64,000 bases of DNA from Thioalkalivibrio sp. ALJ7 (GTDB taxonomy: Bacteria; Pseudomonadota; Gammaproteobacteria; Ectothiorhodospirales; Ectothiorhodospiraceae): contig NZ_AQXQ01000005.1 in assembly GCF_000376865.1 (NCBI RefSeq), forward strand, positions 1-64,000, given 5' to 3'. The translations under genes and the position numbers were made by a program. Below are positions 1-64,000 of this stretch, piece by piece. Below the pieces are notes generated by a model. It did no database searches and was not told where the DNA came from. It was given only the letters and a program-made list of their open reading frames with translations. Numbering within the stretch: position 1 is the stretch's first letter; every line of letters begins with the position of its first letter.

Positions 1-255
1 CTGGACGGGGCGCTGACCCAGGTGAACAGCCTGCGTGCGGAGCTGGGTGCGGTGCAGGTGCGGTTCGAGTCCACTATCGACAACCTGAGCGTGAGTTCCG
101 AGAACCTGTCGGATGCGCGTTCGCGGATCCGGGATGCGGACTTCGCGGCGGAGACGGCGGAGCTGACCCGCGCCCAGGTGCTGCAGCAGGCGGGTACCTC
201 GGTGCTGTCGCAGGCCAATGCGGTTCCGCAGAACGTGCTGGCCCTGCTGCAGTAA
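1..255 (+). CDS. fliC: Flagellin, C-terminal part (5' end outside window)
   Basis: The reading frame is open from the first base and ends at TAA 253-255. It encodes the last 84 residues of a flagellin, the filament subunit exported by the flagellar type III system. The visible part is the conserved C-terminal D0/D1 helical region, with the typical run of [19 protein letters not shown] and a final LALLQ. It is almost the same as the end of the second flagellin (1939-2193): I count 11 base differences in 255. Together with flaG and the second flagellin it forms a tandem filament cluster. The promoter and N-terminus are not in the window. Confidence 0.95.
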
Positions 256-329
256 GCTCGATCACTCGGGCTTCTGGTTGAGGGTGGATGGCGAGGTCGC
301 CATCCACCCCTTCTGAAGAGGACAGCGAT

Positions 330-755
330 ATGAGTGATGGAATCGGCAGTATCACATCACCGCTGGTGGCAGTGAACCCGCGCGGGGGCGAGGGGGCGAA
401 GGCCCCAGGTCCCGGTGCGGGTCCTGTTCGTGGCGAGGGTCGGCCGGAGGCCGTCTCGCGTGCGGGCAGTGTCACGGAATCATCAGCTCCTAGTTCCACC
501 GGACCTGCGATCGAGGCCATGGACATGGACGAGGTCAATCAGGTGGTGGAGTCGATCAATTCCTACCTGCAATCCACCAAGCGGGCGCTGGAGTTCAGCG
601 TGGACGACACCAGTGGCCGCACGGTGATCACGGTAATGGATGGTGACCGGGAGCAGGTAATCCGGCAGATCCCGCCAGAGGCTGTGCTGGCCCTGGTGGA
701 GCGCTTCCAGAGTGATCAGGAACTGGGTGGTACAGGCCTGGTGGATCAGGCCTGA
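330..755 (+). CDS. flaG: Flagellar protein FlaG
   Basis: A 141-residue protein between two flagellin genes. The N-terminal half is low-complexity, rich in Gly, Pro, Ala and Ser. The C-terminal half holds the FlaG signature: an LEFSVDD-type strand, then TVITVMDGDREQVIRQIPPEAVL, where a short beta hairpin leads into a helix. FlaG proteins are small flagellar accessory proteins linked to filament length. I chose the ATG at 330 because GAAGAGG lies just upstream (315-321) and because the sequence before it in the same frame does not look like FlaG. A strong terminator follows at about 801, so flaG is probably co-transcribed with the flagellin before it. Confidence 0.88.
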   Translation: MSDGIGSITSPLVAVNPRGGEGAKAPGPGAGPVRGEGRPEAVSRAGSVTESSAPSSTGPAIEAMDMDEVNQVVESINSYLQSTKRALEFSVDDTSGRTVITVMDGDREQVIRQIPPEAVLALVERFQSDQELGGTGLVDQA

Positions 756-800
756 TGCCGTCCGGGGCGCGCCGCCCCGGTACGCATGACGGTGGCCAGA

Positions 801-835
801 AGGGCCGGTCCCGGGTTCGGGGTCGGCCCTTTTTG
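801..835 (+). terminator. Rho-independent terminator after flaG
   Basis: An AGGGCCG arm pairs with CGGCCCT across a GC-rich loop and runs straight into TTTTT. It separates the first flagellin-flaG unit from the second flagellin, which has its own sigma-28 promoter. Confidence 0.8.
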
Positions 836-888
836 GTTGTGTTGGCGGAGGGTTGCCGGACGCACGGCAAACAACTGCCGGCTGAGTC

Positions 889-915
889 TAAAGCTGCGGG
901 TTTTCCGGCCGTTAC
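889..915 (+). promoter_or_regulatory. Sigma-28 (FliA) promoter of the second flagellin
   Basis: TAAAGCTG, 11 bases, then GCCGTTAC closely matches the flagellar sigma-28 consensus TAAAGTTT-N11-GCCGATAA with exact spacing. It lies 66 bases before the flagellin ATG. This would make the gene a late (class 3) flagellar gene, expressed after hook completion releases FliA from FlgM. Confidence 0.8.
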
Positions 916-981
916 AGGCGCATAAAGAGGGCTAATCGAGCCCTCATTGCCTCAGCTTACGGGGCTTACAGGGAGGGGATA

Positions 982-2193
982 ATGTCCCAGATCATCAACA
1001 CCAATGTTCTGTCGCTGAACGCGCAGCGCAATCTGGGGAATTCCCAGGGTGCGCTGGCCCAGAGTCTGGAGCGTCTGTCCTCGGGCCTGCGGATTAATAG
1101 CGCCAAGGATGACGCGGCCGGTCTGGCCATTTCCGAGCGTTTCAGCACTCAGATTCGCGGTCTGAACCAGGCGGTGCGCAATTCCAACGACGGGATTTCG
1201 TTTGCGCAGACGGCTGAGGGCGCGCTGGGGACCGTGGGTGATGCGCTGCAGCGGGCACGCGAGCTGGCGGTGCAGGCGGCGAACGATTCCAACTCGGCCT
1301 CGGACCGTCAGGCGCTGAACGACGAGGTTCAGCAGCTGATGTCCGAGGTCTCGCGGATCGCCAACAGCACCGAGTTCAACGGTGGCCGTGTACTGGATGG
1401 CAGTGTGCAGGACCTGTTCTTCCAAGTGGGCGCGAACCAGGGCCAGACCATTGCGGTCAGCGGCGTGGACTCGAGGACCTCCGAGCTTGGTACAACCGAG
1501 GCGATCTCCGCCGCGCGATTCAGCCAGGAGCAGATCGAAGATGGATTCCAGTTCGTCGGACCTTTTGAGATCGTTCTTAACGAAGACGGGGCATTCACCG
1601 GTGAGGTGGTTACAGCGAGTTTTACTGGGCCGACCACGCTGGACGAGGTAGTGCGCGAGATCAACAGCGCGATCCAAGATGCCGCAGCAGGGAATAGCAC
1701 TATCACCGATGCCGGCTTGAGTGCGGCTCTGCGCGTAGACAATGAGGGCAATACGGGGATCGTGATCAACGGGGCCTTTGATGCTGAATTCGACGTGCGC
1801 GATGACATTACGGTCACGGATTTGGACGGAGGTGCCCTGGCATATCCGGTCTTCGGTGATCCGGTGCCTGCAACCCAGGTCAACCTGAACGACATCGACG
1901 TAATCACCCGCGAGAGCGCTAGCCAGGCGATCGGTGCGCTGGACGGTGCGCTGACCCAGGTGAACAGCCTGCGTGCGGAGCTGGGTGCGGTGCAGGTGCG
2001 TTTCGAGTCCACCATTGACAACCTGGGTGTGAGTGCCGAGAACCTGTCGGACGCGCGTTCGCGGATCCGTGATGCCGACTTCGCGGCGGAGACGGCGGAG
2101 CTGACCCGCGCCCAGGTGCTGCAGCAGGCGGGTACCTCGGTGCTGTCGCAGGCCAATGCGATTCCGCAGAACGTGCTGGCCCTGCTGCAGTAA
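982..2193 (+). CDS. fliC: Flagellin
   Basis: A complete 403-residue flagellin. The N-terminal D0/D1 helices start MSQIINTNVLSLNAQRNL and include the SLERLSSGLRINSAKDDAAGLAI signature. The C-terminal helices end at LALLQ. A variable surface-exposed domain of about 150 residues sits between them (roughly residues 170-320), with less biased codon use than the ends. GGGAGGGG precedes the ATG. Transcription is probably from the sigma-28 promoter at 889-915 and ends at the perfect inverted repeat at 2196-2235. The last 255 bases are a near-copy of the upstream flagellin, so the two are tandem paralogues. Confidence 0.97.
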   Translation: MSQIINTNVLSLNAQRNLGNSQGALAQSLERLSSGLRINSAKDDAAGLAISERFSTQIRGLNQAVRNSNDGISFAQTAEGALGTVGDALQRARELAVQAANDSNSASDRQALNDEVQQLMSEVSRIANSTEFNGGRVLDGSVQDLFFQVGANQGQTIAVSGVDSRTSELGTTEAISAARFSQEQIEDGFQFVGPFEIVLNEDGAFTGEVVTASFTGPTTLDEVVREINSAIQDAAAGNSTITDAGLSAALRVDNEGNTGIVINGAFDAEFDVRDDITVTDLDGGALAYPVFGDPVPATQVNLNDIDVITRESASQAIGALDGALTQVNSLRAELGAVQVRFESTIDNLGVSAENLSDARSRIRDADFAAETAELTRAQVLQQAGTSVLSQANAIPQNVLALLQ

Positions 2194-2195
2194 AC

Positions 2196-2235
2196 GGGGC
2201 CGTGCGGGCCTTTGAATGATGGCCCGCACGGCCCC
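2196..2235 (+). terminator. Perfect 15-bp inverted repeat after the flagellin
   Basis: GGGGCCGTGCGGGCC and its exact reverse complement are separated by a 10-base loop, starting 3 bases after the flagellin stop. There is no T tract, so it may act as an mRNA 3'-end stabiliser rather than a classical intrinsic terminator. Confidence 0.6.
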
Positions 2236-2342
2236 GGCACCGCTGGCGCCAGTCGAGAGCGCTGCCCCGGTTTCTATAGGCCGCATCCAAACGGGTGTGG
2301 CCTTTTGGTGTTGCAGCGGCGAAGATTTTTCGAAGTAGGGGA

Positions 2343-2369
2343 TCAAGATTTGCGCTAGGCTGTCGTTAT
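2343..2369 (+). promoter_or_regulatory. Probable sigma-28 promoter of fliD
   Basis: TCAAGATT, 11 bases, then GTCGTTAT matches the sigma-28 consensus at 6 of 8 and 5 of 8 positions with exact spacing, 56 bases upstream of fliD. It is weaker than the flagellin promoter. Confidence 0.55.
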
Positions 2370-2424
2370 AGAAGGTGTACGTGCACAGAGGCGGTCGAGA
2401 CGTCGACCTGCGAGGAGCAATACG

Positions 2425-3786
2425 ATGGCAATCAGTGCGATGGGTGTGGGGTCCGGCCTGGATCTGAACCAGATTGTAGGCGACCTGCTGAACGCCGAAC
2501 GCGTTCCCAAGGAGGAGCGCTTCAACCAGCGCGAAGAGCGTATCGAGGCGCAGATTTCGGCCTTCGGAAACCTGCGCAACGGGATCGAACAGCTCCAGGG
2601 TTCGCTGCTGTCTCTGTCTGGATTCGAACTGAATCAGACGGCCTCGATCTCCGACGAGAGCGTGGCAACCGTGAGTGCCGATGGCACCGCCGACAATGGC
2701 GCCTTCTCGCTGCAGGTGAACCAGCTGGCGCAGGCCCAGGCGCTCGCCACCACCGCTGGGGATTTTGCGGACGGTGATGCCGAGGTCGGGGCTGGGCAGC
2801 TGCAATTGCAGCTGGGGGATAGCAGCCCGGTGACGATCAATGTCGAGGAAGGCGACACGCTGCGCGATGTGCGCGATGCCATTAACGAGGCCGGCGCGGG
2901 CGTGCGTGCGTCCATTGTGAACGATGGTAACGGCGCGCGGCTGGTGCTGAACGCCTCCGAGACGGGGGCGGACAACACGATCTCGCTGACCGCGACCGAG
3001 GACCCGGCCGGTAGTGGCCTGTCGCGCCTGGATGGCAGCAACTTGGTCGAGACACGTGCGGCGCAGAATGCCGAGGCGGTAATCGACGGCGTGACCGTGA
3101 CTAGCGCCACCAACACCCTGGACGACACCATCGAAGGCGTCACGATCGAATTGCAGGGCACCTCCGCGGCGCCGGCTACAGTCTCGGTGCGGGAAGATCA
3201 GAGCGCACTGCGAGAGGCTCTGCAGGGCTTTGTCGAGCAGTACAACACGCTGGTCGGACAAACCCGAGAACTGACGTCCTACAACGTGGAGGACGACGAG
3301 CCGTCGGTGTTGACGGGTGACAGTACCGTACGCGGCGTGCGCAGCCGCTTGAGCGAGGCCCTGCTGCAGCCGGCCGGAGTGCCGGATTCTGGGGTGCAGA
3401 CGCTGGCCGAGCTGGGGATCGTCTCGAATCGCGATGGGACGCTGAATTTCGACACCAGTCGCTTTAATCAGGCGATGGATAACAACGACTTCGAAAGTAT
3501 TTCGGAGGTAGTGCGTGAAGTCGGCGGGCGCATGGAAGAGGTCACCCGGACCTTCGTCGCACCGGATGGGCTGATCGGGAACCGTACCGACGGGCTGCGT
3601 GGCGACCTGGAGCGCATCGAACAGCAGCGGGAGCGGCTGGATGTCCGTCTCGAGCGTATGGAGAGCCGCCTCGTGGCACAGTTCTCGCGCATGGATACCG
3701 CCGTCGCGCAGATGCAGAGTACGGGTGACTTTCTGACCAGCCAGCTGGCGAATATGCCGCTGGCCCAGAACAATTCTCGTCGATAG
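2425..3786 (+). CDS. fliD: Flagellar filament cap protein FliD
   Basis: A 453-residue hook-associated protein 2. FliD forms the cap at the filament tip and helps exported flagellin fold into place. The N-terminus, MAISAMGVGSGLDLNQIV, is typical, followed by a coiled-coil start and a beta-rich centre. The C-terminal coiled coil, rich in Arg, Glu and Gln (about 380-440), ends with a FLTSQLANM-type tail. The length is usual for the family. GAGGAG precedes the ATG and a sigma-28-like promoter lies upstream. fliS follows after 38 bases, the usual fliD-fliS-fliT order. Confidence 0.96.
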   Translation: MAISAMGVGSGLDLNQIVGDLLNAERVPKEERFNQREERIEAQISAFGNLRNGIEQLQGSLLSLSGFELNQTASISDESVATVSADGTADNGAFSLQVNQLAQAQALATTAGDFADGDAEVGAGQLQLQLGDSSPVTINVEEGDTLRDVRDAINEAGAGVRASIVNDGNGARLVLNASETGADNTISLTATEDPAGSGLSRLDGSNLVETRAAQNAEAVIDGVTVTSATNTLDDTIEGVTIELQGTSAAPATVSVREDQSALREALQGFVEQYNTLVGQTRELTSYNVEDDEPSVLTGDSTVRGVRSRLSEALLQPAGVPDSGVQTLAELGIVSNRDGTLNFDTSRFNQAMDNNDFESISEVVREVGGRMEEVTRTFVAPDGLIGNRTDGLRGDLERIEQQRERLDVRLERMESRLVAQFSRMDTAVAQMQSTGDFLTSQLANMPLAQNNSRR

Positions 3787-3824
3787 TCGCGCCGCTTGGG
3801 CGAACGGATAACGGAGAGCAACAC

Positions 3825-4238
3825 ATGTACGGACCGGGCATGAATCGAGCGGTGAACCAGTACCGGCAGTCGGGCGCGCTGGCCGAGGCCCAGGTAGCGG
3901 ACCCGTACCGGCTGATCCAGATGCTATTCGAGGGCGCGCTGGAGCGGATTGCCGTGGCCAAGGGTGCGATGCAGCAGGGCAATGTGGGCCTGAAAGGCGA
4001 GAAGATTGGCAAGGCGATCGATATCGTTGAGTCGCTGCGCGCGGTCCTGGATCACAAGCACAACCCTGAACTCTCCGGAAATCTGGATGCGCTCTATGAG
4101 TACATGAGCCGCCGCCTGTTGGAAGGCAATGCCCAGAACGATCCGGCCGCGTTGGACGAGGTGGCGAAATTACTCCGTGAGATCAAGTTCGGCTGGGATG
4201 AAATCCCGCCCGAACAGCGTCAGCGCAAGGCCGGGTGA
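3825..4238 (+). CDS. fliS: Flagellin export chaperone FliS
   Basis: A 137-residue, all-helical protein. FliS binds the C-terminal D0 region of flagellin in the cytosol and keeps it unpolymerised until export. The N-terminus carries the family features: Y-x2-x-AVNQYR, then the DPYRLIQMLFEGALERI helix. The E-KIGKAIDIVESLR and YEYMSRRLLEGN segments also match. Length and position between fliD and a fliT-like gene support the call. Confidence 0.94.
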   Translation: MYGPGMNRAVNQYRQSGALAEAQVADPYRLIQMLFEGALERIAVAKGAMQQGNVGLKGEKIGKAIDIVESLRAVLDHKHNPELSGNLDALYEYMSRRLLEGNAQNDPAALDEVAKLLREIKFGWDEIPPEQRQRKAG

Positions 4239-4284
4239 CGTTGAAGGTGTTGACCGAACCTCTTGCGCGTGCTGTCGTGCACTG

Positions 4285-4671
4285 ATGACGCTGACACACG
4301 ATTCCGATTCAGAAGCTGACAGCGCAACGCTGGAAGATGCAGTCGAAGCCGTCCATCGACTAATGGCTCAGGCGGTTGAGGAAGAGGAATGGGACCGCCT
4401 CGAAGACCTTGACCTAAAGGCTCGCATACTGATCGATCGTGCTTTCAGTGCGGAGCCGGTCCCGCTTCGTGATGACAGCGGGCTGACCCTGCGCGAGGCG
4501 TTAGAAGCGCTTTCTCGCTTTTATCAGGAAACCTTGCCTGAGCTAGCCGACCGCCGCAGTAATGCGGGGCGTCAGTTGCGCGAGTTGCGGGCCGGGCGGC
4601 GGGGTACCGACGCCTACAAAAGCACGCGCCAGCACTCCATGCGCTCTGGGCCCCTAAAGCCCGGTGAGTGA
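4285..4671 (+). CDS. fliT: FliT-like flagellar chaperone
   Basis: A 128-residue, acidic, mostly helical protein directly after fliS. FliT proteins bind FliD and, in enterics, FlhDC. Sequence evidence is modest: a LxxLDLKARILIDRAF helix, a second helical pair, and a C-terminal GTDAYKSTR that resembles the AY-motif tail of FliT relatives in Pseudomonas-type bacteria. The ATG at 4285 has no good ribosome-binding site, but no better start exists in frame after the fliS stop, so translation may be coupled to fliS. The 200 bases that follow (to relA) contain only a short CTATGG/CCATAG hairpin. Confidence 0.6.
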   Translation: MTLTHDSDSEADSATLEDAVEAVHRLMAQAVEEEEWDRLEDLDLKARILIDRAFSAEPVPLRDDSGLTLREALEALSRFYQETLPELADRRSNAGRQLRELRAGRRGTDAYKSTRQHSMRSGPLKPGE

Positions 4672-4872
4672 ACGGCATCCGAGCGCCGTATGGCGTTTCT
4701 CTATGGCGTTGGCCATAGCCCTGATCAACGGTTCGCGTTGAGGGGACGCCTGACCCCGTCGTTCCTGCTGACTTTCCCAGCGTTATAACCTATATCCCGG
4801 ACCGAAGGCACGAGGAGGAGAAGAGCCATCGTGTTGAGGTGCGCGTGTCGACGGGTGAATGCGGTCTTGGTA

Positions 4873-7083
4873 TCAGACACCGTGGTTGGCGCGACGGACG
4901 GTTTGGACGCTGGGGAGGGATTGGAGGCGGTCGAAGAGGTTACTGAGTTCGCCGAGGTCGCTGTATTCGGCTTCCAGTTCCATGCGGACGCTGCGGTCGT
5001 CGCGGTCGGTGCGGGTGTTGACGCGGAGCAGGTTGATGCCGCATTCGGAAAAGGCGCTGCCGACCTCGCCGAGCAGGCCGGGGCGGTCATGGGCTTCCAA
5101 CTCGAGCGTGATGAGTTCGCTTTCAGGCTCGTCACCCCAGGAGACAGGGATCAGGCGGCCGCGCTTTTCGTCCGGCAAGTGAAGGATATTGACGCAGTCG
5201 CTGCGATGGACGGAGACGCCCGCACCGCGTGTGATGAAGCCAACGATGGGGTCGCCAGGATGCGGATCGCAGCAGCGCGCGCGGGTGGTTAGCAGGCCGC
5301 CAACGCCGCGGATTCGGATGTCGTCCTGTGCCTCGCGTGGCCCCTGCGGTGCTGTGTGCGTTTCCTGCTTCGGTGTGGCGGGTTGTCCTTCTGGCTCCGT
5401 CGCCGCTTTTGCTCGGGCCTCGCGGAGCTGTTGGGCGATCCGTCCGGCGATCTGTGCCGTGGTGATGTCACCAGCGCCCAATGCGATCAGGAGCTCGTCG
5501 AACGTCTGGTACTTCATCGCGCCGGCCAGGGCGTCCCGGTCGAGATCGGCGCCGCAGCCAAGGCGGTGGCATTCGCGATCGAGCAGGTGCTTGCCAGTGG
5601 CCAGGTGTTCGTCCTGGTGCTGCTGGCGGAACCAGGTGCGGACCTTGGAGCGGGCGCGGGCGGTATTCAGATAGCCGAGGTTGGGGTTGAGCCAGTCACG
5701 GCTGGGGCCGCCCTCCCGGGTGGTCAGGACCTCCACGCGTTCGCCTGATTTGAGCCGGTAGGTGAGGGGGACGATGTGGCCGTCCACCTTTGCGCCGCGG
5801 CAGCGATGGCCGACCTCGGTATGCACGGCGTAGGCGAAATCCAGGGGCGTCGCGCCCTGGGACAGGTCCAGAACTTCGCCCTGGGGGGTAAGAACGAACA
5901 CGCGCTGGTGCAGGGGCTCGCTCTGGATCTCGTCCAGCAGGTTCTGGTCGGAGCTTTCCGCCGATTCCAGCAGCTGGCGCAGGTTGGCAATGGCGCGGTT
6001 GAGGGCCTGATCCTCGCGCCCGCCTTCCTTGTAGCGCCAGTGGGCGGCGACCCCGAGCTCGGCGAAGTCGTCCATCTCGCGGGTGCGGATCTGCACTTCG
6101 ACGACCTTGCCCTCGGGGCCCACCACGGCGGTATGGAGCGACTGGTAGCCGTTGGCTTTCGGATTGGCGATGTAGTCGTCGAACTCGCTGGGCAAATGGC
6201 GCCAGTCGTTATGCACGATACCGAGCACGGTATAGCAGGTCGCCAGCTGTTCGACGATCACGCGGGTTGCGCGTAGGTCGTAGAGTTCGGAGAGCGAGGT
6301 CCGCTTGCGCTGCATCTTCTTCCAGATGCTGTAGATGTGCTTGGGCCTGCCAAATACACGAGCTTCGATCCCTTGGGTCTTCAGGCGGTCCTGAAGGGTT
6401 TGGGCGAACTGTTCGACGTAGGTCTCGCGCTCGGTGCGGTTTTCCTCCAGGCCCCGGGCGATATCCCGATAGGTTTCCGGCTCCAGGATTCGCAGGGCGA
6501 GGTCCTCCATTTCCCACTTGAGCTGGCCGACGCCGAGCCGGTTGGCAAGTGGGGCGATGACATCCAGGGTTTCCTGGGCCAGGACGCGAGCGTTGTCATC
6601 TGGTTCGCGCACCAGCAGTCGAAGGTGTTGGACGCGGAACGCCAGCTTGATCAACACGGCACGTACGTCGTCCACCATGGCCATCAGCATTCGCCGCAGG
6701 CGTTCCGCTTGCTCGGGGCGACCGGCCGGTGTTTCGAAGCGACGACGGACCAACGCCGCGACGTTTGTCGTCAGCCGGGCAATGGCCGTTCCGAAGCGCT
6801 GCTCGAGCTGGGCAGGCTTAAGCGCATCCGCGAGATAGACCGGGACCAGCAGCGTTGCAATCAGCGTTTGGCGATCCACGTTGAGGTGGCGCAGGATCTC
6901 GGCCACATCCAGGGGGTGCGACTCGAGGCCGGAGGTCTCCACCGTTTCGAGGGCCCGATCCAGTGCCTCGGCCAGTTGTTCGCCGGAGGCGTCTTCCAGG
7001 GGTTGATGGCCCGCGAAGTGTCGCAGCAATGCGTCTCGGTCGAGCCCCTGGAGATCCGTGTTGGTCAGCAGCGAATGGCGCAT
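4873..7083 (-). CDS. relA: (p)ppGpp synthetase RelA (GTP pyrophosphokinase)
   Basis: A 736-residue RelA/SpoT-family protein that makes the alarmone (p)ppGpp from ATP and GTP/GDP on starved ribosomes. Domains in order: a degenerate HD hydrolase domain (the HD and ED pairs are missing; the region reads VPVYLADALKP), the synthetase (GRPKHIYSIWKKM, then NGYQSLHTAV and AHWRYKEG), TGS (VFVLTPQGEVLDL), a helical/zinc-finger region with CC, and a C-terminal ACT domain. The substrate-binding loop reads EFDD, the acidic EXDD form of synthetase-only RelA, not the RXKD of bifunctional SpoT. I chose the Met at 7083; the frame stays open to 7200 but that extension is not RelA-like and would run across the start of the divergent hydrolase gene. 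Confidence 0.93.
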   Translation of the reverse strand: MRHSLLTNTDLQGLDRDALLRHFAGHQPLEDASGEQLAEALDRALETVETSGLESHPLDVAEILRHLNVDRQTLIATLLVPVYLADALKPAQLEQRFGTAIARLTTNVAALVRRRFETPAGRPEQAERLRRMLMAMVDDVRAVLIKLAFRVQHLRLLVREPDDNARVLAQETLDVIAPLANRLGVGQLKWEMEDLALRILEPETYRDIARGLEENRTERETYVEQFAQTLQDRLKTQGIEARVFGRPKHIYSIWKKMQRKRTSLSELYDLRATRVIVEQLATCYTVLGIVHNDWRHLPSEFDDYIANPKANGYQSLHTAVVGPEGKVVEVQIRTREMDDFAELGVAAHWRYKEGGREDQALNRAIANLRQLLESAESSDQNLLDEIQSEPLHQRVFVLTPQGEVLDLSQGATPLDFAYAVHTEVGHRCRGAKVDGHIVPLTYRLKSGERVEVLTTREGGPSRDWLNPNLGYLNTARARSKVRTWFRQQHQDEHLATGKHLLDRECHRLGCGADLDRDALAGAMKYQTFDELLIALGAGDITTAQIAGRIAQQLREARAKAATEPEGQPATPKQETHTAPQGPREAQDDIRIRGVGGLLTTRARCCDPHPGDPIVGFITRGAGVSVHRSDCVNILHLPDEKRGRLIPVSWGDEPESELITLELEAHDRPGLLGEVGSAFSECGINLLRVNTRTDRDDRSVRMELEAEYSDLGELSNLFDRLQSLPSVQTVRRANHGV

Positions 7084-7183
7084 GAAGGTTGTCGTCGGAG
7101 CGAAGGGAGAGTCGTATTGTACGGAACCCCGAAGCCTGGTGAGTGGCTTGCGAAGGAGAATGGCGGCGGTCAGGATCGGGGGT

Positions 7184-8014
7184 ATGGTCAATCTGTTCAA
7201 GATTCTGCTTCTCTTGGGGCTAGGCTACGCCCTGGTGGTCGGGCTGATGTTCGTGACCCAGGACCGCCTGGTGTATATGCCCTCCAGCACGATTTCCGGT
7301 ACACCCGAGCGCGTGGGGCTGGACTATGAAGATGTTCACCTCACTGCGGAGGATGGTGTGCGCCTTCATGGCTGGTTCCTGCCCGGGCCCAATGATGATT
7401 CGCCGGCACTGCTTTTCCTGCATGGCAACGCCGGCAATATCGGGCATCGGCTGCACTCGCTGCAGCAGTTCCACGAGCTGGGCATGGCGGTATTGATTAT
7501 CGATTATCGCGGCTATGGGCGAAGTGCCGGGCGCCCTGATGAGCAGGGGACCTATGCCGATGCGCGTGCAGCCTGGCGCTACCTGGTAGAGGAACGCGCA
7601 TTCCCGTCCGAGGCGGTAGTCCTGTTCGGGCGCTCGCTGGGTGCGGCTGTAGCGGCGGACCTGGCGACGGAGGTGCAGCCGGGTGCGGTGATCCTGGAAT
7701 CCGCGTTTACCTCAGCGGCGGACCTGGGTGCCCGCCACTACCCCTGGCTACCCGTTCGGGCGTTGCTGCGTCACCAGTACGACGCCCTGGATCGTGTGGA
7801 AAGGATCAAGGCACCCATTCTTCTGGCCCACAGTCGAGAAGACGAAATCGTCCCCTTCAGTCACACCGAAAGGCTGCAGGCTGTAGCGCCGGATGCCCGG
7901 GTACTGGAGATGCAGGGTGGTCACAACGACGGGTTTTTGGCCACTGGCGAGGCCTATATCGAGGGACTTCGCACGTTCTTGCAGGAAGCGGGGCTCTCAC
8001 TTGCCAGCCCCTGA
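7184..8014 (+). CDS. Membrane-anchored alpha/beta hydrolase
   Basis: A 276-residue serine hydrolase of the BEM46/ABHD13-like type. One N-terminal membrane segment (about residues 5-24) precedes the hydrolase fold. Catalytic features are visible: the nucleophile elbow GRSLGAA (Ser151), an Asp in SREDEIVP, and the final His in GGHNDGF. The oxyanion HGNAGN motif is near residue 80. Substrate unknown; relatives include acyl-protein thioesterase- and lipase-like enzymes. Start at 7184 keeps the signal anchor at the N-terminus; an earlier ATG at 7160 is possible. It is divergent from relA and leads a plus-strand gene run. Confidence 0.8.
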   Translation: MVNLFKILLLLGLGYALVVGLMFVTQDRLVYMPSSTISGTPERVGLDYEDVHLTAEDGVRLHGWFLPGPNDDSPALLFLHGNAGNIGHRLHSLQQFHELGMAVLIIDYRGYGRSAGRPDEQGTYADARAAWRYLVEERAFPSEAVVLFGRSLGAAVAADLATEVQPGAVILESAFTSAADLGARHYPWLPVRALLRHQYDALDRVERIKAPILLAHSREDEIVPFSHTERLQAVAPDARVLEMQGGHNDGFLATGEAYIEGLRTFLQEAGLSLASP

Positions 8015-8107
8015 AAGGTGTCATGAACGGGGCCCGTGTCTCCGGCGCAGGAGATTGGTAGACTTCGCGGCTGTTTTGGTCGGAATGGATGCCCCTGGCG
8101 CCACGGA

Positions 8108-9136
8108 ATGAGCGAACCCACCGTAACCAGCCCGTTGAAGGTGACGTATTGCCGAGACGATTCTCCGGAATCGGCTACGGCATCCGTGGTCATACGGTTT
8201 GGGGCGGCCAGTGGTGTCGAGTGCCTACCCGAGCGGATAGAGATTCAAGTTGGGTTGCAGCCGTTGGGGCGTGATACCGATTGGTTGGAATGCTGGTCAC
8301 TACCGCACGGGGCCGCTTGCGATACGGGGGAGATCGGTGCGCTGACCTACCTCCGAAGCGGGGGGTGCCTGATTGGATGTTGGTTTCATGCCCTGGATGC
8401 CACGACCGACCCCGAACCTCTGACCGAGCGCGCCTACCAAGAGATTCTGGCAGGTTGCCAGGCGTTGGGCTTCGAGCACCTGGTGCGGGTCTGGAACTAC
8501 TTTCCCGCGATCAATGAACCGGTCGCCGAACAGGAACGGTATCGAGGATTCTGCAGCGGCCGTGCACGGGTGTTCGAGTCTCTACCGGAGTACGAACGAA
8601 ATCTCCCAGCGGCGACCGCCATCGGTACGCATGCCGACGGTCTGCTGATTTACTTCATTGCCACTCAGGAGGCGGCGGCTCGCATCGAGAACCCGCGCCA
8701 GGTGAGCGCCTACCGCTATCCGCGACAGTATGGTCCGCGCAGCCCGTCATTCGCGCGTGCCAGCCTATGGCAGTCGGGTCCCGAGTCGGCCGAACTGTTC
8801 ATCTCGGGCACGGCGAGTATCGTAGGACATGAGAGCCGTCATGCTGGCGATCTAGAGGCGCAGATTGATGAGAGTCTGCGCAATATCGGGGTGCTGTTGG
8901 AGGAGGCTGCGACGCACCATCCTGTCGGCGTCGAAGGGCCGAAAGCGCTCTCGATGCTCAAGGTTTATCTGCGTCATGCCAAAGATGCGCCTGCCGCCGA
9001 GCGCCACCTGCGTACCCGTCTCGGTGATGACGTACCGTGCCTGTTGTTACATGGCGATATCTGCCGAGAAGAATTGCTGGTCGAGATCGAGGGCCTTTAC
9101 TCCGAGCATCGTCCGGAACCACTGGCGTCGCCCTGA
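8108..9136 (+). CDS. Chorismatase (XanB2/Hyg5/FkbO family)
   Basis: A 342-residue protein that looks like the chorismatase fold. Recognised stretches are VWNYFPAIN, RYRGFCSGRA, the AYRYPRQYGPRSPSFARA loop, FISGTASIVGHES and the C-terminal DICREELLVEIEG. Members remove pyruvate from chorismate, giving 3-hydroxybenzoate (Hyg5 type), 3- and 4-hydroxybenzoate (XanB2), or a dihydroxy-cyclohexadiene (FkbO type). Here Cys319 lies 7 residues before Glu326, the spacing I recall for the Hyg5 active-site Cys/Glu pair, which favours 3-hydroxybenzoate. The next gene is a methyltransferase. In Xanthomonas XanB2 feeds xanthomonadin pigment and ubiquinone; either role is possible. The start at 8108 has a weak ribosome-binding site. 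Confidence 0.8.
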   Translation: MSEPTVTSPLKVTYCRDDSPESATASVVIRFGAASGVECLPERIEIQVGLQPLGRDTDWLECWSLPHGAACDTGEIGALTYLRSGGCLIGCWFHALDATTDPEPLTERAYQEILAGCQALGFEHLVRVWNYFPAINEPVAEQERYRGFCSGRARVFESLPEYERNLPAATAIGTHADGLLIYFIATQEAAARIENPRQVSAYRYPRQYGPRSPSFARASLWQSGPESAELFISGTASIVGHESRHAGDLEAQIDESLRNIGVLLEEAATHHPVGVEGPKALSMLKVYLRHAKDAPAAERHLRTRLGDDVPCLLLHGDICREELLVEIEGLYSEHRPEPLASP

Positions 9137-9227
9137 AGCGCCGCAGTCCCCTCAAACATTGATGTCGGATGGGTTGTGCGCGCCGCTGGGGCCGCAATAA
9201 CCGGTCCCAAGCCTGGGAGCATATGGA

Positions 9228-9974
9228 ATGCCGCAATCGACGAAGAAACCACATCCGGTCCTGAAGGATTACTACGGGGACGAGGAGAGTCGTCGCGCGT
9301 ACGTCGACGACCTGTTCGACCGTACCGCGCCTTACTACGATCGAATCCTGCGCGTCGGTTTCTTTGGTACGGGGCAGGCCTACCGTCGCTTTGTGCTGAA
9401 GAAATCCGGGTTGAAGGCCGGGATGAAGGTGCTGGATGTAGCCACCGGGACCGGGCCGGTGGCGCAGGAGATCCGCAAGGTCGTCGGCGACGATCATCTG
9501 ACCTGTGTGGATCCCAGTCGCGGCATGATGGATATCGCCCGCACCAAGATGGATGCCACCTTCATCCAGAGTCTGGGCGAGCAAATGCCCTTGCCAGAAC
9601 GCGAATTCGACCGGCTATACATGGGCTACGGGCTGCGCCACGTGCGCGATCTGCACGAGTTGTTCAGCGAATACTTCCGGGTGTTGAAGCCCGGTGGTCG
9701 CTGCACGATCCTGGAAGTCTCGCGCCCACGGACCAAGCGCCAGTTTGCGCTCGCGCGTTTTTACTTTCGTGACTTTGTCCCGTTCGTAGGCAAGGTCCTG
9801 ACTCGAGATCCGGACGGGCACCTGCTGATGCGCTATTTCTGGGACACGATTGATCAGTGCGTGCCGCCGGAGGAGATCCAGGACACCCTGCGCGCGGTCG
9901 GCTTTGAGGATGTCCAGCGCGACGTCCAGCTCGGCGTGTTCAGCGCTTATACGGCCACACGCCCGGCCGAATGA
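9228..9974 (+). CDS. UbiE-like SAM-dependent methyltransferase
   Basis: A 248-residue class I methyltransferase. The SAM-binding motif I is VLDVATGTGPVAQ, followed by motif II around LTCVDPSRGMM and the LKPGGRCTILEVSRP strand. The layout (FDRTAPYYDRI near the N-terminus, then the Rossmann core) resembles UbiE/MenG quinone C-methyltransferases, but the UbiE-specific substrate motifs are not obvious, so it may act on another aromatic or polyketide compound. It lies 91 bases after the chorismatase gene on the same strand, with GGGAGC before its ATG. Its stop codon overlaps the start of a broken DUF167 gene. Confidence 0.75.
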   Translation: MPQSTKKPHPVLKDYYGDEESRRAYVDDLFDRTAPYYDRILRVGFFGTGQAYRRFVLKKSGLKAGMKVLDVATGTGPVAQEIRKVVGDDHLTCVDPSRGMMDIARTKMDATFIQSLGEQMPLPEREFDRLYMGYGLRHVRDLHELFSEYFRVLKPGGRCTILEVSRPRTKRQFALARFYFRDFVPFVGKVLTRDPDGHLLMRYFWDTIDQCVPPEEIQDTLRAVGFEDVQRDVQLGVFSAYTATRPAE

Positions 9975-10244
9975 TCCAGGTGGTCCGTTGGCATGTCTGA
10001 AAGTGAAGGCCGCACCGGGTTTCAAGCGCAACGCGATCGGTGCCTGGATGGGGGAGGCGCTTAAGCGGCAGGCGCAGGCTCCACCGGAGAAAGGTCGTGC
10101 CAATCAGGCAGTGTTGAGCGGCTGGCAAGCGAACTGGGAACTTCCAAGACGGCCATCCAACTCGTGGCCGGTGCGCCGCCGCGCATCAAGACCGTGTCGG
10201 TGGATGGCGGGTCTGAGGCGGATCTTCGCCGCGCGCTATCCTGA
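9971..10244 (+). pseudogene. DUF167 (YggU family) gene broken by two frameshifts
   Basis: The segments of a DUF167 protein occur in three successive frames. The start ATG (9971) overlaps the methyltransferase stop as ATGA and gives MIQVVRWHV before a stop. One frame over comes LKVKAAPGFKRNAI, then APPEKGRANQAV, the family signature. At about 10111-10113 the frame shifts again, to VERLASELGTSKTAIQLV, then a VSVDG segment, ending at TGA 10242-10244. Each shift equals one missing base. Restored, the protein would be about 91 residues, the usual family size. Neither site is in a long homopolymer, which makes a simple sequencing error less likely but does not exclude it. Confidence 0.75.
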
Positions 10245-10292
10245 ACCTGAACCCCTATTGCTGGGTACCGCCAACTTCGACAGGAATTACGG

Positions 10293-11327
10293 ATGAATCG
10301 ACTGACGATTACTCGACCGGACGATTGGCACCTGCACCTACGCGACGGGGATGTGCTGGCGTCGGTGTTGCCGGATACCGCGCGTCGCTTCCACCGCGCG
10401 ATCATCATGCCTAACCTGAAGCCGCCCGTGACCACGGTGGAGGCGGCCGCGGACTATCGCGACCGGATCCTGGCGGCCCTGCCGGATGAGGCCGATTTCG
10501 AGCCATTGATGACGCTGTACCTGACCGAGGGCACCACGCCGGAGATGATCGAGGCGGCGAAGGCCTCGGGTTTTATTCATGGCGTGAAGTTGTACCCCGC
10601 TGGGGCCACCACCAATGCGGCCAGTGGCGTGACCGATATCCGGCGTTGTTACCCCGTGTTCGAGGCTATGCAACGGTTGGATCTGCCTTTGCTGGTTCAT
10701 GGTGAGGTGACCGATCCGGATGTGGATATCTTCGATCGGGAGGCGGTGTTCATCGAACGCCATCTGGAACCCCTGATCCGTGATTTTCCAGACCTGCGGG
10801 TTGTGCTGGAGCACATCACCACTGAATCGGCCGTGCAGTTCGTCCAGGATGCGCCCGCGAACGTGGGATCCACCATTACGCCCCAACATTTGCTATACAA
10901 CCGCAATGCGCTGTTTGCAGGTGGTATGCGCCCGCATCACTTCTGCCTGCCGATCCTGAAGCGTGAACGCCATCGCAAGGCTCTGGTGGAAGCAGCGACC
11001 AGTGGACACCCGCGTTTCTTCCTGGGGACCGACAGCGCACCGCATCCGCGTCACGCGAAGGAGTCGGCCTGTGGTTGTGCGGGCATCTATTCGGCCCACG
11101 CAGCCATCGAGCTGTATGCCGAGGTGTTCGCGGCAGCGAACGCCCTGGACCGCCTGGAAGGGTTTGCCAGCCACTTCGGCGCGGACTTCTATCGCCTTCC
11201 GCGCAACACCGACACGCTAACGCTGGAACGTGCGCCCTGGACCGTGCCCGAGGCCGTCCTGTTCGGGCACGATCCCGGCGTGCCGTTACGCGCGGGGGAG
11301 TCGATCGGTTGGCAGCTAGCCCGGTAG
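10293..11327 (+). CDS. pyrC: Dihydroorotase (class II)
   Basis: A 344-residue zinc amidohydrolase that cyclises N-carbamoyl-aspartate to dihydroorotate in pyrimidine synthesis. The metal ligands HLH are at residues 13-15, the Lys expected to be carboxylated is in [13 protein letters not shown], and the further ligands appear in LVHGEV, VLEHIT and the FLGTDSAPH Asp motif. Length and order match the E. coli PyrC type. It follows the broken DUF167 gene by 48 bases and precedes a small membrane protein. Confidence 0.96.
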
Positions 11328-11402
11328 CTGGGCGAACGAACCCTGTTCGCCATGGATGGTCAGCAGAGATAGACAAGTGAATTGAAACAAGAGGATGGAC
11401 AC

Positions 11403-11882
11403 ATGACCGAACCCAATGTGCAACGCGGAACCCTGTGGTTCTGGATGGCCATCAGCTTGGGTGTGGCTCTACTGATTGTCGCACTGGGCGTCGGGCTGGA
11501 ACCGGCCGGTGCCGCCATCCTGCGCGCGCCTCTGAGTTCGCCGGCCGCCGGAGCGCTGGGCTTTGGCCTGCTGATGGTCTGGGCGGCGTATGCCTATGCC
11601 TTGTCCGCGGGGCGCGCCGCGGGTAGCCAGGAGATGGGGGTGGTCATCCTCAACCTGGGGCTCCCGGTGGCGCTGATCCTGCTGTGGCGGGCTGAACTAA
11701 ACGCCCTGGCGTTTTTCGTGGCGCTGGGTTGGGCGCTTACGCTGGGTGGCATGGCCATGCGCCTGTTCCGCCGAGAGGCCCTCGCGGGAATCATGATGCT
11801 GCCACTGATCGGTGTCAGCATGACGGCGATCCTGTTGTCCTTGACGCTTTGGATGGTGCCTGCTGCGACCGGGAACACCTGA
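11403..11882 (+). CDS. Five-helix membrane protein, TspO/MBR-like
   Basis: A 159-residue integral membrane protein with five predicted hydrophobic segments: about 10-33, 49-68, 79-97, 99-120 and 129-150. Size, helix count and the last helix pair (a LFRREALAGIMMLPLIGVSM run ending in a Trp) recall TspO/MBR proteins, where the final helices read FWR..-AGLLLLPY-W. The family's conserved tryptophans of the first loop are not clearly present, so this is a divergent member or a look-alike. AGAGGA precedes the ATG at 11403. Substrate unknown; TspO proteins bind tetrapyrroles and sterol-like ligands. Confidence 0.4.
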   Translation: MTEPNVQRGTLWFWMAISLGVALLIVALGVGLEPAGAAILRAPLSSPAAGALGFGLLMVWAAYAYALSAGRAAGSQEMGVVILNLGLPVALILLWRAELNALAFFVALGWALTLGGMAMRLFRREALAGIMMLPLIGVSMTAILLSLTLWMVPAATGNT

Positions 11883-11903
11883 AGTCTAAACGGACCGCTC
11901 TGG

Positions 11904-12278
11904 ATGTTGCTGACCGAGGTACAAAGCGAGGCTCGATTGGCCAACGCTGCGCAACGCGGCGAGTTTGACGGCTTGCCCGGAGCCGGGCGGCCCCTGGTGC
12001 TGGATGACGATAGCGCAGTGCCGAAAGAACTGCGCATGGCCTATCGGGTGATGAAGAACGCGGGCTACGTTCCCGAGGCCGTACGCCTGCGGGGCGAGGT
12101 GGCCTCGGCTGAGGCCATCCTGCAGGCTGCGGATGATGACGCGGCGCGCCAACAGGCCGCGCGCCGCCTGCGTCTGTTGCTGGATCGCCTGAATCGCAGC
12201 GAAGAAGGGCGCGGGATGATCTCCGAATCGGGCTATTTCCAAGCCCTGTGTGAACGGATGGATGGTCCCGAGCGATGA
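11904..12278 (+). CDS. DnaJ homologue subfamily C member 28-type domain protein (DUF1992)
   Basis: A 124-residue protein matching the DUF1992 domain: AxxGEFDGLPGAGRPL near residue 20, then ELRMAYRVMKNAGYVPEAV, and a charged helical tail. The domain was named from a eukaryotic DnaJ relative but bacterial members carry no J domain; function unknown. It starts 21 bases after the TspO-like gene and its last 4 bases overlap the start of the radical SAM gene, indicating translational coupling. Confidence 0.82.
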   Translation: MLLTEVQSEARLANAAQRGEFDGLPGAGRPLVLDDDSAVPKELRMAYRVMKNAGYVPEAVRLRGEVASAEAILQAADDDAARQQAARRLRLLLDRLNRSEEGRGMISESGYFQALCERMDGPER

Positions 12279-13366
12279 TGAGTCCGCTCCACGGCCCGGT
12301 GCGGGGTCGGGGCGCGACCATCGACCCAGATGCCCGCTTTGAACCGACCCGCCGCGAGGCCTTCGACGACGGTTGGGTAGGCGACGATGATGCCCCAACA
12401 CCGCTGCGCACTGAGGTCACGGTCGAGCATCCGCGCAGGGTCCTGTCGTGGAATCAGTCGCCGGATGTCCCATTCGAACTGTCGCTTAACCCGTATCGGG
12501 GCTGTGAGCATGGATGTTCCTACTGCTTTGCGCGCCCTGCGCATGCCTATGTGGGGTTGTCACCCGGTCTGGATTTCGAGAGCCGGTTGTTTGCAAAAGT
12601 CGGTGCCGCCGACTGTCTGCGGCGAGAGTTGGCGCGGCCATCGCACCGTGTAACGCCCCTGGCACTGGGGATTAACACGGATGCCTACCAACCCATCGAA
12701 CGCGAATGGCGGATCACGCGAGAGATTCTCGAAGTGCTGGCCGCCACCAGGCACCCGGTTTCCATTGTCACCAAGTCCGCCTTGGTGGAGCGCGATCTCG
12801 ACCTGCTGGCGCCGATGGCCGAACGCGGGCTGGCGCAGGTCGCCATCTCGGTAACCACGCTGGACCGCGGACTTTCGCGCCATCTTGAGCCGCGCGCAGC
12901 CGCGCCCCAGCGACGCCTGCAGACAATCGAACGCCTGACGGCAGCTGGAGTGCCTGTGAGCCTTCTGGTCGCGCCCCTGATTCCGGTGCTCACCGATGGT
13001 GAACTGGAAACGCTGCTGGATGCGGGGGCAGCGGCGGGCGCGGTGGGCGCGGGCTATGTCCTGTTGCGTCTGCCCCGCGAGGTGGCACCAGTGTTCGAGG
13101 ACTGGTTGCGGACCCACTATCCGCTAAAGGCCGAGCACATCCTGCAGCGTCTGCGCGAGGCGCACGGAGGCCAACTGTATGATTCGACCTTCGGGCACCG
13201 GATGCGTGGCGGTGGTCCCTATGCCGAGGTCCTGCGCCAACGATTTCGGTTGGCACGGCGGCGGGCCGGTCTCGCCGGGCGCCTGGTCGAGCTCGACTGC
13301 ACCCAGTTCGAGCCGCCCATCGACAGGGCCAATAGACGCGACGACAACCAGATGGATCTATTCTGA
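12275..13366 (+). CDS. PA0069-type radical SAM protein (SplB-like)
   Basis: A 363-residue radical SAM enzyme. The 4Fe-4S cluster ligands are Cys77, Cys81 and Cys84 in CEHGCSYC, a CxxxCxxC motif. The preceding LNPYRG and following ARPAHAY motifs, and GINTDAYQPIE, are typical of the group related to spore photoproduct lyase and annotated as PA0069-family. Role unknown, possibly DNA or nucleotide repair. The protein ends in DNQMDLF, and QMDLF matches the QL[SD]LF consensus for binding the DNA polymerase sliding clamp. The gene overlaps the upstream DUF1992 gene by 4 bases. Confidence 0.82.
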   Translation: MMSPLHGPVRGRGATIDPDARFEPTRREAFDDGWVGDDDAPTPLRTEVTVEHPRRVLSWNQSPDVPFELSLNPYRGCEHGCSYCFARPAHAYVGLSPGLDFESRLFAKVGAADCLRRELARPSHRVTPLALGINTDAYQPIEREWRITREILEVLAATRHPVSIVTKSALVERDLDLLAPMAERGLAQVAISVTTLDRGLSRHLEPRAAAPQRRLQTIERLTAAGVPVSLLVAPLIPVLTDGELETLLDAGAAAGAVGAGYVLLRLPREVAPVFEDWLRTHYPLKAEHILQRLREAHGGQLYDSTFGHRMRGGGPYAEVLRQRFRLARRRAGLAGRLVELDCTQFEPPIDRANRRDDNQMDLF

Positions 13367-13459
13367 GACCGATCGTGGGCGGGCCGATTTCGACGTAACC
13401 GGCAGCGTCTTGCGGCCAATCTGGTTTACAGTAAGTACCTCGCGAACAAAGAACGAGTC

Positions 13460-14269
13460 ATGCCGGACACGACCATAGCTAAAAATCGCAGCGTGGCTTG
13501 GTGGGGGCGCCGGGCCCTTTCTTCAGGTCAGCACGGACGCTGGTCCATCGGGCCGCTGGACTTGTGGCTGCTCCACGGGCCACAGGAGTGGCAAATGGTG
13601 ACGGAGCGTCCTCGTGACCCGGCCGATGCGACCCTCGCGGTCGATGTGCCGTGCGCGGATGAGTTTCCCGCCGATGCAAAGGGGTTGCTTCGCTTCGCGG
13701 GCGCCGCGGCCGATGTGAAGCCGGAGTTGCGAGTGGCACTGGCCGATCGGCCCATGGTGAGTCGGCCGCAGAATCCGTTTTATGTCCCCGCGCAGGGGCA
13801 GGTCACGCTTTACCTGAGCTCGCCCGTCTGGGTGCAAGTGCATCTGGGTGATGCCATGGTGCAGGAATTTCCCGTCTACACGCCCTCGGATACCTGGTTC
13901 GGGCCAAGCACCGTGAATGGGGAGCTTTGTTATGCGACCCGTACCCAGGCCCGGCTTGAGTTGGCCGATGTACCCGAGCGGCCGCATCGTGTCGTCACGC
14001 CCCTGACGGTGGTGAACAAGGCGCCCGATGCCTTGTTTCTGGAGCGAGTCAATCTGCCGGTGCCGCGGTTGCCGGTCTATGCCGACGACCATAATCGGCT
14101 GTGGACACCGGCGGTCCGGATGGAGCGGGAGGCCGACCGCGACATGGCGGCGATGAAGATCGACTCCACCCCCCCCGCGGCGGCGAGCGGGGCCCAGCGT
14201 ATTGCCGAGCCCCGAGAGATCGGGGGGCGGCACTTGATGGTCCGGGCGTTTAGCGCCCTGTTCCAATAG
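13460..14269 (+). CDS. DUF432 family protein
   Basis: A 269-residue, probably cytosolic, beta-rich protein with no signal peptide or membrane segment. The pattern of PLDLWLLHGPQEWQM, the PVWVQVHLGDAM strand pair, and the YTPSDTWFGPSTVNGELCYATRT segment fits DUF432, a family of unknown function. I recall it often sits next to mechanosensitive channel genes, and here an MscS gene follows after 16 bases on the same strand. A role in channel regulation or assembly is therefore inferred from context only. Confidence 0.6.
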   Translation: MPDTTIAKNRSVAWWGRRALSSGQHGRWSIGPLDLWLLHGPQEWQMVTERPRDPADATLAVDVPCADEFPADAKGLLRFAGAAADVKPELRVALADRPMVSRPQNPFYVPAQGQVTLYLSSPVWVQVHLGDAMVQEFPVYTPSDTWFGPSTVNGELCYATRTQARLELADVPERPHRVVTPLTVVNKAPDALFLERVNLPVPRLPVYADDHNRLWTPAVRMEREADRDMAAMKIDSTPPAAASGAQRIAEPREIGGRHLMVRAFSALFQ

Positions 14270-14285
14270 GGAGCATTCGGCTGCG

Positions 14286-15197
14286 ATGAACGAATGGCTG
14301 CAAACCATCCAGGCCTTTGTTACTAGCGAGGCCTTTGTTGCCACGCTGAGGGCGGCGGTCTACCTGCTGGTGGGGCTCCTGGTGGCACGACTGGTGTCGC
14401 GCGGTCTGGGCCGTTTGCTAGAGGACAAACTCGACGCGCAGCAGATCATGCTGGTGCGACGCATCAGCTTCTACCTGATTGTGCTGCTGGTGCTGGCCTC
14501 GGCGATGCGCGAGTTGGGCTTCGATCTGACGGTGCTCCTGGGGGCCGCGGGGATCCTCACGGTCGCACTCGGCTTTGCATCCCAGACTTCGGCCTCGAAC
14601 CTGATCTCCGGGTTGTTCCTGATCGGGGAACGACCGTTTTCCGTGGGGGATGTCATCAAGGTCGGGGATGCGACCGGGGAGGTGTTGTCGATAGATCCGC
14701 TGTCGGTGAAGTTGCGCACCTTCGACAACCTGATGGTGCGCGTGCCTAACGAAAGCCTGGTCAAGTCCCAGCTCACCAACCTCAGCCGTTTCCCGATTCG
14801 CCGCCTGGATATGCAGATTGGCGTGGCCTATCACACTGATCTCAAGCAGTTACGGGATGTTCTGATGGAGGTCGCGGAAGGCAACCCGGTGTGCCTGGAA
14901 GAGCCTAAACCGTTGTTCATCTTCCTTGAATACGGCGACTCCGCGTTGAAGATTCAACTTTCGGTCTGGGCACGACGGGAGAAGTTTCTGGACCTGCGCA
15001 ATTCCATGCATCTGGATGTGAAGGCGGCCCTCGACGCGGTCGGTATCGAGATCCCGTTTCCGCAGCGCACACTGGGCGGGCTTTCCGCCGGTGCGCTGCC
15101 GGTGCGAATCGTGGATAACGTCCCCGAGGCGGAGCTGCCGGATGCAGTAGCCGATCCTGATGCAGCGGACACGCCCAGCGCCAGCAATCGAGACTAG
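14286..15197 (+). CDS. mscS: MscS-family mechanosensitive ion channel
   Basis: A 303-residue small-conductance mechanosensitive channel that opens under membrane tension to release solutes during hypo-osmotic shock. Three transmembrane segments lie at about 18-37, 59-79 and 82-110; the last is the pore-lining TM3 with GAAGILTVALGFASQTSASN. The MscS beta domain follows (FSVGDVIKVGDATGEVLSID, then TFDNLMVRVPNESL), and then the alpha/beta vestibule. The C-terminus is an acidic, Ala/Asp-rich tail. It pairs with the upstream DUF432 gene. Confidence 0.93.
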   Translation: MNEWLQTIQAFVTSEAFVATLRAAVYLLVGLLVARLVSRGLGRLLEDKLDAQQIMLVRRISFYLIVLLVLASAMRELGFDLTVLLGAAGILTVALGFASQTSASNLISGLFLIGERPFSVGDVIKVGDATGEVLSIDPLSVKLRTFDNLMVRVPNESLVKSQLTNLSRFPIRRLDMQIGVAYHTDLKQLRDVLMEVAEGNPVCLEEPKPLFIFLEYGDSALKIQLSVWARREKFLDLRNSMHLDVKAALDAVGIEIPFPQRTLGGLSAGALPVRIVDNVPEAELPDAVADPDAADTPSASNRD

Positions 15198-15249
15198 GCC
15201 GTCCTGTTGAGAGACCGGGTTCGGGTACCGGTGGCCGTTTGCAGGGAAA

Positions 15250-16971
15250 TCAAGGGTTGGGACGGGGTGTTGTGTCCAGGTTTAGGTCGACCCACACTGG
15301 GTCGTGGTCCGAGGCCCGCCAGGGGCCGTCCGCGGGACGACGGCCGTCGAATCCCAGGAATACCGGTTCATCCGCGTTCACCCTCCAGGTGTCGCCGTCC
15401 TGTACCCGTTCGTGCATCGGGGCTGGGCCCAGTAGGTAGTCGAGTTGTCCGGCCTTGCCTCGGAAGACATAGCTGTAGGCTTGTGTGGGGTCGGAGTGAA
15501 CAAGATCCCGTTTGCCCGCCCGATGCAGCACTTGTAAGGGGTCTTCGGCGGCGTAGGCGTTGAGATCGCCCAGGATCAGGACCGGTACTTCGGAAAATTC
15601 ACCGCGTTGTTGTTCCTCAATCCATTGGATCAGCCGTTCGGCTTGTTCCGTGCGGCGCAGATTCCAGCATCCCTGGCCACGATCGATGTCACCCGAGTCA
15701 GGGCAACCGCTCTTGGCCTTGAAGTGCACGGCTACTGCCCCAAAGCGCAGTTCGCTTTCCGCATGTTCGAACCAGCCGAGCAACGGCGGGCGGTGATGGA
15801 CGGGGTCCTCATCCGCGGTTGTATCAAGCAGCCGGACTTGCTCGGGCCGATAGAGGAGCGCGACCTTGATGGCATCCGTCCCGGGAGCGGGGTGGGCAAT
15901 GGCCGAATATTCGCCGCGCGAACGCGTTGATGCGTTCAAACGCTCCAGGAGCCCTTCCCGGGCGGCGGTGGCGTTCTCCAGTTCCACTGCGGCCAGCAGG
16001 TCCGCATTCAATGCATGAATCAGGGCATCCAACTTGGCAGTCTGGCGCTCACGTTCGGACGGGTTGCTTGCACCGCGTTCACCGAGCGTCACGAAGTCGT
16101 TCTCCAGGTTGGCGGTGGCGATGCGCAGCCGGTCCAGCGCGGGCGCCGGGGGCGGATCGGGGCGCTCGCCGGAGTTCCAGGCGGGCGTTGCGGTGGGATG
16201 AATGCGATGTCGGCCGAAGGCGTGCGTCAGGATGCCCTTCAGGCCCTCGACCGTGCTGCCGGTGCGGCGAGTGCCATACTCGTCCAGATAGGGGATGGGA
16301 TCCGGCTGCGCTCGATAGCTGCCGTCGTCGAGCTCAATGGTCCGATTGCGGTGGGATGGCCCTGTATCTTGGCCGGTTTGCCCCGGATGCCGCAGGCGGC
16401 CATCGGCGGCAAGCGTAAGGGTCCCGTAGCGCGCCAGTTCGCGATTGGACGTCACCGTCAGCGTTTGCGGAAAACGGACCTTCAGGTCCGAAAAGGTCTC
16501 CAGGCGATGCGCATCCTCGGGCAAATGCAGTTCAATCGGTTCGGGCCGGCCTTCGTAACCACAGGAATGGACGGCGTTCACATGCGAGATCTGCGGGCGC
16601 TCGTGATGGCGGTTGAATTCGCCGTGCACCTGCAGCCGCTGTCCCGGACGCACGGGTGTCTGGCGGGGGGCGTAGACGAACAATCCGGTGGCCTCCTTCC
16701 CGGTGCTTTGCTGGAGGTAGAAGCCACCCAGCTCGTCTTCGTCCATGAACACGCCGGAAGCGATGCCTTCCGCTACTACGGGTTCACCTTCGGAAACGAT
16801 CCCATCGCGTAGGTCGGAGAGGTCTTGGAGAGGGGCCGCCGTGGTAGGGCAACTGACGCGGGCATCGGCCATCGCCGCGCCCGACAGGAGCAGACCAATG
16901 GACGCAAACACCAGGGCGTGGCGGGTGCCACTGGTTGGCGTGGGGGAGGTTGCTGAGTGCGGCCGATCCAT
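15250..16971 (-). CDS. Secreted ExeM/NucH-type endonuclease
   Basis: A 573-residue predicted extracellular nuclease. A signal peptide covers roughly residues 1-36, with a likely AMA|DA cleavage. An OB-fold nucleic-acid binding domain follows (VAEGIASGVFMDEDELGGFYLQ). The C-terminal half is an endonuclease/exonuclease/phosphatase domain, with an ATANLENDF strand, a VELEN catalytic Glu, the LILGDLNAYA Asp/Asn pair and a final SDHDPVWVD. Such enzymes degrade extracellular DNA, for phosphate or nucleotide uptake or biofilm turnover. Cys residues in SGCPDSG and GQGCW may form a disulphide. The gene starts 18 bases after nsrR on the same strand, suggesting co-transcription. Confidence 0.87.
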   Translation of the reverse strand: MDRPHSATSPTPTSGTRHALVFASIGLLLSGAAMADARVSCPTTAAPLQDLSDLRDGIVSEGEPVVAEGIASGVFMDEDELGGFYLQQSTGKEATGLFVYAPRQTPVRPGQRLQVHGEFNRHHERPQISHVNAVHSCGYEGRPEPIELHLPEDAHRLETFSDLKVRFPQTLTVTSNRELARYGTLTLAADGRLRHPGQTGQDTGPSHRNRTIELDDGSYRAQPDPIPYLDEYGTRRTGSTVEGLKGILTHAFGRHRIHPTATPAWNSGERPDPPPAPALDRLRIATANLENDFVTLGERGASNPSERERQTAKLDALIHALNADLLAAVELENATAAREGLLERLNASTRSRGEYSAIAHPAPGTDAIKVALLYRPEQVRLLDTTADEDPVHHRPPLLGWFEHAESELRFGAVAVHFKAKSGCPDSGDIDRGQGCWNLRRTEQAERLIQWIEEQQRGEFSEVPVLILGDLNAYAAEDPLQVLHRAGKRDLVHSDPTQAYSYVFRGKAGQLDYLLGPAPMHERVQDGDTWRVNADEPVFLGFDGRRPADGPWRASDHDPVWVDLNLDTTPRPNP

Positions 16972-16989
16972 GGCGCTTTCGCTTGTTTG

Positions 16990-17427
16990 TCAGGCGCTCT
17001 TGTCGGGATTGAGCAATTGGAACAAGTAATCAGGCGATTGCGTGACGTCCGCGATTGTATACCCGTCCAGCACGGCGAGAAAGGCATCGCGTGCGTCGTT
17101 CAGGACGCCCCGCAGCTGGCAACCGGGGAGAATCGGGCATATCGGGTTCTCGCACTCCACCACGTTCAGGTTGGGCTCCATGTCCTTCACCACGCTTCCG
17201 ACGTTGATCTCGGCCGGCTCGCAGGCCAGCGAGATTCCTCCACCTTTGCCGCGGCGCGTAATGATGTACCCCTTCTGGCCAAGCTGATGGACGATCTTGA
17301 CCAAGTGATTGCGAGGGATCGTGAACTGCTCGGAGATGTCGCTCACGGTCACGCGTTGGTTACGCGGTTGCACCGTGAGGTACATCAGGACGCGGAGGGA
17401 GAAGTCGGTGTAGCGGGTGAGCTGCAT
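16990..17427 (-). CDS. nsrR: Rrf2-family nitric-oxide-sensing repressor NsrR
   Basis: A 145-residue Rrf2 regulator. The N-terminal winged helix starts MQLTRYTDFSLRVLMYL. Three Cys (92, 97, 103) in a CENPICPILPGC-type cluster match the NsrR iron-sulphur ligands. The 2Fe-2S or 4Fe-4S cluster reacts with nitric oxide and releases the DNA, derepressing NO-detoxifying genes. No nitric-oxide reductase or hmp gene is in the window; instead a secreted nuclease follows directly downstream. The gene is divergent from the chemoreceptor at 17622, with an AT-rich inverted repeat between them. Confidence 0.9.
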   Translation of the reverse strand: MQLTRYTDFSLRVLMYLTVQPRNQRVTVSDISEQFTIPRNHLVKIVHQLGQKGYIITRRGKGGGISLACEPAEINVGSVVKDMEPNLNVVECENPICPILPGCQLRGVLNDARDAFLAVLDGYTIADVTQSPDYLFQLLNPDKSA

Positions 17428-17462
17428 AGGTTTGGCGTCGTCAGATAGTGTGAGAGTTGAAG

Positions 17463-17482
17463 AATATGCTGGAACGTATATT
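17463..17482. promoter_or_regulatory. Inverted repeat between nsrR and the chemoreceptor, candidate operator
   Basis: AATATGC, 6 bases, GTATATT: arms match at 6 of 7 positions in an AT-rich island 36 bases upstream of nsrR. It could be an Rrf2 operator or part of the promoter, but it does not match the usual NsrR box (AAGATGYATTT half sites), so the assignment is weak. Confidence 0.3.
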
Positions 17483-17621
17483 TACAAGAACCTTAATGGT
17501 TCCGGACCCCCGTCACAAGGTCGTGCGTTCACGCGGCGTGAGAAGCGCACCTGAAGATGCCTCTTCAGAATGGCGCATCCAGGCCCGAGCCCGCCGCGAT
17601 CACGGACACAGAGGGGATGGT

Positions 17622-18929
17622 ATGGAACAGGGTACTGGGTGGTTGAGCCGGCTTTCTCTCGCCGGTCGCTTTTCGCTGGCATTGAGCGGCATCGTCGGCG
17701 TCTTCTTTCTGATCGCGGCCACGGCTGTGTTCTGGCATACGGCCGCGCTAAAAAGCGGCATGGAACACACCCTTGCTGGGGTGATGCAGGGACATCCCAC
17801 CTCCCCGGCGTTGGAGGCCGATGTGGCCGAGCAGGTGGAGCGATTGCTGACCCTGGCAGCCTGGCAGGTCAACGCGATGATGTTGGGCGTGGCGATCGGC
17901 GTGATCGTGGTGGTCTATCTCCTGTTTCTACTTATGATTCGTCGGCGCCTGGCGGGCCTGGCCACCCAATTCGGGTCGGTATCAGAGGGTGAGGGTGACC
18001 TGCGTCAAAGGATTGCAGCGCCACGCAACGACGGGATCGACCGACTTGCGCGGCTGTTCAATGCCTTTATCGAGCGCCTGCAGCGCATGGTCTCGGAGAT
18101 GGTCGAGCATGCCCGTGAGTTGGGCGACTCCGTGGGCACGCTGCACCGGGTAGCGGAGGAGACCAACCAGGAGGTACAGCAGCAACAGGCCCGCTTGGGG
18201 CAGGTTGCGACCGCGATGAACCAGATGACGGCCTCGGCCGAAGAAATCGCACGGAACGCCCGCACCGCATCGGAGGCGGCCGATCAGGCCGAAACCGAGA
18301 CCCGTGCCGGTTCCGATGTGGTGGATTCGACGGTACGCACCATGCGTGAGCTTGCGGACGAGATCGGCACGGCGAACGAGCAAGTGGCGAACCTGCAGGC
18401 CGAGTCCGACCGTATCGGTTCTGTCCTTGACGTGATCCGGGGGATTGCCGAACAGACTAACCTCCTGGCCCTGAATGCCGCGATCGAAGCGGCACGCGCG
18501 GGTGAGCAAGGCCGCGGATTCGCTGTGGTCGCGGACGAAGTGCGCACGCTTGCGAATCGCACCCAGGAGTCCACCACCGAGATTCAGGCCATGATCGAGC
18601 GCCTGCAGGCCGGTGCCCACTCCGCTGCCAGCGCAATGGAACGAAGCCGAGAGCGTGGAGTGGCGGGTGTCGACGAGGCCGCCGGCGCCGGTGAGGCCCT
18701 GCAGGCCATTCGTTCCGTGGTGGAGCGCATCCGTCATCTAAACAACGAGATTTCTGGCGCCGTATCGCAGCAGGCGGAGGTGGCGCGCGAGGTGGATAGC
18801 ACGCTCACTGAGGTCAGCCAGGGTGCGCAGATGACCGCCAGCAATGCCGAAGCCACTGCGACCGAGACGGATGCTCTGGTCGGGCGGATCGAGCGCTTGC
18901 GGGGCCTGACGACCCAGTTTCGCGTCTGA
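17622..18929 (+). CDS. Methyl-accepting chemotaxis protein
   Basis: A 435-residue chemoreceptor. TM1 (about 17-40) and TM2 (about 85-108) enclose a very short periplasmic loop of about 45 residues, too small for a usual ligand-binding domain. A HAMP-like linker follows ([12 protein letters not shown] to [14 protein letters not shown]), then the coiled-coil signalling domain. Its hairpin tip is [20 protein letters not shown], the sequence that contacts CheA and CheW. The small sensor suggests it senses membrane state, redox or a partner's signal. GAGGGGATGGT precedes the ATG at 17622; the frame is open back to 17457 but that part is Arg-rich and unlike a receptor. Confidence 0.92.
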
Positions 18930-18930
18930 T

Positions 18931-18957
18931 CCGCGTCTGCGTCGGGTTGCGACGCGG
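18931..18957 (+). terminator. Hairpin after the chemoreceptor gene
   Basis: CCGCGTC pairs with GACGCGG across 13 bases, immediately after the stop codon. No T tract follows, so termination is uncertain. Confidence 0.3.
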
Positions 18958-19025
18958 GTTCCGGCGTCGCATTAGCGGTTTGCGTATACTGCGGCCCGCC
19001 TCGAGATTACGGAGCTGCACCTGCA

Positions 19026-19901
19026 ATGACAGTCTGGGTCGCCACCCTGCTCGGGATCGTGCAGGGCATATTTATGTTCCTGCCCGTCAGCTCGACGGCC
19101 CACCTCGTCCTGACCCAGCACTGGCTCATTCGCCAGGGCGAACCGCTCCCGCCGCCGGAAAGCCCGGAGATGATTCTGTTCGACCTGGTCGTGCACGTGG
19201 GCACGCTGGTCTCGATTATCTTCGTGTTCCGGCACAGCCTGACCCGTCTGACCGGTGGGATTGCGCGCGAAAGTTGGCAATGGGCGTCCGCTCGCGGTTC
19301 GGCGGGACGCGAGATGCTCTTTCTCCGCTTGGCCCTGTTGTGCGGGCTTTCAGTGTTCGCGACGGCGGTGGTGGGTTTTACCCTGAAGGCTGGATTCGAG
19401 CAGGTGTTCGCGCACCCGACGCTGATTGCCGGAACGCTTAGCCTGACCGGGGTTCTTTTGTGGTGGACCGACCGCCTCCAGCGGCGCCCGCTGGGCCTGC
19501 GCCAATTGAGCCCAAAAATTGCCATGATTATCGGCGTCGCCCAGGGTTTCGCCTTGATTCCGGGACTGTCCCGCAGTGGCATGACCATCACCTTCGCCCT
19601 GTTCTCGGGCCTGAAGCGGCGCTGGGCGGCCGAATACAGCTTCTTCCTGGCGATCCCGACCATTCTCGCGGCGACCGCCGTGCAATCGTTGGATGTCCTG
19701 AACGGGGAGGGCCTGGGCGAACTGAACTGGACCGTTCTGGCGGTTGGGTTTGTCGTGTCGGCCGTGGTCGGGGTCATCTCCTTGAAGATGGTCCTGTTCT
19801 TCCTGTATCGAGCCAATCTGAAGGTCTTCTCGTTCTACCTCTGGGCGCTGGCTCTGCTGGTCCTGTTCGGTTTCCTCGACGTCGATATCATGTACGGCTA
19901 G
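19026..19901 (+). CDS. uppP: UppP/BacA-like undecaprenyl-diphosphatase lacking a catalytic Glu
   Basis: A 291-residue polytopic protein of the BacA/UppP family, which dephosphorylates undecaprenyl diphosphate to recycle the lipid carrier of cell-wall synthesis and can give bacitracin resistance. The second motif is intact: IPGLSRSGMTI with its Arg, and the conserved His26 follows PVSSTA. But the first motif, (E/Q)XXXE, reads Q13-G-I-F-M17: the essential second Glu is Met. Gly before the His is also replaced by Ala. The DNA is unambiguous (ATG codon at this place). It may be inactive, altered in substrate, or use another residue. Confidence 0.8.
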   Translation: MTVWVATLLGIVQGIFMFLPVSSTAHLVLTQHWLIRQGEPLPPPESPEMILFDLVVHVGTLVSIIFVFRHSLTRLTGGIARESWQWASARGSAGREMLFLRLALLCGLSVFATAVVGFTLKAGFEQVFAHPTLIAGTLSLTGVLLWWTDRLQRRPLGLRQLSPKIAMIIGVAQGFALIPGLSRSGMTITFALFSGLKRRWAAEYSFFLAIPTILAATAVQSLDVLNGEGLGELNWTVLAVGFVVSAVVGVISLKMVLFFLYRANLKVFSFYLWALALLVLFGFLDVDIMYG

Positions 19902-19902
19902 A

Positions 19903-19952
19903 GCGGGCCGGGGCGAATGCGGAAAGACTACGCATCGCCTATTCCGGCCCGC
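19903..19952. terminator. Long hairpin between convergent uppP and ybbP genes
   Basis: A 9-bp outer stem (GCGGGCCGG with CCGGCCCGC) encloses an inner stem (GGCGAATGCG with CGCATCGCC, one bulged A) and a 9-base loop. It starts 1 base after the uppP-like stop and includes the last four codons and the stop of ybbP. It probably terminates or stabilises both transcripts. No T tract on either side. Confidence 0.6.
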
Positions 19953-22461
19953 GCAGCACGGCCAGTGGTGCCTGATCGAGGACCCGACGGGTTCCTAGCC
20001 AGCCCGCCAGGGCGATTCCCAAGGTGCCACCGCCAATCCCGTAGACGAAGGTTAGCGGGTTGATGCTGTATTCGAACTCGAACACCTGCCACGCGAGCAG
20101 GGCCCCGACGGCGGTGGCGATGATCGAGGCGAGTAGCCCGGCCAGGAACCCTAGCGTGCCGAACTCGGCCAGAAGACCATTGCGGATATGGTCACGGCGT
20201 GCCCCCAGGGTGCGCAGCAGTGCGGTCTCGCGTCGTCGCACGTCACGGGTGGCCTGTACGGCGGCATAGAGCACAGTCAAGCCCGCGATCAGCGTAAACA
20301 GGAAGACGTACTCCACTGCCCGTGTCGCCTGGTCCATCACGTCGCGGACCTGCGCCAGTATGGCGCTGACATCAATCGCCGAGACCGCCGGGAATTCCCG
20401 CAGCCACTGGTTCTGTGCGGAGCGCTGGTCCTCGGGCACATGCATCGCGGTGATGAACGTCCTGGGTTGTTCGTCCAGCAGGGCAGGGGGCCCAATCACG
20501 AAGAAGTTGACCTGGAAGCTGTCCCAGTCCACCTCGCGAACACTGACAATGGGACTTCGGATTGCCTGGCCTCCCACCCGGAAGGTCAGGTAATCCCCAA
20601 TGGACAGATCGAACCGTTCCATCAAGCCGGACTCCACCGACCAGCCGGTATCAGGGCCCTCTCGGCCCTCCCCGAACCAGTATCCATCCACCACTCGGTT
20701 ATGTTCGGGTGGGGTGTCGGCATAGGATAGATTGAACTCCCGGTCGACCAGTCTTCTGTCGCGATCATCGTCGTAGTCCTCTGGACGCACGCGTTCGTCG
20801 TTGATCTCGATCAGACGCCCTCGGATCATCGGGTCCAGTTGCGGGCGTTCGAGTCCGGCCTCCTCAACACGATCGGCAAAGGCCTGTTCTTGCCCCGGCT
20901 GGATATTGATGAAGAATTGATTTGGCGCATCCTCCGGAATGCTGGCATCCCAGGCCTGCAGCAGATCGACCCGAACGATGGCCAGCAAGAGCAGCGCGAG
21001 GATGCCGATGCTGAACGCGACCAGTTGTACCGCGCTCAGACCACCACGCCGGGAAAGATTCGCCAGACCAAAGCGCAATGCCATACCACCCCGGTTGCGC
21101 AGAGGGCGCAGGGCGAGCACCAGGCCCATTCCGAGTACGGCCAGCACCGCGATCGCAATGGCCGTACCCACCAACACCCAGGCGGCCAGGCGTGGGTCCG
21201 CCGCCTGCCAGTACAGCAGACCGCCGAAGGCCACGATGGCCAGCGCCCCGGACAGCCAAACCGAGGTTGGGGGAAGGCCCAGCTCGCGGCGCAGCACGCG
21301 CAGCGGGGAGACCTGTCCAATGCGCAAGAGGGCGGGCAGGGCAAAGCCCACGGCGGTAATGAGCCCGACGCCGAGGCCGGCGATCACCGGGCGTGCCCCC
21401 GGCGGCGGCAGATTGCCGTCCAGCCAACCCCCCAATAGAGATGCGAGTACAAACTGTGCAGCAAAGCCGATGGCCAGGCCTGCAGCGGAGGCCAGCACCG
21501 CCACCACCACGACACGCCCGAAATAGGTCAGCAGGACCTGGCGTCCACTGGCGCCGAGCGCCCGCATCACCGCGGCTGGGTCAGCCCGTCGTTGCGCAAA
21601 GTGGTGGGCGGCGACCGCAATGGCGGCACCGGCCAGCAGTACCGCCATCAGCGACGCAAGCCCCAGAAAGCGTTCGGCGCGTTGGATGGCCGTGCGCAAC
21701 TCCGGGTTGGCGTCTTCCAGCCCCAGCAAGCGCTCACCAGAATCCAGGTGCTCCTCGAGCCAGCCACGGAACGATGCAATCTCACCGCCAGACCCGGCGG
21801 CAAAGAATTCATAACGGACGCGGCTGCCGGGTCCAACCAGTCCGGTAGCCTCAAGGTCTTCGAAGGCGAGCATGACCCGCGGCGCAATATCCAGAAGATT
21901 ACTGCCTCGATCCGGCTCGTGGGTGATGACGCCCGTGACTTCGAGATCGATATCACCGACTTCGATGCGGTCACCGATTTCGATCCCGAGGGTCTCGAGT
22001 AATGCCGGTTCCAGCCAGGCGGTTCCGGGCTCGGGACCGTGTTCACGGGTGATCTCCGGGGACTCCCGGTCGGGCCGAATCCGGGCCTCACCCTTCAGGG
22101 GCCACGTCGCCTCCACCGCGCGCAATGCCGCCAGGCGCGACGCGTCAGCCTCGGTAAAGACCACGCTGGGAAGCGAGGCGGTTTGGGCGGTTTCGAGACC
22201 GCGGTTGGTCGCCTCCTTGGCCCACTCGCCGGGCAGTGGGTTATCGCTGACTACGGCCAGATCGCCGCCCAGCAAAGCGGTGGCCTGCTGAGCCATGCCG
22301 CGATCCACTCGATCGGTGAAGAATCCAACGGCCGCAACGGCGGCCACCGCAACGACGAGCGCTGCCGCGAGGACCCGCAATTCGGCGGAGCGCCATTCCC
22401 GCCACGTCCCCCGAAAAAGGGCACGTAGCGGGCTGCGGCGCGGGGTTCGGGCGCCGGTCAT
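19939..22461 (-). CDS. ybbP: YbbP-like ABC transporter permease (FtsX family)
   Basis: An 840-residue membrane protein with the duplicated MacB/FtsX layout: TM1 near residues 30-50, a large periplasmic domain, a central block of membrane helices (about 255-490), a second periplasmic domain, and three C-terminal helices with the FtsX motif (GARRDHIRNGLLAEFGTLG). E. coli YbbP and YbbA form an ABC system next to tesA; their substrate is not settled. The start is set at 22461, where ATG overlaps the ybbA stop as ATGA; the frame continues upstream but inside ybbA. Confidence 0.88.
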   Translation of the reverse strand: MTGARTPRRSPLRALFRGTWREWRSAELRVLAAALVVAVAAVAAVGFFTDRVDRGMAQQATALLGGDLAVVSDNPLPGEWAKEATNRGLETAQTASLPSVVFTEADASRLAALRAVEATWPLKGEARIRPDRESPEITREHGPEPGTAWLEPALLETLGIEIGDRIEVGDIDLEVTGVITHEPDRGSNLLDIAPRVMLAFEDLEATGLVGPGSRVRYEFFAAGSGGEIASFRGWLEEHLDSGERLLGLEDANPELRTAIQRAERFLGLASLMAVLLAGAAIAVAAHHFAQRRADPAAVMRALGASGRQVLLTYFGRVVVVAVLASAAGLAIGFAAQFVLASLLGGWLDGNLPPPGARPVIAGLGVGLITAVGFALPALLRIGQVSPLRVLRRELGLPPTSVWLSGALAIVAFGGLLYWQAADPRLAAWVLVGTAIAIAVLAVLGMGLVLALRPLRNRGGMALRFGLANLSRRGGLSAVQLVAFSIGILALLLLAIVRVDLLQAWDASIPEDAPNQFFINIQPGQEQAFADRVEEAGLERPQLDPMIRGRLIEINDERVRPEDYDDDRDRRLVDREFNLSYADTPPEHNRVVDGYWFGEGREGPDTGWSVESGLMERFDLSIGDYLTFRVGGQAIRSPIVSVREVDWDSFQVNFFVIGPPALLDEQPRTFITAMHVPEDQRSAQNQWLREFPAVSAIDVSAILAQVRDVMDQATRAVEYVFLFTLIAGLTVLYAAVQATRDVRRRETALLRTLGARRDHIRNGLLAEFGTLGFLAGLLASIIATAVGALLAWQVFEFEYSINPLTFVYGIGGGTLGIALAGWLGTRRVLDQAPLAVLRGPE

Positions 22462-23168
22462 GCGAGCACACCGTCCTGAATGGAGATGATTCGATCGCAT
22501 TGATCCGCCAGTTCCGGGTCATGCGTCACCAGGACCAGCGCAGTCGCCGGACCGGCTTCTCCGGGGTGGCGGGCCAGGCCAAACAGCAGTTCGATAATGC
22601 GGTGGCCGGTGCGGCCGTCCAAATTGCCGGTGGGTTCATCCGCAAACAGGACGGCAGGGTGATCTACGATCGCCCGTGCGATTGCCACCCGCTGCTGCTC
22701 ACCGCCGGAGAGCTGGTGTGGGTAGTGATCCGCACGCTCGGCTAGGCCGACCCGGTCCAGCGCCTGTGCCGCCCATTGGTTCAGGGTGTCCTGACTTTCG
22801 CTCGCATGGGCCGCATTGAGCTCCAGGGGCAGCAGGGTGTTCTCCATGGCGGTCAATGCCGGCAGTAGCTGGAACGACTGGAATACGAAACCGACACGTC
22901 CAGCACGCAGGGCGGCACGCCCATCCTCGTCCAGCTCGCTGATGGTTTGCCCGAGCAATCGAACTTCTCCGGCACTGGGAGCGTCCAGACCTGCAAGTAA
23001 GCCGAGCAGTGTCGACTTGCCGGAACCCGAGGCACCCAGTATGGCGACCGTTTCGCCCGCCTGGACCGCCAGGGATATGCCGCGCAGGATGTCGAGGCGG
23101 CCGCTGGGCCCATTGATCCGCTGTTCGAGGCCCCGAGCCTCCAGTACATACGATGAGGATGCATCCAT
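22458..23168 (-). CDS. ybbA: YbbA-like ABC transporter ATP-binding protein
   Basis: A 236-residue LolD/MacB-type ATPase. Walker A is GASGSGKST, the Q-loop lies in VFQSFQLLP, the signature is LSGGEQQR, Walker B is AVLFADEP followed by TGNLD, and the switch His is in LVTHDPEL. It energises the YbbP permease, whose gene overlaps its end by 4 bases. Its start codon overlaps the start codon of the divergent tesA gene by 2 bases, so each gene's leader lies within the other's coding sequence. The same divergent pairing is known in E. coli. Confidence 0.93.
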   Translation of the reverse strand: MDASSSYVLEARGLEQRINGPSGRLDILRGISLAVQAGETVAILGASGSGKSTLLGLLAGLDAPSAGEVRLLGQTISELDEDGRAALRAGRVGFVFQSFQLLPALTAMENTLLPLELNAAHASESQDTLNQWAAQALDRVGLAERADHYPHQLSGGEQQRVAIARAIVDHPAVLFADEPTGNLDGRTGHRIIELLFGLARHPGEAGPATALVLVTHDPELADQCDRIISIQDGVLA

Positions 23169-23871
23169 GTTGCGTGTTCCCTTGGTGATGACGTGGGTCG
23201 TGATGGCCTTGGTTGCGTTGCTATGGAGTCCTGTTGCCGCCGCGAATTCCCCTCAGGGCGAAAATCGTTCAACGGATCCCCCGCGTATCCTGGTATTTGG
23301 CGACTCCCTTAGCACGGCCTACGGCATGTCGGACGCGGTCGGGTGGCCCGCGCTGCTGGAAGAGCAGTTGGATGGGCGCGCCCATTCATGGGAGGTCGTG
23401 AATGCCTCCATCAGCGGTGAGACGACGGCCGGGGGACGAACCCGCTTGCCCGAGATTCTGGAGCGCGAGGCCCCGGACCTGGTGATCCTGGCCCTTGGCG
23501 GCAATGACGGATTACGCGGACTTTCGCCACAGACAATGCGCGAGAATCTCGAGCGCATGGTCGATGCCATCGAGGCGGCGGGCGCCGAAACCTTATTGCT
23601 CGGGATTCGCATACCGCCCAACTACGGGCGCCGGTACACCGAACGCTTCGAGGCCGTTTATGCGGATTTGGCGCGGGATCGGGGCTTGGTGTTCGAACCG
23701 GGTTTTCTGGACGACTTCGTGCTGAAGGAGGGAATGTTAATGGATGATGGCATCCATCCCAGCGAAAAGGCACAGCCGTATCTTCTCGACGTGATCTGGC
23801 CGCATCTGGAGCCGATGATTCGGGGTGTGGAGGCATGCCGCAATGTGCAAGACAGCAATGGTGAAGCGTAA
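23167..23871 (+). CDS. tesA: Arylesterase / thioesterase I / lysophospholipase
   Basis: A 234-residue periplasmic SGNH hydrolase. A signal peptide of about 26 residues (VMTWVVMALVALLW, cleavage near VAAA|NS) precedes the catalytic blocks: GDSLSTAYG with the nucleophile Ser, then NASISGETTAGG, GGNDGLRG, and DGIHPS with the Asp/His pair. TesA hydrolyses acyl-CoA, esters and lysophospholipids. GAGGAT lies about 8 bases before the ATG. Divergent from ybbA with overlapping start codons. Confidence 0.93.
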   Translation: MLRVPLVMTWVVMALVALLWSPVAAANSPQGENRSTDPPRILVFGDSLSTAYGMSDAVGWPALLEEQLDGRAHSWEVVNASISGETTAGGRTRLPEILEREAPDLVILALGGNDGLRGLSPQTMRENLERMVDAIEAAGAETLLLGIRIPPNYGRRYTERFEAVYADLARDRGLVFEPGFLDDFVLKEGMLMDDGIHPSEKAQPYLLDVIWPHLEPMIRGVEACRNVQDSNGEA

Positions 23872-23879
23872 GGGCAGAC

Positions 23880-24206
23880 TCAGTCCTCAAGCAACGCGCG
23901 CAGTTCGGCGACGACGTCCTCTGGCAGAAGCTGACGGAGCACCGGGTGCAGGTCACGGTCGACTTCGGACAACATCGGCAGGGTCCGGATCTCCGAATGG
24001 CGGCAGAGCGGATTGCCATACTGATTGGCCTGGATGCTGCGTTCAGCCCCCATTTTCATCAAGGCGACCCCGGGTAGCCCGCGCGGGCCTTCGTCCAGCA
24101 CCTCGACCAGTTCCACCACGCAGCCGTCGACCTCACCTTGAATGCCAATCAGCGGGGCGAGAATGTCGATCATTCGAGTGGACTGTTCGGTCGTCAGCAT
24201 GTCCAT
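23880..24206 (-). CDS. Hypothetical protein, 108 residues
   Basis: A small acidic protein (many Glu, Asp, Leu) that I do not recognise. It has no signal peptide or membrane segment. The middle contains GPRGLPGVALMKMGAERSI and two Cys are spread apart (VDGCVVE and PLCRHSE). The frame avoids stops for its full length on the strand opposite tesA, 8 bases past the tesA end, and codon use looks like its neighbours. It lies 65 bases downstream of the tRNA-Arg gene on the same strand. Confidence 0.5.
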   Translation of the reverse strand: MDMLTTEQSTRMIDILAPLIGIQGEVDGCVVELVEVLDEGPRGLPGVALMKMGAERSIQANQYGNPLCRHSEIRTLPMLSEVDRDLHPVLRQLLPEDVVAELRALLED

Positions 24207-24271
24207 TGCCGTACCTTACGACCGATGCGGGCGCGGCGCCAGCGCGAGACGGATACGGACCCAGAAAAGGT

Positions 24272-24348
24272 TGGTGTCCCCGGCAGGATTCGAACCTGCG
24301 ACCTGCCCCTTAGGAGGGGGCTGCTCTATCCAGCTGAGCTACGGAGAC
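24272..24348 (-). tRNA. tRNA-Arg (anticodon CCU)
   Basis: The minus strand folds into a full cloverleaf: acceptor GTCTCCG with CGGGGAC, D-arm with AGCTCAGCTGGATAGAGC, an anticodon stem GCCCC/GGGGC around the loop CTCCTAA (anticodon CCU, reading AGG), and T-arm CAGGTTCGAATCCTG. The 3' CCA is encoded (24274-24272). It serves a rare Arg codon in a GC-rich genome. Confidence 0.96.
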
Positions 24349-24392
24349 TCGGACGAGAGTATAAGGGCCGGGCGTAATTAGGCCCAAACGGC

Positions 24393-25397
24393 TCAGCCCT
24401 TGGATCTGAGCTGGTGGTGGGCCCAGGCAAGAAATTCTTCCAGTGTCGCCTCGCCAACGCCAGGCGTACCGGGCCCAGCGAGCTGGCGATAGCGTATATC
24501 GCGCCCGGTCCGCTCTAGCACTCGGCGCACTGCCCAGTCCGCATCACTGGCTCCATTGCTGAAACAGGCCCCGGGTTGGATCGCGTCAGGCGGTATCGGA
24601 TCAGGTGCCAAGTGGTGACGACGCGCCAGGAGATAAAGTCGCGCCAGGTCATCCTCGGAGAGATCAAGGTAGAGATTAAGCTCGCGCATCGCGTACTCGA
24701 GGTCGTCCCGACCCAATCCGGCCTGTTCCAGCGCCGCCAGAGGAGGCGAGCCGCCTTTGTCCGGGACTGGATTCAGGCTGGCCGGGTAGCGCCGCCAGGG
24801 AAACGGGTAGTTGATGGCCACGGCCACGATCATCATCAAGCCGACGCTGGTCAGCACCGGGTGCAACAGAAACCATGGTCCCAGCGCCTCCACGGACTCA
24901 CCACCCAGCACGGCGTAGAGTGCAGTTGCCCCGCCGGGCGGGTGCAGGCAACGCAGGTAGTGCATCAGCCAGATGGCGACCCCGACTGCCACCGCAGCGG
25001 CCAGCAGGGGGTGGTTTACGCCTTCGCGCACCAGCACACCCACAATGGCGGCGACGCCATGTCCACCGATTACGTTCCAGGGCTGGGAGAAGGCCGCGCG
25101 GGGCGCAGCGAAGAGCAGGACGGCCGTGGCCCCAAGCGAGGCGAGTATCAGGCCGTTGATGCCGTTGTCGGTGACGGATGCGGCAACCTCCAGGGAGAGG
25201 TAAAGGCCGATCACACCGCCCGTGAGAGCAATGAACTTGTCCTTGTGATTGGTGGTGTCGAGGAAATCGCCCAGCAGGTTTCCGCGCCCAGTGCGCAAGC
25301 CCGTCTCCAAAAGGAGTGTATTCAATATATCTTCGTGATATGACGGGTGCGGGTCAAGCCCTGTTGCGGACAAGGGGGCTTCCCCAATATCTGCCAA
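24393..25397 (-). CDS. HPP-family integral membrane protein with C-terminal extension
   Basis: A 334-residue protein. Residues of about 55-200 hold four hydrophobic segments and the HPP signature CLHPPGGATALYAVLGG. HPP proteins are membrane proteins of poorly known role; a plant chloroplast member has been linked to nitrite transport. The last 110 residues or so form a soluble, charged, helical region that I cannot assign; many bacterial HPP proteins carry CBS domains there, which are not evident here. The gene lies 30 bases downstream of motB on the same strand and could be co-transcribed with the stator genes. Confidence 0.8.
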   Translation of the reverse strand: MADIGEAPLSATGLDPHPSYHEDILNTLLLETGLRTGRGNLLGDFLDTTNHKDKFIALTGGVIGLYLSLEVAASVTDNGINGLILASLGATAVLLFAAPRAAFSQPWNVIGGHGVAAIVGVLVREGVNHPLLAAAVAVGVAIWLMHYLRCLHPPGGATALYAVLGGESVEALGPWFLLHPVLTSVGLMMIVAVAINYPFPWRRYPASLNPVPDKGGSPPLAALEQAGLGRDDLEYAMRELNLYLDLSEDDLARLYLLARRHHLAPDPIPPDAIQPGACFSNGASDADWAVRRVLERTGRDIRYRQLAGPGTPGVGEATLEEFLAWAHHQLRSKG

Positions 25398-25427
25398 GGC
25401 GGATCGTACTTAGGCTCACAGCGACCT

Positions 25428-26249
25428 TCAGGGCGCCTCGGATTCCAGGATTAGGGAAACGCGCCGGTTCTCGGCTCGGCCCTGAGGATGGTCATTGGCG
25501 GCTACCGGGAGGGTGTCGGCGCGGCCGACGGCCCGCAGCTTGGCAGGAGATAGATCGTTGGCCACCAGGTAGCGCACCACACCGCTGGCACGGGCAGCGG
25601 ACAGTTCCCAGTTGGAGGGGAAGCGTTCAGTGGCGATCGGGAGGGCATCGGTGTGTCCCTCGACGGTGATCACCCCAGGGTGCTCTTCCAGGATGGGCAA
25701 CAGTTCCTGAAGCAGCTGTTCGCCGTCCGTCCGAAGTGCCGCCTGAGCGGTCGCGAACAGGATGTCGTCACGGATGCGCAGCTCCAGTCGGCCCGGCTGT
25801 TCGACGACATCGACCCCCTGTGGGGTCCGGGCTCGAAGTTCGGTGATGTCTTCGGCCGTGTGTCCTGGCGCGTCTTCCAATGCGTCCTGGCGGGCACCAC
25901 CGTCCTCGGCCTCCTGGGCATCCGTGACGTCCGGCAGCCCCAGAAGGGAGGGGTGCACCAAGGGGTCGACCAGGGCGCTACGGTCCGGGTGAGCCAATGC
26001 AATCGGGCTGGCCGATACCGCTCGCGGGTCGTCGTCGCGTGGGTCCATGAAGGTGAGCATGATTACGAAGATCACGATGACCAGGGTCAAGACGTCGAGA
26101 TAGGTCAGGACCCAGGCATGTTCGTCATCCCGTTGGCGCTCGCCAGGGTAGGAGCCAAGAAAGGCCTGATCGGGACGCGTGGCGGCATGAGCATCCATCT
26201 CCGCCTGCAAGGCGGCACGGTCCGAGGTGGGGTAAGGGCGACCGGGCAT
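25428..26249 (-). CDS. motB: Flagellar motor stator protein MotB
   Basis: A 274-residue stator subunit. One transmembrane helix (about 48-68) carries the ion-binding Asp52 in TYLDVLTLVIVIF. The C-terminal OmpA-like peptidoglycan-binding domain includes VEGHTDALPI and LSAARASGVVRYLV, and NRRVSLILE closes it. Between them is a plug/linker rich in acidic residues. The residue 7 after the Asp is Val59; in Bacillus stators a Val at this place goes with sodium coupling. The Met at 26249 starts 4 bases after the motA stop; an upstream in-frame Met lies inside motA. Confidence 0.92.
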   Translation of the reverse strand: MPGRPYPTSDRAALQAEMDAHAATRPDQAFLGSYPGERQRDDEHAWVLTYLDVLTLVIVIFVIMLTFMDPRDDDPRAVSASPIALAHPDRSALVDPLVHPSLLGLPDVTDAQEAEDGGARQDALEDAPGHTAEDITELRARTPQGVDVVEQPGRLELRIRDDILFATAQAALRTDGEQLLQELLPILEEHPGVITVEGHTDALPIATERFPSNWELSAARASGVVRYLVANDLSPAKLRAVGRADTLPVAANDHPQGRAENRRVSLILESEAP

Positions 26250-26253
26250 TGGA

Positions 26254-27093
26254 TCAGCGCCGTTCGTCGGATGATTCGTTTGCGTGCGAATCGACGGTCG
26301 GTTCTTCCTCGCCATTGGGTACGGTCTGGCGAATCTCGTCGCTATGGTTCTCCATGAACGAGCGCAGGGTTTCGCGGATGTAGCCAGGCGAGCGGCCCTT
26401 GCGCATCAGCATGATGCCTTCCAACACCATGGTCATCAGTACCACGCGTTCCTCGGTGCGGCGTTCCAGCTTGATCGCGATTGGGCGAAAGACGAGGTTG
26501 GCCAGCAGGATGCCGTAGAAGGTGGTGATCAGCGCGATACCCAGATTCACCGCGATCACGGTGAAGTCGTCGTTTTCGGTGGTCAGCAGGAGATTAATCA
26601 GCCCGATCAAGGTGCCAAGCATGCCGAACGCCGGGGCGTAGGTCGCCATAGTGCGAAACATCTGGGCATCCGCCTGTTCGCGCGCCCGTAGCCGGGCCAT
26701 GCGCCAGTTCAACAGGTCAGAGACGTCGTCCATCGGCGTGTCGTCGATCACCAGCTGAATGCCGGTCCGCAAGAATGGATTGTGGATCTGGTCCAGACGG
26801 TCCTGGATCCGACGAAGGTTCTGGGAAAACCAGTAGCGCGAGACCTGCACGATCTCTTCAAGATCCTGGGCTACGTCGTAGCGTTCTTCTCGGATCGCGT
26901 TGGCCCCCGCGCGGAATACGCGCATGACCTCGTGGAAGGGGTAGCTCATCAAGGTGGCGGCAATGGTGCCACCGAGCACGATGCCCAGTCCCGGCAGGTT
27001 CAGAAAGGCGTCGTAGTCCTGTGAGGAGAAGGCAATAACGCTTCCGAAAACCAAAAGGCTGCCAACGATGCCGAGCAGTGTAGAGAGGTTCAT
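26254..27093 (-). CDS. motA: Flagellar motor stator protein MotA
   Basis: A 279-residue protein with four membrane helices: two near the N-terminus (about 3-22 and 30-50) and two after a cytoplasmic loop (TYAPAFGMLGTLIGLINLL and the VNLGIALITTFYGILLANLVF pair). The cytoplasmic loop includes the charged REERYDVAQDLEE region that contacts FliG. The Pro in TYAPAFG and the Pro near FRPIAIKL match family positions. MotA and MotB form the ion-conducting stator. It heads a motA-motB-HPP run and is divergent from lemA. Confidence 0.93.
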   Translation of the reverse strand: MNLSTLLGIVGSLLVFGSVIAFSSQDYDAFLNLPGLGIVLGGTIAATLMSYPFHEVMRVFRAGANAIREERYDVAQDLEEIVQVSRYWFSQNLRRIQDRLDQIHNPFLRTGIQLVIDDTPMDDVSDLLNWRMARLRAREQADAQMFRTMATYAPAFGMLGTLIGLINLLLTTENDDFTVIAVNLGIALITTFYGILLANLVFRPIAIKLERRTEERVVLMTMVLEGIMLMRKGRSPGYIRETLRSFMENHSDEIRQTVPNGEEEPTVDSHANESSDERR

Positions 27094-27217
27094 GCCTGAT
27101 TCCGGGGAGGTAGTGACAGCAAGGATAAAACAGCGCCATGTCCGGCGTCTGCCGGTCGCCCGCACCTGCGTTCCCGCGTACACTCGGCCCAATCAAACGC
27201 AACCGGAGTCGCGCGCA

Positions 27218-27808
27218 ATGGACACGAAATGGGTGGTTCTCGGGATCCTGGTCCTGCTGGTGGTCTGGGGGGTGTGGACGTACAACCGCCTGGTGACCGG
27301 TCGCAACCGCTACAAGAATGCGTTTGCCCAGATCGATGTCCAGCTCAATCGACGCTACGACCTGATCCCGAACCTGGTCAAGGTCGCCGAGCGCTACATG
27401 AGTCATGAGCGGGATACGCTGGAGGCCGTTATTCAGGCCCGCAACCAGGCGAAGGACAGCCTGCAGCAAGTGGCCGGCGACCCGACCAATGCCGAGGCCG
27501 TGCGTCAGCTGTCGAGCTCTGAGCAGGGGCTGTCCGGCGCGCTGGGGCGCTTGTTCGCCTTGTCCGAAAGCTATCCGGAGCTGAAGGCAAACGAGAACAT
27601 GATGCAGCTCTCCGAGGAACTGACCAGCACGGAGAACCGGGTCGCCTATGCCCGCCAGGGTTTCAACGATGCGGTCATGCAATACAACATCCTGCGCGAA
27701 ATGTTCCCCAATAGCCTGATTGCGAACAATTTCGGGTTCCGGTCGGCGCAGCTTCTGGAGATCGAAGACCCACAGAAGCGCGAAGCGGTGCAGGTGAACT
27801 TCTCCTGA
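27218..27808 (+). CDS. lemA: LemA family protein
   Basis: A 196-residue protein: one N-terminal membrane helix (about 6-22), then a long helical domain with the LemA hallmark NAFAQIDVQLNRRYDLIPNLV and the later YNILREMFPNSLIA. LemA proteins are widespread; their role is uncertain, and they are commonly paired with an M48 metalloprotease, which is the next gene here (61 bases on). The ATG at 27218 gives the usual length. Confidence 0.95.
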   Translation: MDTKWVVLGILVLLVVWGVWTYNRLVTGRNRYKNAFAQIDVQLNRRYDLIPNLVKVAERYMSHERDTLEAVIQARNQAKDSLQQVAGDPTNAEAVRQLSSSEQGLSGALGRLFALSESYPELKANENMMQLSEELTSTENRVAYARQGFNDAVMQYNILREMFPNSLIANNFGFRSAQLLEIEDPQKREAVQVNFS

Positions 27809-27869
27809 TGCGGCCCGTGCAGTTACCAGTGGGCTTGAATAGATGGTTGATGGAAGGATTCGCCGGCCC

Positions 27870-29852
27870 ATGAATTTCTTCGAACATCAGGATCGGGCCC
27901 AGAAGCGGACCCGCTGGTTGCTGGTTCTATTTGGGCTGGCTGTGCTGGCAATTGTGGCCGTAATGAATGCCATCGTGCTGGTGCTGTTTGGTCAGGCCGA
28001 GCCCGGACCGGCAGGCGAGCCGTGGCTGACCGGCGAGTTCCTCGCCCGCAATGTCGACGTGATGATCTGGACGACCGTGCTGACCGTTGGCCTGATCGGA
28101 CTGGGGAGTCTCTACCGCACCATGGGTCTGCGCGACGGGGGCGGAGCCGTGGCTCGGGAGCTGGGTGGGACCCGTGTGGATGGCGACACCCGCGATCCGC
28201 TGCGGCGGCGTTTGATGAACGTGGTGGAGGAGATTGCGATCGCCTCCGGTGTACCGGTGCCCGAGGTCTACGTGCTGGAGCAGGAGACCGGGATCAACGC
28301 CTTCGCAGCCGGGTATTCGCCGGACGATGCTGCGATTGCCGTGACCCGAGGGGCGTTGGAGCAGCTTGACCGCGACGAATTACAGGGCGTGGTGGCGCAC
28401 GAATTTGGCCACGTGCTCAACGGCGACATGCGCCTCAATATCCGGTTGATGGGGATGCTGTTCGGCATCCTGGTCATGGCCCTGATCGGACAGCGGGTCT
28501 TGTTCGCCATGCGTTTGTCGCGCAATAACAGGAATGCCGGTGGGATTGTCGCCGCCGGGTTGGCGTTGATGGTGGTGGGTTATATCGGCCTGTTTTTCGG
28601 CCGTTGGATTCGGGCTTCCGTCTCGCGCCAGCGCGAGTATCTGGCGGACGCCTCGGCGGTTCAGTTCACGCGACAGCCGGAGGGCATTGCCGGTGCACTG
28701 AAGAAGATCGGGGCCGGGCAGGGAGGCATGCGGGCAGACACCGAGGAGGTGGGGCACATGCTGTTTGCCTCAGGTGCTCTGGGCCAGATGTTTGCGACCC
28801 ACCCGCCACTGGTGAAGCGTATCCAGGCGATCGAGCCCGGTTTCGAGGCCAGCGAACTGGAGAAAGTCCGCGAGCGCATGGAACGAGAAGCGCAGTCGCG
28901 TCGAGCCGAGCAAGAAGCTCAGGCCGAGGCAGAAGAACACGACCGCCGCAAGGACGCGGGGCCTGGCGGCCTGCTGCTGAACCCGGAACAACTGATCGAG
29001 AACATTGGCGATCCCGGGATTGCGCAAATCCTGGGTGCAGGGCTTCTAGTGGCAGCCATGCCGGGTCCCTTGGAACGCGCCGCGCATTCCGACGCCTGGG
29101 GTGTCGAGGTCTTGTTGTATTTGCTCATCAGCAGCAACACGCAAGTGCGAGACGATCAGCTGCTTCGCATTACCGCCGTGCGAGGTGCCGAGAGCGAGTC
29201 GCGGGTGCGCAATTTGTTGAATGCGGTGCCTGAACTCCGCCCGGATCTGCGGATCCCTCTCCTGGAGATGAGTTTTCCGGTCCTTCGCCATCGTCCGCAA
29301 CCGGAACGCGAGACGTTGGTGGGACTGGTACAGGATCTGATTCGAGCGGACGGGCGGGTATCGGCCTTCGAGTATGCACTGGGCCGTCTGGTACAGCGCC
29401 AGCTGCACGACCTGGCGCAGCCCGCCCGGTCGGGCCCTGGTGGCCGCCGACGTCTGGACCGTTTGCTGCCACAGGCCCACGATGTGCTAGCGGTGTTGGC
29501 GCATCACGGTCATCCCGATGATGCCGAAGGGGCGGCTGCGGCCTTCCGTACCGGGGTCGAAGCGCTGGCGGCGAAGTTTGGCCCACAAACGGGACACCTC
29601 TCGGCACTCGAGCGAATGCAGGACGATCAGGGGTGGCCTGCGGTGCTGGACGCGGCCCTGGAGGCCCTGGACGAACTGCGGATCGGCGACAAGGAAGTAC
29701 TCATCTCCGCCATGCTGGCGACCGTGACCCACGGCGGACGGACGCTGGTGGCCGAGGTTGAGTTGCTGAGAGCGATGGCGGCGTCCCTGCACGTGCCCCT
29801 GCCGGTGGGAGAGTCGCCGACCGGCGAGTCCGCCACAACCGCGTCGGAATAA
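27870..29852 (+). CDS. M48 family metalloprotease with TerB-like C-terminal region
   Basis: A 660-residue membrane protease related to HtpX. Two helices lie near residues 20-42 and 62-80. The zinc-binding motif is VAHEFGHVLNGD (HExxH), and the third ligand Glu is in ASVSRQREYLADASAVQF. Two more helices (about 205-255) separate them. The last 300 residues are soluble and helical; segments such as LIRADGRVSAFEYALGRLV and THGGRTLVAEVELLRAM resemble TerB-like domains. The start MNFFEHQDRA is typical for proteases paired with lemA; the frame also has an ATG at 27843. Confidence 0.88.
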   Translation: MNFFEHQDRAQKRTRWLLVLFGLAVLAIVAVMNAIVLVLFGQAEPGPAGEPWLTGEFLARNVDVMIWTTVLTVGLIGLGSLYRTMGLRDGGGAVARELGGTRVDGDTRDPLRRRLMNVVEEIAIASGVPVPEVYVLEQETGINAFAAGYSPDDAAIAVTRGALEQLDRDELQGVVAHEFGHVLNGDMRLNIRLMGMLFGILVMALIGQRVLFAMRLSRNNRNAGGIVAAGLALMVVGYIGLFFGRWIRASVSRQREYLADASAVQFTRQPEGIAGALKKIGAGQGGMRADTEEVGHMLFASGALGQMFATHPPLVKRIQAIEPGFEASELEKVRERMEREAQSRRAEQEAQAEAEEHDRRKDAGPGGLLLNPEQLIENIGDPGIAQILGAGLLVAAMPGPLERAAHSDAWGVEVLLYLLISSNTQVRDDQLLRITAVRGAESESRVRNLLNAVPELRPDLRIPLLEMSFPVLRHRPQPERETLVGLVQDLIRADGRVSAFEYALGRLVQRQLHDLAQPARSGPGGRRRLDRLLPQAHDVLAVLAHHGHPDDAEGAAAAFRTGVEALAAKFGPQTGHLSALERMQDDQGWPAVLDAALEALDELRIGDKEVLISAMLATVTHGGRTLVAEVELLRAMAASLHVPLPVGESPTGESATTASE

Positions 29853-29897
29853 TCGCGTGCGCCCCCCAGCGCTGGCGGGGTATCATGCGCCCGCTCC

Positions 29898-29984
29898 GGG
29901 GGCGTGGCGGAACTGGTAGACGCATCGGACTTAAAATCCGCTGGCCGCAAGGCCGTGCCGGTTCGATTCCGGCCGTCCCCACCA
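29898..29984 (+). tRNA. tRNA-Leu (anticodon UAA)
   Basis: An 87-base class II tRNA with a long variable arm (TGGCCGCAAGGCC). The acceptor GGGGGCG pairs with CGTCCCC with one G-T wobble. The anticodon stem CGGAC/ATCCG region gives loop CTTAAAA, anticodon UAA. The T-arm is GCCGGTTCGATTCCGGC and CCA is encoded at 29982-29984. Confidence 0.96.
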
Positions 29985-30098
29985 AATTCCAGAACCTGTC
30001 GTTTGCATGTCTGGGGAATCTTTCTCTACGACGGTTCGTTTGCCAGCGTCTCCCTCGTGCGTCTTCTCGGTTGGGGCACAGTAATCCGCTTGGGGTGA

Positions 30099-30136
30099 GC
30101 CCAGCGTTGGCTGGGTCCGACAGGGGAACCTGTCGG
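30099..30136 (+). other. Two adjacent hairpins between tRNA-Leu and a GGDEF gene
   Basis: The first stem is GCCCAGC with GCTGGGT; the second follows at once, CCGACAGG with CCTGTCGG around a GGAA (GNRA) tetraloop, an exact 8-bp stem. No T run follows. They lie in a 216-base gap without other features and 64 bases before the GGDEF gene. They might be a structured leader, a small RNA 3' end or a processing signal. Confidence 0.45.
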
Positions 30137-30200
30137 CGCTTTCCGCGTCTGGTAGAAGAGCGCATAGTGTAACTCTGTGCGTACCTAAAAAGCCCCGCGC

Positions 30201-32438
30201 ATGCCCGAGAGCACCCAGACGACGGAAGGGACCGGCTCGCAGGTGGAACATTCCGCCCGCGTACGCACCGTAGAGCCTCTGATCAGCGGCCCGATGGTCG
30301 CCGCCCTGACCAGTGCGGTGCTGTTCGTTTTGTTATTCCTCGCGATTGATCTTGGCTGGAAGCAGCAACTCGCCGAACGCTATGAACAGACGGTCGCGTC
30401 CGAGGCCGCTAGTCTGCGCACTCGGCTGGAAAGTGTGCTTAACGCTTCGGTGCATTCCACCATTGGTCTGGCGGCATATGCCTATGTTCACCCGGACCTG
30501 ACCGAAGAAGATTTCGCGCGCGCTGCCGACCGCTTGTATCGTGACCAGCCAGACCTCTTTCGGTCTCTGACCCTGGCGCGGGGCGAGAAGCTGGCGCTGG
30601 TCTATCCGCGCGAAGGCAATGAAGGCGCGATTGGTCTGAACCTCGCACGACACCCGGAGCAGGGCGCCTCTTTCCAGCGAGTGCTGGACACCCGGAAGAC
30701 CGTTGTGGCGGGCCCCTGGTCGCTGGCACAGGGCGGAAAAGGACTGTTGGTGCGCGCCCCTGTGTTCACGGAAGCCCCGGAAGATACCCCCGTCACAGTG
30801 AATCCGTGGACGTTATCCAGCGTCGCACTGGATTTCGACACAGTGCTGGAGCAGGGGGGACTTTTGCCGCAACCAGAGGGCCTTCAACTCGCGTTGCGCG
30901 GACGCGATGGTCTGGGTACGAGTGGCGATATCTTCTACAACCCGGATGGAATTGACCCGGACGGCGTGTCCTTACAGCAAACGGTCAGTTTTGCGGGAGG
31001 GCAATGGGAGATGCTGATCCGCCCGTTACCCGAGCCGGAGGCGACCGCTCGACCGGCCGCCTGGTGGGTGATGGGGGTGATTGGGCTCCTTGCGGTCAGC
31101 GGCTACACGTATCGGGTGGGCCAGGGTATCCAACAGCGGCGTGTTGCTTTGTCTCGCTACCAGGCATTGGTCAACCGCTTGGAGGACGCCACCCTGGTGG
31201 TGACGGGGCAACGCATCCTATGGGCCAATCCGGCATTCACGCGTCTTACGAACCAAGCGCCGGAGCCCGGAAAGGCACTGGTCGATCTCGATTTCATCCA
31301 TGGCGATGACCGGGCGCGATTGCCGGAGGGGCTGGATTTTTCCAAAGCGCGTGAAGAGCCAAAGGGCCGCGAGATCCGCGTACGCACAGGTAGTGGGAAG
31401 GAACGTTTTCACCTGTTGCGTTGGGTTCCGATTGACTGGGAAGGCCAACAAGCGTTTCTGTTGAGCTTTGTGGATGTCCATGACAACCGCATGTTGTTCA
31501 ATGCCTTGAGTGAGTCTCGCGATCTTCAGGACGCCTTGTTCGAGGCGATGCCGGGCGACGCGCTCGTGATCGATGAGAATGGACTCGTGCGGCGGGCTTT
31601 CGGGGAGGCACGGCGGGGCGATGTGCCCGCACGCGATGCCGTAGGTCACCTGTTGGAGGAACTCCTGCCGCCGGAGGTCGCGAAACGATTTGCGGGGGTG
31701 GTCCGGGAGGCATTGCGCGAGGGTACATTGCAGGAAATTCAGTACCGACTGACCCCCTGTGGGTTCCATGGGGGCGAGCGGCAGGATGGCGGTGGGGAGA
31801 CCCGCTGGTACGAGGCTCGGGTGCGGCCGATCGATACGCCTTTTGAGGGCGCCGCGGCTGTGGTGTGGCACGCCCTGGATGTGACCGAGCGCAAGCATCT
31901 TGAGGAGCGGATGCAGGCGTTGGCCTGGGAGGACCCGTTAACGGGGACCGCCAACCGGGCCGCACTGGATCGAGCCTTCCCCCGTCTGGCCGCGCGAGCG
32001 GATCGTCAGGAGGCTCAGCTTGCCCTGCTGTTTATCGACCTGGATCGTTTCAAACCGGTGAATGATGACTACGGTCACGCGGTGGGTGATGAACTGTTGC
32101 GTCAGCTGGCGGAGCGGTTGACGGCCAGCCTGCGGTCGGATGATCTGCTGGTGCGTCTGGGTGGCGACGAGTTCATCGTGTTGAGTGCGCCGCTGCAACA
32201 TGCCGGCGAGGCTTCGATCCTGGTCGAGCGCATACAGGCCGCCTTTCAGCGGCCATTTGAGCTGCACCCTGGCCATATGGCACCGGTCGAGAAGAGCCTG
32301 TCCTGCAGCATCGGTGTCGCGTTCTATCCGGAGGGTGGCGCACGTTTGGCCGATCTGATGATGGCCGCTGACCACGCGATGTACCGGGCCAAGGCGGCAG
32401 GTCGCAACGACGTGGCCTTTGCCACGAACCCCGACTAG
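30201..32438 (+). CDS. Membrane diguanylate cyclase (CHASE-PAS-PAS-GGDEF)
   Basis: A 745-residue sensor. TM1 (about 33-52) and TM2 (about 290-308) enclose a periplasmic CHASE domain (PDLFRSLTLARGEKLALVYP, later VVAGPWSLAQGGKGLLVRAPVF). Two PAS-like regions follow (about 325-430 and 445-575), then a GGDEF domain. The active-site loop is intact (LGGDEF), and RSDD five residues before it is a product-inhibition I-site (RxxD). It should make c-di-GMP from GTP. The start has no clear ribosome-binding site. The last 4 bases overlap the end of convergent mnmC. Confidence 0.9.
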   Translation: MPESTQTTEGTGSQVEHSARVRTVEPLISGPMVAALTSAVLFVLLFLAIDLGWKQQLAERYEQTVASEAASLRTRLESVLNASVHSTIGLAAYAYVHPDLTEEDFARAADRLYRDQPDLFRSLTLARGEKLALVYPREGNEGAIGLNLARHPEQGASFQRVLDTRKTVVAGPWSLAQGGKGLLVRAPVFTEAPEDTPVTVNPWTLSSVALDFDTVLEQGGLLPQPEGLQLALRGRDGLGTSGDIFYNPDGIDPDGVSLQQTVSFAGGQWEMLIRPLPEPEATARPAAWWVMGVIGLLAVSGYTYRVGQGIQQRRVALSRYQALVNRLEDATLVVTGQRILWANPAFTRLTNQAPEPGKALVDLDFIHGDDRARLPEGLDFSKAREEPKGREIRVRTGSGKERFHLLRWVPIDWEGQQAFLLSFVDVHDNRMLFNALSESRDLQDALFEAMPGDALVIDENGLVRRAFGEARRGDVPARDAVGHLLEELLPPEVAKRFAGVVREALREGTLQEIQYRLTPCGFHGGERQDGGGETRWYEARVRPIDTPFEGAAAVVWHALDVTERKHLEERMQALAWEDPLTGTANRAALDRAFPRLAARADRQEAQLALLFIDLDRFKPVNDDYGHAVGDELLRQLAERLTASLRSDDLLVRLGGDEFIVLSAPLQHAGEASILVERIQAAFQRPFELHPGHMAPVEKSLSCSIGVAFYPEGGARLADLMMAADHAMYRAKAAGRNDVAFATNPD

Positions 32439-34288
32439 TCGCCGCTGGCTTCGATATCCAGTCTTGAGGGGCTTAGGCGAGCCGCGACCGCCGTCTCCAG
32501 AGGCTCCACAAGGCCCAGAAGGTGATCTGCAAGCCACTCACTGGCCAGCGGTGCGTACAGCAGGCCGCGCGAGCCATGTGCCACGTTCATTAGCACGCGA
32601 CCGTTCGGGTCCAGTCGGCTGGTACCCACCAGCGGTAGACGGTCTCGCACAACTGCGCGTTCGCCGACCCATTGATCCAGTACCTGAGTCTTGTCCGCCT
32701 CGTCTAACCCCGGGACCCAGTTGAGGTGGCGAAGATTGGCTGCGTCATCTTCGGCCAGTGGGCCCTTGTCCGTTCCCAAGTGGTTGGTCGTGCCTTCTGT
32801 CCGCCGGTAGGTGGCCCCAATCCATGCGGTCCCGCCACCTTCGGGGATGCAGTACCCCTGTCCCGTTGCCACGTAACCGCCCCAGTCCGGAAAAGGGGCG
32901 CGGATTCGAGTCATCTGACCCATGACCGTCGAGATGGCGGATTGCTCCGGGCAGAGAGGCCCGCCGGTCCCAGCGGCGTTGGCGAGCACGACCGCATCGA
33001 ATCGTAGCGGCTGTTCATCCGGGGTTTCGAGCATTACACCCGCTCCATCGTCGCAGGGATTCAGCGACAACACCGCTTGTTTGTGGATCGCCGGCAGGTC
33101 TTGCGCGGCCGCGCGACAAAGCGCACCCATATCGACCGCCAGGCCGTGGGGATAGAACAGATGGGGTGCCGCGGCGCATCCCGGACCCTCTGGATTAAAC
33201 AATAGGCCGGTCGCTTCGGGACCCGCCTTGAGCAGGCGTGCCACCCGTTTCTGGCCGTGGGCACTGATGCCATGAAAGGCGACGCCGGTCGCCAGCCGCA
33301 GGCAGGGACCATGCGGATCCTCCAGGCGCTGGATGAGGGCCCGGGTTTGGCGCATCCCGGCGATGGCCAGGCGATTGAGTTCGGGATCGCGCGGGTGCAG
33401 GTTCGGCAGGAGCACGGCGGCGGGGTTACCCGATGCACCGGCCGCGATACCGGCCGGATCAAACAGGTCAATGCGAACCCCGCGACGATGCAACGCATCG
33501 GCCATGCATACACCGGCAAGACCACCCCCAACCACGGCCACATGCTGGATCGGGTGGACGGCGGGCCCAGGGCACGTGGTTTTGAAACTCCCGAGCAGGC
33601 GCTCGCGCTTGCGTCCATGACCCGCCACCCGGTGCACGCTGAATCCCACGCTCTCCAGGTCCCGCCGCACTTGTCCGGCTGCTGTGTAGGTCCCGAAGGT
33701 GGTCCCGGGACCGGAAAGCCTGGCGACTTGCCGAAAGACCCCGGTATTCCAGAGCGCCGGATTGCTCCGGGGCGCGAAGCCATCGAAAAACCAGGCATCG
33801 ACTCGGCCTTGAACCTGCGTCAGCAATGGGGCCGCTTCGCCCAGCCCAAGGGTTAGCACGGCCCGCGCGCCGGGAAACTCGATCCGATGCAACCCAGGTA
33901 TGGGCGCCGGATACTGATCACGCAGGGCGTGGCTGTCGGCGTCATCCAGCCCCAGGTGTCGGTGCAATGCGAGCAGGTCTCCCGGCGACAGTGGGTGCGC
34001 CTCAAGGCTCAGGATCGACAAGAAGGCGTTAGGAGGAGCGTGGCGGCGCCACTCCTCAAGTGCCAGCAGAACGTTTAGGCCGGAGCCGAAACCCGTCTCG
34101 CCGATAGAGAACCGTTGTGCGCCCGCGAAACGGCGAGACAGATCATTGGCATCGATGAAGACCTCACGCACTTCCGCCTGTGGGTCAAGGGAGCCAAAAT
34201 AGCCATCTCCGTAGTCGACAGCGAAGGGGCGTCCGTCACGCCACTCGAGACGTGCCCAGTCAAGCAAAGGGCGAGAGGGGGAGGTCAT
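32435..34288 (-). CDS. mnmC: Bifunctional tRNA modification enzyme MnmC
   Basis: A 617-residue fusion that completes the mnm5s2U34 modification of tRNA wobble bases. The N-terminal half (1-235) is a SAM methyltransferase: ETGFGSGLNVL (motif I) and the DAWFFDGFAPRSNPALW motif. The C-terminal half is an FAD oxidase, with the dinucleotide motif VAVVGGGLAGVCMA near 250 and a VNVAHGSRGLLYAP region at the end. The first part methylates nm5U; the second removes the carboxymethyl group. Its stop overlaps the GGDEF stop on the other strand within CTAG. Confidence 0.95.
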   Translation of the reverse strand: MTSPSRPLLDWARLEWRDGRPFAVDYGDGYFGSLDPQAEVREVFIDANDLSRRFAGAQRFSIGETGFGSGLNVLLALEEWRRHAPPNAFLSILSLEAHPLSPGDLLALHRHLGLDDADSHALRDQYPAPIPGLHRIEFPGARAVLTLGLGEAAPLLTQVQGRVDAWFFDGFAPRSNPALWNTGVFRQVARLSGPGTTFGTYTAAGQVRRDLESVGFSVHRVAGHGRKRERLLGSFKTTCPGPAVHPIQHVAVVGGGLAGVCMADALHRRGVRIDLFDPAGIAAGASGNPAAVLLPNLHPRDPELNRLAIAGMRQTRALIQRLEDPHGPCLRLATGVAFHGISAHGQKRVARLLKAGPEATGLLFNPEGPGCAAAPHLFYPHGLAVDMGALCRAAAQDLPAIHKQAVLSLNPCDDGAGVMLETPDEQPLRFDAVVLANAAGTGGPLCPEQSAISTVMGQMTRIRAPFPDWGGYVATGQGYCIPEGGGTAWIGATYRRTEGTTNHLGTDKGPLAEDDAANLRHLNWVPGLDEADKTQVLDQWVGERAVVRDRLPLVGTSRLDPNGRVLMNVAHGSRGLLYAPLASEWLADHLLGLVEPLETAVAARLSPSRLDIEASGD

Positions 34289-34352
34289 GCAGGAGCATTA
34301 CCCGGGTGGGTCGCTACGCCTTCGCGCGACGCACCCGTGGGGTACGGAAGGA

Positions 34353-35870
34353 TTATTGGGTCAGTTCATCGAACGGCGTGAAGGCGACCTGCTGATTGCG
34401 AATGCCGTTGTCCATCTGCGCGAGCAGGGTGTTGCTAATGGACTTGAAGCGGTCGAGTTCTTCCCCTTCAAGGGAGTCACTTTCCGGCAACTCGACCCGC
34501 ATCGGGTTTTGCGGACGGCTGTTCACATGGATCTCGTAATGAAGATGCGGGCCGGTGCTACGCCCCGTATTGCCGGACAGGGCAATGCGGTCGCCGCGTT
34601 CCACTCTCTGCCCGGGGCGTACAAGCTGACGATCCAGATGCAGGTATCGGGTGGAATACCCCTGGCCATGTTCGATCTCGATGAACCGGCCGGCGTAGGG
34701 ATGGTTCTCGACGCGAGTCACGCGTCCATCCGCAGGTGCCTGGATAGGCGTGCCGATCGGCATCGCGAAGTCCGTGCCATGGTGCGGCGCGACTTGCCCT
34801 GTGACGGGGTGGCGTCGGCGCGGGTTAAAGCTGGAGCTGATGCGGTAGTTGCCAGCAAACGGGCGCCGATCGAAGGGCGGCAGCAGGCTTTCGCCTTCAG
34901 GGGTGTAGAAACGCCCGTTGACATTGCGAGCTGCGCGAATCTCGATCCGCTCGCCTTCGTAGTCAAACGCGAGCAGGCGGAAATTGAGGGGTGTGTCATC
35001 ACCTACCAGGGTTTCCTGCTCGACCAGCAGGGTAAAGCGGTCTCCTGTCCGCGCGTGGGTGCGGACCGGGAGGTAGCGGTCCAGTAGCACGGAGAGGGCA
35101 TTGGCGGCGCGAGGCGAGATATCAGCACGCTCGCTCAACGCCGAGGCGATGTTGCCATCGATTTCGGCGTTGATGATCAGGTGGCTGACCTCGCGACCGT
35201 TTTCGACCTCGGCGCGTTCGAAGTCCCAGCCATCCGTCTCGCGGACCCATTCGTGCCCGCTGGCACGATCGGTCCACAGACGCATGTGCGTCAGATAGCC
35301 TTCTTCGTCCACCTGCCACTCGAGCTCCTGGCCGGGGCGTACACGATTGAGGATCGAGGTGTTGTCGTCGTCATCCAGCAGACGGTACAGCGTCGCCAGC
35401 GGCAGGTCCCATTCGCGTTCCCAGAGATCGGTCAGGCGCTCACCTTGCTTCAGGGTATGACTGTGCCAGTCCGAGTCGTCGCCATCCTGCTCAGCGACAT
35501 CGGTATCACCGTCCAGGTCGAAGGTTTCGTAGGAGGTCGCAGACTCAGCGTCCGGATCGATCGTGTCATCGTCGAAGCTCGACGAGGATTCATCCAGCCT
35601 GTTGGTGGCGAAGGCGACGGTCTGGGCAGCCGGTTTGAAGGCGCCGTTCTGTGTCTGGGGGATGGGGCTGCTGCCACGTTCTGGGTGGTCGGCTGGAGCG
35701 AGTGAAGCCTGGGCTGCGGCTATTGGCGTGCCGGATCCAATTTGCAGGGGCTGGGAGGTCTCGGCAGGGTGGGAAGCGAGAAGGAGGCCTGTGCCGACCA
35801 GGACGGTTAGACCGGCGGTGCCCGCTAGTAGGAAGTGCGATGCCTTTTTGTTGCTTCCCATATAGCCCAT
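34353..35870 (-). CDS. mepM: M23 peptidase, MepM/YebA-like murein endopeptidase
   Basis: A 504-residue cell-envelope enzyme that cleaves peptidoglycan cross-links during growth. One N-terminal membrane/signal segment (FLLAGTAGLTVLVGTGLLL) is followed by a low-complexity acidic linker, a LysM/OapA-like region (HTLKQGERLTDLWER), a middle domain (HLIINAEIDGNIASAL) and the LytM catalytic domain. Zinc ligands are visible: HHGTDFAMP and GPHLHYEIHV. The start is uncertain: Met at 35870 or at 35861 both fit; an earlier Met at 35912 is less likely. The final residues run to within 64 bases of mnmC. Confidence 0.88.
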   Translation of the reverse strand: MGYMGSNKKASHFLLAGTAGLTVLVGTGLLLASHPAETSQPLQIGSGTPIAAAQASLAPADHPERGSSPIPQTQNGAFKPAAQTVAFATNRLDESSSSFDDDTIDPDAESATSYETFDLDGDTDVAEQDGDDSDWHSHTLKQGERLTDLWEREWDLPLATLYRLLDDDDNTSILNRVRPGQELEWQVDEEGYLTHMRLWTDRASGHEWVRETDGWDFERAEVENGREVSHLIINAEIDGNIASALSERADISPRAANALSVLLDRYLPVRTHARTGDRFTLLVEQETLVGDDTPLNFRLLAFDYEGERIEIRAARNVNGRFYTPEGESLLPPFDRRPFAGNYRISSSFNPRRRHPVTGQVAPHHGTDFAMPIGTPIQAPADGRVTRVENHPYAGRFIEIEHGQGYSTRYLHLDRQLVRPGQRVERGDRIALSGNTGRSTGPHLHYEIHVNSRPQNPMRVELPESDSLEGEELDRFKSISNTLLAQMDNGIRNQQVAFTPFDELTQ

Positions 35871-35960
35871 GCCCCAGAGAGTTTTCGCTTTATACCACGT
35901 TTTTTCTGCCAATAAACAGCGCTGCAGGGCGGTTTTCCGGCGTTTCGCTCCCCGCGAGCC

Positions 35961-36743
35961 TCAGGATCGGATACCGACCCCCCGATTCAGCAGTGTCAGC
36001 GCGACCCCATAAAGGACCGCGATAAACCCCGAAATGATGGCAAAAGACATGGCCAACGGGAAGTCGCTGTGGCCCAGGCTGCCGTAGCGGAAGGCATCCA
36101 CCATGTAGAGGATGGGGTTCAGCATGGACACGCCCTGCCAGAACTCCGGCAACAGGCTAATGGAGTAGAACACACCGCCCAGGTACGTCAGAGGCGTCAG
36201 GATGAATGTGGGCACGATGGCGATGTCGTCGAAGGTTCGGGCGAAGACGCCGTTGATCAAGCCTGCCAGGGCGAACAGGATTGAGGTCATGAGCACAATG
36301 ACCAGCATCACGCCCGGGTTGTGGATGCTTAACGGGCTGAAAAACAACGAGACTAGCAATACGGCGACACCGACACTGAGCCCCCGGGCCACGCCCCCGA
36401 ACACGAAGCCGAGGATGATCACGCTGTTGGGAACGGGCGAGACCAGCATCTCCTCGATATGGCGCTGAAACTTGGAACCGAAAAAGGACGAGACCACGTT
36501 GGAGTAGCTGTTGGTGATCACGGCCAGCATGATCAGCCCGGGGACGATGAAGTCCATGTAGCGATAGCCTTCCATGTCCCCGATGCGCTCGCCGATCAGG
36601 CCGCCAAAAATAATGAAGTAGAGCGCCGTCGTTATCACCGGAGGCAGCACGGTTTGCACCCAGATACGGGCAAAGCGCAGCACCTCCTTGGTGACAATTG
36701 TTCGAAACGCGGTCCAGTAGTCGCGCAGGTGCAAGCCGCTCAT
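35961..36743 (-). CDS. ABC-2 type transporter permease (YadH-like)
   Basis: A 260-residue permease with six hydrophobic segments. The ABC-2 signature is in the C-terminal half: the PTFILTPLTYLGGVFYSI stretch, followed by LNPILYMVDAFRYG. Relatives include YadH of E. coli and other drug/polysaccharide exporters. The partner ATPase gene is upstream on the same strand, but a 274-base inverted-repeat element now lies between them. GGAG lies before the ATG at 36743. The frame is open upstream through the element; that extension is not used, in my view. Confidence 0.9.
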   Translation of the reverse strand: MSGLHLRDYWTAFRTIVTKEVLRFARIWVQTVLPPVITTALYFIIFGGLIGERIGDMEGYRYMDFIVPGLIMLAVITNSYSNVVSSFFGSKFQRHIEEMLVSPVPNSVIILGFVFGGVARGLSVGVAVLLVSLFFSPLSIHNPGVMLVIVLMTSILFALAGLINGVFARTFDDIAIVPTFILTPLTYLGGVFYSISLLPEFWQGVSMLNPILYMVDAFRYGSLGHSDFPLAMSFAIISGFIAVLYGVALTLLNRGVGIRS

Positions 36744-36780
36744 GCCTGGTTCTCCGGCTGTTCGGTCGTGCCGCTGGCAC

Positions 36781-37054
36781 CTAGGGAAACACTGATCAAT
36801 GTGCACGCTCGCGCTCGAGTCGCTTTTGCGTGCGAACAAGGCGCGGTGACTGCCGTGCAGTCATTCTGCACAAGGGAACCACAACGCCGTGCGCGCGCAA
36901 AAGAGGCCGAGCCCCTTCGGGGTTGGCACCCCAGGCTCCCCGGTCCTGCGTTGCGCCACTTGCGGGTAGAACCACTACCCGCTGCGCACCGCGCTTTGTC
37001 TCGTGAAACCTGGAGTGCCAACGCGAGCGTGAACATTGATCAGTGTTTCCCTAG
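36781..37054. mobile_element. MITE-like element with perfect 22-bp terminal inverted repeats
   Basis: Positions 36781-36802 and 37033-37054 are exact reverse complements: CTAG, then GGGAAACACTGATCAATG and one more base. The match extends inward, after one mismatch, for about 10 more bases (CACGCTCGCG). Both ends carry CTAG, which could be a 4-bp target duplication (IS5-type) or TA plus flank. The inside has no long ORF but several hairpins, including GCGGGTAG with CTACCCGC nested within TGCGC/GCGCA. It sits between the two genes of an ABC-2 operon and provides the stop codon of the ATPase gene. No second copy was noticed in the window. Confidence 0.8.
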
Positions 37055-37987
37055 AGTCAGATGGCTCGGTTCCAGCCCATTGCGGGTCATGCGAATGAAC
37101 AACTCCTCCAGCCGGTTGGACTTGTTGCGCATGCTTTGGACACGAATCCCGGCCTGATCCAGCACGCGGAACAGATCGTTCAGATGCTGGCCACGCTGGA
37201 TATCCGCTTCCAGGGTCATCTCGTCCACCTGCCGCAAGGCGACGGCGGCGTCATCGGGGAGCCCCTTCGGAGGCTCGCTGAGATCCAGCACCATGGTTTC
37301 CGTCTCAAGCTTTGCCAGGAGGCGTTTCATGGTGGTGTTCTCGATGATGCGGCCGTCATCGATGATCGCAATGTTGCGACAGAGGGATTCCGCTTCTTCG
37401 AGGTAGTGCGTGGTCAGGATGATGCTGCGACCGTCGGAATTGATACGGGTCAGGAAGTCCCACATCGACCGGCGCAGCTCGATATCCACCCCGGCGGTCG
37501 GCTCGTCCAGGATCAGCAGGCGTGGCTCGTGCACGAGGGCTCGGGCAATCATCAGCCGCCGCTTCATCCCGCCGGACAGGGTGCGGGCCATGTCCTTGCG
37601 CTTTTCCCACAGCCCGAGCTCGTGCAGATAGTGCTCGCAGCGCTCCCAGGCCTCGCGCCGAGGAATCCCGTAGTACCCGGCCTGGTTGACCACGATCTCG
37701 CCGATCGGCTCGAAGTTGTTGAAGTTGAACTCCTGCGGCACCAGACCGATGGAGCGCTTGACCGCCTGCAGATCGCTATCCAGGTCGTGCCCGAACACCT
37801 TGACCGTACCGGCGGTCTTGTTGATCAGGGAGGTGATGATGCCGATAGTGGTCGACTTGCCGGCCCCGTTCGGGCCGAGGAGGGCAAAGAAGCTACCGGG
37901 GGCGACCTCAAGGTCGATGCCTTTCAGGGCCTCGAATCCGTTCTTGTAGGTCTTCTTGAGCCCGCGAATCTCCAGCGCTGGCGTCAT
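37040..37987 (-). CDS. ABC-2 transporter ATP-binding protein (YadG-like), C-terminus altered by the MITE
   Basis: A 315-residue ATPase. Walker A is GPNGAGKST, the signature is LSGGMKRR, Walker B is LLILDEPTAGVD, and the switch His is in LTTHYLEE. A C-terminal extension of about 80 residues follows, common in the drug/lipid exporter type, ending LEELFIRMTRNG. The last codons (TLGKH and TGA) lie at and inside the inverted-repeat element, so the original C-terminus was cut or replaced by a few residues. The core is complete, so function is probably kept. Met at 37987 fits the family start. Confidence 0.9.
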   Translation of the reverse strand: MTPALEIRGLKKTYKNGFEALKGIDLEVAPGSFFALLGPNGAGKSTTIGIITSLINKTAGTVKVFGHDLDSDLQAVKRSIGLVPQEFNFNNFEPIGEIVVNQAGYYGIPRREAWERCEHYLHELGLWEKRKDMARTLSGGMKRRLMIARALVHEPRLLILDEPTAGVDIELRRSMWDFLTRINSDGRSIILTTHYLEEAESLCRNIAIIDDGRIIENTTMKRLLAKLETETMVLDLSEPPKGLPDDAAVALRQVDEMTLEADIQRGQHLNDLFRVLDQAGIRVQSMRNKSNRLEELFIRMTRNGLEPSHLTLGKH

Positions 37988-38079
37988 CGTCACATCCTGT
38001 AAGGCGAGGGGAACACGACCCCGAAGGGTCGACAAGGCAGGTATTATGAAGGCTTTGATTCGTTTTCGAGGAAAGCCCC

Positions 38080-39465
38080 GTGGATTCTGATTTTGTTGCG
38101 TCGTCCGATACCGCCATCCCGCTGATCCCGGTCAGTCGCGAGTCGCTCCCGGTCCGCCTTGAGAGTGCACCCGAGAGCTGGCGCAAATGGGTCGAGGCCT
38201 CGGATTTCGAGGCGGAACCGGGCGCCACCCTGCGCATCCCGGACGCCGAAGGTGGCTTGGCCGCGGTTCTCGCGGGGTTTGATGCGGAAACGCCAATCTG
38301 GATGCTGTCTGCCGCTGCCGAGACCCTGGGGACGGGGGACTACCGTTTGGAGACCGACTTCCTGAACGCCGATGTGCAAAACCTCGCGGCGATCGGCTGG
38401 GGTTTGGGACGATACCGATACGATACCTATCGTGAGGCGCAGGCGCGCGCCCCTCGCCTGGTCTGGCCGGAAGACGCGGATCAGGGGCGGGTGCAGGCCT
38501 TTGTCGATTCCATCGGCCTGACCCGCGACCTGATCAATACGCCGGCGGCCGACATGATGCCGGCCAATCTCGTTTTGAAGGCCCGGGAGCTGGCTGAGGA
38601 ATTTGGCAGCAGCCTGCACGTGGTCAGCGACAGCGACAAGCTGGAAAAAGACTTTCCCTGTATCCAAGCGGTCGGGGCCGCGAGTGAACATGGGGCGCGG
38701 GTGATCGAAATGACCTGGGGGGCGCCGGATGCGCCTTCGCTGGTATTGGTGGGCAAGGGCGTGTGTTTCGATTCCGGAGGTTTGAACCTGAAACCCGGCA
38801 ACTCCATGCGCCAGATGAAGAAGGACATGGGCGGGGCCGCCATCGTGCTGGGCCTGGCCCGGCTGATCATGGCGCACAACCTGCCGGTGCGGCTGACGGT
38901 CCTGATCGGGGCGGTGGAGAATGCAATTGGCGCCGGGGCCTTCCGTCCGGGCGATGTGCTAACGGCACGCAACGGCAAGCGTATCGAGGTGGACAATACG
39001 GATGCAGAGGGGCGACTGGTACTGGCCGATTTGCTGGACCGCGCCGCTTCGTTCCATCCCGATGTCCTGGTGGACTTTGCCACCCTTACCGGGGCCGCTC
39101 GGGTAGCGGTTGGAACCGAGATCAGTGCTTGCTTCACCCAGGACGAGGGTTGGGCCCGGGCTCTGGTAGAGCCCGCACGCGAATGGGACGATCCGGTCTG
39201 TCAGTTGCCTCTGCACGCGCCTTATCGCTACCTGTTGGACAGCGACGTCGCTGACATCGTGAATAGTTCCACCGGGGGGTATGCCGGCGCGATCACCGCC
39301 GCGCTGTTCCTGCAGGAATTCGTGCCGGACGACACGACGTGGATGCACTTCGACATCATGGCGTTCAATGTCCGCGCACGCCCTGGGCGTCCAAAGGGCG
39401 GCGAGGCGATGGGGCTGCGGGCCCTGTTCGCGGCGTTCGAATCCCGTTACGGACAGGTCGGTTAG
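38080..39465 (+). CDS. Leucyl aminopeptidase family protein (M17)
   Basis: A 461-residue M17 peptidase. The metal and catalytic motifs are in order: VGKGVCFDSGGLNLKP with the Lys and Asp, MKKDMGGAA, and NTDAEGRLVLADL, the family signature. It removes N-terminal residues from peptides with two metal ions. GTG start at 38080, preceded by CGAGGAAA at good distance. The N-terminal domain is shorter than in E. coli PepA, closer to the PepB-like branch. A short CGACCC/GGGTCG hairpin and a TATTAT box lie in the gap to the divergent ABC ATPase. Confidence 0.92.
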   Translation: MDSDFVASSDTAIPLIPVSRESLPVRLESAPESWRKWVEASDFEAEPGATLRIPDAEGGLAAVLAGFDAETPIWMLSAAAETLGTGDYRLETDFLNADVQNLAAIGWGLGRYRYDTYREAQARAPRLVWPEDADQGRVQAFVDSIGLTRDLINTPAADMMPANLVLKARELAEEFGSSLHVVSDSDKLEKDFPCIQAVGAASEHGARVIEMTWGAPDAPSLVLVGKGVCFDSGGLNLKPGNSMRQMKKDMGGAAIVLGLARLIMAHNLPVRLTVLIGAVENAIGAGAFRPGDVLTARNGKRIEVDNTDAEGRLVLADLLDRAASFHPDVLVDFATLTGAARVAVGTEISACFTQDEGWARALVEPAREWDDPVCQLPLHAPYRYLLDSDVADIVNSSTGGYAGAITAALFLQEFVPDDTTWMHFDIMAFNVRARPGRPKGGEAMGLRALFAAFESRYGQVG

Positions 39466-39510
39466 GGCGTCGCATCTGCCGCATTGGAGGTTGCGGGCCC
39501 GTCGGATGCG

Positions 39511-40938
39511 CTACACGAGCCGCAGGTCGCTACGCGCACGTATGATCTTGCGCAGGGCAATAAGATACGCAGCCGTGCGGTAGTCGAGGATCTCGCCGTT
39601 ACTCTCCACTTCGCGGACCTCGTGCATCTCGCGAAACGCCTGGCGCATGCTGTCGTCGAGGCCCGAGCGCACCAGGTCGATCTCTTCGGCACCCCGAACG
39701 ATGGAATCGCGCATCCAGTCGGGTACGGTCTGGTTGGTCATCATTTCGATTGCGCTGACGATGTGTTGGCCCTGGGCGTGATCGTATCGCCGCTCCATTC
39801 GACCGAAGCGGATGTGAGACAGATTCCGGACCCATTCGAAATAGGAGACGATGACGCCACCGGCATTCACATAGATGTCCGGGAGGATAGTGATGCCGCG
39901 CTCGCGCAGGATGCTATCCGCTTCGAAGGTGCATGGACCGTTGGCCGCTTCCACCACCAGTCGTGCCTGGATGTTGGGTGCGTTGTCGCGATGAATGGCG
40001 CCTTCCAGCGCTGCGGGAATGAGGATGTCGCAGTCCGCCTCCAGTAGGCGATTACCGTTGCGCTCGAACTGCACACCGGGGTATCCCTCCAGTGTTCCGG
40101 CGTGTCGCAGGTAGTCGGCGACCGATTCCACATCCAGCCCGTCCGGGTGATAGATGCCACCGTCGACGTTGATGATTCCCACAATCCGCGCGCCCGCTTC
40201 GGCCTGCAGGAAGCGTGCGGCGTGCGAACCGACGTTGCCGAAGCCCTGGATGATGATGCGCTGGTCGCCAAGGCCCCCTTGCAGTCCGGCTTCGGCGGTC
40301 GCTCCGGTTTCCCCGAAAAAGGCCTGCAACGCATAGAGAACGCCGCGCCCCGTGGCCTCTAGACGGCCCCGGATTCCACCCATCTCCACGGGCTTTCCGG
40401 TTACACAGGCGGCGTGGTTGATGTCTTCTGGATGGCGTTCGCGGTACGTCTCCATGATCCAGGCCATTTCGCGCTGCGACGTGCCCATATCCGGTGCCGG
40501 CACGTTCTGCGCGGGACTGATGTAACCGCGGTGAATCAACTCGTGGGCAAAACGCCGGGTGACGCGCTCCATCTCGGCTTCATCGTACTGACGGGGGTCG
40601 ATTCGCAGGCCGCCCTTGGAGCCGCCGAACGGGATGTCCACAATGGCGCATTTATAGGTCATGAGCGCGGCCAGGGCTTCCGCATGTGGTTGGTCCATAT
40701 TGGGCGCGAACCGAAGGCCACCTTTCACGGGGAGACGATGGCTGGAATGTACGGCGCGCCAGCCGGTGAAGACCTCGATGCGATCCCTGAACCGGATCGG
40801 GAAGCTCACCTGAATGACCGATTCGCAGGTCTTGAGAGCCACGCGCCCACCCTCGGGAAGCTCCAGGTACGCCATCGCCCGGTCCACCATGTGTGAGACA
40901 CTATCTTGAAAGGTTTCAGGTGCTTCGCTTTCTGACAT
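39511..40938 (-). CDS. Glutamate dehydrogenase (Glu/Leu/Phe/Val dehydrogenase family)
   Basis: A 475-residue dehydrogenase that interconverts glutamate and 2-oxoglutarate with ammonia. The substrate domain includes PVKGGLRFAPN and the catalytic Lys region ALMTYKCAIVDIPFGGSKGG. The nucleotide-binding motif is GFGNVGSHAA, and PDIYVNAGGVIVSYFEW marks the later part. The length is that of the hexameric type found in many Gammaproteobacteria and Archaea. Cofactor cannot be told from what I can see. Divergent from the dihydrouridine synthase gene by about 50 bases. Confidence 0.93.
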   Translation of the reverse strand: MSESEAPETFQDSVSHMVDRAMAYLELPEGGRVALKTCESVIQVSFPIRFRDRIEVFTGWRAVHSSHRLPVKGGLRFAPNMDQPHAEALAALMTYKCAIVDIPFGGSKGGLRIDPRQYDEAEMERVTRRFAHELIHRGYISPAQNVPAPDMGTSQREMAWIMETYRERHPEDINHAACVTGKPVEMGGIRGRLEATGRGVLYALQAFFGETGATAEAGLQGGLGDQRIIIQGFGNVGSHAARFLQAEAGARIVGIINVDGGIYHPDGLDVESVADYLRHAGTLEGYPGVQFERNGNRLLEADCDILIPAALEGAIHRDNAPNIQARLVVEAANGPCTFEADSILRERGITILPDIYVNAGGVIVSYFEWVRNLSHIRFGRMERRYDHAQGQHIVSAIEMMTNQTVPDWMRDSIVRGAEEIDLVRSGLDDSMRQAFREMHEVREVESNGEILDYRTAAYLIALRKIIRARSDLRLV

Positions 40939-40988
40939 GAGGAAATCTCTATCTTGGTTTGCATCATCGCGGACAGGGCACGGTGAGG

Positions 40989-41984
40989 ATGATAGTGACT
41001 GAATTGGGCACAACGCCGGATCCGCGGTTCTCGGTCGCGCCAATGATGGACTGGACGGATACCTGGTGTCGCCAGTTCCACCGCCTGCTGACGCGGCGGG
41101 CATTGTTGTACACCGAGATGGTGCATGCCAACGCGGTGATCCACGGGGACCGGGATCGGCTGCTGGGCTATGCGCCGATCGAACACTCGATCGCACTGCA
41201 GCTCGGCGGTTCGGAACCGGCGACCCTGGCCGAGGCCGCTCGCATCGCCGCCGATCGTGGCTACGACGAGATCAACCTGAACGTGGGTTGTCCCTCGGAC
41301 CGGGTGCAGTCCGGCGCGTTCGGTGCCTGCCTGATGGCGCAACCGGCCCTGGTCGCCGACTGTATTTCGGCCATGCAGCAGGCGGTGGATGTCCCTGTCA
41401 CGGTCAAGCACCGCATCGGGATTGATGATCAGGATTCGGAGGCGGACCTTCACGCCTTTGTCGAGCGCGTCGCGGCGGCTGGCTGCCGCCACTTCGTGGT
41501 CCATGCCCGGAAGGCCTGGTTGCAGGGCCTGAGCCCAAAGGACAACCGGGATGTGCCGCCGCTGGACTACGAGCGAGTGTATCGGTTGAAGGCCGAGTTC
41601 CCCGACCTGACCGTTGTGCTGAATGGCGGACTCGATGACGTTGCGTCCGCAACGGCCCATCTGGACCGCCTCGATGGGGTGATGTTTGGTCGCCTGGCCT
41701 ATCACCAGCCCTGGACCCTGTCGGTGGTGGACCGGCTCTATTTTGGGGCGGACCGCGATCCGCAACGCGGTGAGGTCCTGGAGGGCATCCTGGCGATTGC
41801 TGAGGGGATGCGCCGCGACGGGGTGCCGCTGGCACGGCTCACTCGGCACATCCTCGGGCTGTTCCACGGCGAGCCGGGTGCGCGCCAATGGCGGCGGACC
41901 CTGACCGAGGGGGCCCATCAGGCGGATGCGGGCCCCGAACTGATCGAGCGCGCTGCCGAGGCCTGCTGGCCGCGGGCCGCTTAA
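40989..41984 (+). CDS. dusA: tRNA-dihydrouridine synthase DusA
   Basis: A 331-residue FMN enzyme that reduces uridine 20/20a in tRNA D-loops. Family features: VAPMMDWTDTWCRQFHR near the N-terminus, NLNVGCPSDRVQSGAFGACLM with the catalytic Cys, VKHRIGIDD, and HARKAWLQGLSPKDNR, which is characteristic of DusA. The C-terminal helical tRNA-binding part ends ACWPRAA. The ATG at 40989 is directly beside GAGG; the GTG at 40995 has better spacing and may be the true start. Confidence 0.92.
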   Translation: MIVTELGTTPDPRFSVAPMMDWTDTWCRQFHRLLTRRALLYTEMVHANAVIHGDRDRLLGYAPIEHSIALQLGGSEPATLAEAARIAADRGYDEINLNVGCPSDRVQSGAFGACLMAQPALVADCISAMQQAVDVPVTVKHRIGIDDQDSEADLHAFVERVAAAGCRHFVVHARKAWLQGLSPKDNRDVPPLDYERVYRLKAEFPDLTVVLNGGLDDVASATAHLDRLDGVMFGRLAYHQPWTLSVVDRLYFGADRDPQRGEVLEGILAIAEGMRRDGVPLARLTRHILGLFHGEPGARQWRRTLTEGAHQADAGPELIERAAEACWPRAA

Positions 41985-42031
41985 GGCATCGCGACCGGTC
42001 GGCGACGCGGCCAATCAGGTAACGCTGGAAG

Positions 42032-43204
42032 TCACTCGGTGTCCTCGTTGAAGGCGAGCCATCCAGCCTCCAGGCCATCCTCGAGAATCTGCCGGATTGC
42101 GGGGATCGCCTCTTCCCATTCCGAGATGGTGAAGGATTCCGCGCAGCAGAAGGCCTCCAGTACGTCGGGTGCGACGGCCTGGGCGGGATAGTCGTTGCCG
42201 GCGATACACAGGACCGGGCCTTCCGGTCCCTGAAACCAGGCGCGGCGTACACCCGGGTGAAAGGTGAAGCGCTGTGACGGACCGGCAGAATGAGCGGTGC
42301 GCGGATCGGCGGGCGCGAGTTCCACGTTACCGGCAGGCCGGGTCAGAAAACGGCCCAGGTAGGCATCCAGGTCGTGGTCGTCGGCGGCCAGCAAGGCGCG
42401 CAGGGCCTCACGCAGTTCGCGTCGGTCCCCCGCGGGGATCTCGGCCGCGTGCAGGGCAGGGTGCCGGCCTGGGTCCTCGAAGCGGGCCTGGTCGCCGACC
42501 ACGTTGGCCCGTTCTTCCAGGAACCCGGTCAGGACATCAAGGATGGTGGGTGCGCGAAAGCCCACCGACCAAGTCATGCACTCGTCATCCAGCGACACCC
42601 CGTAATGCGGCAGATTCGGAGGTAGGTAGAGCAGGTCGCCCGGGCCCAGCTCCCAGGTTTCGCTGGGCTGGAAATCGCGCAGGATGGCCAGAGGAAGGTC
42701 ATCATGGCAGTCCACGGGCCCCGGCGGGTCCTGGATCTGCCAGCGGCGATACCCGGCGGCCTGGAACAGGAAGACGTCGTATTGATCGACATGCGGCCCG
42801 ACGGAGCCCCCCGGCGGGGCGTAGGAGATCATCAGGTCATCCCGGCGCCAGCGCGGGATGAAGTCAAAGCGGGCGAGGAAATCCGCTCCCCCGGGCCAGA
42901 AGCGCTCGACGTCCGTGACCAGCAAGGTCCAGTCGCGCTCAGGGAGCCCGGCCAGACGCCGTTCGTCGAAGGGGCCGTACTCGACATCCCAGTCCTGACG
43001 GTCGACGTGCCCGCTGATAATACGGCTGGCCGCATCCGGGTCGGTCGCCAGCCCGGCCAGATCGTCCGGTTCGATGGGATTTTCGAACCCCGGGATCGCC
43101 CCACGAATCAGCAATGGGCGCTGCTGCCAGTACTCCCGCAGGAATTGGGCGGGCGAGAGCCCGCCCAGCAGGGGCAGGGGTTGATCCGGGTCGGGGGCCG
43201 GCAT
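42032..43204 (-). CDS. roxA: Ribosomal protein L16 arginine 3-hydroxylase (RoxA/YcfD), JmjC-like
   Basis: A 390-residue 2-oxoglutarate/Fe(II) oxygenase. The JmjC barrel contains GPHVDQYDVFLFQ (HxD) and the second His in LPPNLPHYGVSLDD. The N-terminal part reads FLREYWQQRPLLIRGA, usual for YcfD, and a winged-helix C-terminal region follows. The E. coli enzyme hydroxylates Arg81 of ribosomal protein L16. It is 6 bases downstream of purB on the same strand, so probably co-transcribed. Confidence 0.93.
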   Translation of the reverse strand: MPAPDPDQPLPLLGGLSPAQFLREYWQQRPLLIRGAIPGFENPIEPDDLAGLATDPDAASRIISGHVDRQDWDVEYGPFDERRLAGLPERDWTLLVTDVERFWPGGADFLARFDFIPRWRRDDLMISYAPPGGSVGPHVDQYDVFLFQAAGYRRWQIQDPPGPVDCHDDLPLAILRDFQPSETWELGPGDLLYLPPNLPHYGVSLDDECMTWSVGFRAPTILDVLTGFLEERANVVGDQARFEDPGRHPALHAAEIPAGDRRELREALRALLAADDHDLDAYLGRFLTRPAGNVELAPADPRTAHSAGPSQRFTFHPGVRRAWFQGPEGPVLCIAGNDYPAQAVAPDVLEAFCCAESFTISEWEEAIPAIRQILEDGLEAGWLAFNEDTE

Positions 43205-43210
43205 TCGGGA

Positions 43211-46072
<2,862 letters not shown>

Positions 46073-46119
46073 CCTTCTCGGCCAAGACGCTCCTCGGCAC
46101 CTGATCGATTGCGTTTGCT

Positions 46120-48090
46120 TCAGGCGGTTTCGGCGGGCAGTTCCACGCCCTGGCGGAGCAGGGTTTGGAAATCGTCGAATGGAACGGGGCGAGAGAAGTA
46201 GTATCCCTGGGCCGTATGGCAATCCAGATCCTGCAGGATCTCCGCCTGGCGCGGTGTCTCCACCCCTTCTGCGATCACGTCCAGGCCCAGGGTTCTGGCC
46301 ATGAGCACGATCGCGCGGACAATCTGGGAATGCTCCTCGCCTTGATCGAGATCCTTCACGAAGGAGCGGTCGATCTTCAGGGTGTCGGCTGGCAGCTGCT
46401 TGAGCTGCATCAGAGAGGCGTGCCCGGTCCCGAAATCGTCGATCGCCAGCGACATTCCCGCCTGGCGCAGTCGCTGGAAGACCCGTACGGCACCCTGTGG
46501 ATCATCCATGATGGTGGTTTCCGTCAGCTCCAGTTCGATGCAACGCGGCGGGATGCCCATCTGTTGGATGATGCGATGAAAATTACCCGCGAGATCCGGT
46601 TGGCGCAGTTGCCGGGCCGATACATTGATCGCCACGCGGAGCAGTGAGTCAGCGCTCGTCGAGTCGGCGTTCATCCCGAGCGATTTCAGATCCTTGCAAA
46701 CCTGCTTCAGGACCCATTCGCCGATCTCTTCGATCAAGGTCATGGCCTCCGCAAGTTCGATGAAGTGACTGGGGGGAAGGAGGCCCAGAGTCGGGTGTTG
46801 CCAACGGATCAGCGCCTCGGCGCCGATGATGCGGCCGGTTGCGAGTTCAACCTTGGGCTGGTAATGCAGCACGAGCTGATCGTTGGCGATGGCCTGACCG
46901 AGTTCGTTTTCCAGTTCGAAATGGCGGAAGGTTCGGGAATTGAGGTCCTGGGTGTAGAACCGGAATCCGTTGCGCCCCCGCTGCTTGGCCTCGTACATCG
47001 CGGCATCGGCATTGCCCAGCAGCGTGTCCGCATCCTCGCCGTCGTAGGGGTAGACCGCAATCCCGCAGGAGACGCTGCTGACCACGGGTTGGTCGAAGAT
47101 CTGCCGTTCGGTTGCCGTCTTGCGCACGATATCGGTGACCAGCCGGACAACCCCTTCCAGCCCTTGGGTATCCTCCACCAGGATGCCGAACTCGTCTCCA
47201 CCCAGGCGTGAGAGGGTCGTGCGCAAATGGCGACCGGAACGTTCGCGGGCATGGTCCAGCACCGCGGAGAGATCCTGGGCGACTTTTCGGATCAGCTCGT
47301 CGCCCGCCCGGTGGCCGAGCGAGTCGTTGGTCCGCTTGAAGTTGTCCAGATCCAGCAGGATCAGCGCCACGTGGCCCACGCCGGTCGTATCGGAGTGGCG
47401 TTCCATCGCTTGGGATAGGCGGTCGCTGAACAGCATCCGGTTCGGCAGGTTGGTCAGCGAGTCGTGCGACATGTGATGCAGCAGTTCGCGTGACTGGCGC
47501 TCGGTGATCCTCTGCAGCGCCTTTTGCCGCCGATCCATGATCTGGAAGAGGTCGGCGCTTTCCAGCGCATAGGCGGTATTGAACAGCACCATGGTCAAGG
47601 TCGAAAGAATCATTTCGTAGCGCTGCAGCTCTGACTGACAGAAGCGCGCCACGAACATGCCGCGAATACGGGTGCGCGTCGAGATCACATGCAGCATCAC
47701 GCTCTCGCCTTGCACAGGCGAGGGGAGGCAGACGGGATGATTCTGGTGCAAGGCCCAGGAAAACTGGCCGTCCAGGATTAGTTGTTCCACCGTTTCGGAC
47801 AGATCCGGTTGCAACGCCCCTGGGCGTTCCTGGTGGACCAGATTGAACGAGCAGTCATTGTCCAGGATGTACACCGCCAGGTCCTGCGCAGGAAGCAACC
47901 GTCGGATCGACTCGACCGTGTTCTGGATGATCAGTTCGGGACTGCGGTTGCGCTCGGTGTCACCAAAGATCGCGGTGGTCGACGCAAGGACGTCCATCGC
48001 GTAGGCATTGGCCTCCAGCGCCTCCTCGAGGAAGCGAATCCGCGCATGAAGGGCGTTGACCTCCTCGGGCGTGCGATACGAAGGGCTCAT
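46120..48090 (-). CDS. GGDEF-EAL c-di-GMP enzyme with N-terminal GAF-like domain
   Basis: A 656-residue cytosolic protein. A coiled coil and GAF-like region (about 1-200) precede a GGDEF domain with intact LGGDEF and an EAL domain with intact EALIRW. Further EAL residues are present: NVSARQL, ELTETTIMDD, DDFGTGHASL, KIDRSFV and EGVET. Both synthesis and breakdown of c-di-GMP are possible; the balance cannot be told from sequence. It is the last gene of a run with an HDOD protein (28 bases upstream) and a small unknown protein. The start is set at 48090; upstream sequence in frame is not conserved-looking. Confidence 0.92.
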   Translation of the reverse strand: MSPSYRTPEEVNALHARIRFLEEALEANAYAMDVLASTTAIFGDTERNRSPELIIQNTVESIRRLLPAQDLAVYILDNDCSFNLVHQERPGALQPDLSETVEQLILDGQFSWALHQNHPVCLPSPVQGESVMLHVISTRTRIRGMFVARFCQSELQRYEMILSTLTMVLFNTAYALESADLFQIMDRRQKALQRITERQSRELLHHMSHDSLTNLPNRMLFSDRLSQAMERHSDTTGVGHVALILLDLDNFKRTNDSLGHRAGDELIRKVAQDLSAVLDHARERSGRHLRTTLSRLGGDEFGILVEDTQGLEGVVRLVTDIVRKTATERQIFDQPVVSSVSCGIAVYPYDGEDADTLLGNADAAMYEAKQRGRNGFRFYTQDLNSRTFRHFELENELGQAIANDQLVLHYQPKVELATGRIIGAEALIRWQHPTLGLLPPSHFIELAEAMTLIEEIGEWVLKQVCKDLKSLGMNADSTSADSLLRVAINVSARQLRQPDLAGNFHRIIQQMGIPPRCIELELTETTIMDDPQGAVRVFQRLRQAGMSLAIDDFGTGHASLMQLKQLPADTLKIDRSFVKDLDQGEEHSQIVRAIVLMARTLGLDVIAEGVETPRQAEILQDLDCHTAQGYYFSRPVPFDDFQTLLRQGVELPAETA

Positions 48091-48118
48091 GCAACTGCGT
48101 CCTTTGTCTGCATACGGC

Positions 48119-48958
48119 TCAGTCGAGGAGGATCGCCTGCATCTGTTCAAGATGCTTACGGGCGTGGCCGATGATGTCTTCGTAAACTGGCATCTCCAGA
48201 CCGATACGATCGAAGGTCTCGGGCGCGACCGGGGGTACGTAGCGTTCACCTGAAGAGCCCAGGCGGAGCGAATTGGCGATGCTGTCGGCTACATGCACGA
48301 TCGCGGTCTCGACAGGGAAGGTGCGCGCGTCCGCCGGGGCATGGTGATATCGCGTCACTTCGACATGCGCCGGGCCCATGCCCCAATGTTCGAGTAGGGC
48401 CGAGCCAATCGCCGCATGGTCGAAGCCGAGGAGTTCACGCTCCGCCTCGAACAACAGACACTGATCCCGTTCGCGGATGTTGATCAGGTCTTCGGTACGA
48501 GTGCCGAGGCGGATAAACAACAGCAGCCGACCCAGGTCATGCATGATGCCGTAAAGGTACAGGCGCTCGATGTTCGCCTCGCGTCGGAAACGCGCGATGG
48601 AGCGGCTGAGGACTCCGACCGCAATGCTGTGGCGCCAAAACGACTCCATGTCGACGCCAATTACCGGCAGGCCGCGGAAGTGCTGGATCACGATAGTGGA
48701 CATCACGATCTGCCGCATTTGCTGCATGCCGATGATCGAGACGGCACGGTGCAGGGTGTCGATGGGTTCGGGGAAGCCGTACAGCGACGAGTTCGCCATC
48801 CGCAGCGTCTTGGCGGCAATGGTGGGGTCGAGTTCGACTGCTTCGGTGATGCCGGCCACGTTAGCGGTCGGATCGTTAAGGCGTGTAAAGATCGTGTTGT
48901 AGCTGCCGGAAAAGCTGCAGAGCGCGTCATCCTGATCGAGAAACTCGTCGACCGTCAT
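48119..48958 (-). CDS. HDOD domain protein
   Basis: A 279-residue protein almost entirely made of an HDOD domain, a catalytically degenerate HD-fold used in signalling. Typical stretches: DPTIAAKTLRMANSSLYGF, the RAVSIIGMQQMRQIV helix, SFWRHSIAVGVLSRSIA, YLYGIMHDLGRLLLF, and FDHAAIGSALLEHWGM. Such proteins often assist c-di-GMP or two-component pathways. Its start overlaps the end of the small upstream gene by 4 bases (ATGA), and a GGDEF-EAL gene follows. Confidence 0.9.
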   Translation of the reverse strand: MTVDEFLDQDDALCSFSGSYNTIFTRLNDPTANVAGITEAVELDPTIAAKTLRMANSSLYGFPEPIDTLHRAVSIIGMQQMRQIVMSTIVIQHFRGLPVIGVDMESFWRHSIAVGVLSRSIARFRREANIERLYLYGIMHDLGRLLLFIRLGTRTEDLINIRERDQCLLFEAERELLGFDHAAIGSALLEHWGMGPAHVEVTRYHHAPADARTFPVETAIVHVADSIANSLRLGSSGERYVPPVAPETFDRIGLEMPVYEDIIGHARKHLEQMQAILLD

Positions 48959-49344
48959 TCTGGACTCCGACGTTTATGACCGCGACGCATGAGCTCGTCG
49001 AGCAGCTGCGTGCGAGCGATCTGGTAGAAGCCATCCATGGGGTGGCGCGAGGCGTCACAGTGGCGAAAGCGCTCAGCCAGAATGGTGTCTGCCTGCGCTT
49101 CCATCTCCGGGGTTGGATAGGCCTCGGCAACCTGCTCGGTCGCCTTGTCCTGGGCATCGTTCGCCGCATCCTGCTCGTCTTCGACGACCTCGACCGTACT
49201 GATGCCCCAAGACAGCAACACGCGGATCTGCTTGTCCTGAAGCACCATACCAGCAGGGATCAGAAGCCGGCCGGACCGATCATGCACGGCCGTTGCCAGC
49301 GTCTGCCCGGACTGTATCGCCTCCGTGGAAATCCGCCGTCCCAT
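48955..49344 (-). CDS. Small protein coupled to HDOD gene, function unknown
   Basis: A 129-residue protein. The first 55 residues (STEAIQSGQTLATAVHDRSG, then LLIPAGMVLQDKQIRVL) look like the short beta-rich region found before HD-GYP and some PilZ-like signalling domains. The rest is helical and acidic, then basic at the end (RRGHKRRSPE). I do not know a family name. It starts 9 bases after acnA and overlaps the HDOD gene, so it is translationally coupled into the c-di-GMP gene run. Confidence 0.65.
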   Translation of the reverse strand: MGRRISTEAIQSGQTLATAVHDRSGRLLIPAGMVLQDKQIRVLLSWGISTVEVVEDEQDAANDAQDKATEQVAEAYPTPEMEAQADTILAERFRHCDASRHPMDGFYQIARTQLLDELMRRGHKRRSPE

Positions 49345-49353
49345 AGGCAGACC

Positions 49354-52107
49354 TTATGCCGAAGCCGCGAGCTGGCGCAACACATAGGGCAGGATGCCAC
49401 CGTGCTGGAAGTAGTCCACTTCCTGCGGCGTGTCCAGACGCACGCGGACCGTGAATGTCTTGCGCTGGCCGTCATCGCCTACTGCCGTGACCGTGGCTTC
49501 TCGGGACGTCCCGTTCTCCACGCCGGTGATGCTGAAGGTCTCGCGGCCGGTCAGGCCGAGACTGGCTGCGTTCTCACCCGGAAGGAACTGCAACGGGAGT
49601 ACGCCCATGCCAACCAGGTTGGAGCGGTGGATGCGTTCGTAGCTTTCGACAATTACTGCCTTCACGCCCAGCAGCAGCGTGCCCTTGGCGGCCCAGTCAC
49701 GCGAGGAGCCGGTACCGTACTCCTGTCCCGCGATTACGATCAGGGGCGTGTCCTCTTCCTGGTATTGCATCGCGGCGTCGTAGATCGACATGGGCTCGCC
49801 ATCCGGCAGGTGCTGCGTCACACCGCCCTGGGTTCCCGGCGCGAGCAGATTACGCAGGCGCACGTTGGCAAAGGTGCCACGCATCATCACCTCGTGATTT
49901 CCGCGCCGTGATCCATAGGAGTTGAAGTCGGCCGGCTTCACCCCTTTGGACTCGAGGTAGCGGCCCGCCGGGCTGTCCTTGGCGATGGAACCGGCCGGGG
50001 AGATGTGGTCCGTGGTGACCGAATCCCCCAGCAGCGCGAGCACCCGCGCGCCCTGGATGTCGTTCCAGGGTTTCGGTGTCATGCTCATCCCTTCGAAATA
50101 AGGCGGGTTGCGCACGTACGTGGAATCTTCCTGCCAGTCATAGCGCTGGCCCTTCGGGGCCTCCAGGTTCCGCCAGCGATCCTCTCCGGAATAAAGATCG
50201 CCGTAGGCGCTGGTAAAACTCCCGGCGCCCACGTGATTCGCGACTTCCTGGCGCACCTCTTCGGTGGTCGGCCAGATGTCCTTCAGGTAGATCGCGCGGC
50301 CTTCGGCGTTCTCGCCGATCGGGTCGTTGTACAGATCGATGTTGCTGCGACCGGCCAGGGCGTAGGCCACCACCAGCGGCGGCGAGGCCAGGAAATTCAT
50401 CTGCACCTCGGAATGGATGCGCCCCTCGAAGTTGCGGTTGCCGGAGAGCACCGAGCTGACGATCAGATCATCCTTGATAATCGCCTCGCTGATCGGTTCC
50501 GGCAGTGGGCCGGAGTTTCCGATACAGGTGGTGCAGCCGTAGCCGACCACATGGAAGCCCAGGTGCTCGAGATCCTTCAGGACCCCGGACTTCTGCAGGT
50601 AATCGGTCACCACGCGCGAGCCGGGGGCCAGCGAGGTCTTTACCCACGGCTTCACTTGCAGGCCGAGTTCACGGGCCTTGCGGGCGACCAGGCCCGCACC
50701 CAGCATCACCGACGGGTTGGAGGTGTTTGTGCAGGAGGTGATTGCGGCAATCACGATGTCGCCGTGATCCAGGGTAAAGGTCTCGCCATCCATCTCGATC
50801 GCGGTGTGGTGCGGCTCTTCCGCCTGGTGTTCCACGCCCACTGCGGTATGCCCACCCTCGGCGGCGAAGCGCTCGGCCTCGGCCGGCTCGTCGGCACCGC
50901 TTTCGCGTTCCTTGAGCATCGTGTCCAGGTGGCGGCTGATGGTCGTGCCGGCCTGGCTCAACGGGATACGGTCCTGCGGGCGCTTGGGTCCGGCCAGGCT
51001 GGGCTCCACGGTGGACAGGTCCAGCTCCAGCAGATCGCTGTAGCGGGCCACCGGCGCATTGTCGTCACGCCACATGCCCTGGGCCTTGGCATAGGCCTCG
51101 ATGAATTCGATGTGTCCGGCCTCGCGCCCGGTCAGGCGCAGATAGGTCAGGGTTTCATCGTCGATCGGGAAGATGCCGCAGGTCGCACCGTACTCCGGCG
51201 CCATGTTGGCGATGGTCGCGCGGTCGGCTAGCGGCAGGTCGGCCAGGCCGTCGCCGAAGAATTCGACGAATTTTCCCACCACGCCTTGCTTGCGCAGCAT
51301 CTCGACGATCACCAGCACCAGGTCGGTCGCGGTCGCGCCTTCGGCCAGCTTGCCGGTCACCCGGAAGCCCACCACTTGCGGGATCAGCATGGAGATGGGC
51401 TGACCGAGCATGGCGGCCTCGGCCTCGATGCCGCCCACGCCCCAGCCGAGCACGCCCAGGCCGTTGATCATGGTGGTGTGTGAATCGGTCCCGACCAGGG
51501 TGTCGGGGAAGGCCATGCACCCGCCCTCGGCCTTGTCGTCCACGAACACCGTGCGCGCCAGGTACTCGAGGTTTACCTGGTGGACGATGCCAGTATCCGG
51601 GGGCACAACCTTGAAGGTGTCGAACGCCTGCTGCCCCCACTTGAGGAAGCTGTAGCGCTCGCGGTTGCGCGAATACTCGAGTTCCGCATTCAGATTCATC
51701 GCGTTCGCGTTGCCGTGGGCATCCACCTGCACCGAGTGGTCGATCACCAGCTCCGCCGGCTGCAGCGGGGTGATCTTCTTCGGATCGCCCCCCAGCGCCT
51801 CCATGGCATCGCGCATCGCGGCCAGGTCGACGACTGCAGGCACCCCGGTGAAGTCCTGCAGGAGCACGCGCGCCGGACGAAAGGCGATCTCCTGGGATGG
51901 CTCGGCCTTCGGATCCCAGTCGAGCAGCGCCTCGATATCGGCGCGGCGCACCGTGCGCTCGTCTTCAAATCGCAGCAGGTTCTCCAGCAACACCTTCAGC
52001 GCGAAGGGCAGGTCTTTTGCTCGCGGGTCGTCGGTGATCGGCACATAACGGCACTCGTGGCCGCCAGCGGAGAGGGAGCGGGTATTCTTCGGATCTGCGT
52101 GGCTCAT
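49354..52107 (-). CDS. acnA: Aconitate hydratase A
   Basis: A 917-residue AcnA/IRP-type aconitase that converts citrate to isocitrate through a 4Fe-4S cluster. The cluster Cys are visible in [14 protein letters not shown] and [14 protein letters not shown]. Other marks are [35 protein letters not shown], and [20 protein letters not shown] in the swivelling C-terminal domain. It starts 16 bases after hflD, with GGAAG before the ATG, and is followed closely by signalling genes. Confidence 0.96.
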
Positions 52108-52123
52108 GATGCGTCTTCCGCGG

Positions 52124-52753
52124 TCAGGTGTTGAGTCGATTGAGGATGTTGTTGGCTTCTCGAATCAGCCGCTTACGGCCGAAAAGCAATTTCCAGCGCG
52201 AACCTCCGGCCTGGCGCCAGAGGACCGCAGCCCGAATCCCGGCCAGCAGCAGCGCACGGATGCGCGCGGCGGTTTCCGGGTTCGAGAGGTTGTTCTGTTC
52301 GCCCTGCACGATGATGCGTGGGCCGAGTTCGGAGATGGTCTCCTTGTAGACCTCGGCGAGTCGGGCGATCACGCTTTCATGCGCGATATGGAAGTAGTCG
52401 ATCTGGCGTTGCGCACCCTGCAGCCCGTCGGTCAGCTTTTGCAGCATGTCGTCGCGTTTTTGCAGCTTGCGTTCGAGAAAGATCAGCCCGATGGCGTAGC
52501 GGGTGATCTCCATATCCGGCGGCTTGCTCCCGTTTTGCAGTTGGCTCTCGATCCGTTCCAGGCCGCTGCGCAGGCTGACGGCCTCGCGATAGACCGCTTC
52601 CGGCGTCTCCGCGTCGAAGGCGAACAGACTCCCGACCAGGACTTCGAATTCGTATTCGTCGCAGCTGCCACGCCAGGCAAGATCCTTGACCAGGCTTGCG
52701 CACTGGAAGAGGGCTGCCAGCGCCAGGGTGCGGTTATGATCGGAGCGGTCCAA
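52124..52753 (-). CDS. hflD: High frequency lysogenization protein HflD homologue
   Basis: A 209-residue helical protein matching Hfl[23 protein letters not shown] at the start, then a [15 protein letters not shown] segment, an [10 protein letters not shown] helix, and [20 protein letters not shown] near the end. In E. coli it binds phage lambda CII at the inner membrane; its normal role is unclear. Its place after mnmA is the conserved nudJ-mnmA-hflD order. Confidence 0.93.
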
Positions 52754-52826
52754 GCCAGTGGATTCCTTGGGTGGGTCGATCGGGTCAACAGGGAGCCGCC
52801 ACTATACCGGAAGTGGCCTCCCATAC

Positions 52827-53936
52827 TCACGGATGAGGCGACGATTGGCCCGTTGTTCGGGTGGCGATGACCGCGCCGCCGAGACAAACATCGCCACGAT
52901 AGAAGGCGATGGACTGCCCCGGGGTCGCTGCGCGCTGTTGGATATCGAAGACCACCGTCGCCCCAGCGGCATCCAGTGCCTGGATCCGACAATCCTGCAG
53001 GGGCTGACGATGCCGTAATCGGGCCTGCAGGGGTTCGTCCAGCCCTGGGGCGCCGTGGATCCAGTGCACCGGTTCGGTGGTCAGCGACGGGCTCATCAGC
53101 AGGGGATGCTGCGGGTCCTGCGCGACCACCAGGGCATTGCCCGGCAGGTCCTTGTCGACGACATACCACGGGGCCTCCGCGAAGCCGTCGATCCCCCCGA
53201 TCCCGAGGCCCTGGCGTTGCCCAAGGGTATAGAACATCAGGCCCTGATGCCGACCGACGACCCGCCCATCCGGCGTTCGCATCTCGCCCTCGGGGGCCTT
53301 GAGATACTGGGCCAGGAAATCGCGGAAACGGCGCTCGCCGATGAAACAGATGCCGGTGGAATCCTTGCGGGCATGATTAGGCAAGCCCAGCTCGCGCGCC
53401 CGCTCGCGGACCTGCTCCTTGGGGATGTCGCCCAACGGGAACAGGGCGGGGCGCAGCTGCTCCTGGGTCAGGGTGTGCAGGAAATAGGTCTGGTCCTTGT
53501 TGGTGTCCGCGGCAGTACACAGTTCGCTGTAGTCCGCGTGGTGGCGCACCCGCGCGTAATGCCCGGTCGCGATCCAGCGAGCGCCCAGATCGCGGGCGTG
53601 ATCAAGGAACGAACGAAACTTGATCTCGCGGTTGCAGAGGATGTCCGGGTTGGGGGTGCGGCCCGCTTCGTACTCATGCAGGAACTGGGCGAATACCCGT
53701 TGGCGGTAGTCCTCGGCGAAGTTGGCCTTGTGGAGCGGGATTTCGAGACAGTCCGCGACCTCGCGGGCCATTGCGTAATCGGCCTCCGCGGCGCAGTACT
53801 CGGCGTCGTCGTCATCCTCCCAGTTCTTCATGAACAGGCCTTCGACCCGGTAGCCGGCCTCCAGCAGGCGGCTAGCCGCGACGGCCGAATCGACGCCGCC
53901 GGACAGGCCCACGATGACGCGCTCGCCGCGGCTCAT
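52827..53936 (-). CDS. mnmA: tRNA-specific 2-thiouridylase MnmA
   Basis: A 369-residue enzyme that thiolates U34 of tRNAs for Glu, Gln and Lys, using sulphur relayed by Tus proteins. The PP-loop is GLSGGVDSAVAA. The catalytic Cys pair is in DILCNREIKF and STGICFIGER. The central and beta-barrel domains follow. Start at 53936, where ATGA overlaps the nudJ stop by 4 bases. MnmA and MnmC (at 32-34 kb) act on the same wobble base. Confidence 0.96.
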   Translation of the reverse strand: MSRGERVIVGLSGGVDSAVAASRLLEAGYRVEGLFMKNWEDDDDAEYCAAEADYAMAREVADCLEIPLHKANFAEDYRQRVFAQFLHEYEAGRTPNPDILCNREIKFRSFLDHARDLGARWIATGHYARVRHHADYSELCTAADTNKDQTYFLHTLTQEQLRPALFPLGDIPKEQVRERARELGLPNHARKDSTGICFIGERRFRDFLAQYLKAPEGEMRTPDGRVVGRHQGLMFYTLGQRQGLGIGGIDGFAEAPWYVVDKDLPGNALVVAQDPQHPLLMSPSLTTEPVHWIHGAPGLDEPLQARLRHRQPLQDCRIQALDAAGATVVFDIQQRAATPGQSIAFYRGDVCLGGAVIATRTTGQSSPHP

Positions 53937-54397
53937 GGCGTCGTTGCCGCCCGAACACGTCCGGCGACGGCCTCCAGGGGGAATCGGGTGCCGTCGAGAT
54001 AGCGCCGGATGCTCCGCAGTACCAGCGGGCTGCGCAGGGACCACTCGCGCTCGGCGGCCTCGGGTGTGAGCCAGTGCAGGGCTTGGATGGCGGGATCACG
54101 AGGTCCAGGAGCAGGCGAATCGGTGACTGGGCCACAAAAGGCGACACGCAGGATGACGCCACCGGTGGCAAGTTCCAGGAGTTCGCAGCCCAACGTCGCC
54201 TCGGGCGTGAAGTCCAGGCAGGTCTCCTCGCGAACCTCGCGGATCACGGCTTCGATCAGGTCTTCGCCGCCTTCCAGGTGGCCCGCGGGCTGGTTCAGTA
54301 CCCGGCGTCCGGCGTCGGTTTCTTCGACGAACAGGAAGTGGCCATCACGCTCGATGACGGCGGCTACGGTGATATGGCAGGGGAGGCGGTCGGTCAT
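53933..54397 (-). CDS. nudJ: Nudix hydrolase NudJ-like
   Basis: A 154-residue Nudix enzyme. The Nudix box is GHLEGGEDLIEAVIREVREE followed by TCLD; a Cys replaces the usual Gly after EE. E. coli NudJ (YmfB) cleaves nucleoside tri- and diphosphates and HMP-PP. The order nudJ-mnmA-hflD is the same as in E. coli and Pseudomonas. The Met at 54397 gives the family length. Divergent from icd. Confidence 0.9.
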   Translation of the reverse strand: MTDRLPCHITVAAVIERDGHFLFVEETDAGRRVLNQPAGHLEGGEDLIEAVIREVREETCLDFTPEATLGCELLELATGGVILRVAFCGPVTDSPAPGPRDPAIQALHWLTPEAAEREWSLRSPLVLRSIRRYLDGTRFPLEAVAGRVRAATTP

Positions 54398-54490
54398 GGC
54401 GCGGATGATAACGCAGGCCACCGGTGAGACCGGCATGCCGGATCAGTCGATCGCGGCGTTGTCGGACACCGGAAAACCCGGGCCCCTATG

Positions 54491-54496
54491 TATAAT
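54491..54496 (+). promoter_or_regulatory. -10 box of the icd promoter
   Basis: An exact TATAAT, 52 bases upstream of icd. No good -35 element is seen at 16-18 bases before it, so activation may be needed. Confidence 0.45.
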
Positions 54497-54547
54497 CGGG
54501 GTGAACGCACCGAATTCACCGATTGAAGTTCCGCACAAGGAGTTGGC

Positions 54548-55804
<1,257 letters not shown>

Positions 55805-55912
55805 CCGGGTCGGGTGGTCGGAGTGTCCGTAAGGGCACTTGGCCTCAGCCCGGAACCATTCGAGGATGGAAGGCACCCAAACGAGTAACCGCTGAGTTCG
55901 TGAGTTCGACCG

Positions 55913-56239
55913 ATGAGTGATGACAAGCCCCAAAACCCCGATCGAGACGACTCGGTAACGGTCGAAGAATCGAGGCCGGAGCTCAAGCCACCACGACAGT
56001 ACAAGGTGGTGTTGCTCAACGACGATTTCACGCCGATGGAGTTCGTGATCGAAGTGCTGGAGACGTTCTTCAGCATGGATCGCGAAAAGGCCACCCGGGT
56101 GATGCTGCACGTGCATACGCGCGGCAAGGGAGTATGTGGCATCTTTACCCGAGACGTAGCCGAGACCAAGGTGGCGCAGGTGAACGACTACGCCCGCAGT
56201 CATCAGCACCCACTGCTTTGCTCGATGGAGGAGGCCTGA
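55913..56239 (+). CDS. clpS: ATP-dependent Clp protease adaptor ClpS
   Basis: A 108-residue adaptor that delivers N-degron substrates to ClpAP. After a flexible acidic N-terminus comes the ClpS core: [17 protein letters not shown], in which the Asn-Asp pair and Met line the N-end binding pocket, then [20 protein letters not shown] with the helix His. clpA starts 5 bases downstream. Confidence 0.97.
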
Positions 56240-56244
56240 CTCCC

Positions 56245-58518
56245 ATGCTCGACAAGGAACTCGAATTCAGCCTGAACATGGTCTTCAAGGAGGCCCGCGA
56301 GAAACGCCACGAGTTCGTGACCGTGGAGCACTTGCTGATGGCGCTGGCACAAAATCCCAGCGCGGCCACGGTGCTGCGGGCCTGCGGCGGCGATCTTGAT
56401 CGCATCCGCGACGAACTGGAAGCCTATATTGACGAGAATACGCCGCGCATCCCACCCAACGATGCGCGCGAAACACAGCCCACACTGGGGTTCCAGCGGG
56501 TGCTGCAACGGGCGGTGTTCCACGTACAGTCCAGCGGACGCAAGGAGGTCTCCGGTGCAAATGTCTTGGTGGCCCTGTTCGGCGAGCAGGACAGCCAAGC
56601 GTTGTATGTGCTCGGCCAGCAGAACATCTCGCGCCTCGATGTAGTCAATTTCATCTCCCACGGCATATCCAAGGTGGGGGAGGATGAACTGGGCGCACAG
56701 CCCGGTCCGAACGAGTCACAGGCCGAGCCGGTGGAAGGCGAGCGCGAGGAAAAGACCAACGCGCTGCAGCTCTACGCCACCAACCTCAATGACAAGGCAC
56801 GCAAGGACGAGATCGACCCGCTGATTGGTCGCGATCACGAGATCGAACGCACCATTCAGATCCTGTGCCGCCGTCGCAAGAACAACCCGCTGCTGGTGGG
56901 TGAGGCCGGGGTGGGCAAGACGGCGATCGCCGAGGGGCTGGCACGACGTATCGTTGATGAAGAGGTCCCGGAAGCGATCGAATCGGCCACCGTCTACTCC
57001 CTGGATCTCGGGGCCCTGGTCGCCGGCACCAAGTATCGCGGCGACTTCGAGAAGCGCCTGAAAGGCGTGCTCGCGCAGCTCAAGAAGGAGCCCGGCGCGG
57101 TGCTATTCATTGACGAGATCCACACGATTATCGGCGCGGGTGCGGCTTCCGGTGGGGTCATGGATGCCTCAAACCTGATCAAGCCCGTGCTCGCCTCTGG
57201 CGAGTTAAAGTGCATCGGTTCGACCACCTACCAGGAATATCGCGGGATCTTCGAGAAAGATCGCGCCCTGGCCCGTCGCTTCCAGAAGATTGAGGTACCG
57301 GAGCCAACAGTGGACGAGACCGAGCAAATCCTGCGTGGTCTCAAATCCCGCTTCGAGACGCACCACAACGTGCGTTTTACCAAACCGGCACTACGTGCGG
57401 CGGCGGAGCTGGCCGATCGCTATATCACCGATCGATTCTTGCCGGACAAGGCCATCGACCTGATCGACGAAGCCGGCGCCAGCCGTCAGTTGTTGCCTGC
57501 AAGTCAGCGCAAGAAGACCATCGGCGTGCAGGACATCGAGACGATCGTGGCCAAGATCGCACGGATCCCGCCAAAGTCGGTGTCCAGCTCCGACAAGGAG
57601 ACCCTGCGCAACCTCGACCGCAACCTGAAGATGACCGTCTTCGGGCAGGACGAGGCCATTGGCACGCTCGCCACGGCCATCAAGATGGCGCGTTCGGGCC
57701 TCGGGGACATGGACAAACCGATCGGCTCGTTCCTGTTCGCGGGTCCGACCGGGGTCGGCAAGACGGAGGTGACCCGGCAACTGGCACAACAGATGGGTAT
57801 TCACCTGGCCCGCTTCGATATGTCGGAGTACATGGAGCGGCACACCGTCTCGCGTCTCATTGGGGCGCCGCCCGGGTATGTCGGCTACGACGAAGGCGGA
57901 CTGCTGACGGATGCCATCCTCAAACATCCGCACTCGGTGCTGCTGCTGGACGAGATCGAAAAGGCCCACCCGGACGTGTTCAATGTCCTGCTGCAGGTTA
58001 TGGACCACGGCACGCTAACCGACACCAATGGCCGCGAGGTGGACTTCCGCAACGTGATCCTCGTCATGACCACAAATGCCGGTGCCGAACAGGCGAGCCG
58101 TCCGTCGGTGGGCTTCACCCAGCAAGATCACTCCAGTGATGCGATGGAGGCCATCAAGCGCACCTTTACGCCCGAGTTCCGTAACCGCCTGGATGCAACC
58201 ATCCAGTTCGGACCGCTGGATGAGGCAACCATCCTGAACGTCGTCGACAAGTTCCTGATCCAGCTGCAGGCGCAGCTCGACGAAAAGAAGGTGCACCTCA
58301 CCGTGGAGCCAGAGGCCCGAGCCTGGCTCGCCGAGCATGGTTACGACGTCAAGATGGGTGCGCGGCCGATGGCGCGTACCCTGCAGGAGCACATCAAGAA
58401 GCCACTGGCCGACGAACTGCTATTCGGACGATTGGCGCATGGTGGCGGGGAAGTCGTTGTGCGCCTGGGCGAGTCCGGTCTGGAGCTGGATATCCAGGAA
58501 ACCGCCGTGTCTTCCTGA
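56245..58518 (+). CDS. clpA: ATP-dependent Clp protease ATP-binding subunit ClpA
   Basis: A 757-residue AAA+ unfoldase. The N-terminal repeat domain (1-145) binds ClpS. D1 has Walker A GEAGVGKT and Walker [11 protein letters not shown]2 has GPTGVGKT and [13 protein letters not shown]. The ClpP-contacting loop region and C-terminal D2 small domain are complete. GGAGGAGG near the end of clpS serves as ribosome-binding site. The frame is open back into clpS, but the family start [14 protein letters not shown] is at 56245. Confidence 0.97.
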
Positions 58519-58566
58519 CGCAGAATCGGGACCAACACATCGGCCACGGAAGGCCCACAAACGAAA

Positions 58567-58589
58567 AAGCCCCGGTCTGGCCGGGGCTT
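58567..58589. terminator. Bidirectional terminator between clpA and infA
   Basis: A 9-bp stem, AAGCCCCGG with CCGGGGCTT, around a 5-base loop. On the minus strand it is followed by TTTTT, so it is a strong terminator for infA. On the plus strand the tail is CTTCTTCG, weaker, for clpA. Confidence 0.8.
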
Positions 58590-58606
58590 CTTCGTGGCCG
58601 AGGGAC

Positions 58607-58825
58607 TTACTTGTTGCGGTAGACGATACGACCCTTGGTCAGATCATAGGGCGTCATCTGCACGATCACCTTGTCACCGCGCAATATCCGGATGTAATGC
58701 TTACGCATTTTTCCGGAGATGTGCGCTGTGATCGTGTGCCCATTTTCGAGCTCCACCCGGAAGGTGGTGTTCGGGAGCGTCTCAACGACGGTACCCTCAA
58801 GCTCGATTTCGTCTTCCTTCGCCAT
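58607..58825 (-). CDS. infA: Translation initiation factor IF-1
   Basis: A 72-residue S1/OB-fold protein that occupies the ribosomal A site during initiation. The sequence starts [19 protein letters not shown] and ends GRIVYRNK, standard for gammaproteobacterial IF-1. GAGAGGG precedes the ATG. It is convergent with clpA, as in Pseudomonas and E. coli, and divergent from fabD. Confidence 0.98.
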
Positions 58826-59033
58826 ACAGTCCCTCTCGTATTGAATCAAGGTGGCGACATTATCCGGATGCACCGCCGGAACACAAGTCATGCCGCGGGC
58901 TGCGTTGGTTTCCAGTCGTTCAGGGGCCGCAAATGAATGGGGCCGGGGGCAACCACCCAAGACCTTGGCGGTTTGCCGACCTTTCCCCGACCGCCTACAC
59001 TACGCGCGCTTTCACGCGCGAGATTATTGACGA

Positions 59034-59981
59034 ATGACGATGACTTCTTGGGCCGCCGTATTTCCAGGACAAGGATCCCAGTCCACCGGCATGCTGGCCG
59101 ATCTGGGCGATGATCATGCCATTGTCCGAGACACCTTCCAGGAGGCCTCGGACTGTCTCGACGCCGACCTCTGGAGCTTGTGTCAGCACGGCCCGGTGGA
59201 GCAACTCAACCAGACCGAGTGGACCCAACCGGTGATGCTGGCCGCTGGCGTTGCCACCTGGCGCCTGCTGTGTGAACACACCGATGCACGCCCGCAAGCC
59301 GTGGCCGGCCACAGCCTCGGGGAGTACAGCGCACTGGTCGCTTCCGGCGTGCTCCGTTTCCCGGATGCCGTGCGCCTGGTGGCCGAACGGGCCCACGCGA
59401 TGCAGGCGGCCGTTCCGGAGGGCGAGGGTGCGATGGCGGCCGTCCTCGGACTCGACGACGATGCCGTGCGAGCCCTGTGCGAGACGCATGCGAATGGCGA
59501 GGTCTTGGAAGCGGTCAATCTGAACGCGCCCGGTCAGGTTGTGATCGCTGGCAATGTCGCCGCGGTGGAACGCGCCGTGGGTGCGGCGAAGGATGCCGGT
59601 GCCAAGCGCGCCCTGAAGCTGCCTGTGTCCGTACCCTCTCACTGCGCCCTGATGCGTCCGGCGGCCGAGCGCCTGCAGGCCGCGCTGGACAACACCACCT
59701 TTAACTCGCCTACCATTGCCGTCTGGCAAAATGCGACAGCGGCACCGGCCGAATCCGCGCAGGCGATCAAGGCGAACCTGGCCGCCCAACTCTATCGTCC
59801 GGTACGCTGGGTCGAGACCATCCGCGGATTGCGCGAGCTTGGGACGGGCGTGCAGGTCGAGTGCGGGCCGGGGCGGGTATTGACCGGGCTGGCCAAGCGC
59901 ATCGACCGCGATCTGGAATTGTTCGACGTAGCCGACCGCGACACGCTGCGGGCCACGATCGACCGTCTTGCGGCGAACTGA
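59034..59981 (+). CDS. fabD: Malonyl CoA-acyl carrier protein transacylase
   Basis: A 315-residue enzyme that moves malonyl from CoA to ACP. The nucleophile elbow GHSLGE holds Ser94, and the catalytic His203 is in VPSHCALM. The N-terminus WAAVFPGQGSQ is typical. It heads the fab cluster here; plsX and fabH, which usually precede it, are absent from the 200 bases upstream, where infA is divergent. Confidence 0.97.
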   Translation: MTMTSWAAVFPGQGSQSTGMLADLGDDHAIVRDTFQEASDCLDADLWSLCQHGPVEQLNQTEWTQPVMLAAGVATWRLLCEHTDARPQAVAGHSLGEYSALVASGVLRFPDAVRLVAERAHAMQAAVPEGEGAMAAVLGLDDDAVRALCETHANGEVLEAVNLNAPGQVVIAGNVAAVERAVGAAKDAGAKRALKLPVSVPSHCALMRPAAERLQAALDNTTFNSPTIAVWQNATAAPAESAQAIKANLAAQLYRPVRWVETIRGLRELGTGVQVECGPGRVLTGLAKRIDRDLELFDVADRDTLRATIDRLAAN

Positions 59982-60031
59982 CCGCAAGCGACCGCTCATA
60001 CCGACTATTCAATTACGTAAAGGCGAACCCC

Positions 60032-60769
60032 ATGTCCGACAGCAAACGTGTAGCCCTAGTGACTGGTGCGAGCCGCGGGATTGGCGCGGCCATCGCGCGA
60101 CGCCTGGCTGAACAGGGTCTGCAGGTGGTGGGCACCGCGACCAGCGACGGCGGCGCAGACCGCATCACCGAGGCCCTGCAGGCGTGGGGAGGGCGTGGTA
60201 TCGCGATGGATGTAACCGACGCGGAATCGGTCGCCGCAGGGTTGAAGGCCGTCCAGGAGCAGGAAGGGCCCATCGAAGTGCTCGTGAACAACGCGGGTAT
60301 TACGCGCGACAACCTGTTCATGCGCATGAAGGACGAGGAATGGGATGCGATTATCGAGACCAACCTCTCCGCCGCCGTGCGTCTCACCCAGCGATTGATG
60401 AAGGGCATGATGAAGCTGCGCCGCGGGAGAATCATCCTGATCGGGTCCGTGGTGGGCTCCTCGGGCAACGCCGGGCAGACCAACTACGCTGCGGCCAAGG
60501 CCGGGCTGGCCGGTTTTGCCCGCTCCCTGGCCCGTGAGGTGGGCAGCCGCAACATCACGGTGAACACGGTGGCGCCGGGGTTCATCGATACCGACATGAC
60601 CCGTGAGCTGGGTGATGACACCAAACAGGCCCTGTTGGGCCAGATCCCGCTGGGACGCCTCGGCGCTCCGGAGGAGATTGCTGCCGCGGTGAATTTCCTT
60701 GCGTCAGAGGAGGCCGGGTACATCACCGGCGAGACCATGCACGTGAATGGCGGCATGTTCATGCACTGA
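60032..60769 (+). CDS. fabG: 3-oxoacyl-[acyl-carrier-protein] reductase
   Basis: A 245-residue short-chain dehydrogenase that reduces 3-oxoacyl-ACP with NADPH. The cofactor motif TGASRGIG and NNAG are present. The catalytic Ser139, Tyr152 and Lys156 are in GSVVGSSGNAG and YAAAKAG. The C-terminus, GETMHVNGGMFMH, is typical of FabG. It follows fabD by 50 bases. Confidence 0.97.
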   Translation: MSDSKRVALVTGASRGIGAAIARRLAEQGLQVVGTATSDGGADRITEALQAWGGRGIAMDVTDAESVAAGLKAVQEQEGPIEVLVNNAGITRDNLFMRMKDEEWDAIIETNLSAAVRLTQRLMKGMMKLRRGRIILIGSVVGSSGNAGQTNYAAAKAGLAGFARSLAREVGSRNITVNTVAPGFIDTDMTRELGDDTKQALLGQIPLGRLGAPEEIAAAVNFLASEEAGYITGETMHVNGGMFMH

Positions 60770-60842
60770 TCACGGCGGGTCGGCCGAGGGCCGCCCGCAC
60801 GTCCCGCGGCGCTTATCGCTAGATCGCGGCGGGGCTTTTCTC

Positions 60843-60848
60843 TAGAAT
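60843..60848 (+). promoter_or_regulatory. Possible -10 box of an acpP promoter
   Basis: TAGAAT lies 49 bases before the acpP ATG in a GC-rich gap. A clear -35 is not seen. A separate acpP promoter is known in other bacteria and would fit the high ACP demand. Confidence 0.3.
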
Positions 60849-60897
60849 GGCGGACCTTTCAACGAAGCCGCCTCACACCGAAGGGGATTTCTGAACC

Positions 60898-61137
60898 ATG
60901 AGTAGCATTGAAGAACGCGTCAAGAAAATCGTTGTCGAGCAACTGGGTGTCAAGGAAGAGGACGTGACCAACGCGGCCGCCTTCGTCGACGACCTGGGCG
61001 CCGATTCGCTGGACACGGTGGAACTCGTGATGGCGCTCGAAGAGGAATTCGAGACGGAGATCCCCGACGAGCAGGCGGAGAAGATCACCACCGTGCAGCA
61101 GGCGATCGATTACATCAACGAGCACATGAAGGATTGA
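60898..61137 (+). CDS. acpP: Acyl carrier protein
   Basis: A 79-residue acidic helical protein. The 4'-phosphopantetheine attachment Ser37 is in [18 protein letters not shown], the universal ACP motif. It carries growing acyl chains in fatty-acid synthesis. A hairpin lies in the 111-base gap before fabF. Confidence 0.98.
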
Positions 61138-61174
61138 TCCCCTTCGCCTTCGGGCGTTGGGATAGAACGCGAAC

Positions 61175-61200
61175 GGGCCTTCCTGTGCGCAGGGCGGCCC
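61175..61200 (+). terminator. Hairpin between acpP and fabF, possible attenuator
   Basis: GGGCC pairs with GGCCC and, inside, CCTG pairs with CAGG around TGCG. TTCGTCGTTT follows, a weak U-rich tail. Partial termination here would give more acpP than fabF transcript. Confidence 0.5.
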
Positions 61201-61248
61201 TTCGTCGTTTCGCTGACCGCGTATTTCAGTCTTTCGAGGAGAACATCA

Positions 61249-62487
61249 TTGGCTAAACGACGTGTCGTGATTACCGGATTGGGGATTGTCTCCCCGGTCG
61301 GATCCACCATCGACAAGGCCTGGAACAACATCAAGGCCGGCAAAAGCGGCATTTCCTCCATCGATGTATTCGATGCCTCGGAAATGCCGGTAAAGATTTC
61401 CGGCGCCGTCCGGGACTTCGAGGCCAACGACTACGTTCCGACGAAAGACCAGAAGAAGATGGACACCTTCGTCCTGTACGGGATCGCGGCCGGGCTACAG
61501 GCCCTGGACGATTCCGGACTCGAGGTGACCGAGGAGAACGCCGATCGAATCGGAGTCGCGATCGGCTCCGGCATTGGCGGTCTGCCGTACATCGAACGTT
61601 CCTATGGGGCATACCTGAAGGGTGGGGCCCGAAAGATCTCTCCCTTCTTCGTGCCCAGTGCCATCATCAACATGGTGGCGGGCAATCTTTCCATCATGCG
61701 TAACCTGCAGGGGCCGAATATCTCCATCGTCTCGGCCTGTGCGACGGGTACCCACAACATTGGGGACGCCGCGCGCATGATCGCCTATGGCGACGCCGAC
61801 GCAATGGTGGCGGGTGGCGCCGAGATGGCCACCACCCCGCTGGGCATTGGCGGCTTTGCCGCCGCGCGGGCGCTCTCCACGCGCAACGATGACCCGCAAC
61901 GCGCCTCGCGTCCCTGGGATCAGGAACGCGACGGGTTCGTGCTCAGTGACGGGGCCGGCGTGATGATGCTGGAAGAATACGAGCACGCGAAGGCACGCGG
62001 GGCCCATATTTACTGCGAACTGGCCGGGTTCGCCTGGAATGCGGATGCGCATCACATGACACAGCCGATCCAGGATGGCTCGGGTGCCGCCAAGTGCATG
62101 CACCGCGCGCTGAAGGATGCTGGCGTCAATCCGGAAGAGGTCGGGTATATCAATGCCCACGGCACCTCGACCCCGGCCGGCGACCTGGCGGAGACGCAAG
62201 GCTTGAAAAAGGCTTTTGGCGACCATGCCCGCAAACTCCTGGTGAACTCCACCAAGTCGATGACCGGGCATCTTCTCGGGGCTGCCGGGGGCATCGAAGG
62301 CGTCTTTACCGCCCTGGCGCTGCGCGATCAAGTGTCACCGCCGACAATCAACCTGGAAAACCCCAGCGAAGGGTGTGACCTGGATTATGTGGCCAATGAG
62401 GCACGTGACATGAACACCAAGGTCGGCCTGTCCAATTCCTTCGGGTTTGGCGGCACCAACGGCACTCTGGTGTTCCGCAGCATCTGA
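61249..62487 (+). CDS. fabF: 3-oxoacyl-[acyl-carrier-protein] synthase II
   Basis: A 412-residue condensing enzyme for chain elongation. The catalytic Cys164 is in [12 protein letters not shown]; the two His are in [11 protein letters not shown] and [11 protein letters not shown]. The start codon is TTG at 61249, preceded by GAGGAG at good distance; the sequence [10 protein letters not shown] fits the family start. It precedes pabB by 15 bases. Confidence 0.97.
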
Positions 62488-62502
62488 CGGCGGGTCGCCG
62501 CC

Positions 62503-63852
62503 ATGGCGGTCCATCGGCTGGCCGCCGGGGTCGATCTCGCGACCCTGGCGCAGCGGTTTCCTGAACGCTACCCACACCTGCTTGAATCGGCCCTGATTGG
62601 GCAGGCGCCGGCGCGCTTCTCGATCCTGTTCGCGTTCCCAGGTTGCACGCTGTCGACTGCAGATGGGGACGACGTCCTTGGCGCACTGGACCAAGACCTT
62701 TCAGTCTCCAAGGCGTTGGCGCCGGAATTCGCCGCACATGCCCATCTCCCGTTCCTTGGGGGGTGGTTTATCTATGCCGGGTATGAACTGGCCTGGCGTC
62801 TGGAGCCGGCTTTAGGCCGATGCCGCCCGGACCCATGGCTCCCGGATGCCCTCGTGACCTATTTCCCCGCCGCGGTCATTCGGGATCACCACGAGGACGT
62901 GACGTGGTTTGTCGATGAGGACGCGACAGACCATAGGTTCGAACAGGTGAGCCAGGACCTGTCGATGCTGCAGCAACTGCCCGATACGCTCGACCAGCCG
63001 CTGCCCTCGTTGCGTCTGACGGAAGACAATCCACAGGTCTATCGTGACGCCGTCAGCCGGGCGCTGGAATACATTGTCGCCGGGGACACGTTTCAGGTGA
63101 ATCTCTCGCGCGAATGGCATGGGGTGGCCGAAACTACCCTGGAGCCGGCCGTGCTATACGCGCGTCTACGGGAGGCCAATGCGGCCCCGTTTGCGGCCTG
63201 GCTTCAGTTGCCGGGCGCCGACGTGATCAGCTCATCGCCAGAGCGATTGGTATCGGTAGATGCAGGCATCGTAGAAACGCGGCCCATCGCCGGAACCCGG
63301 CGGCGTGATGCCGACGAAATTGAAGATCAAAAGCTTTTCAGTGAGTTGGCCTTCAACATTAAAGAGCGTGCTGAGCATGTAATGCTGGTGGATCTGGAAC
63401 GTAACGATGTCGGGCGGGTCGCGGAGATTGGTAGCGTCCGGGTCGCCGAACTCATGACCATTGAAAGCTATCGCCGCGTGCATCACATCGTTTCGAGCAT
63501 TGTCGGTCAACTCCGGCCCGGCATCACGGCGGCCGATATCCTGCGCGCGGTCTATCCGGGGGGCACTATTACCGGTTGCCCAAAGATCCGCAGCATGCAG
63601 ATCATCCAGGAACTGGAGGGTCATGCCCCCCGTGGCGCCTATACGGGCGGCTGCGGCTACGTCAGTCGTCACGGAAGGATGGACACCAATATCTTGATCC
63701 GCACGTTGGTGGTGAAAGGCCACGAACTGCGTTTTCGTGCCGGGGCCGGGATCGTCGCCGATTCGGACCCGCAGCGTGAACTGGAGGAGACGCGGCACAA
63801 GGCGCGGGGGCTGGTAGAGGCGCTGCGCGGTGACCGGGAGACGATTGGATGA
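62503..63852 (+). CDS. pabB: Aminodeoxychorismate synthase component I
   Basis: A 449-residue chorismate-using enzyme. The C-terminal chorismate-binding domain shows the family motifs: SSSPERLVSV, ETRPIAGTRRR, LVDLERNDVGRV, and GGTITGCPKIRSMQIIQEL. In folate synthesis it joins glutamine-derived ammonia to chorismate. Unlike E. coli PabB (PIKGT, with a nucleophilic Lys), it has PIAGT, the form common in anthranilate synthases. Its overlap (ATGA) with pabC argues for the PabB role. Confidence 0.88.
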   Translation: MAVHRLAAGVDLATLAQRFPERYPHLLESALIGQAPARFSILFAFPGCTLSTADGDDVLGALDQDLSVSKALAPEFAAHAHLPFLGGWFIYAGYELAWRLEPALGRCRPDPWLPDALVTYFPAAVIRDHHEDVTWFVDEDATDHRFEQVSQDLSMLQQLPDTLDQPLPSLRLTEDNPQVYRDAVSRALEYIVAGDTFQVNLSREWHGVAETTLEPAVLYARLREANAAPFAAWLQLPGADVISSSPERLVSVDAGIVETRPIAGTRRRDADEIEDQKLFSELAFNIKERAEHVMLVDLERNDVGRVAEIGSVRVAELMTIESYRRVHHIVSSIVGQLRPGITAADILRAVYPGGTITGCPKIRSMQIIQELEGHAPRGAYTGGCGYVSRHGRMDTNILIRTLVVKGHELRFRAGAGIVADSDPQRELEETRHKARGLVEALRGDRETIG

Positions 63853-64000
63853 TCCTGATTAATGGGGAGCCAGGAATGGCCATCCGAGCGCAGGACCGGG
63901 GCTTGCTGCTGGGTGACGGTCTGTTCGAGACCCTGCGCGTGCAGGCTGGACGTCCCCAGTTATGGCGCTATCACTGGCAACGCCTGACGCAGGGCCTGAA
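63849..64000 (+). CDS. pabC: Aminodeoxychorismate lyase, N-terminal part (3' end outside window)
   Basis: The first 50 residues of a PLP-dependent class IV aminotransferase-fold protein. The stretch AQDRGLLLGDGLFETLRV is the hallmark of PabC and branched-chain aminotransferases; the short MILINGE start and context with pabB favour PabC, which releases 4-aminobenzoate from aminodeoxychorismate. Its ATG overlaps the pabB stop by 4 bases. The rest of the gene is outside the window. Confidence 0.9.
   Translation, partial: MILINGEPGMAIRAQDRGLLLGDGLFETLRVQAGRPQLWRYHWQRLTQGL

Follow-up and report, generated by a model that had tools for sequence, protein, structure and literature searches.

A chorismatase and methyltransferase gene pair in Thioalkalivibrio sp. 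ALJ7 that probably serves a xanthomonadin-type aryl-polyene pathway with its core cluster on another contig

Gene content of the locus

The window, a stretch of 64,000 nucleotides covering positions 1 to 64,000 of contig NZ_AQXQ01000005.1 of the soda-lake sulfur bacterium Thioalkalivibrio sp. ALJ7, contains a chorismatase gene (chA) followed on the same strand by a gene for a SAM methyltransferase (mt). The coordinates of these and of related features elsewhere in the genome are given in Table 1. The gene order is spoT (reverse strand), abh, chA, mt, a small DUF167-like frame and pyrC. The product of abh is an alpha/beta hydrolase according to a Pfam search, and from reading the sequences we take the other neighbours to be spoT, a DUF167-like frame and pyrC. 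The abh gene was considered as a further member of the module and was rejected, as it is found in 26 of 30 genomes of the genus, with or without chA.

Table 1. Features of the locus and of related sites in the same genome (G000).
Feature	Location	Strand	Remarks
chA, FkbO/Hyg5/XanB2-like chorismatase	window, 8108..9136	+	342 aa; ATG at 8108 within ORF 8036-9136
mt, UbiE/Coq5-fold SAM methyltransferase	window, 9228..9974	+	248 aa
GAGATTGGTAGACT, candidate promoter element	window, 8051..8064	+	kept with minor variation 5' of chA in the versutus group
Ordinary FabG and FabF-like matches	window, 60.0-62.5 kb
Second chorismatase (B)	L003:9733-10677, G000:C9	-	39% identical to chA; adjoins mutM and an EAL/HDOD gene
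Aryl-polyene, xanthomonadin-type cluster	G000:C12, about 537.3-549.2 kb		in order: halogenase (flavin), ACP, membrane protein, AMP ligase, ApeI-like dehydratase, LpxL-like acyltransferase, MMPL exporter, ketosynthase, second ketosynthase-like protein, ApeP-like dehydratase, FabG, glycosyltransferase
Flavin-dependent (Trp-type) halogenase inside the polyene cluster	L062:5267-6622, G000:C12	-

The initial annotation described chA as a chorismatase of the XanB2/Hyg5/FkbO kind, and this description stands. The protein scores 101.5 bits against PF21168 (FkbO_Hyg5-like_N; cut-off 27) and 229 bits against TIGR04444 (E = 7e-68), which is less than the curated cut-off of 325 bits; no protein in the 58 genomes searched with TIGR04444 exceeds that value. 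Its sequence matches among solved chains are solely 5ag3 (E = 6e-47), 5a3k and 4bps, the last being FkbO and the first two being entries that we take to be Hyg5. An AlphaFold model of chA from 19 sequences has a mean pLDDT of 90, and the top seven Foldseek matches to it are chains of the same three entries, with TM scores of 0.81-0.83. In its predicted fold chA thus resembles Hyg5 and FkbO, although the identity is only about 31% over the structural alignment.

The residues Cys319 and Glu326, singled out beforehand as active-site positions, align to Cys327 and Glu334 of Hyg5, the latter being the catalytic glutamate of chorismatases, and both are invariant across 19 aligned relatives. Gly234 of chA aligns to Hyg5 Gly240, whereas Hyg5 Gly173 is replaced by Ala171, which is itself invariant in the 19 aligned sequences. 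The signature of the Hyg5 subfamily (CH-II) is given in the cited part of PMC7170507 as Gly, Gly and Cys at Nat-hyg5 positions 164, 231 and 318, which we transferred to Hyg5 numbering by the offset of the catalytic glutamate. Two of these three residues (Gly234 and Cys319) are present in chA and the third, at Ala171, is not, so that chA lies outside the CH-II signature; the Hyg5-type assignment made earlier holds for Cys319, Glu326 and Gly234 and breaks down at the remaining position. Given this one departure, a XanB2-like mixture of 3- and 4-hydroxybenzoate would be an equally likely outcome. Section 21 of PMC3949708 states that the reaction of a chorismatase is not accurately predictable by alignment alone.

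The mt product had been said to resemble UbiE without clearly being UbiE, and the profile searches agree. It belongs to the UbiE/COQ5 family PF01209 in Pfam, but falls under both of the best curated UbiE/MenG cut-offs (142.3 against 158.35 bits for TIGR01934 and 147.8 against 216 bits for NF001244). The top fold match of its model (pLDDT 89) is yeast Coq5 (PDB entry 4obw). The mt family shares the sequence pattern HPxLKxYY ... MGYxLRHV.

Polyene cluster and quinone genes in the same genome

A search of the genome for ketosynthases with PF00109 gave two matches only, one of them partial, and the site on contig C12 proved to be an aryl-polyene cluster. Pfam was run on ten of its 12 genes and assigned a domain to nine, the membrane protein having none; the ApeP-like and FabG calls are based on similarity to proteins of G037, a genome from another family of the same class. 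The ape-type names in Table 1 are those that we presume to apply. No chorismatase and no methyltransferase of the mt family occur among the cluster genes, and the initial guess of a module split from the rest of its pathway therefore holds. The window for its part was said to contain no polyene synthase genes. A search with the 12 proteins of the G037 cluster is consistent with this: the four that matched did so at chA, at mt, at an ordinary FabG (44%) and at a FabF-like protein (30%), none of the places being a polyene cluster gene.

We considered whether the stretch upstream of chA is common to the polyene cluster. This was rejected, since GAGATTGGTAGACT has no match at three or fewer mismatches in the stretch around the C12 cluster (L062). 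An apparent dispersed repeat of this genome, recognized by the same short peptides YINQCFP and HKGTAT, occurs in L062 near 19976, in the joined L062/L063 near 30163-30406 and in L003 near 11929 and 13378; a six-frame translation of the window contains neither peptide.

The genome has no ubiC at E = 0.001, one UbiA above the cut-off (322 bits) and a true UbiE on contig C11, which at 263 bits is also above its cut-off. The second chorismatase, B, lies on contig C9.

Distribution within the genus

The survey comprised 58 genomes including that of the window. The family of Thioalkalivibrio accounts for 37 of these, 30 in the genus itself and seven in other genera. With thresholds of E <= 1e-40 for mt and E <= 1e-20 for the polyene ligase, mt was found in 15 of the 58 genomes (14 of the genus, and G037) and the ligase in 17, namely the 15 mt-positive genomes together with G019 and G048. 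All 14 mt-positive genomes of the genus have both the ligase and the cluster ketosynthase. The sole polyene-positive genome of the genus without mt is G019, which is 66% complete. The cluster ketosynthase was found at E = 1e-188 or better in the same 15 genomes of the genus as the ligase; in the other 15 no ketosynthase match is better than 1e-37, a level that FabF would be expected to give. The co-occurrence of mt with the polyene genes in the genus gives a Fisher probability of 1e-7 when kinship is ignored. On the species tree there are two changes each for the ligase, mt and chA, too few for a sign test to reach significance. In G029 the pair and the core cluster lie on one contig, about 617 kb apart.

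Outside the genus, G048 has the ligase with a chorismatase nearby and lacks mt at E = 1e-40, which implies that mt is dispensable in some such clusters. G007 and G013 have the cluster and mt and lack chA, which implies that another chorismatase can serve there. In these two genomes mt adjoins pyrC (L060:4624-5349 in G007 and L059:4532-5353 in G013), and the chorismatase was either gained later elsewhere or lost in these lineages.

A tree was built from abh and spoT for 26 genomes of the genus, 11 of which are placed by abh alone. In this tree G026 is sister to G023 (99/99) and is nested in a polyene-positive clade. It keeps spoT, abh and pyrC; chA, mt, the ligase, the cluster ketosynthase and the halogenase are all missing, and a search for the DUF167-like frame likewise gave nothing. 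The 253 bases between its abh and pyrC include a stretch that resembles the region upstream of chA in ALJ16, with a score of 36 (shuffles at most 34); the chA genes of ALJ16 and G023 are identical. The score with the upstream region of the window is 29 (shuffles at most 28), and the remaining five of the seven upstream regions compared do not rise above their shuffles. Such a remnant after abh weakly suggests loss of the genes in G026 and not their original absence. G026 offers a natural control in which the gene set is missing altogether.

The methyltransferase family

Relatives of mt were collected by scanning named genomes with the mt alignment, and the best 80 of 421 were analysed. Eleven of these are from Thioalkalivibrio, including T. 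versutus AL 2, T. thiocyanoxidans and T. halophilus; they duplicate genomes of the genus set and are not extra evidence. Cluster genes are found in none of these 11 loci in the stretch analysed, and chA is found in nine.

The other 69 loci fall into several groups. Sixteen contain five or more of the cluster gene types, with the ligase or the second ketosynthase among them, and in 14 of these 16, G037 included, a chorismatase is found in the same stretch. In another 26 a ketosynthase is accompanied by one or more other genes of cluster type; as these were counted without a background control, they may be explained in part by generic lipid genes. Five are intermediate between these groups and the 22 loci with no cluster-type gene in the stretch analysed, some of which are on short contigs, while ten of the stretches are longer than 20 kb. 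In G037 an equivalent cluster lies on one contig with the chorismatase, halogenase and methyltransferase genes adjacent, and its methyltransferase is 48% identical to mt. Judged by these gene neighbourhoods, the mt family is tied to aryl-polyene clusters, albeit not always visibly, which connects a set of 'UbiE-like' genes with aryl-polyene pigments and sets mt apart from UbiE and Coq5, its nearest relatives by fold and Pfam family. In Verrucomicrobiota (L094, L101, L103, L108, L111 and further loci), genes related to mt adjoin those for a ketosynthase, an ACP and an acyltransferase, which may point to polyene-like clusters in that phylum.

Proposed pathway

In our view chA and mt are, with high probability, the starter-unit and methylation genes of a xanthomonadin-type aryl-polyene pathway whose core cluster is that on C12. 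The basis for this is the gene content, the kept catalytic residues, the co-occurrence in the genus, the co-clustering elsewhere and the joint absence from one nested species. The initial proposal that the pair supplies and methylates the aromatic head of a pigment, here the yellow aryl polyene, is thereby strongly supported. We infer every chemical step of the scheme that follows, as well as the point at which methylation takes place, the choice between O- and C-methylation and the identity of the product.

ChA would remove pyruvate from chorismate to give a hydroxybenzoate, most likely 3-hydroxybenzoate, which the AMP ligase of the C12 cluster would load on the ACP encoded there. The ketosynthase pair, the FabG-like reductase and the ApeI- and ApeP-like dehydratases would then build the conjugated chain. 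The flavin halogenase of the cluster would chlorinate the aromatic head and mt would methylate it, and the acyltransferase and MMPL exporter would place the product in the envelope. Chorismatase B would most likely feed 4-hydroxybenzoate to ubiquinone.

Several observations count against this reading. The pair is unlinked to the core cluster, and a search near the latter for the stretch upstream of chA gave no match; G007 and G013 are polyene-positive without chA; G048 has cluster genes and a chorismatase without mt at E = 1e-40; and 22 of the 69 mt loci have no cluster-type gene. In addition, chA is not firmly grouped with any polyene-cluster clade, and each gene changes only twice on the tree.

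Alternative interpretations

In the chorismatase tree the copies from the genus fall in one of two clades, A (chA, 12 genomes) or B (25 of 30 genomes). The 12 genomes with two chorismatases are all from the genus. The A clade is sister to B weakly (92/92, not starred), so that chA may have arisen by duplication or by transfer. We also considered whether chA is clearly orthologous to the chorismatases of a single polyene-cluster clade, which this tree does not support.

One could suppose that B supplies the starter in all species, with chA as a spare copy and mt alone in the pathway. G007 and G013, which have the cluster and mt without chA, would be explained in this way. As far as mt is concerned, this explanation overlaps with the pigment pathway proposed above, and the probabilities that we attach to the separate readings do not sum to one. 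Against it, each of the 12 two-chorismatase genomes retains chA between abh and mt, in every case with an intact Cys and Glu motif, and elsewhere a chorismatase shares the stretch with mt in 14 of the 16 full clusters. We regard a spare chA as unlikely.

The initial annotation also offered a quinone head-group module, in which chA would stand in for UbiC and mt would act as a second UbiE. The absence of ubiC from this genome and from 35 of the 37 family genomes (it is present in two), the presence of UbiA and the Coq5 fold match of mt are all in keeping with such a module. A chorismatase is indeed present in all 29 family genomes that are at least 90% complete, but the distribution of the two copies points to B. 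Among the 23 genomes of the genus that are at least 90% complete, B is present in every one and ubiC is missing from 21; in these 21 ubiC-free genomes B is again always present, whereas chA is missing from nine. This comparison of chA with ubiC rests on the genus, because each of the seven genomes from other genera of the family has a single chorismatase outside both clades. Since B is present within the genus with or without the pigment genes, it is a better candidate than chA for a substitute of UbiC. The methyltransferase half fares no better, as a true UbiE is present above its cut-off on C11, mt is under the UbiE cut-offs and mt tracks the polyene genes and not the loss of ubiC. With a true UbiE in the genome and a second chorismatase in all of the well-assembled genomes of the genus, we rejected the quinone module as the main reading and consider it very improbable.

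Also very improbable, and the least probable of these readings, is a signalling role, in which chA would chiefly release hydroxybenzoate as a diffusible signal, as is said of XanB2 in Xanthomonas, and would feed the pigment only in second place. Such a role may overlap with the pigment pathway. It is prompted by the description of XanB2 as a diffusible factor synthase (PMC3949708, section 21, and titles of papers cited in the literature) and by the lack of linkage between chA and the cluster. Signalling alone does not predict the tie to mt and the polyene genes, including their joint absence from G026.

Comparison with known systems

The closest precedent for the proposed pigment pathway is arcuflavin, a xanthomonadin-like pigment of Azoarcus sp. 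BH72. According to the cited parts of PMC3949708, its genes lie in two unlinked loci, arcA-L and arcM-X, both of which are needed for the pigment; ArcB makes 3- and 4-HBA, arcuflavin carries a methionine-derived methyl group (sections 18, 21 and 22) and ArcT activates 3-HBA and not 3-methoxybenzoate, methylation therefore probably being later. The two systems share type II polyketide genes, an AMP ligase, a halogenase, a chorismatase (arcB), a methyltransferase (arcM, which we liken to mt by role and not by sequence comparison) and the division into separate loci. They differ in that the chorismatase and methyltransferase of Azoarcus are each within one of two large loci, whereas chA and mt alone form a small locus apart from an otherwise complete cluster.

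In Xanthomonas and Lysobacter the chorismatase XanB2 gives 3-HBA for xanthomonadin (cited parts of PMC3949708, PMC3691225 and PMC5069965). Section 7 of PMC3691225 reports that a Lysobacter chorismatase mutant loses about 90% of the pigment, which 3-HBA restores, and terms the methyltransferase of the pigment unknown. A single XanB2, compared here by description only, serves both pigment and ubiquinone in Xanthomonas, whereas two chorismatases are present here. The aryl-polyene head of Escherichia coli is likely to be methylated by the SAM methyltransferase ApeB, with 4-HBA from UbiC as the starter, according to the cited part of PMC8253772. ApeB and mt are both SAM methyltransferases with a likely or proposed action on the polyene head, and we liken them by role.

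Relation to natronochrome

The 2011 genome paper of strain K90mix (PMC3368412) states, in the part cited, that the natronochrome genes remain to be identified; K90mix is there said to make natronochrome, and the paper on the structure of the pigment has T. versutus ALJ 15 in its title. The initial annotation mentions natronochromes as methoxylated aryl polyenes reported from Thioalkalivibrio. Among the matches listed from open-licence papers, the parts available do not tie Thioalkalivibrio to an aryl-polyene cluster. The product of the proposed pathway is likely to be natronochrome or chloronatronochrome, an identity that rests on the genus. This names a candidate set of natronochrome genes at two places in the genome, a layout in which anyone looking for a single cluster would overlook two of the genes. 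The pathway is of a known kind and its split loci have a precedent in Azoarcus.

A wider proposal, to which we give an even chance, is that the two chorismatases divide the role of XanB2 in Xanthomonas, with B providing 4-hydroxybenzoate for ubiquinone and chA providing 3-hydroxybenzoate for natronochrome, that chA, mt and the C12 cluster together make up the natronochrome pathway, and that in many proteobacteria the mt family is the head-group methyltransferase still missing from the pathways of xanthomonadin-type pigments. If this is right, both the pathway and the division of supply between quinone and pigment are directly testable.

The halogenase is found in nine of the 30 genomes of the genus: seven of the group to which the window belongs, G019 and, as a 38% match, G012. 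Its restriction to some polyene-positive species agrees with the pigment being chlorinated in part of the species and not in the others.
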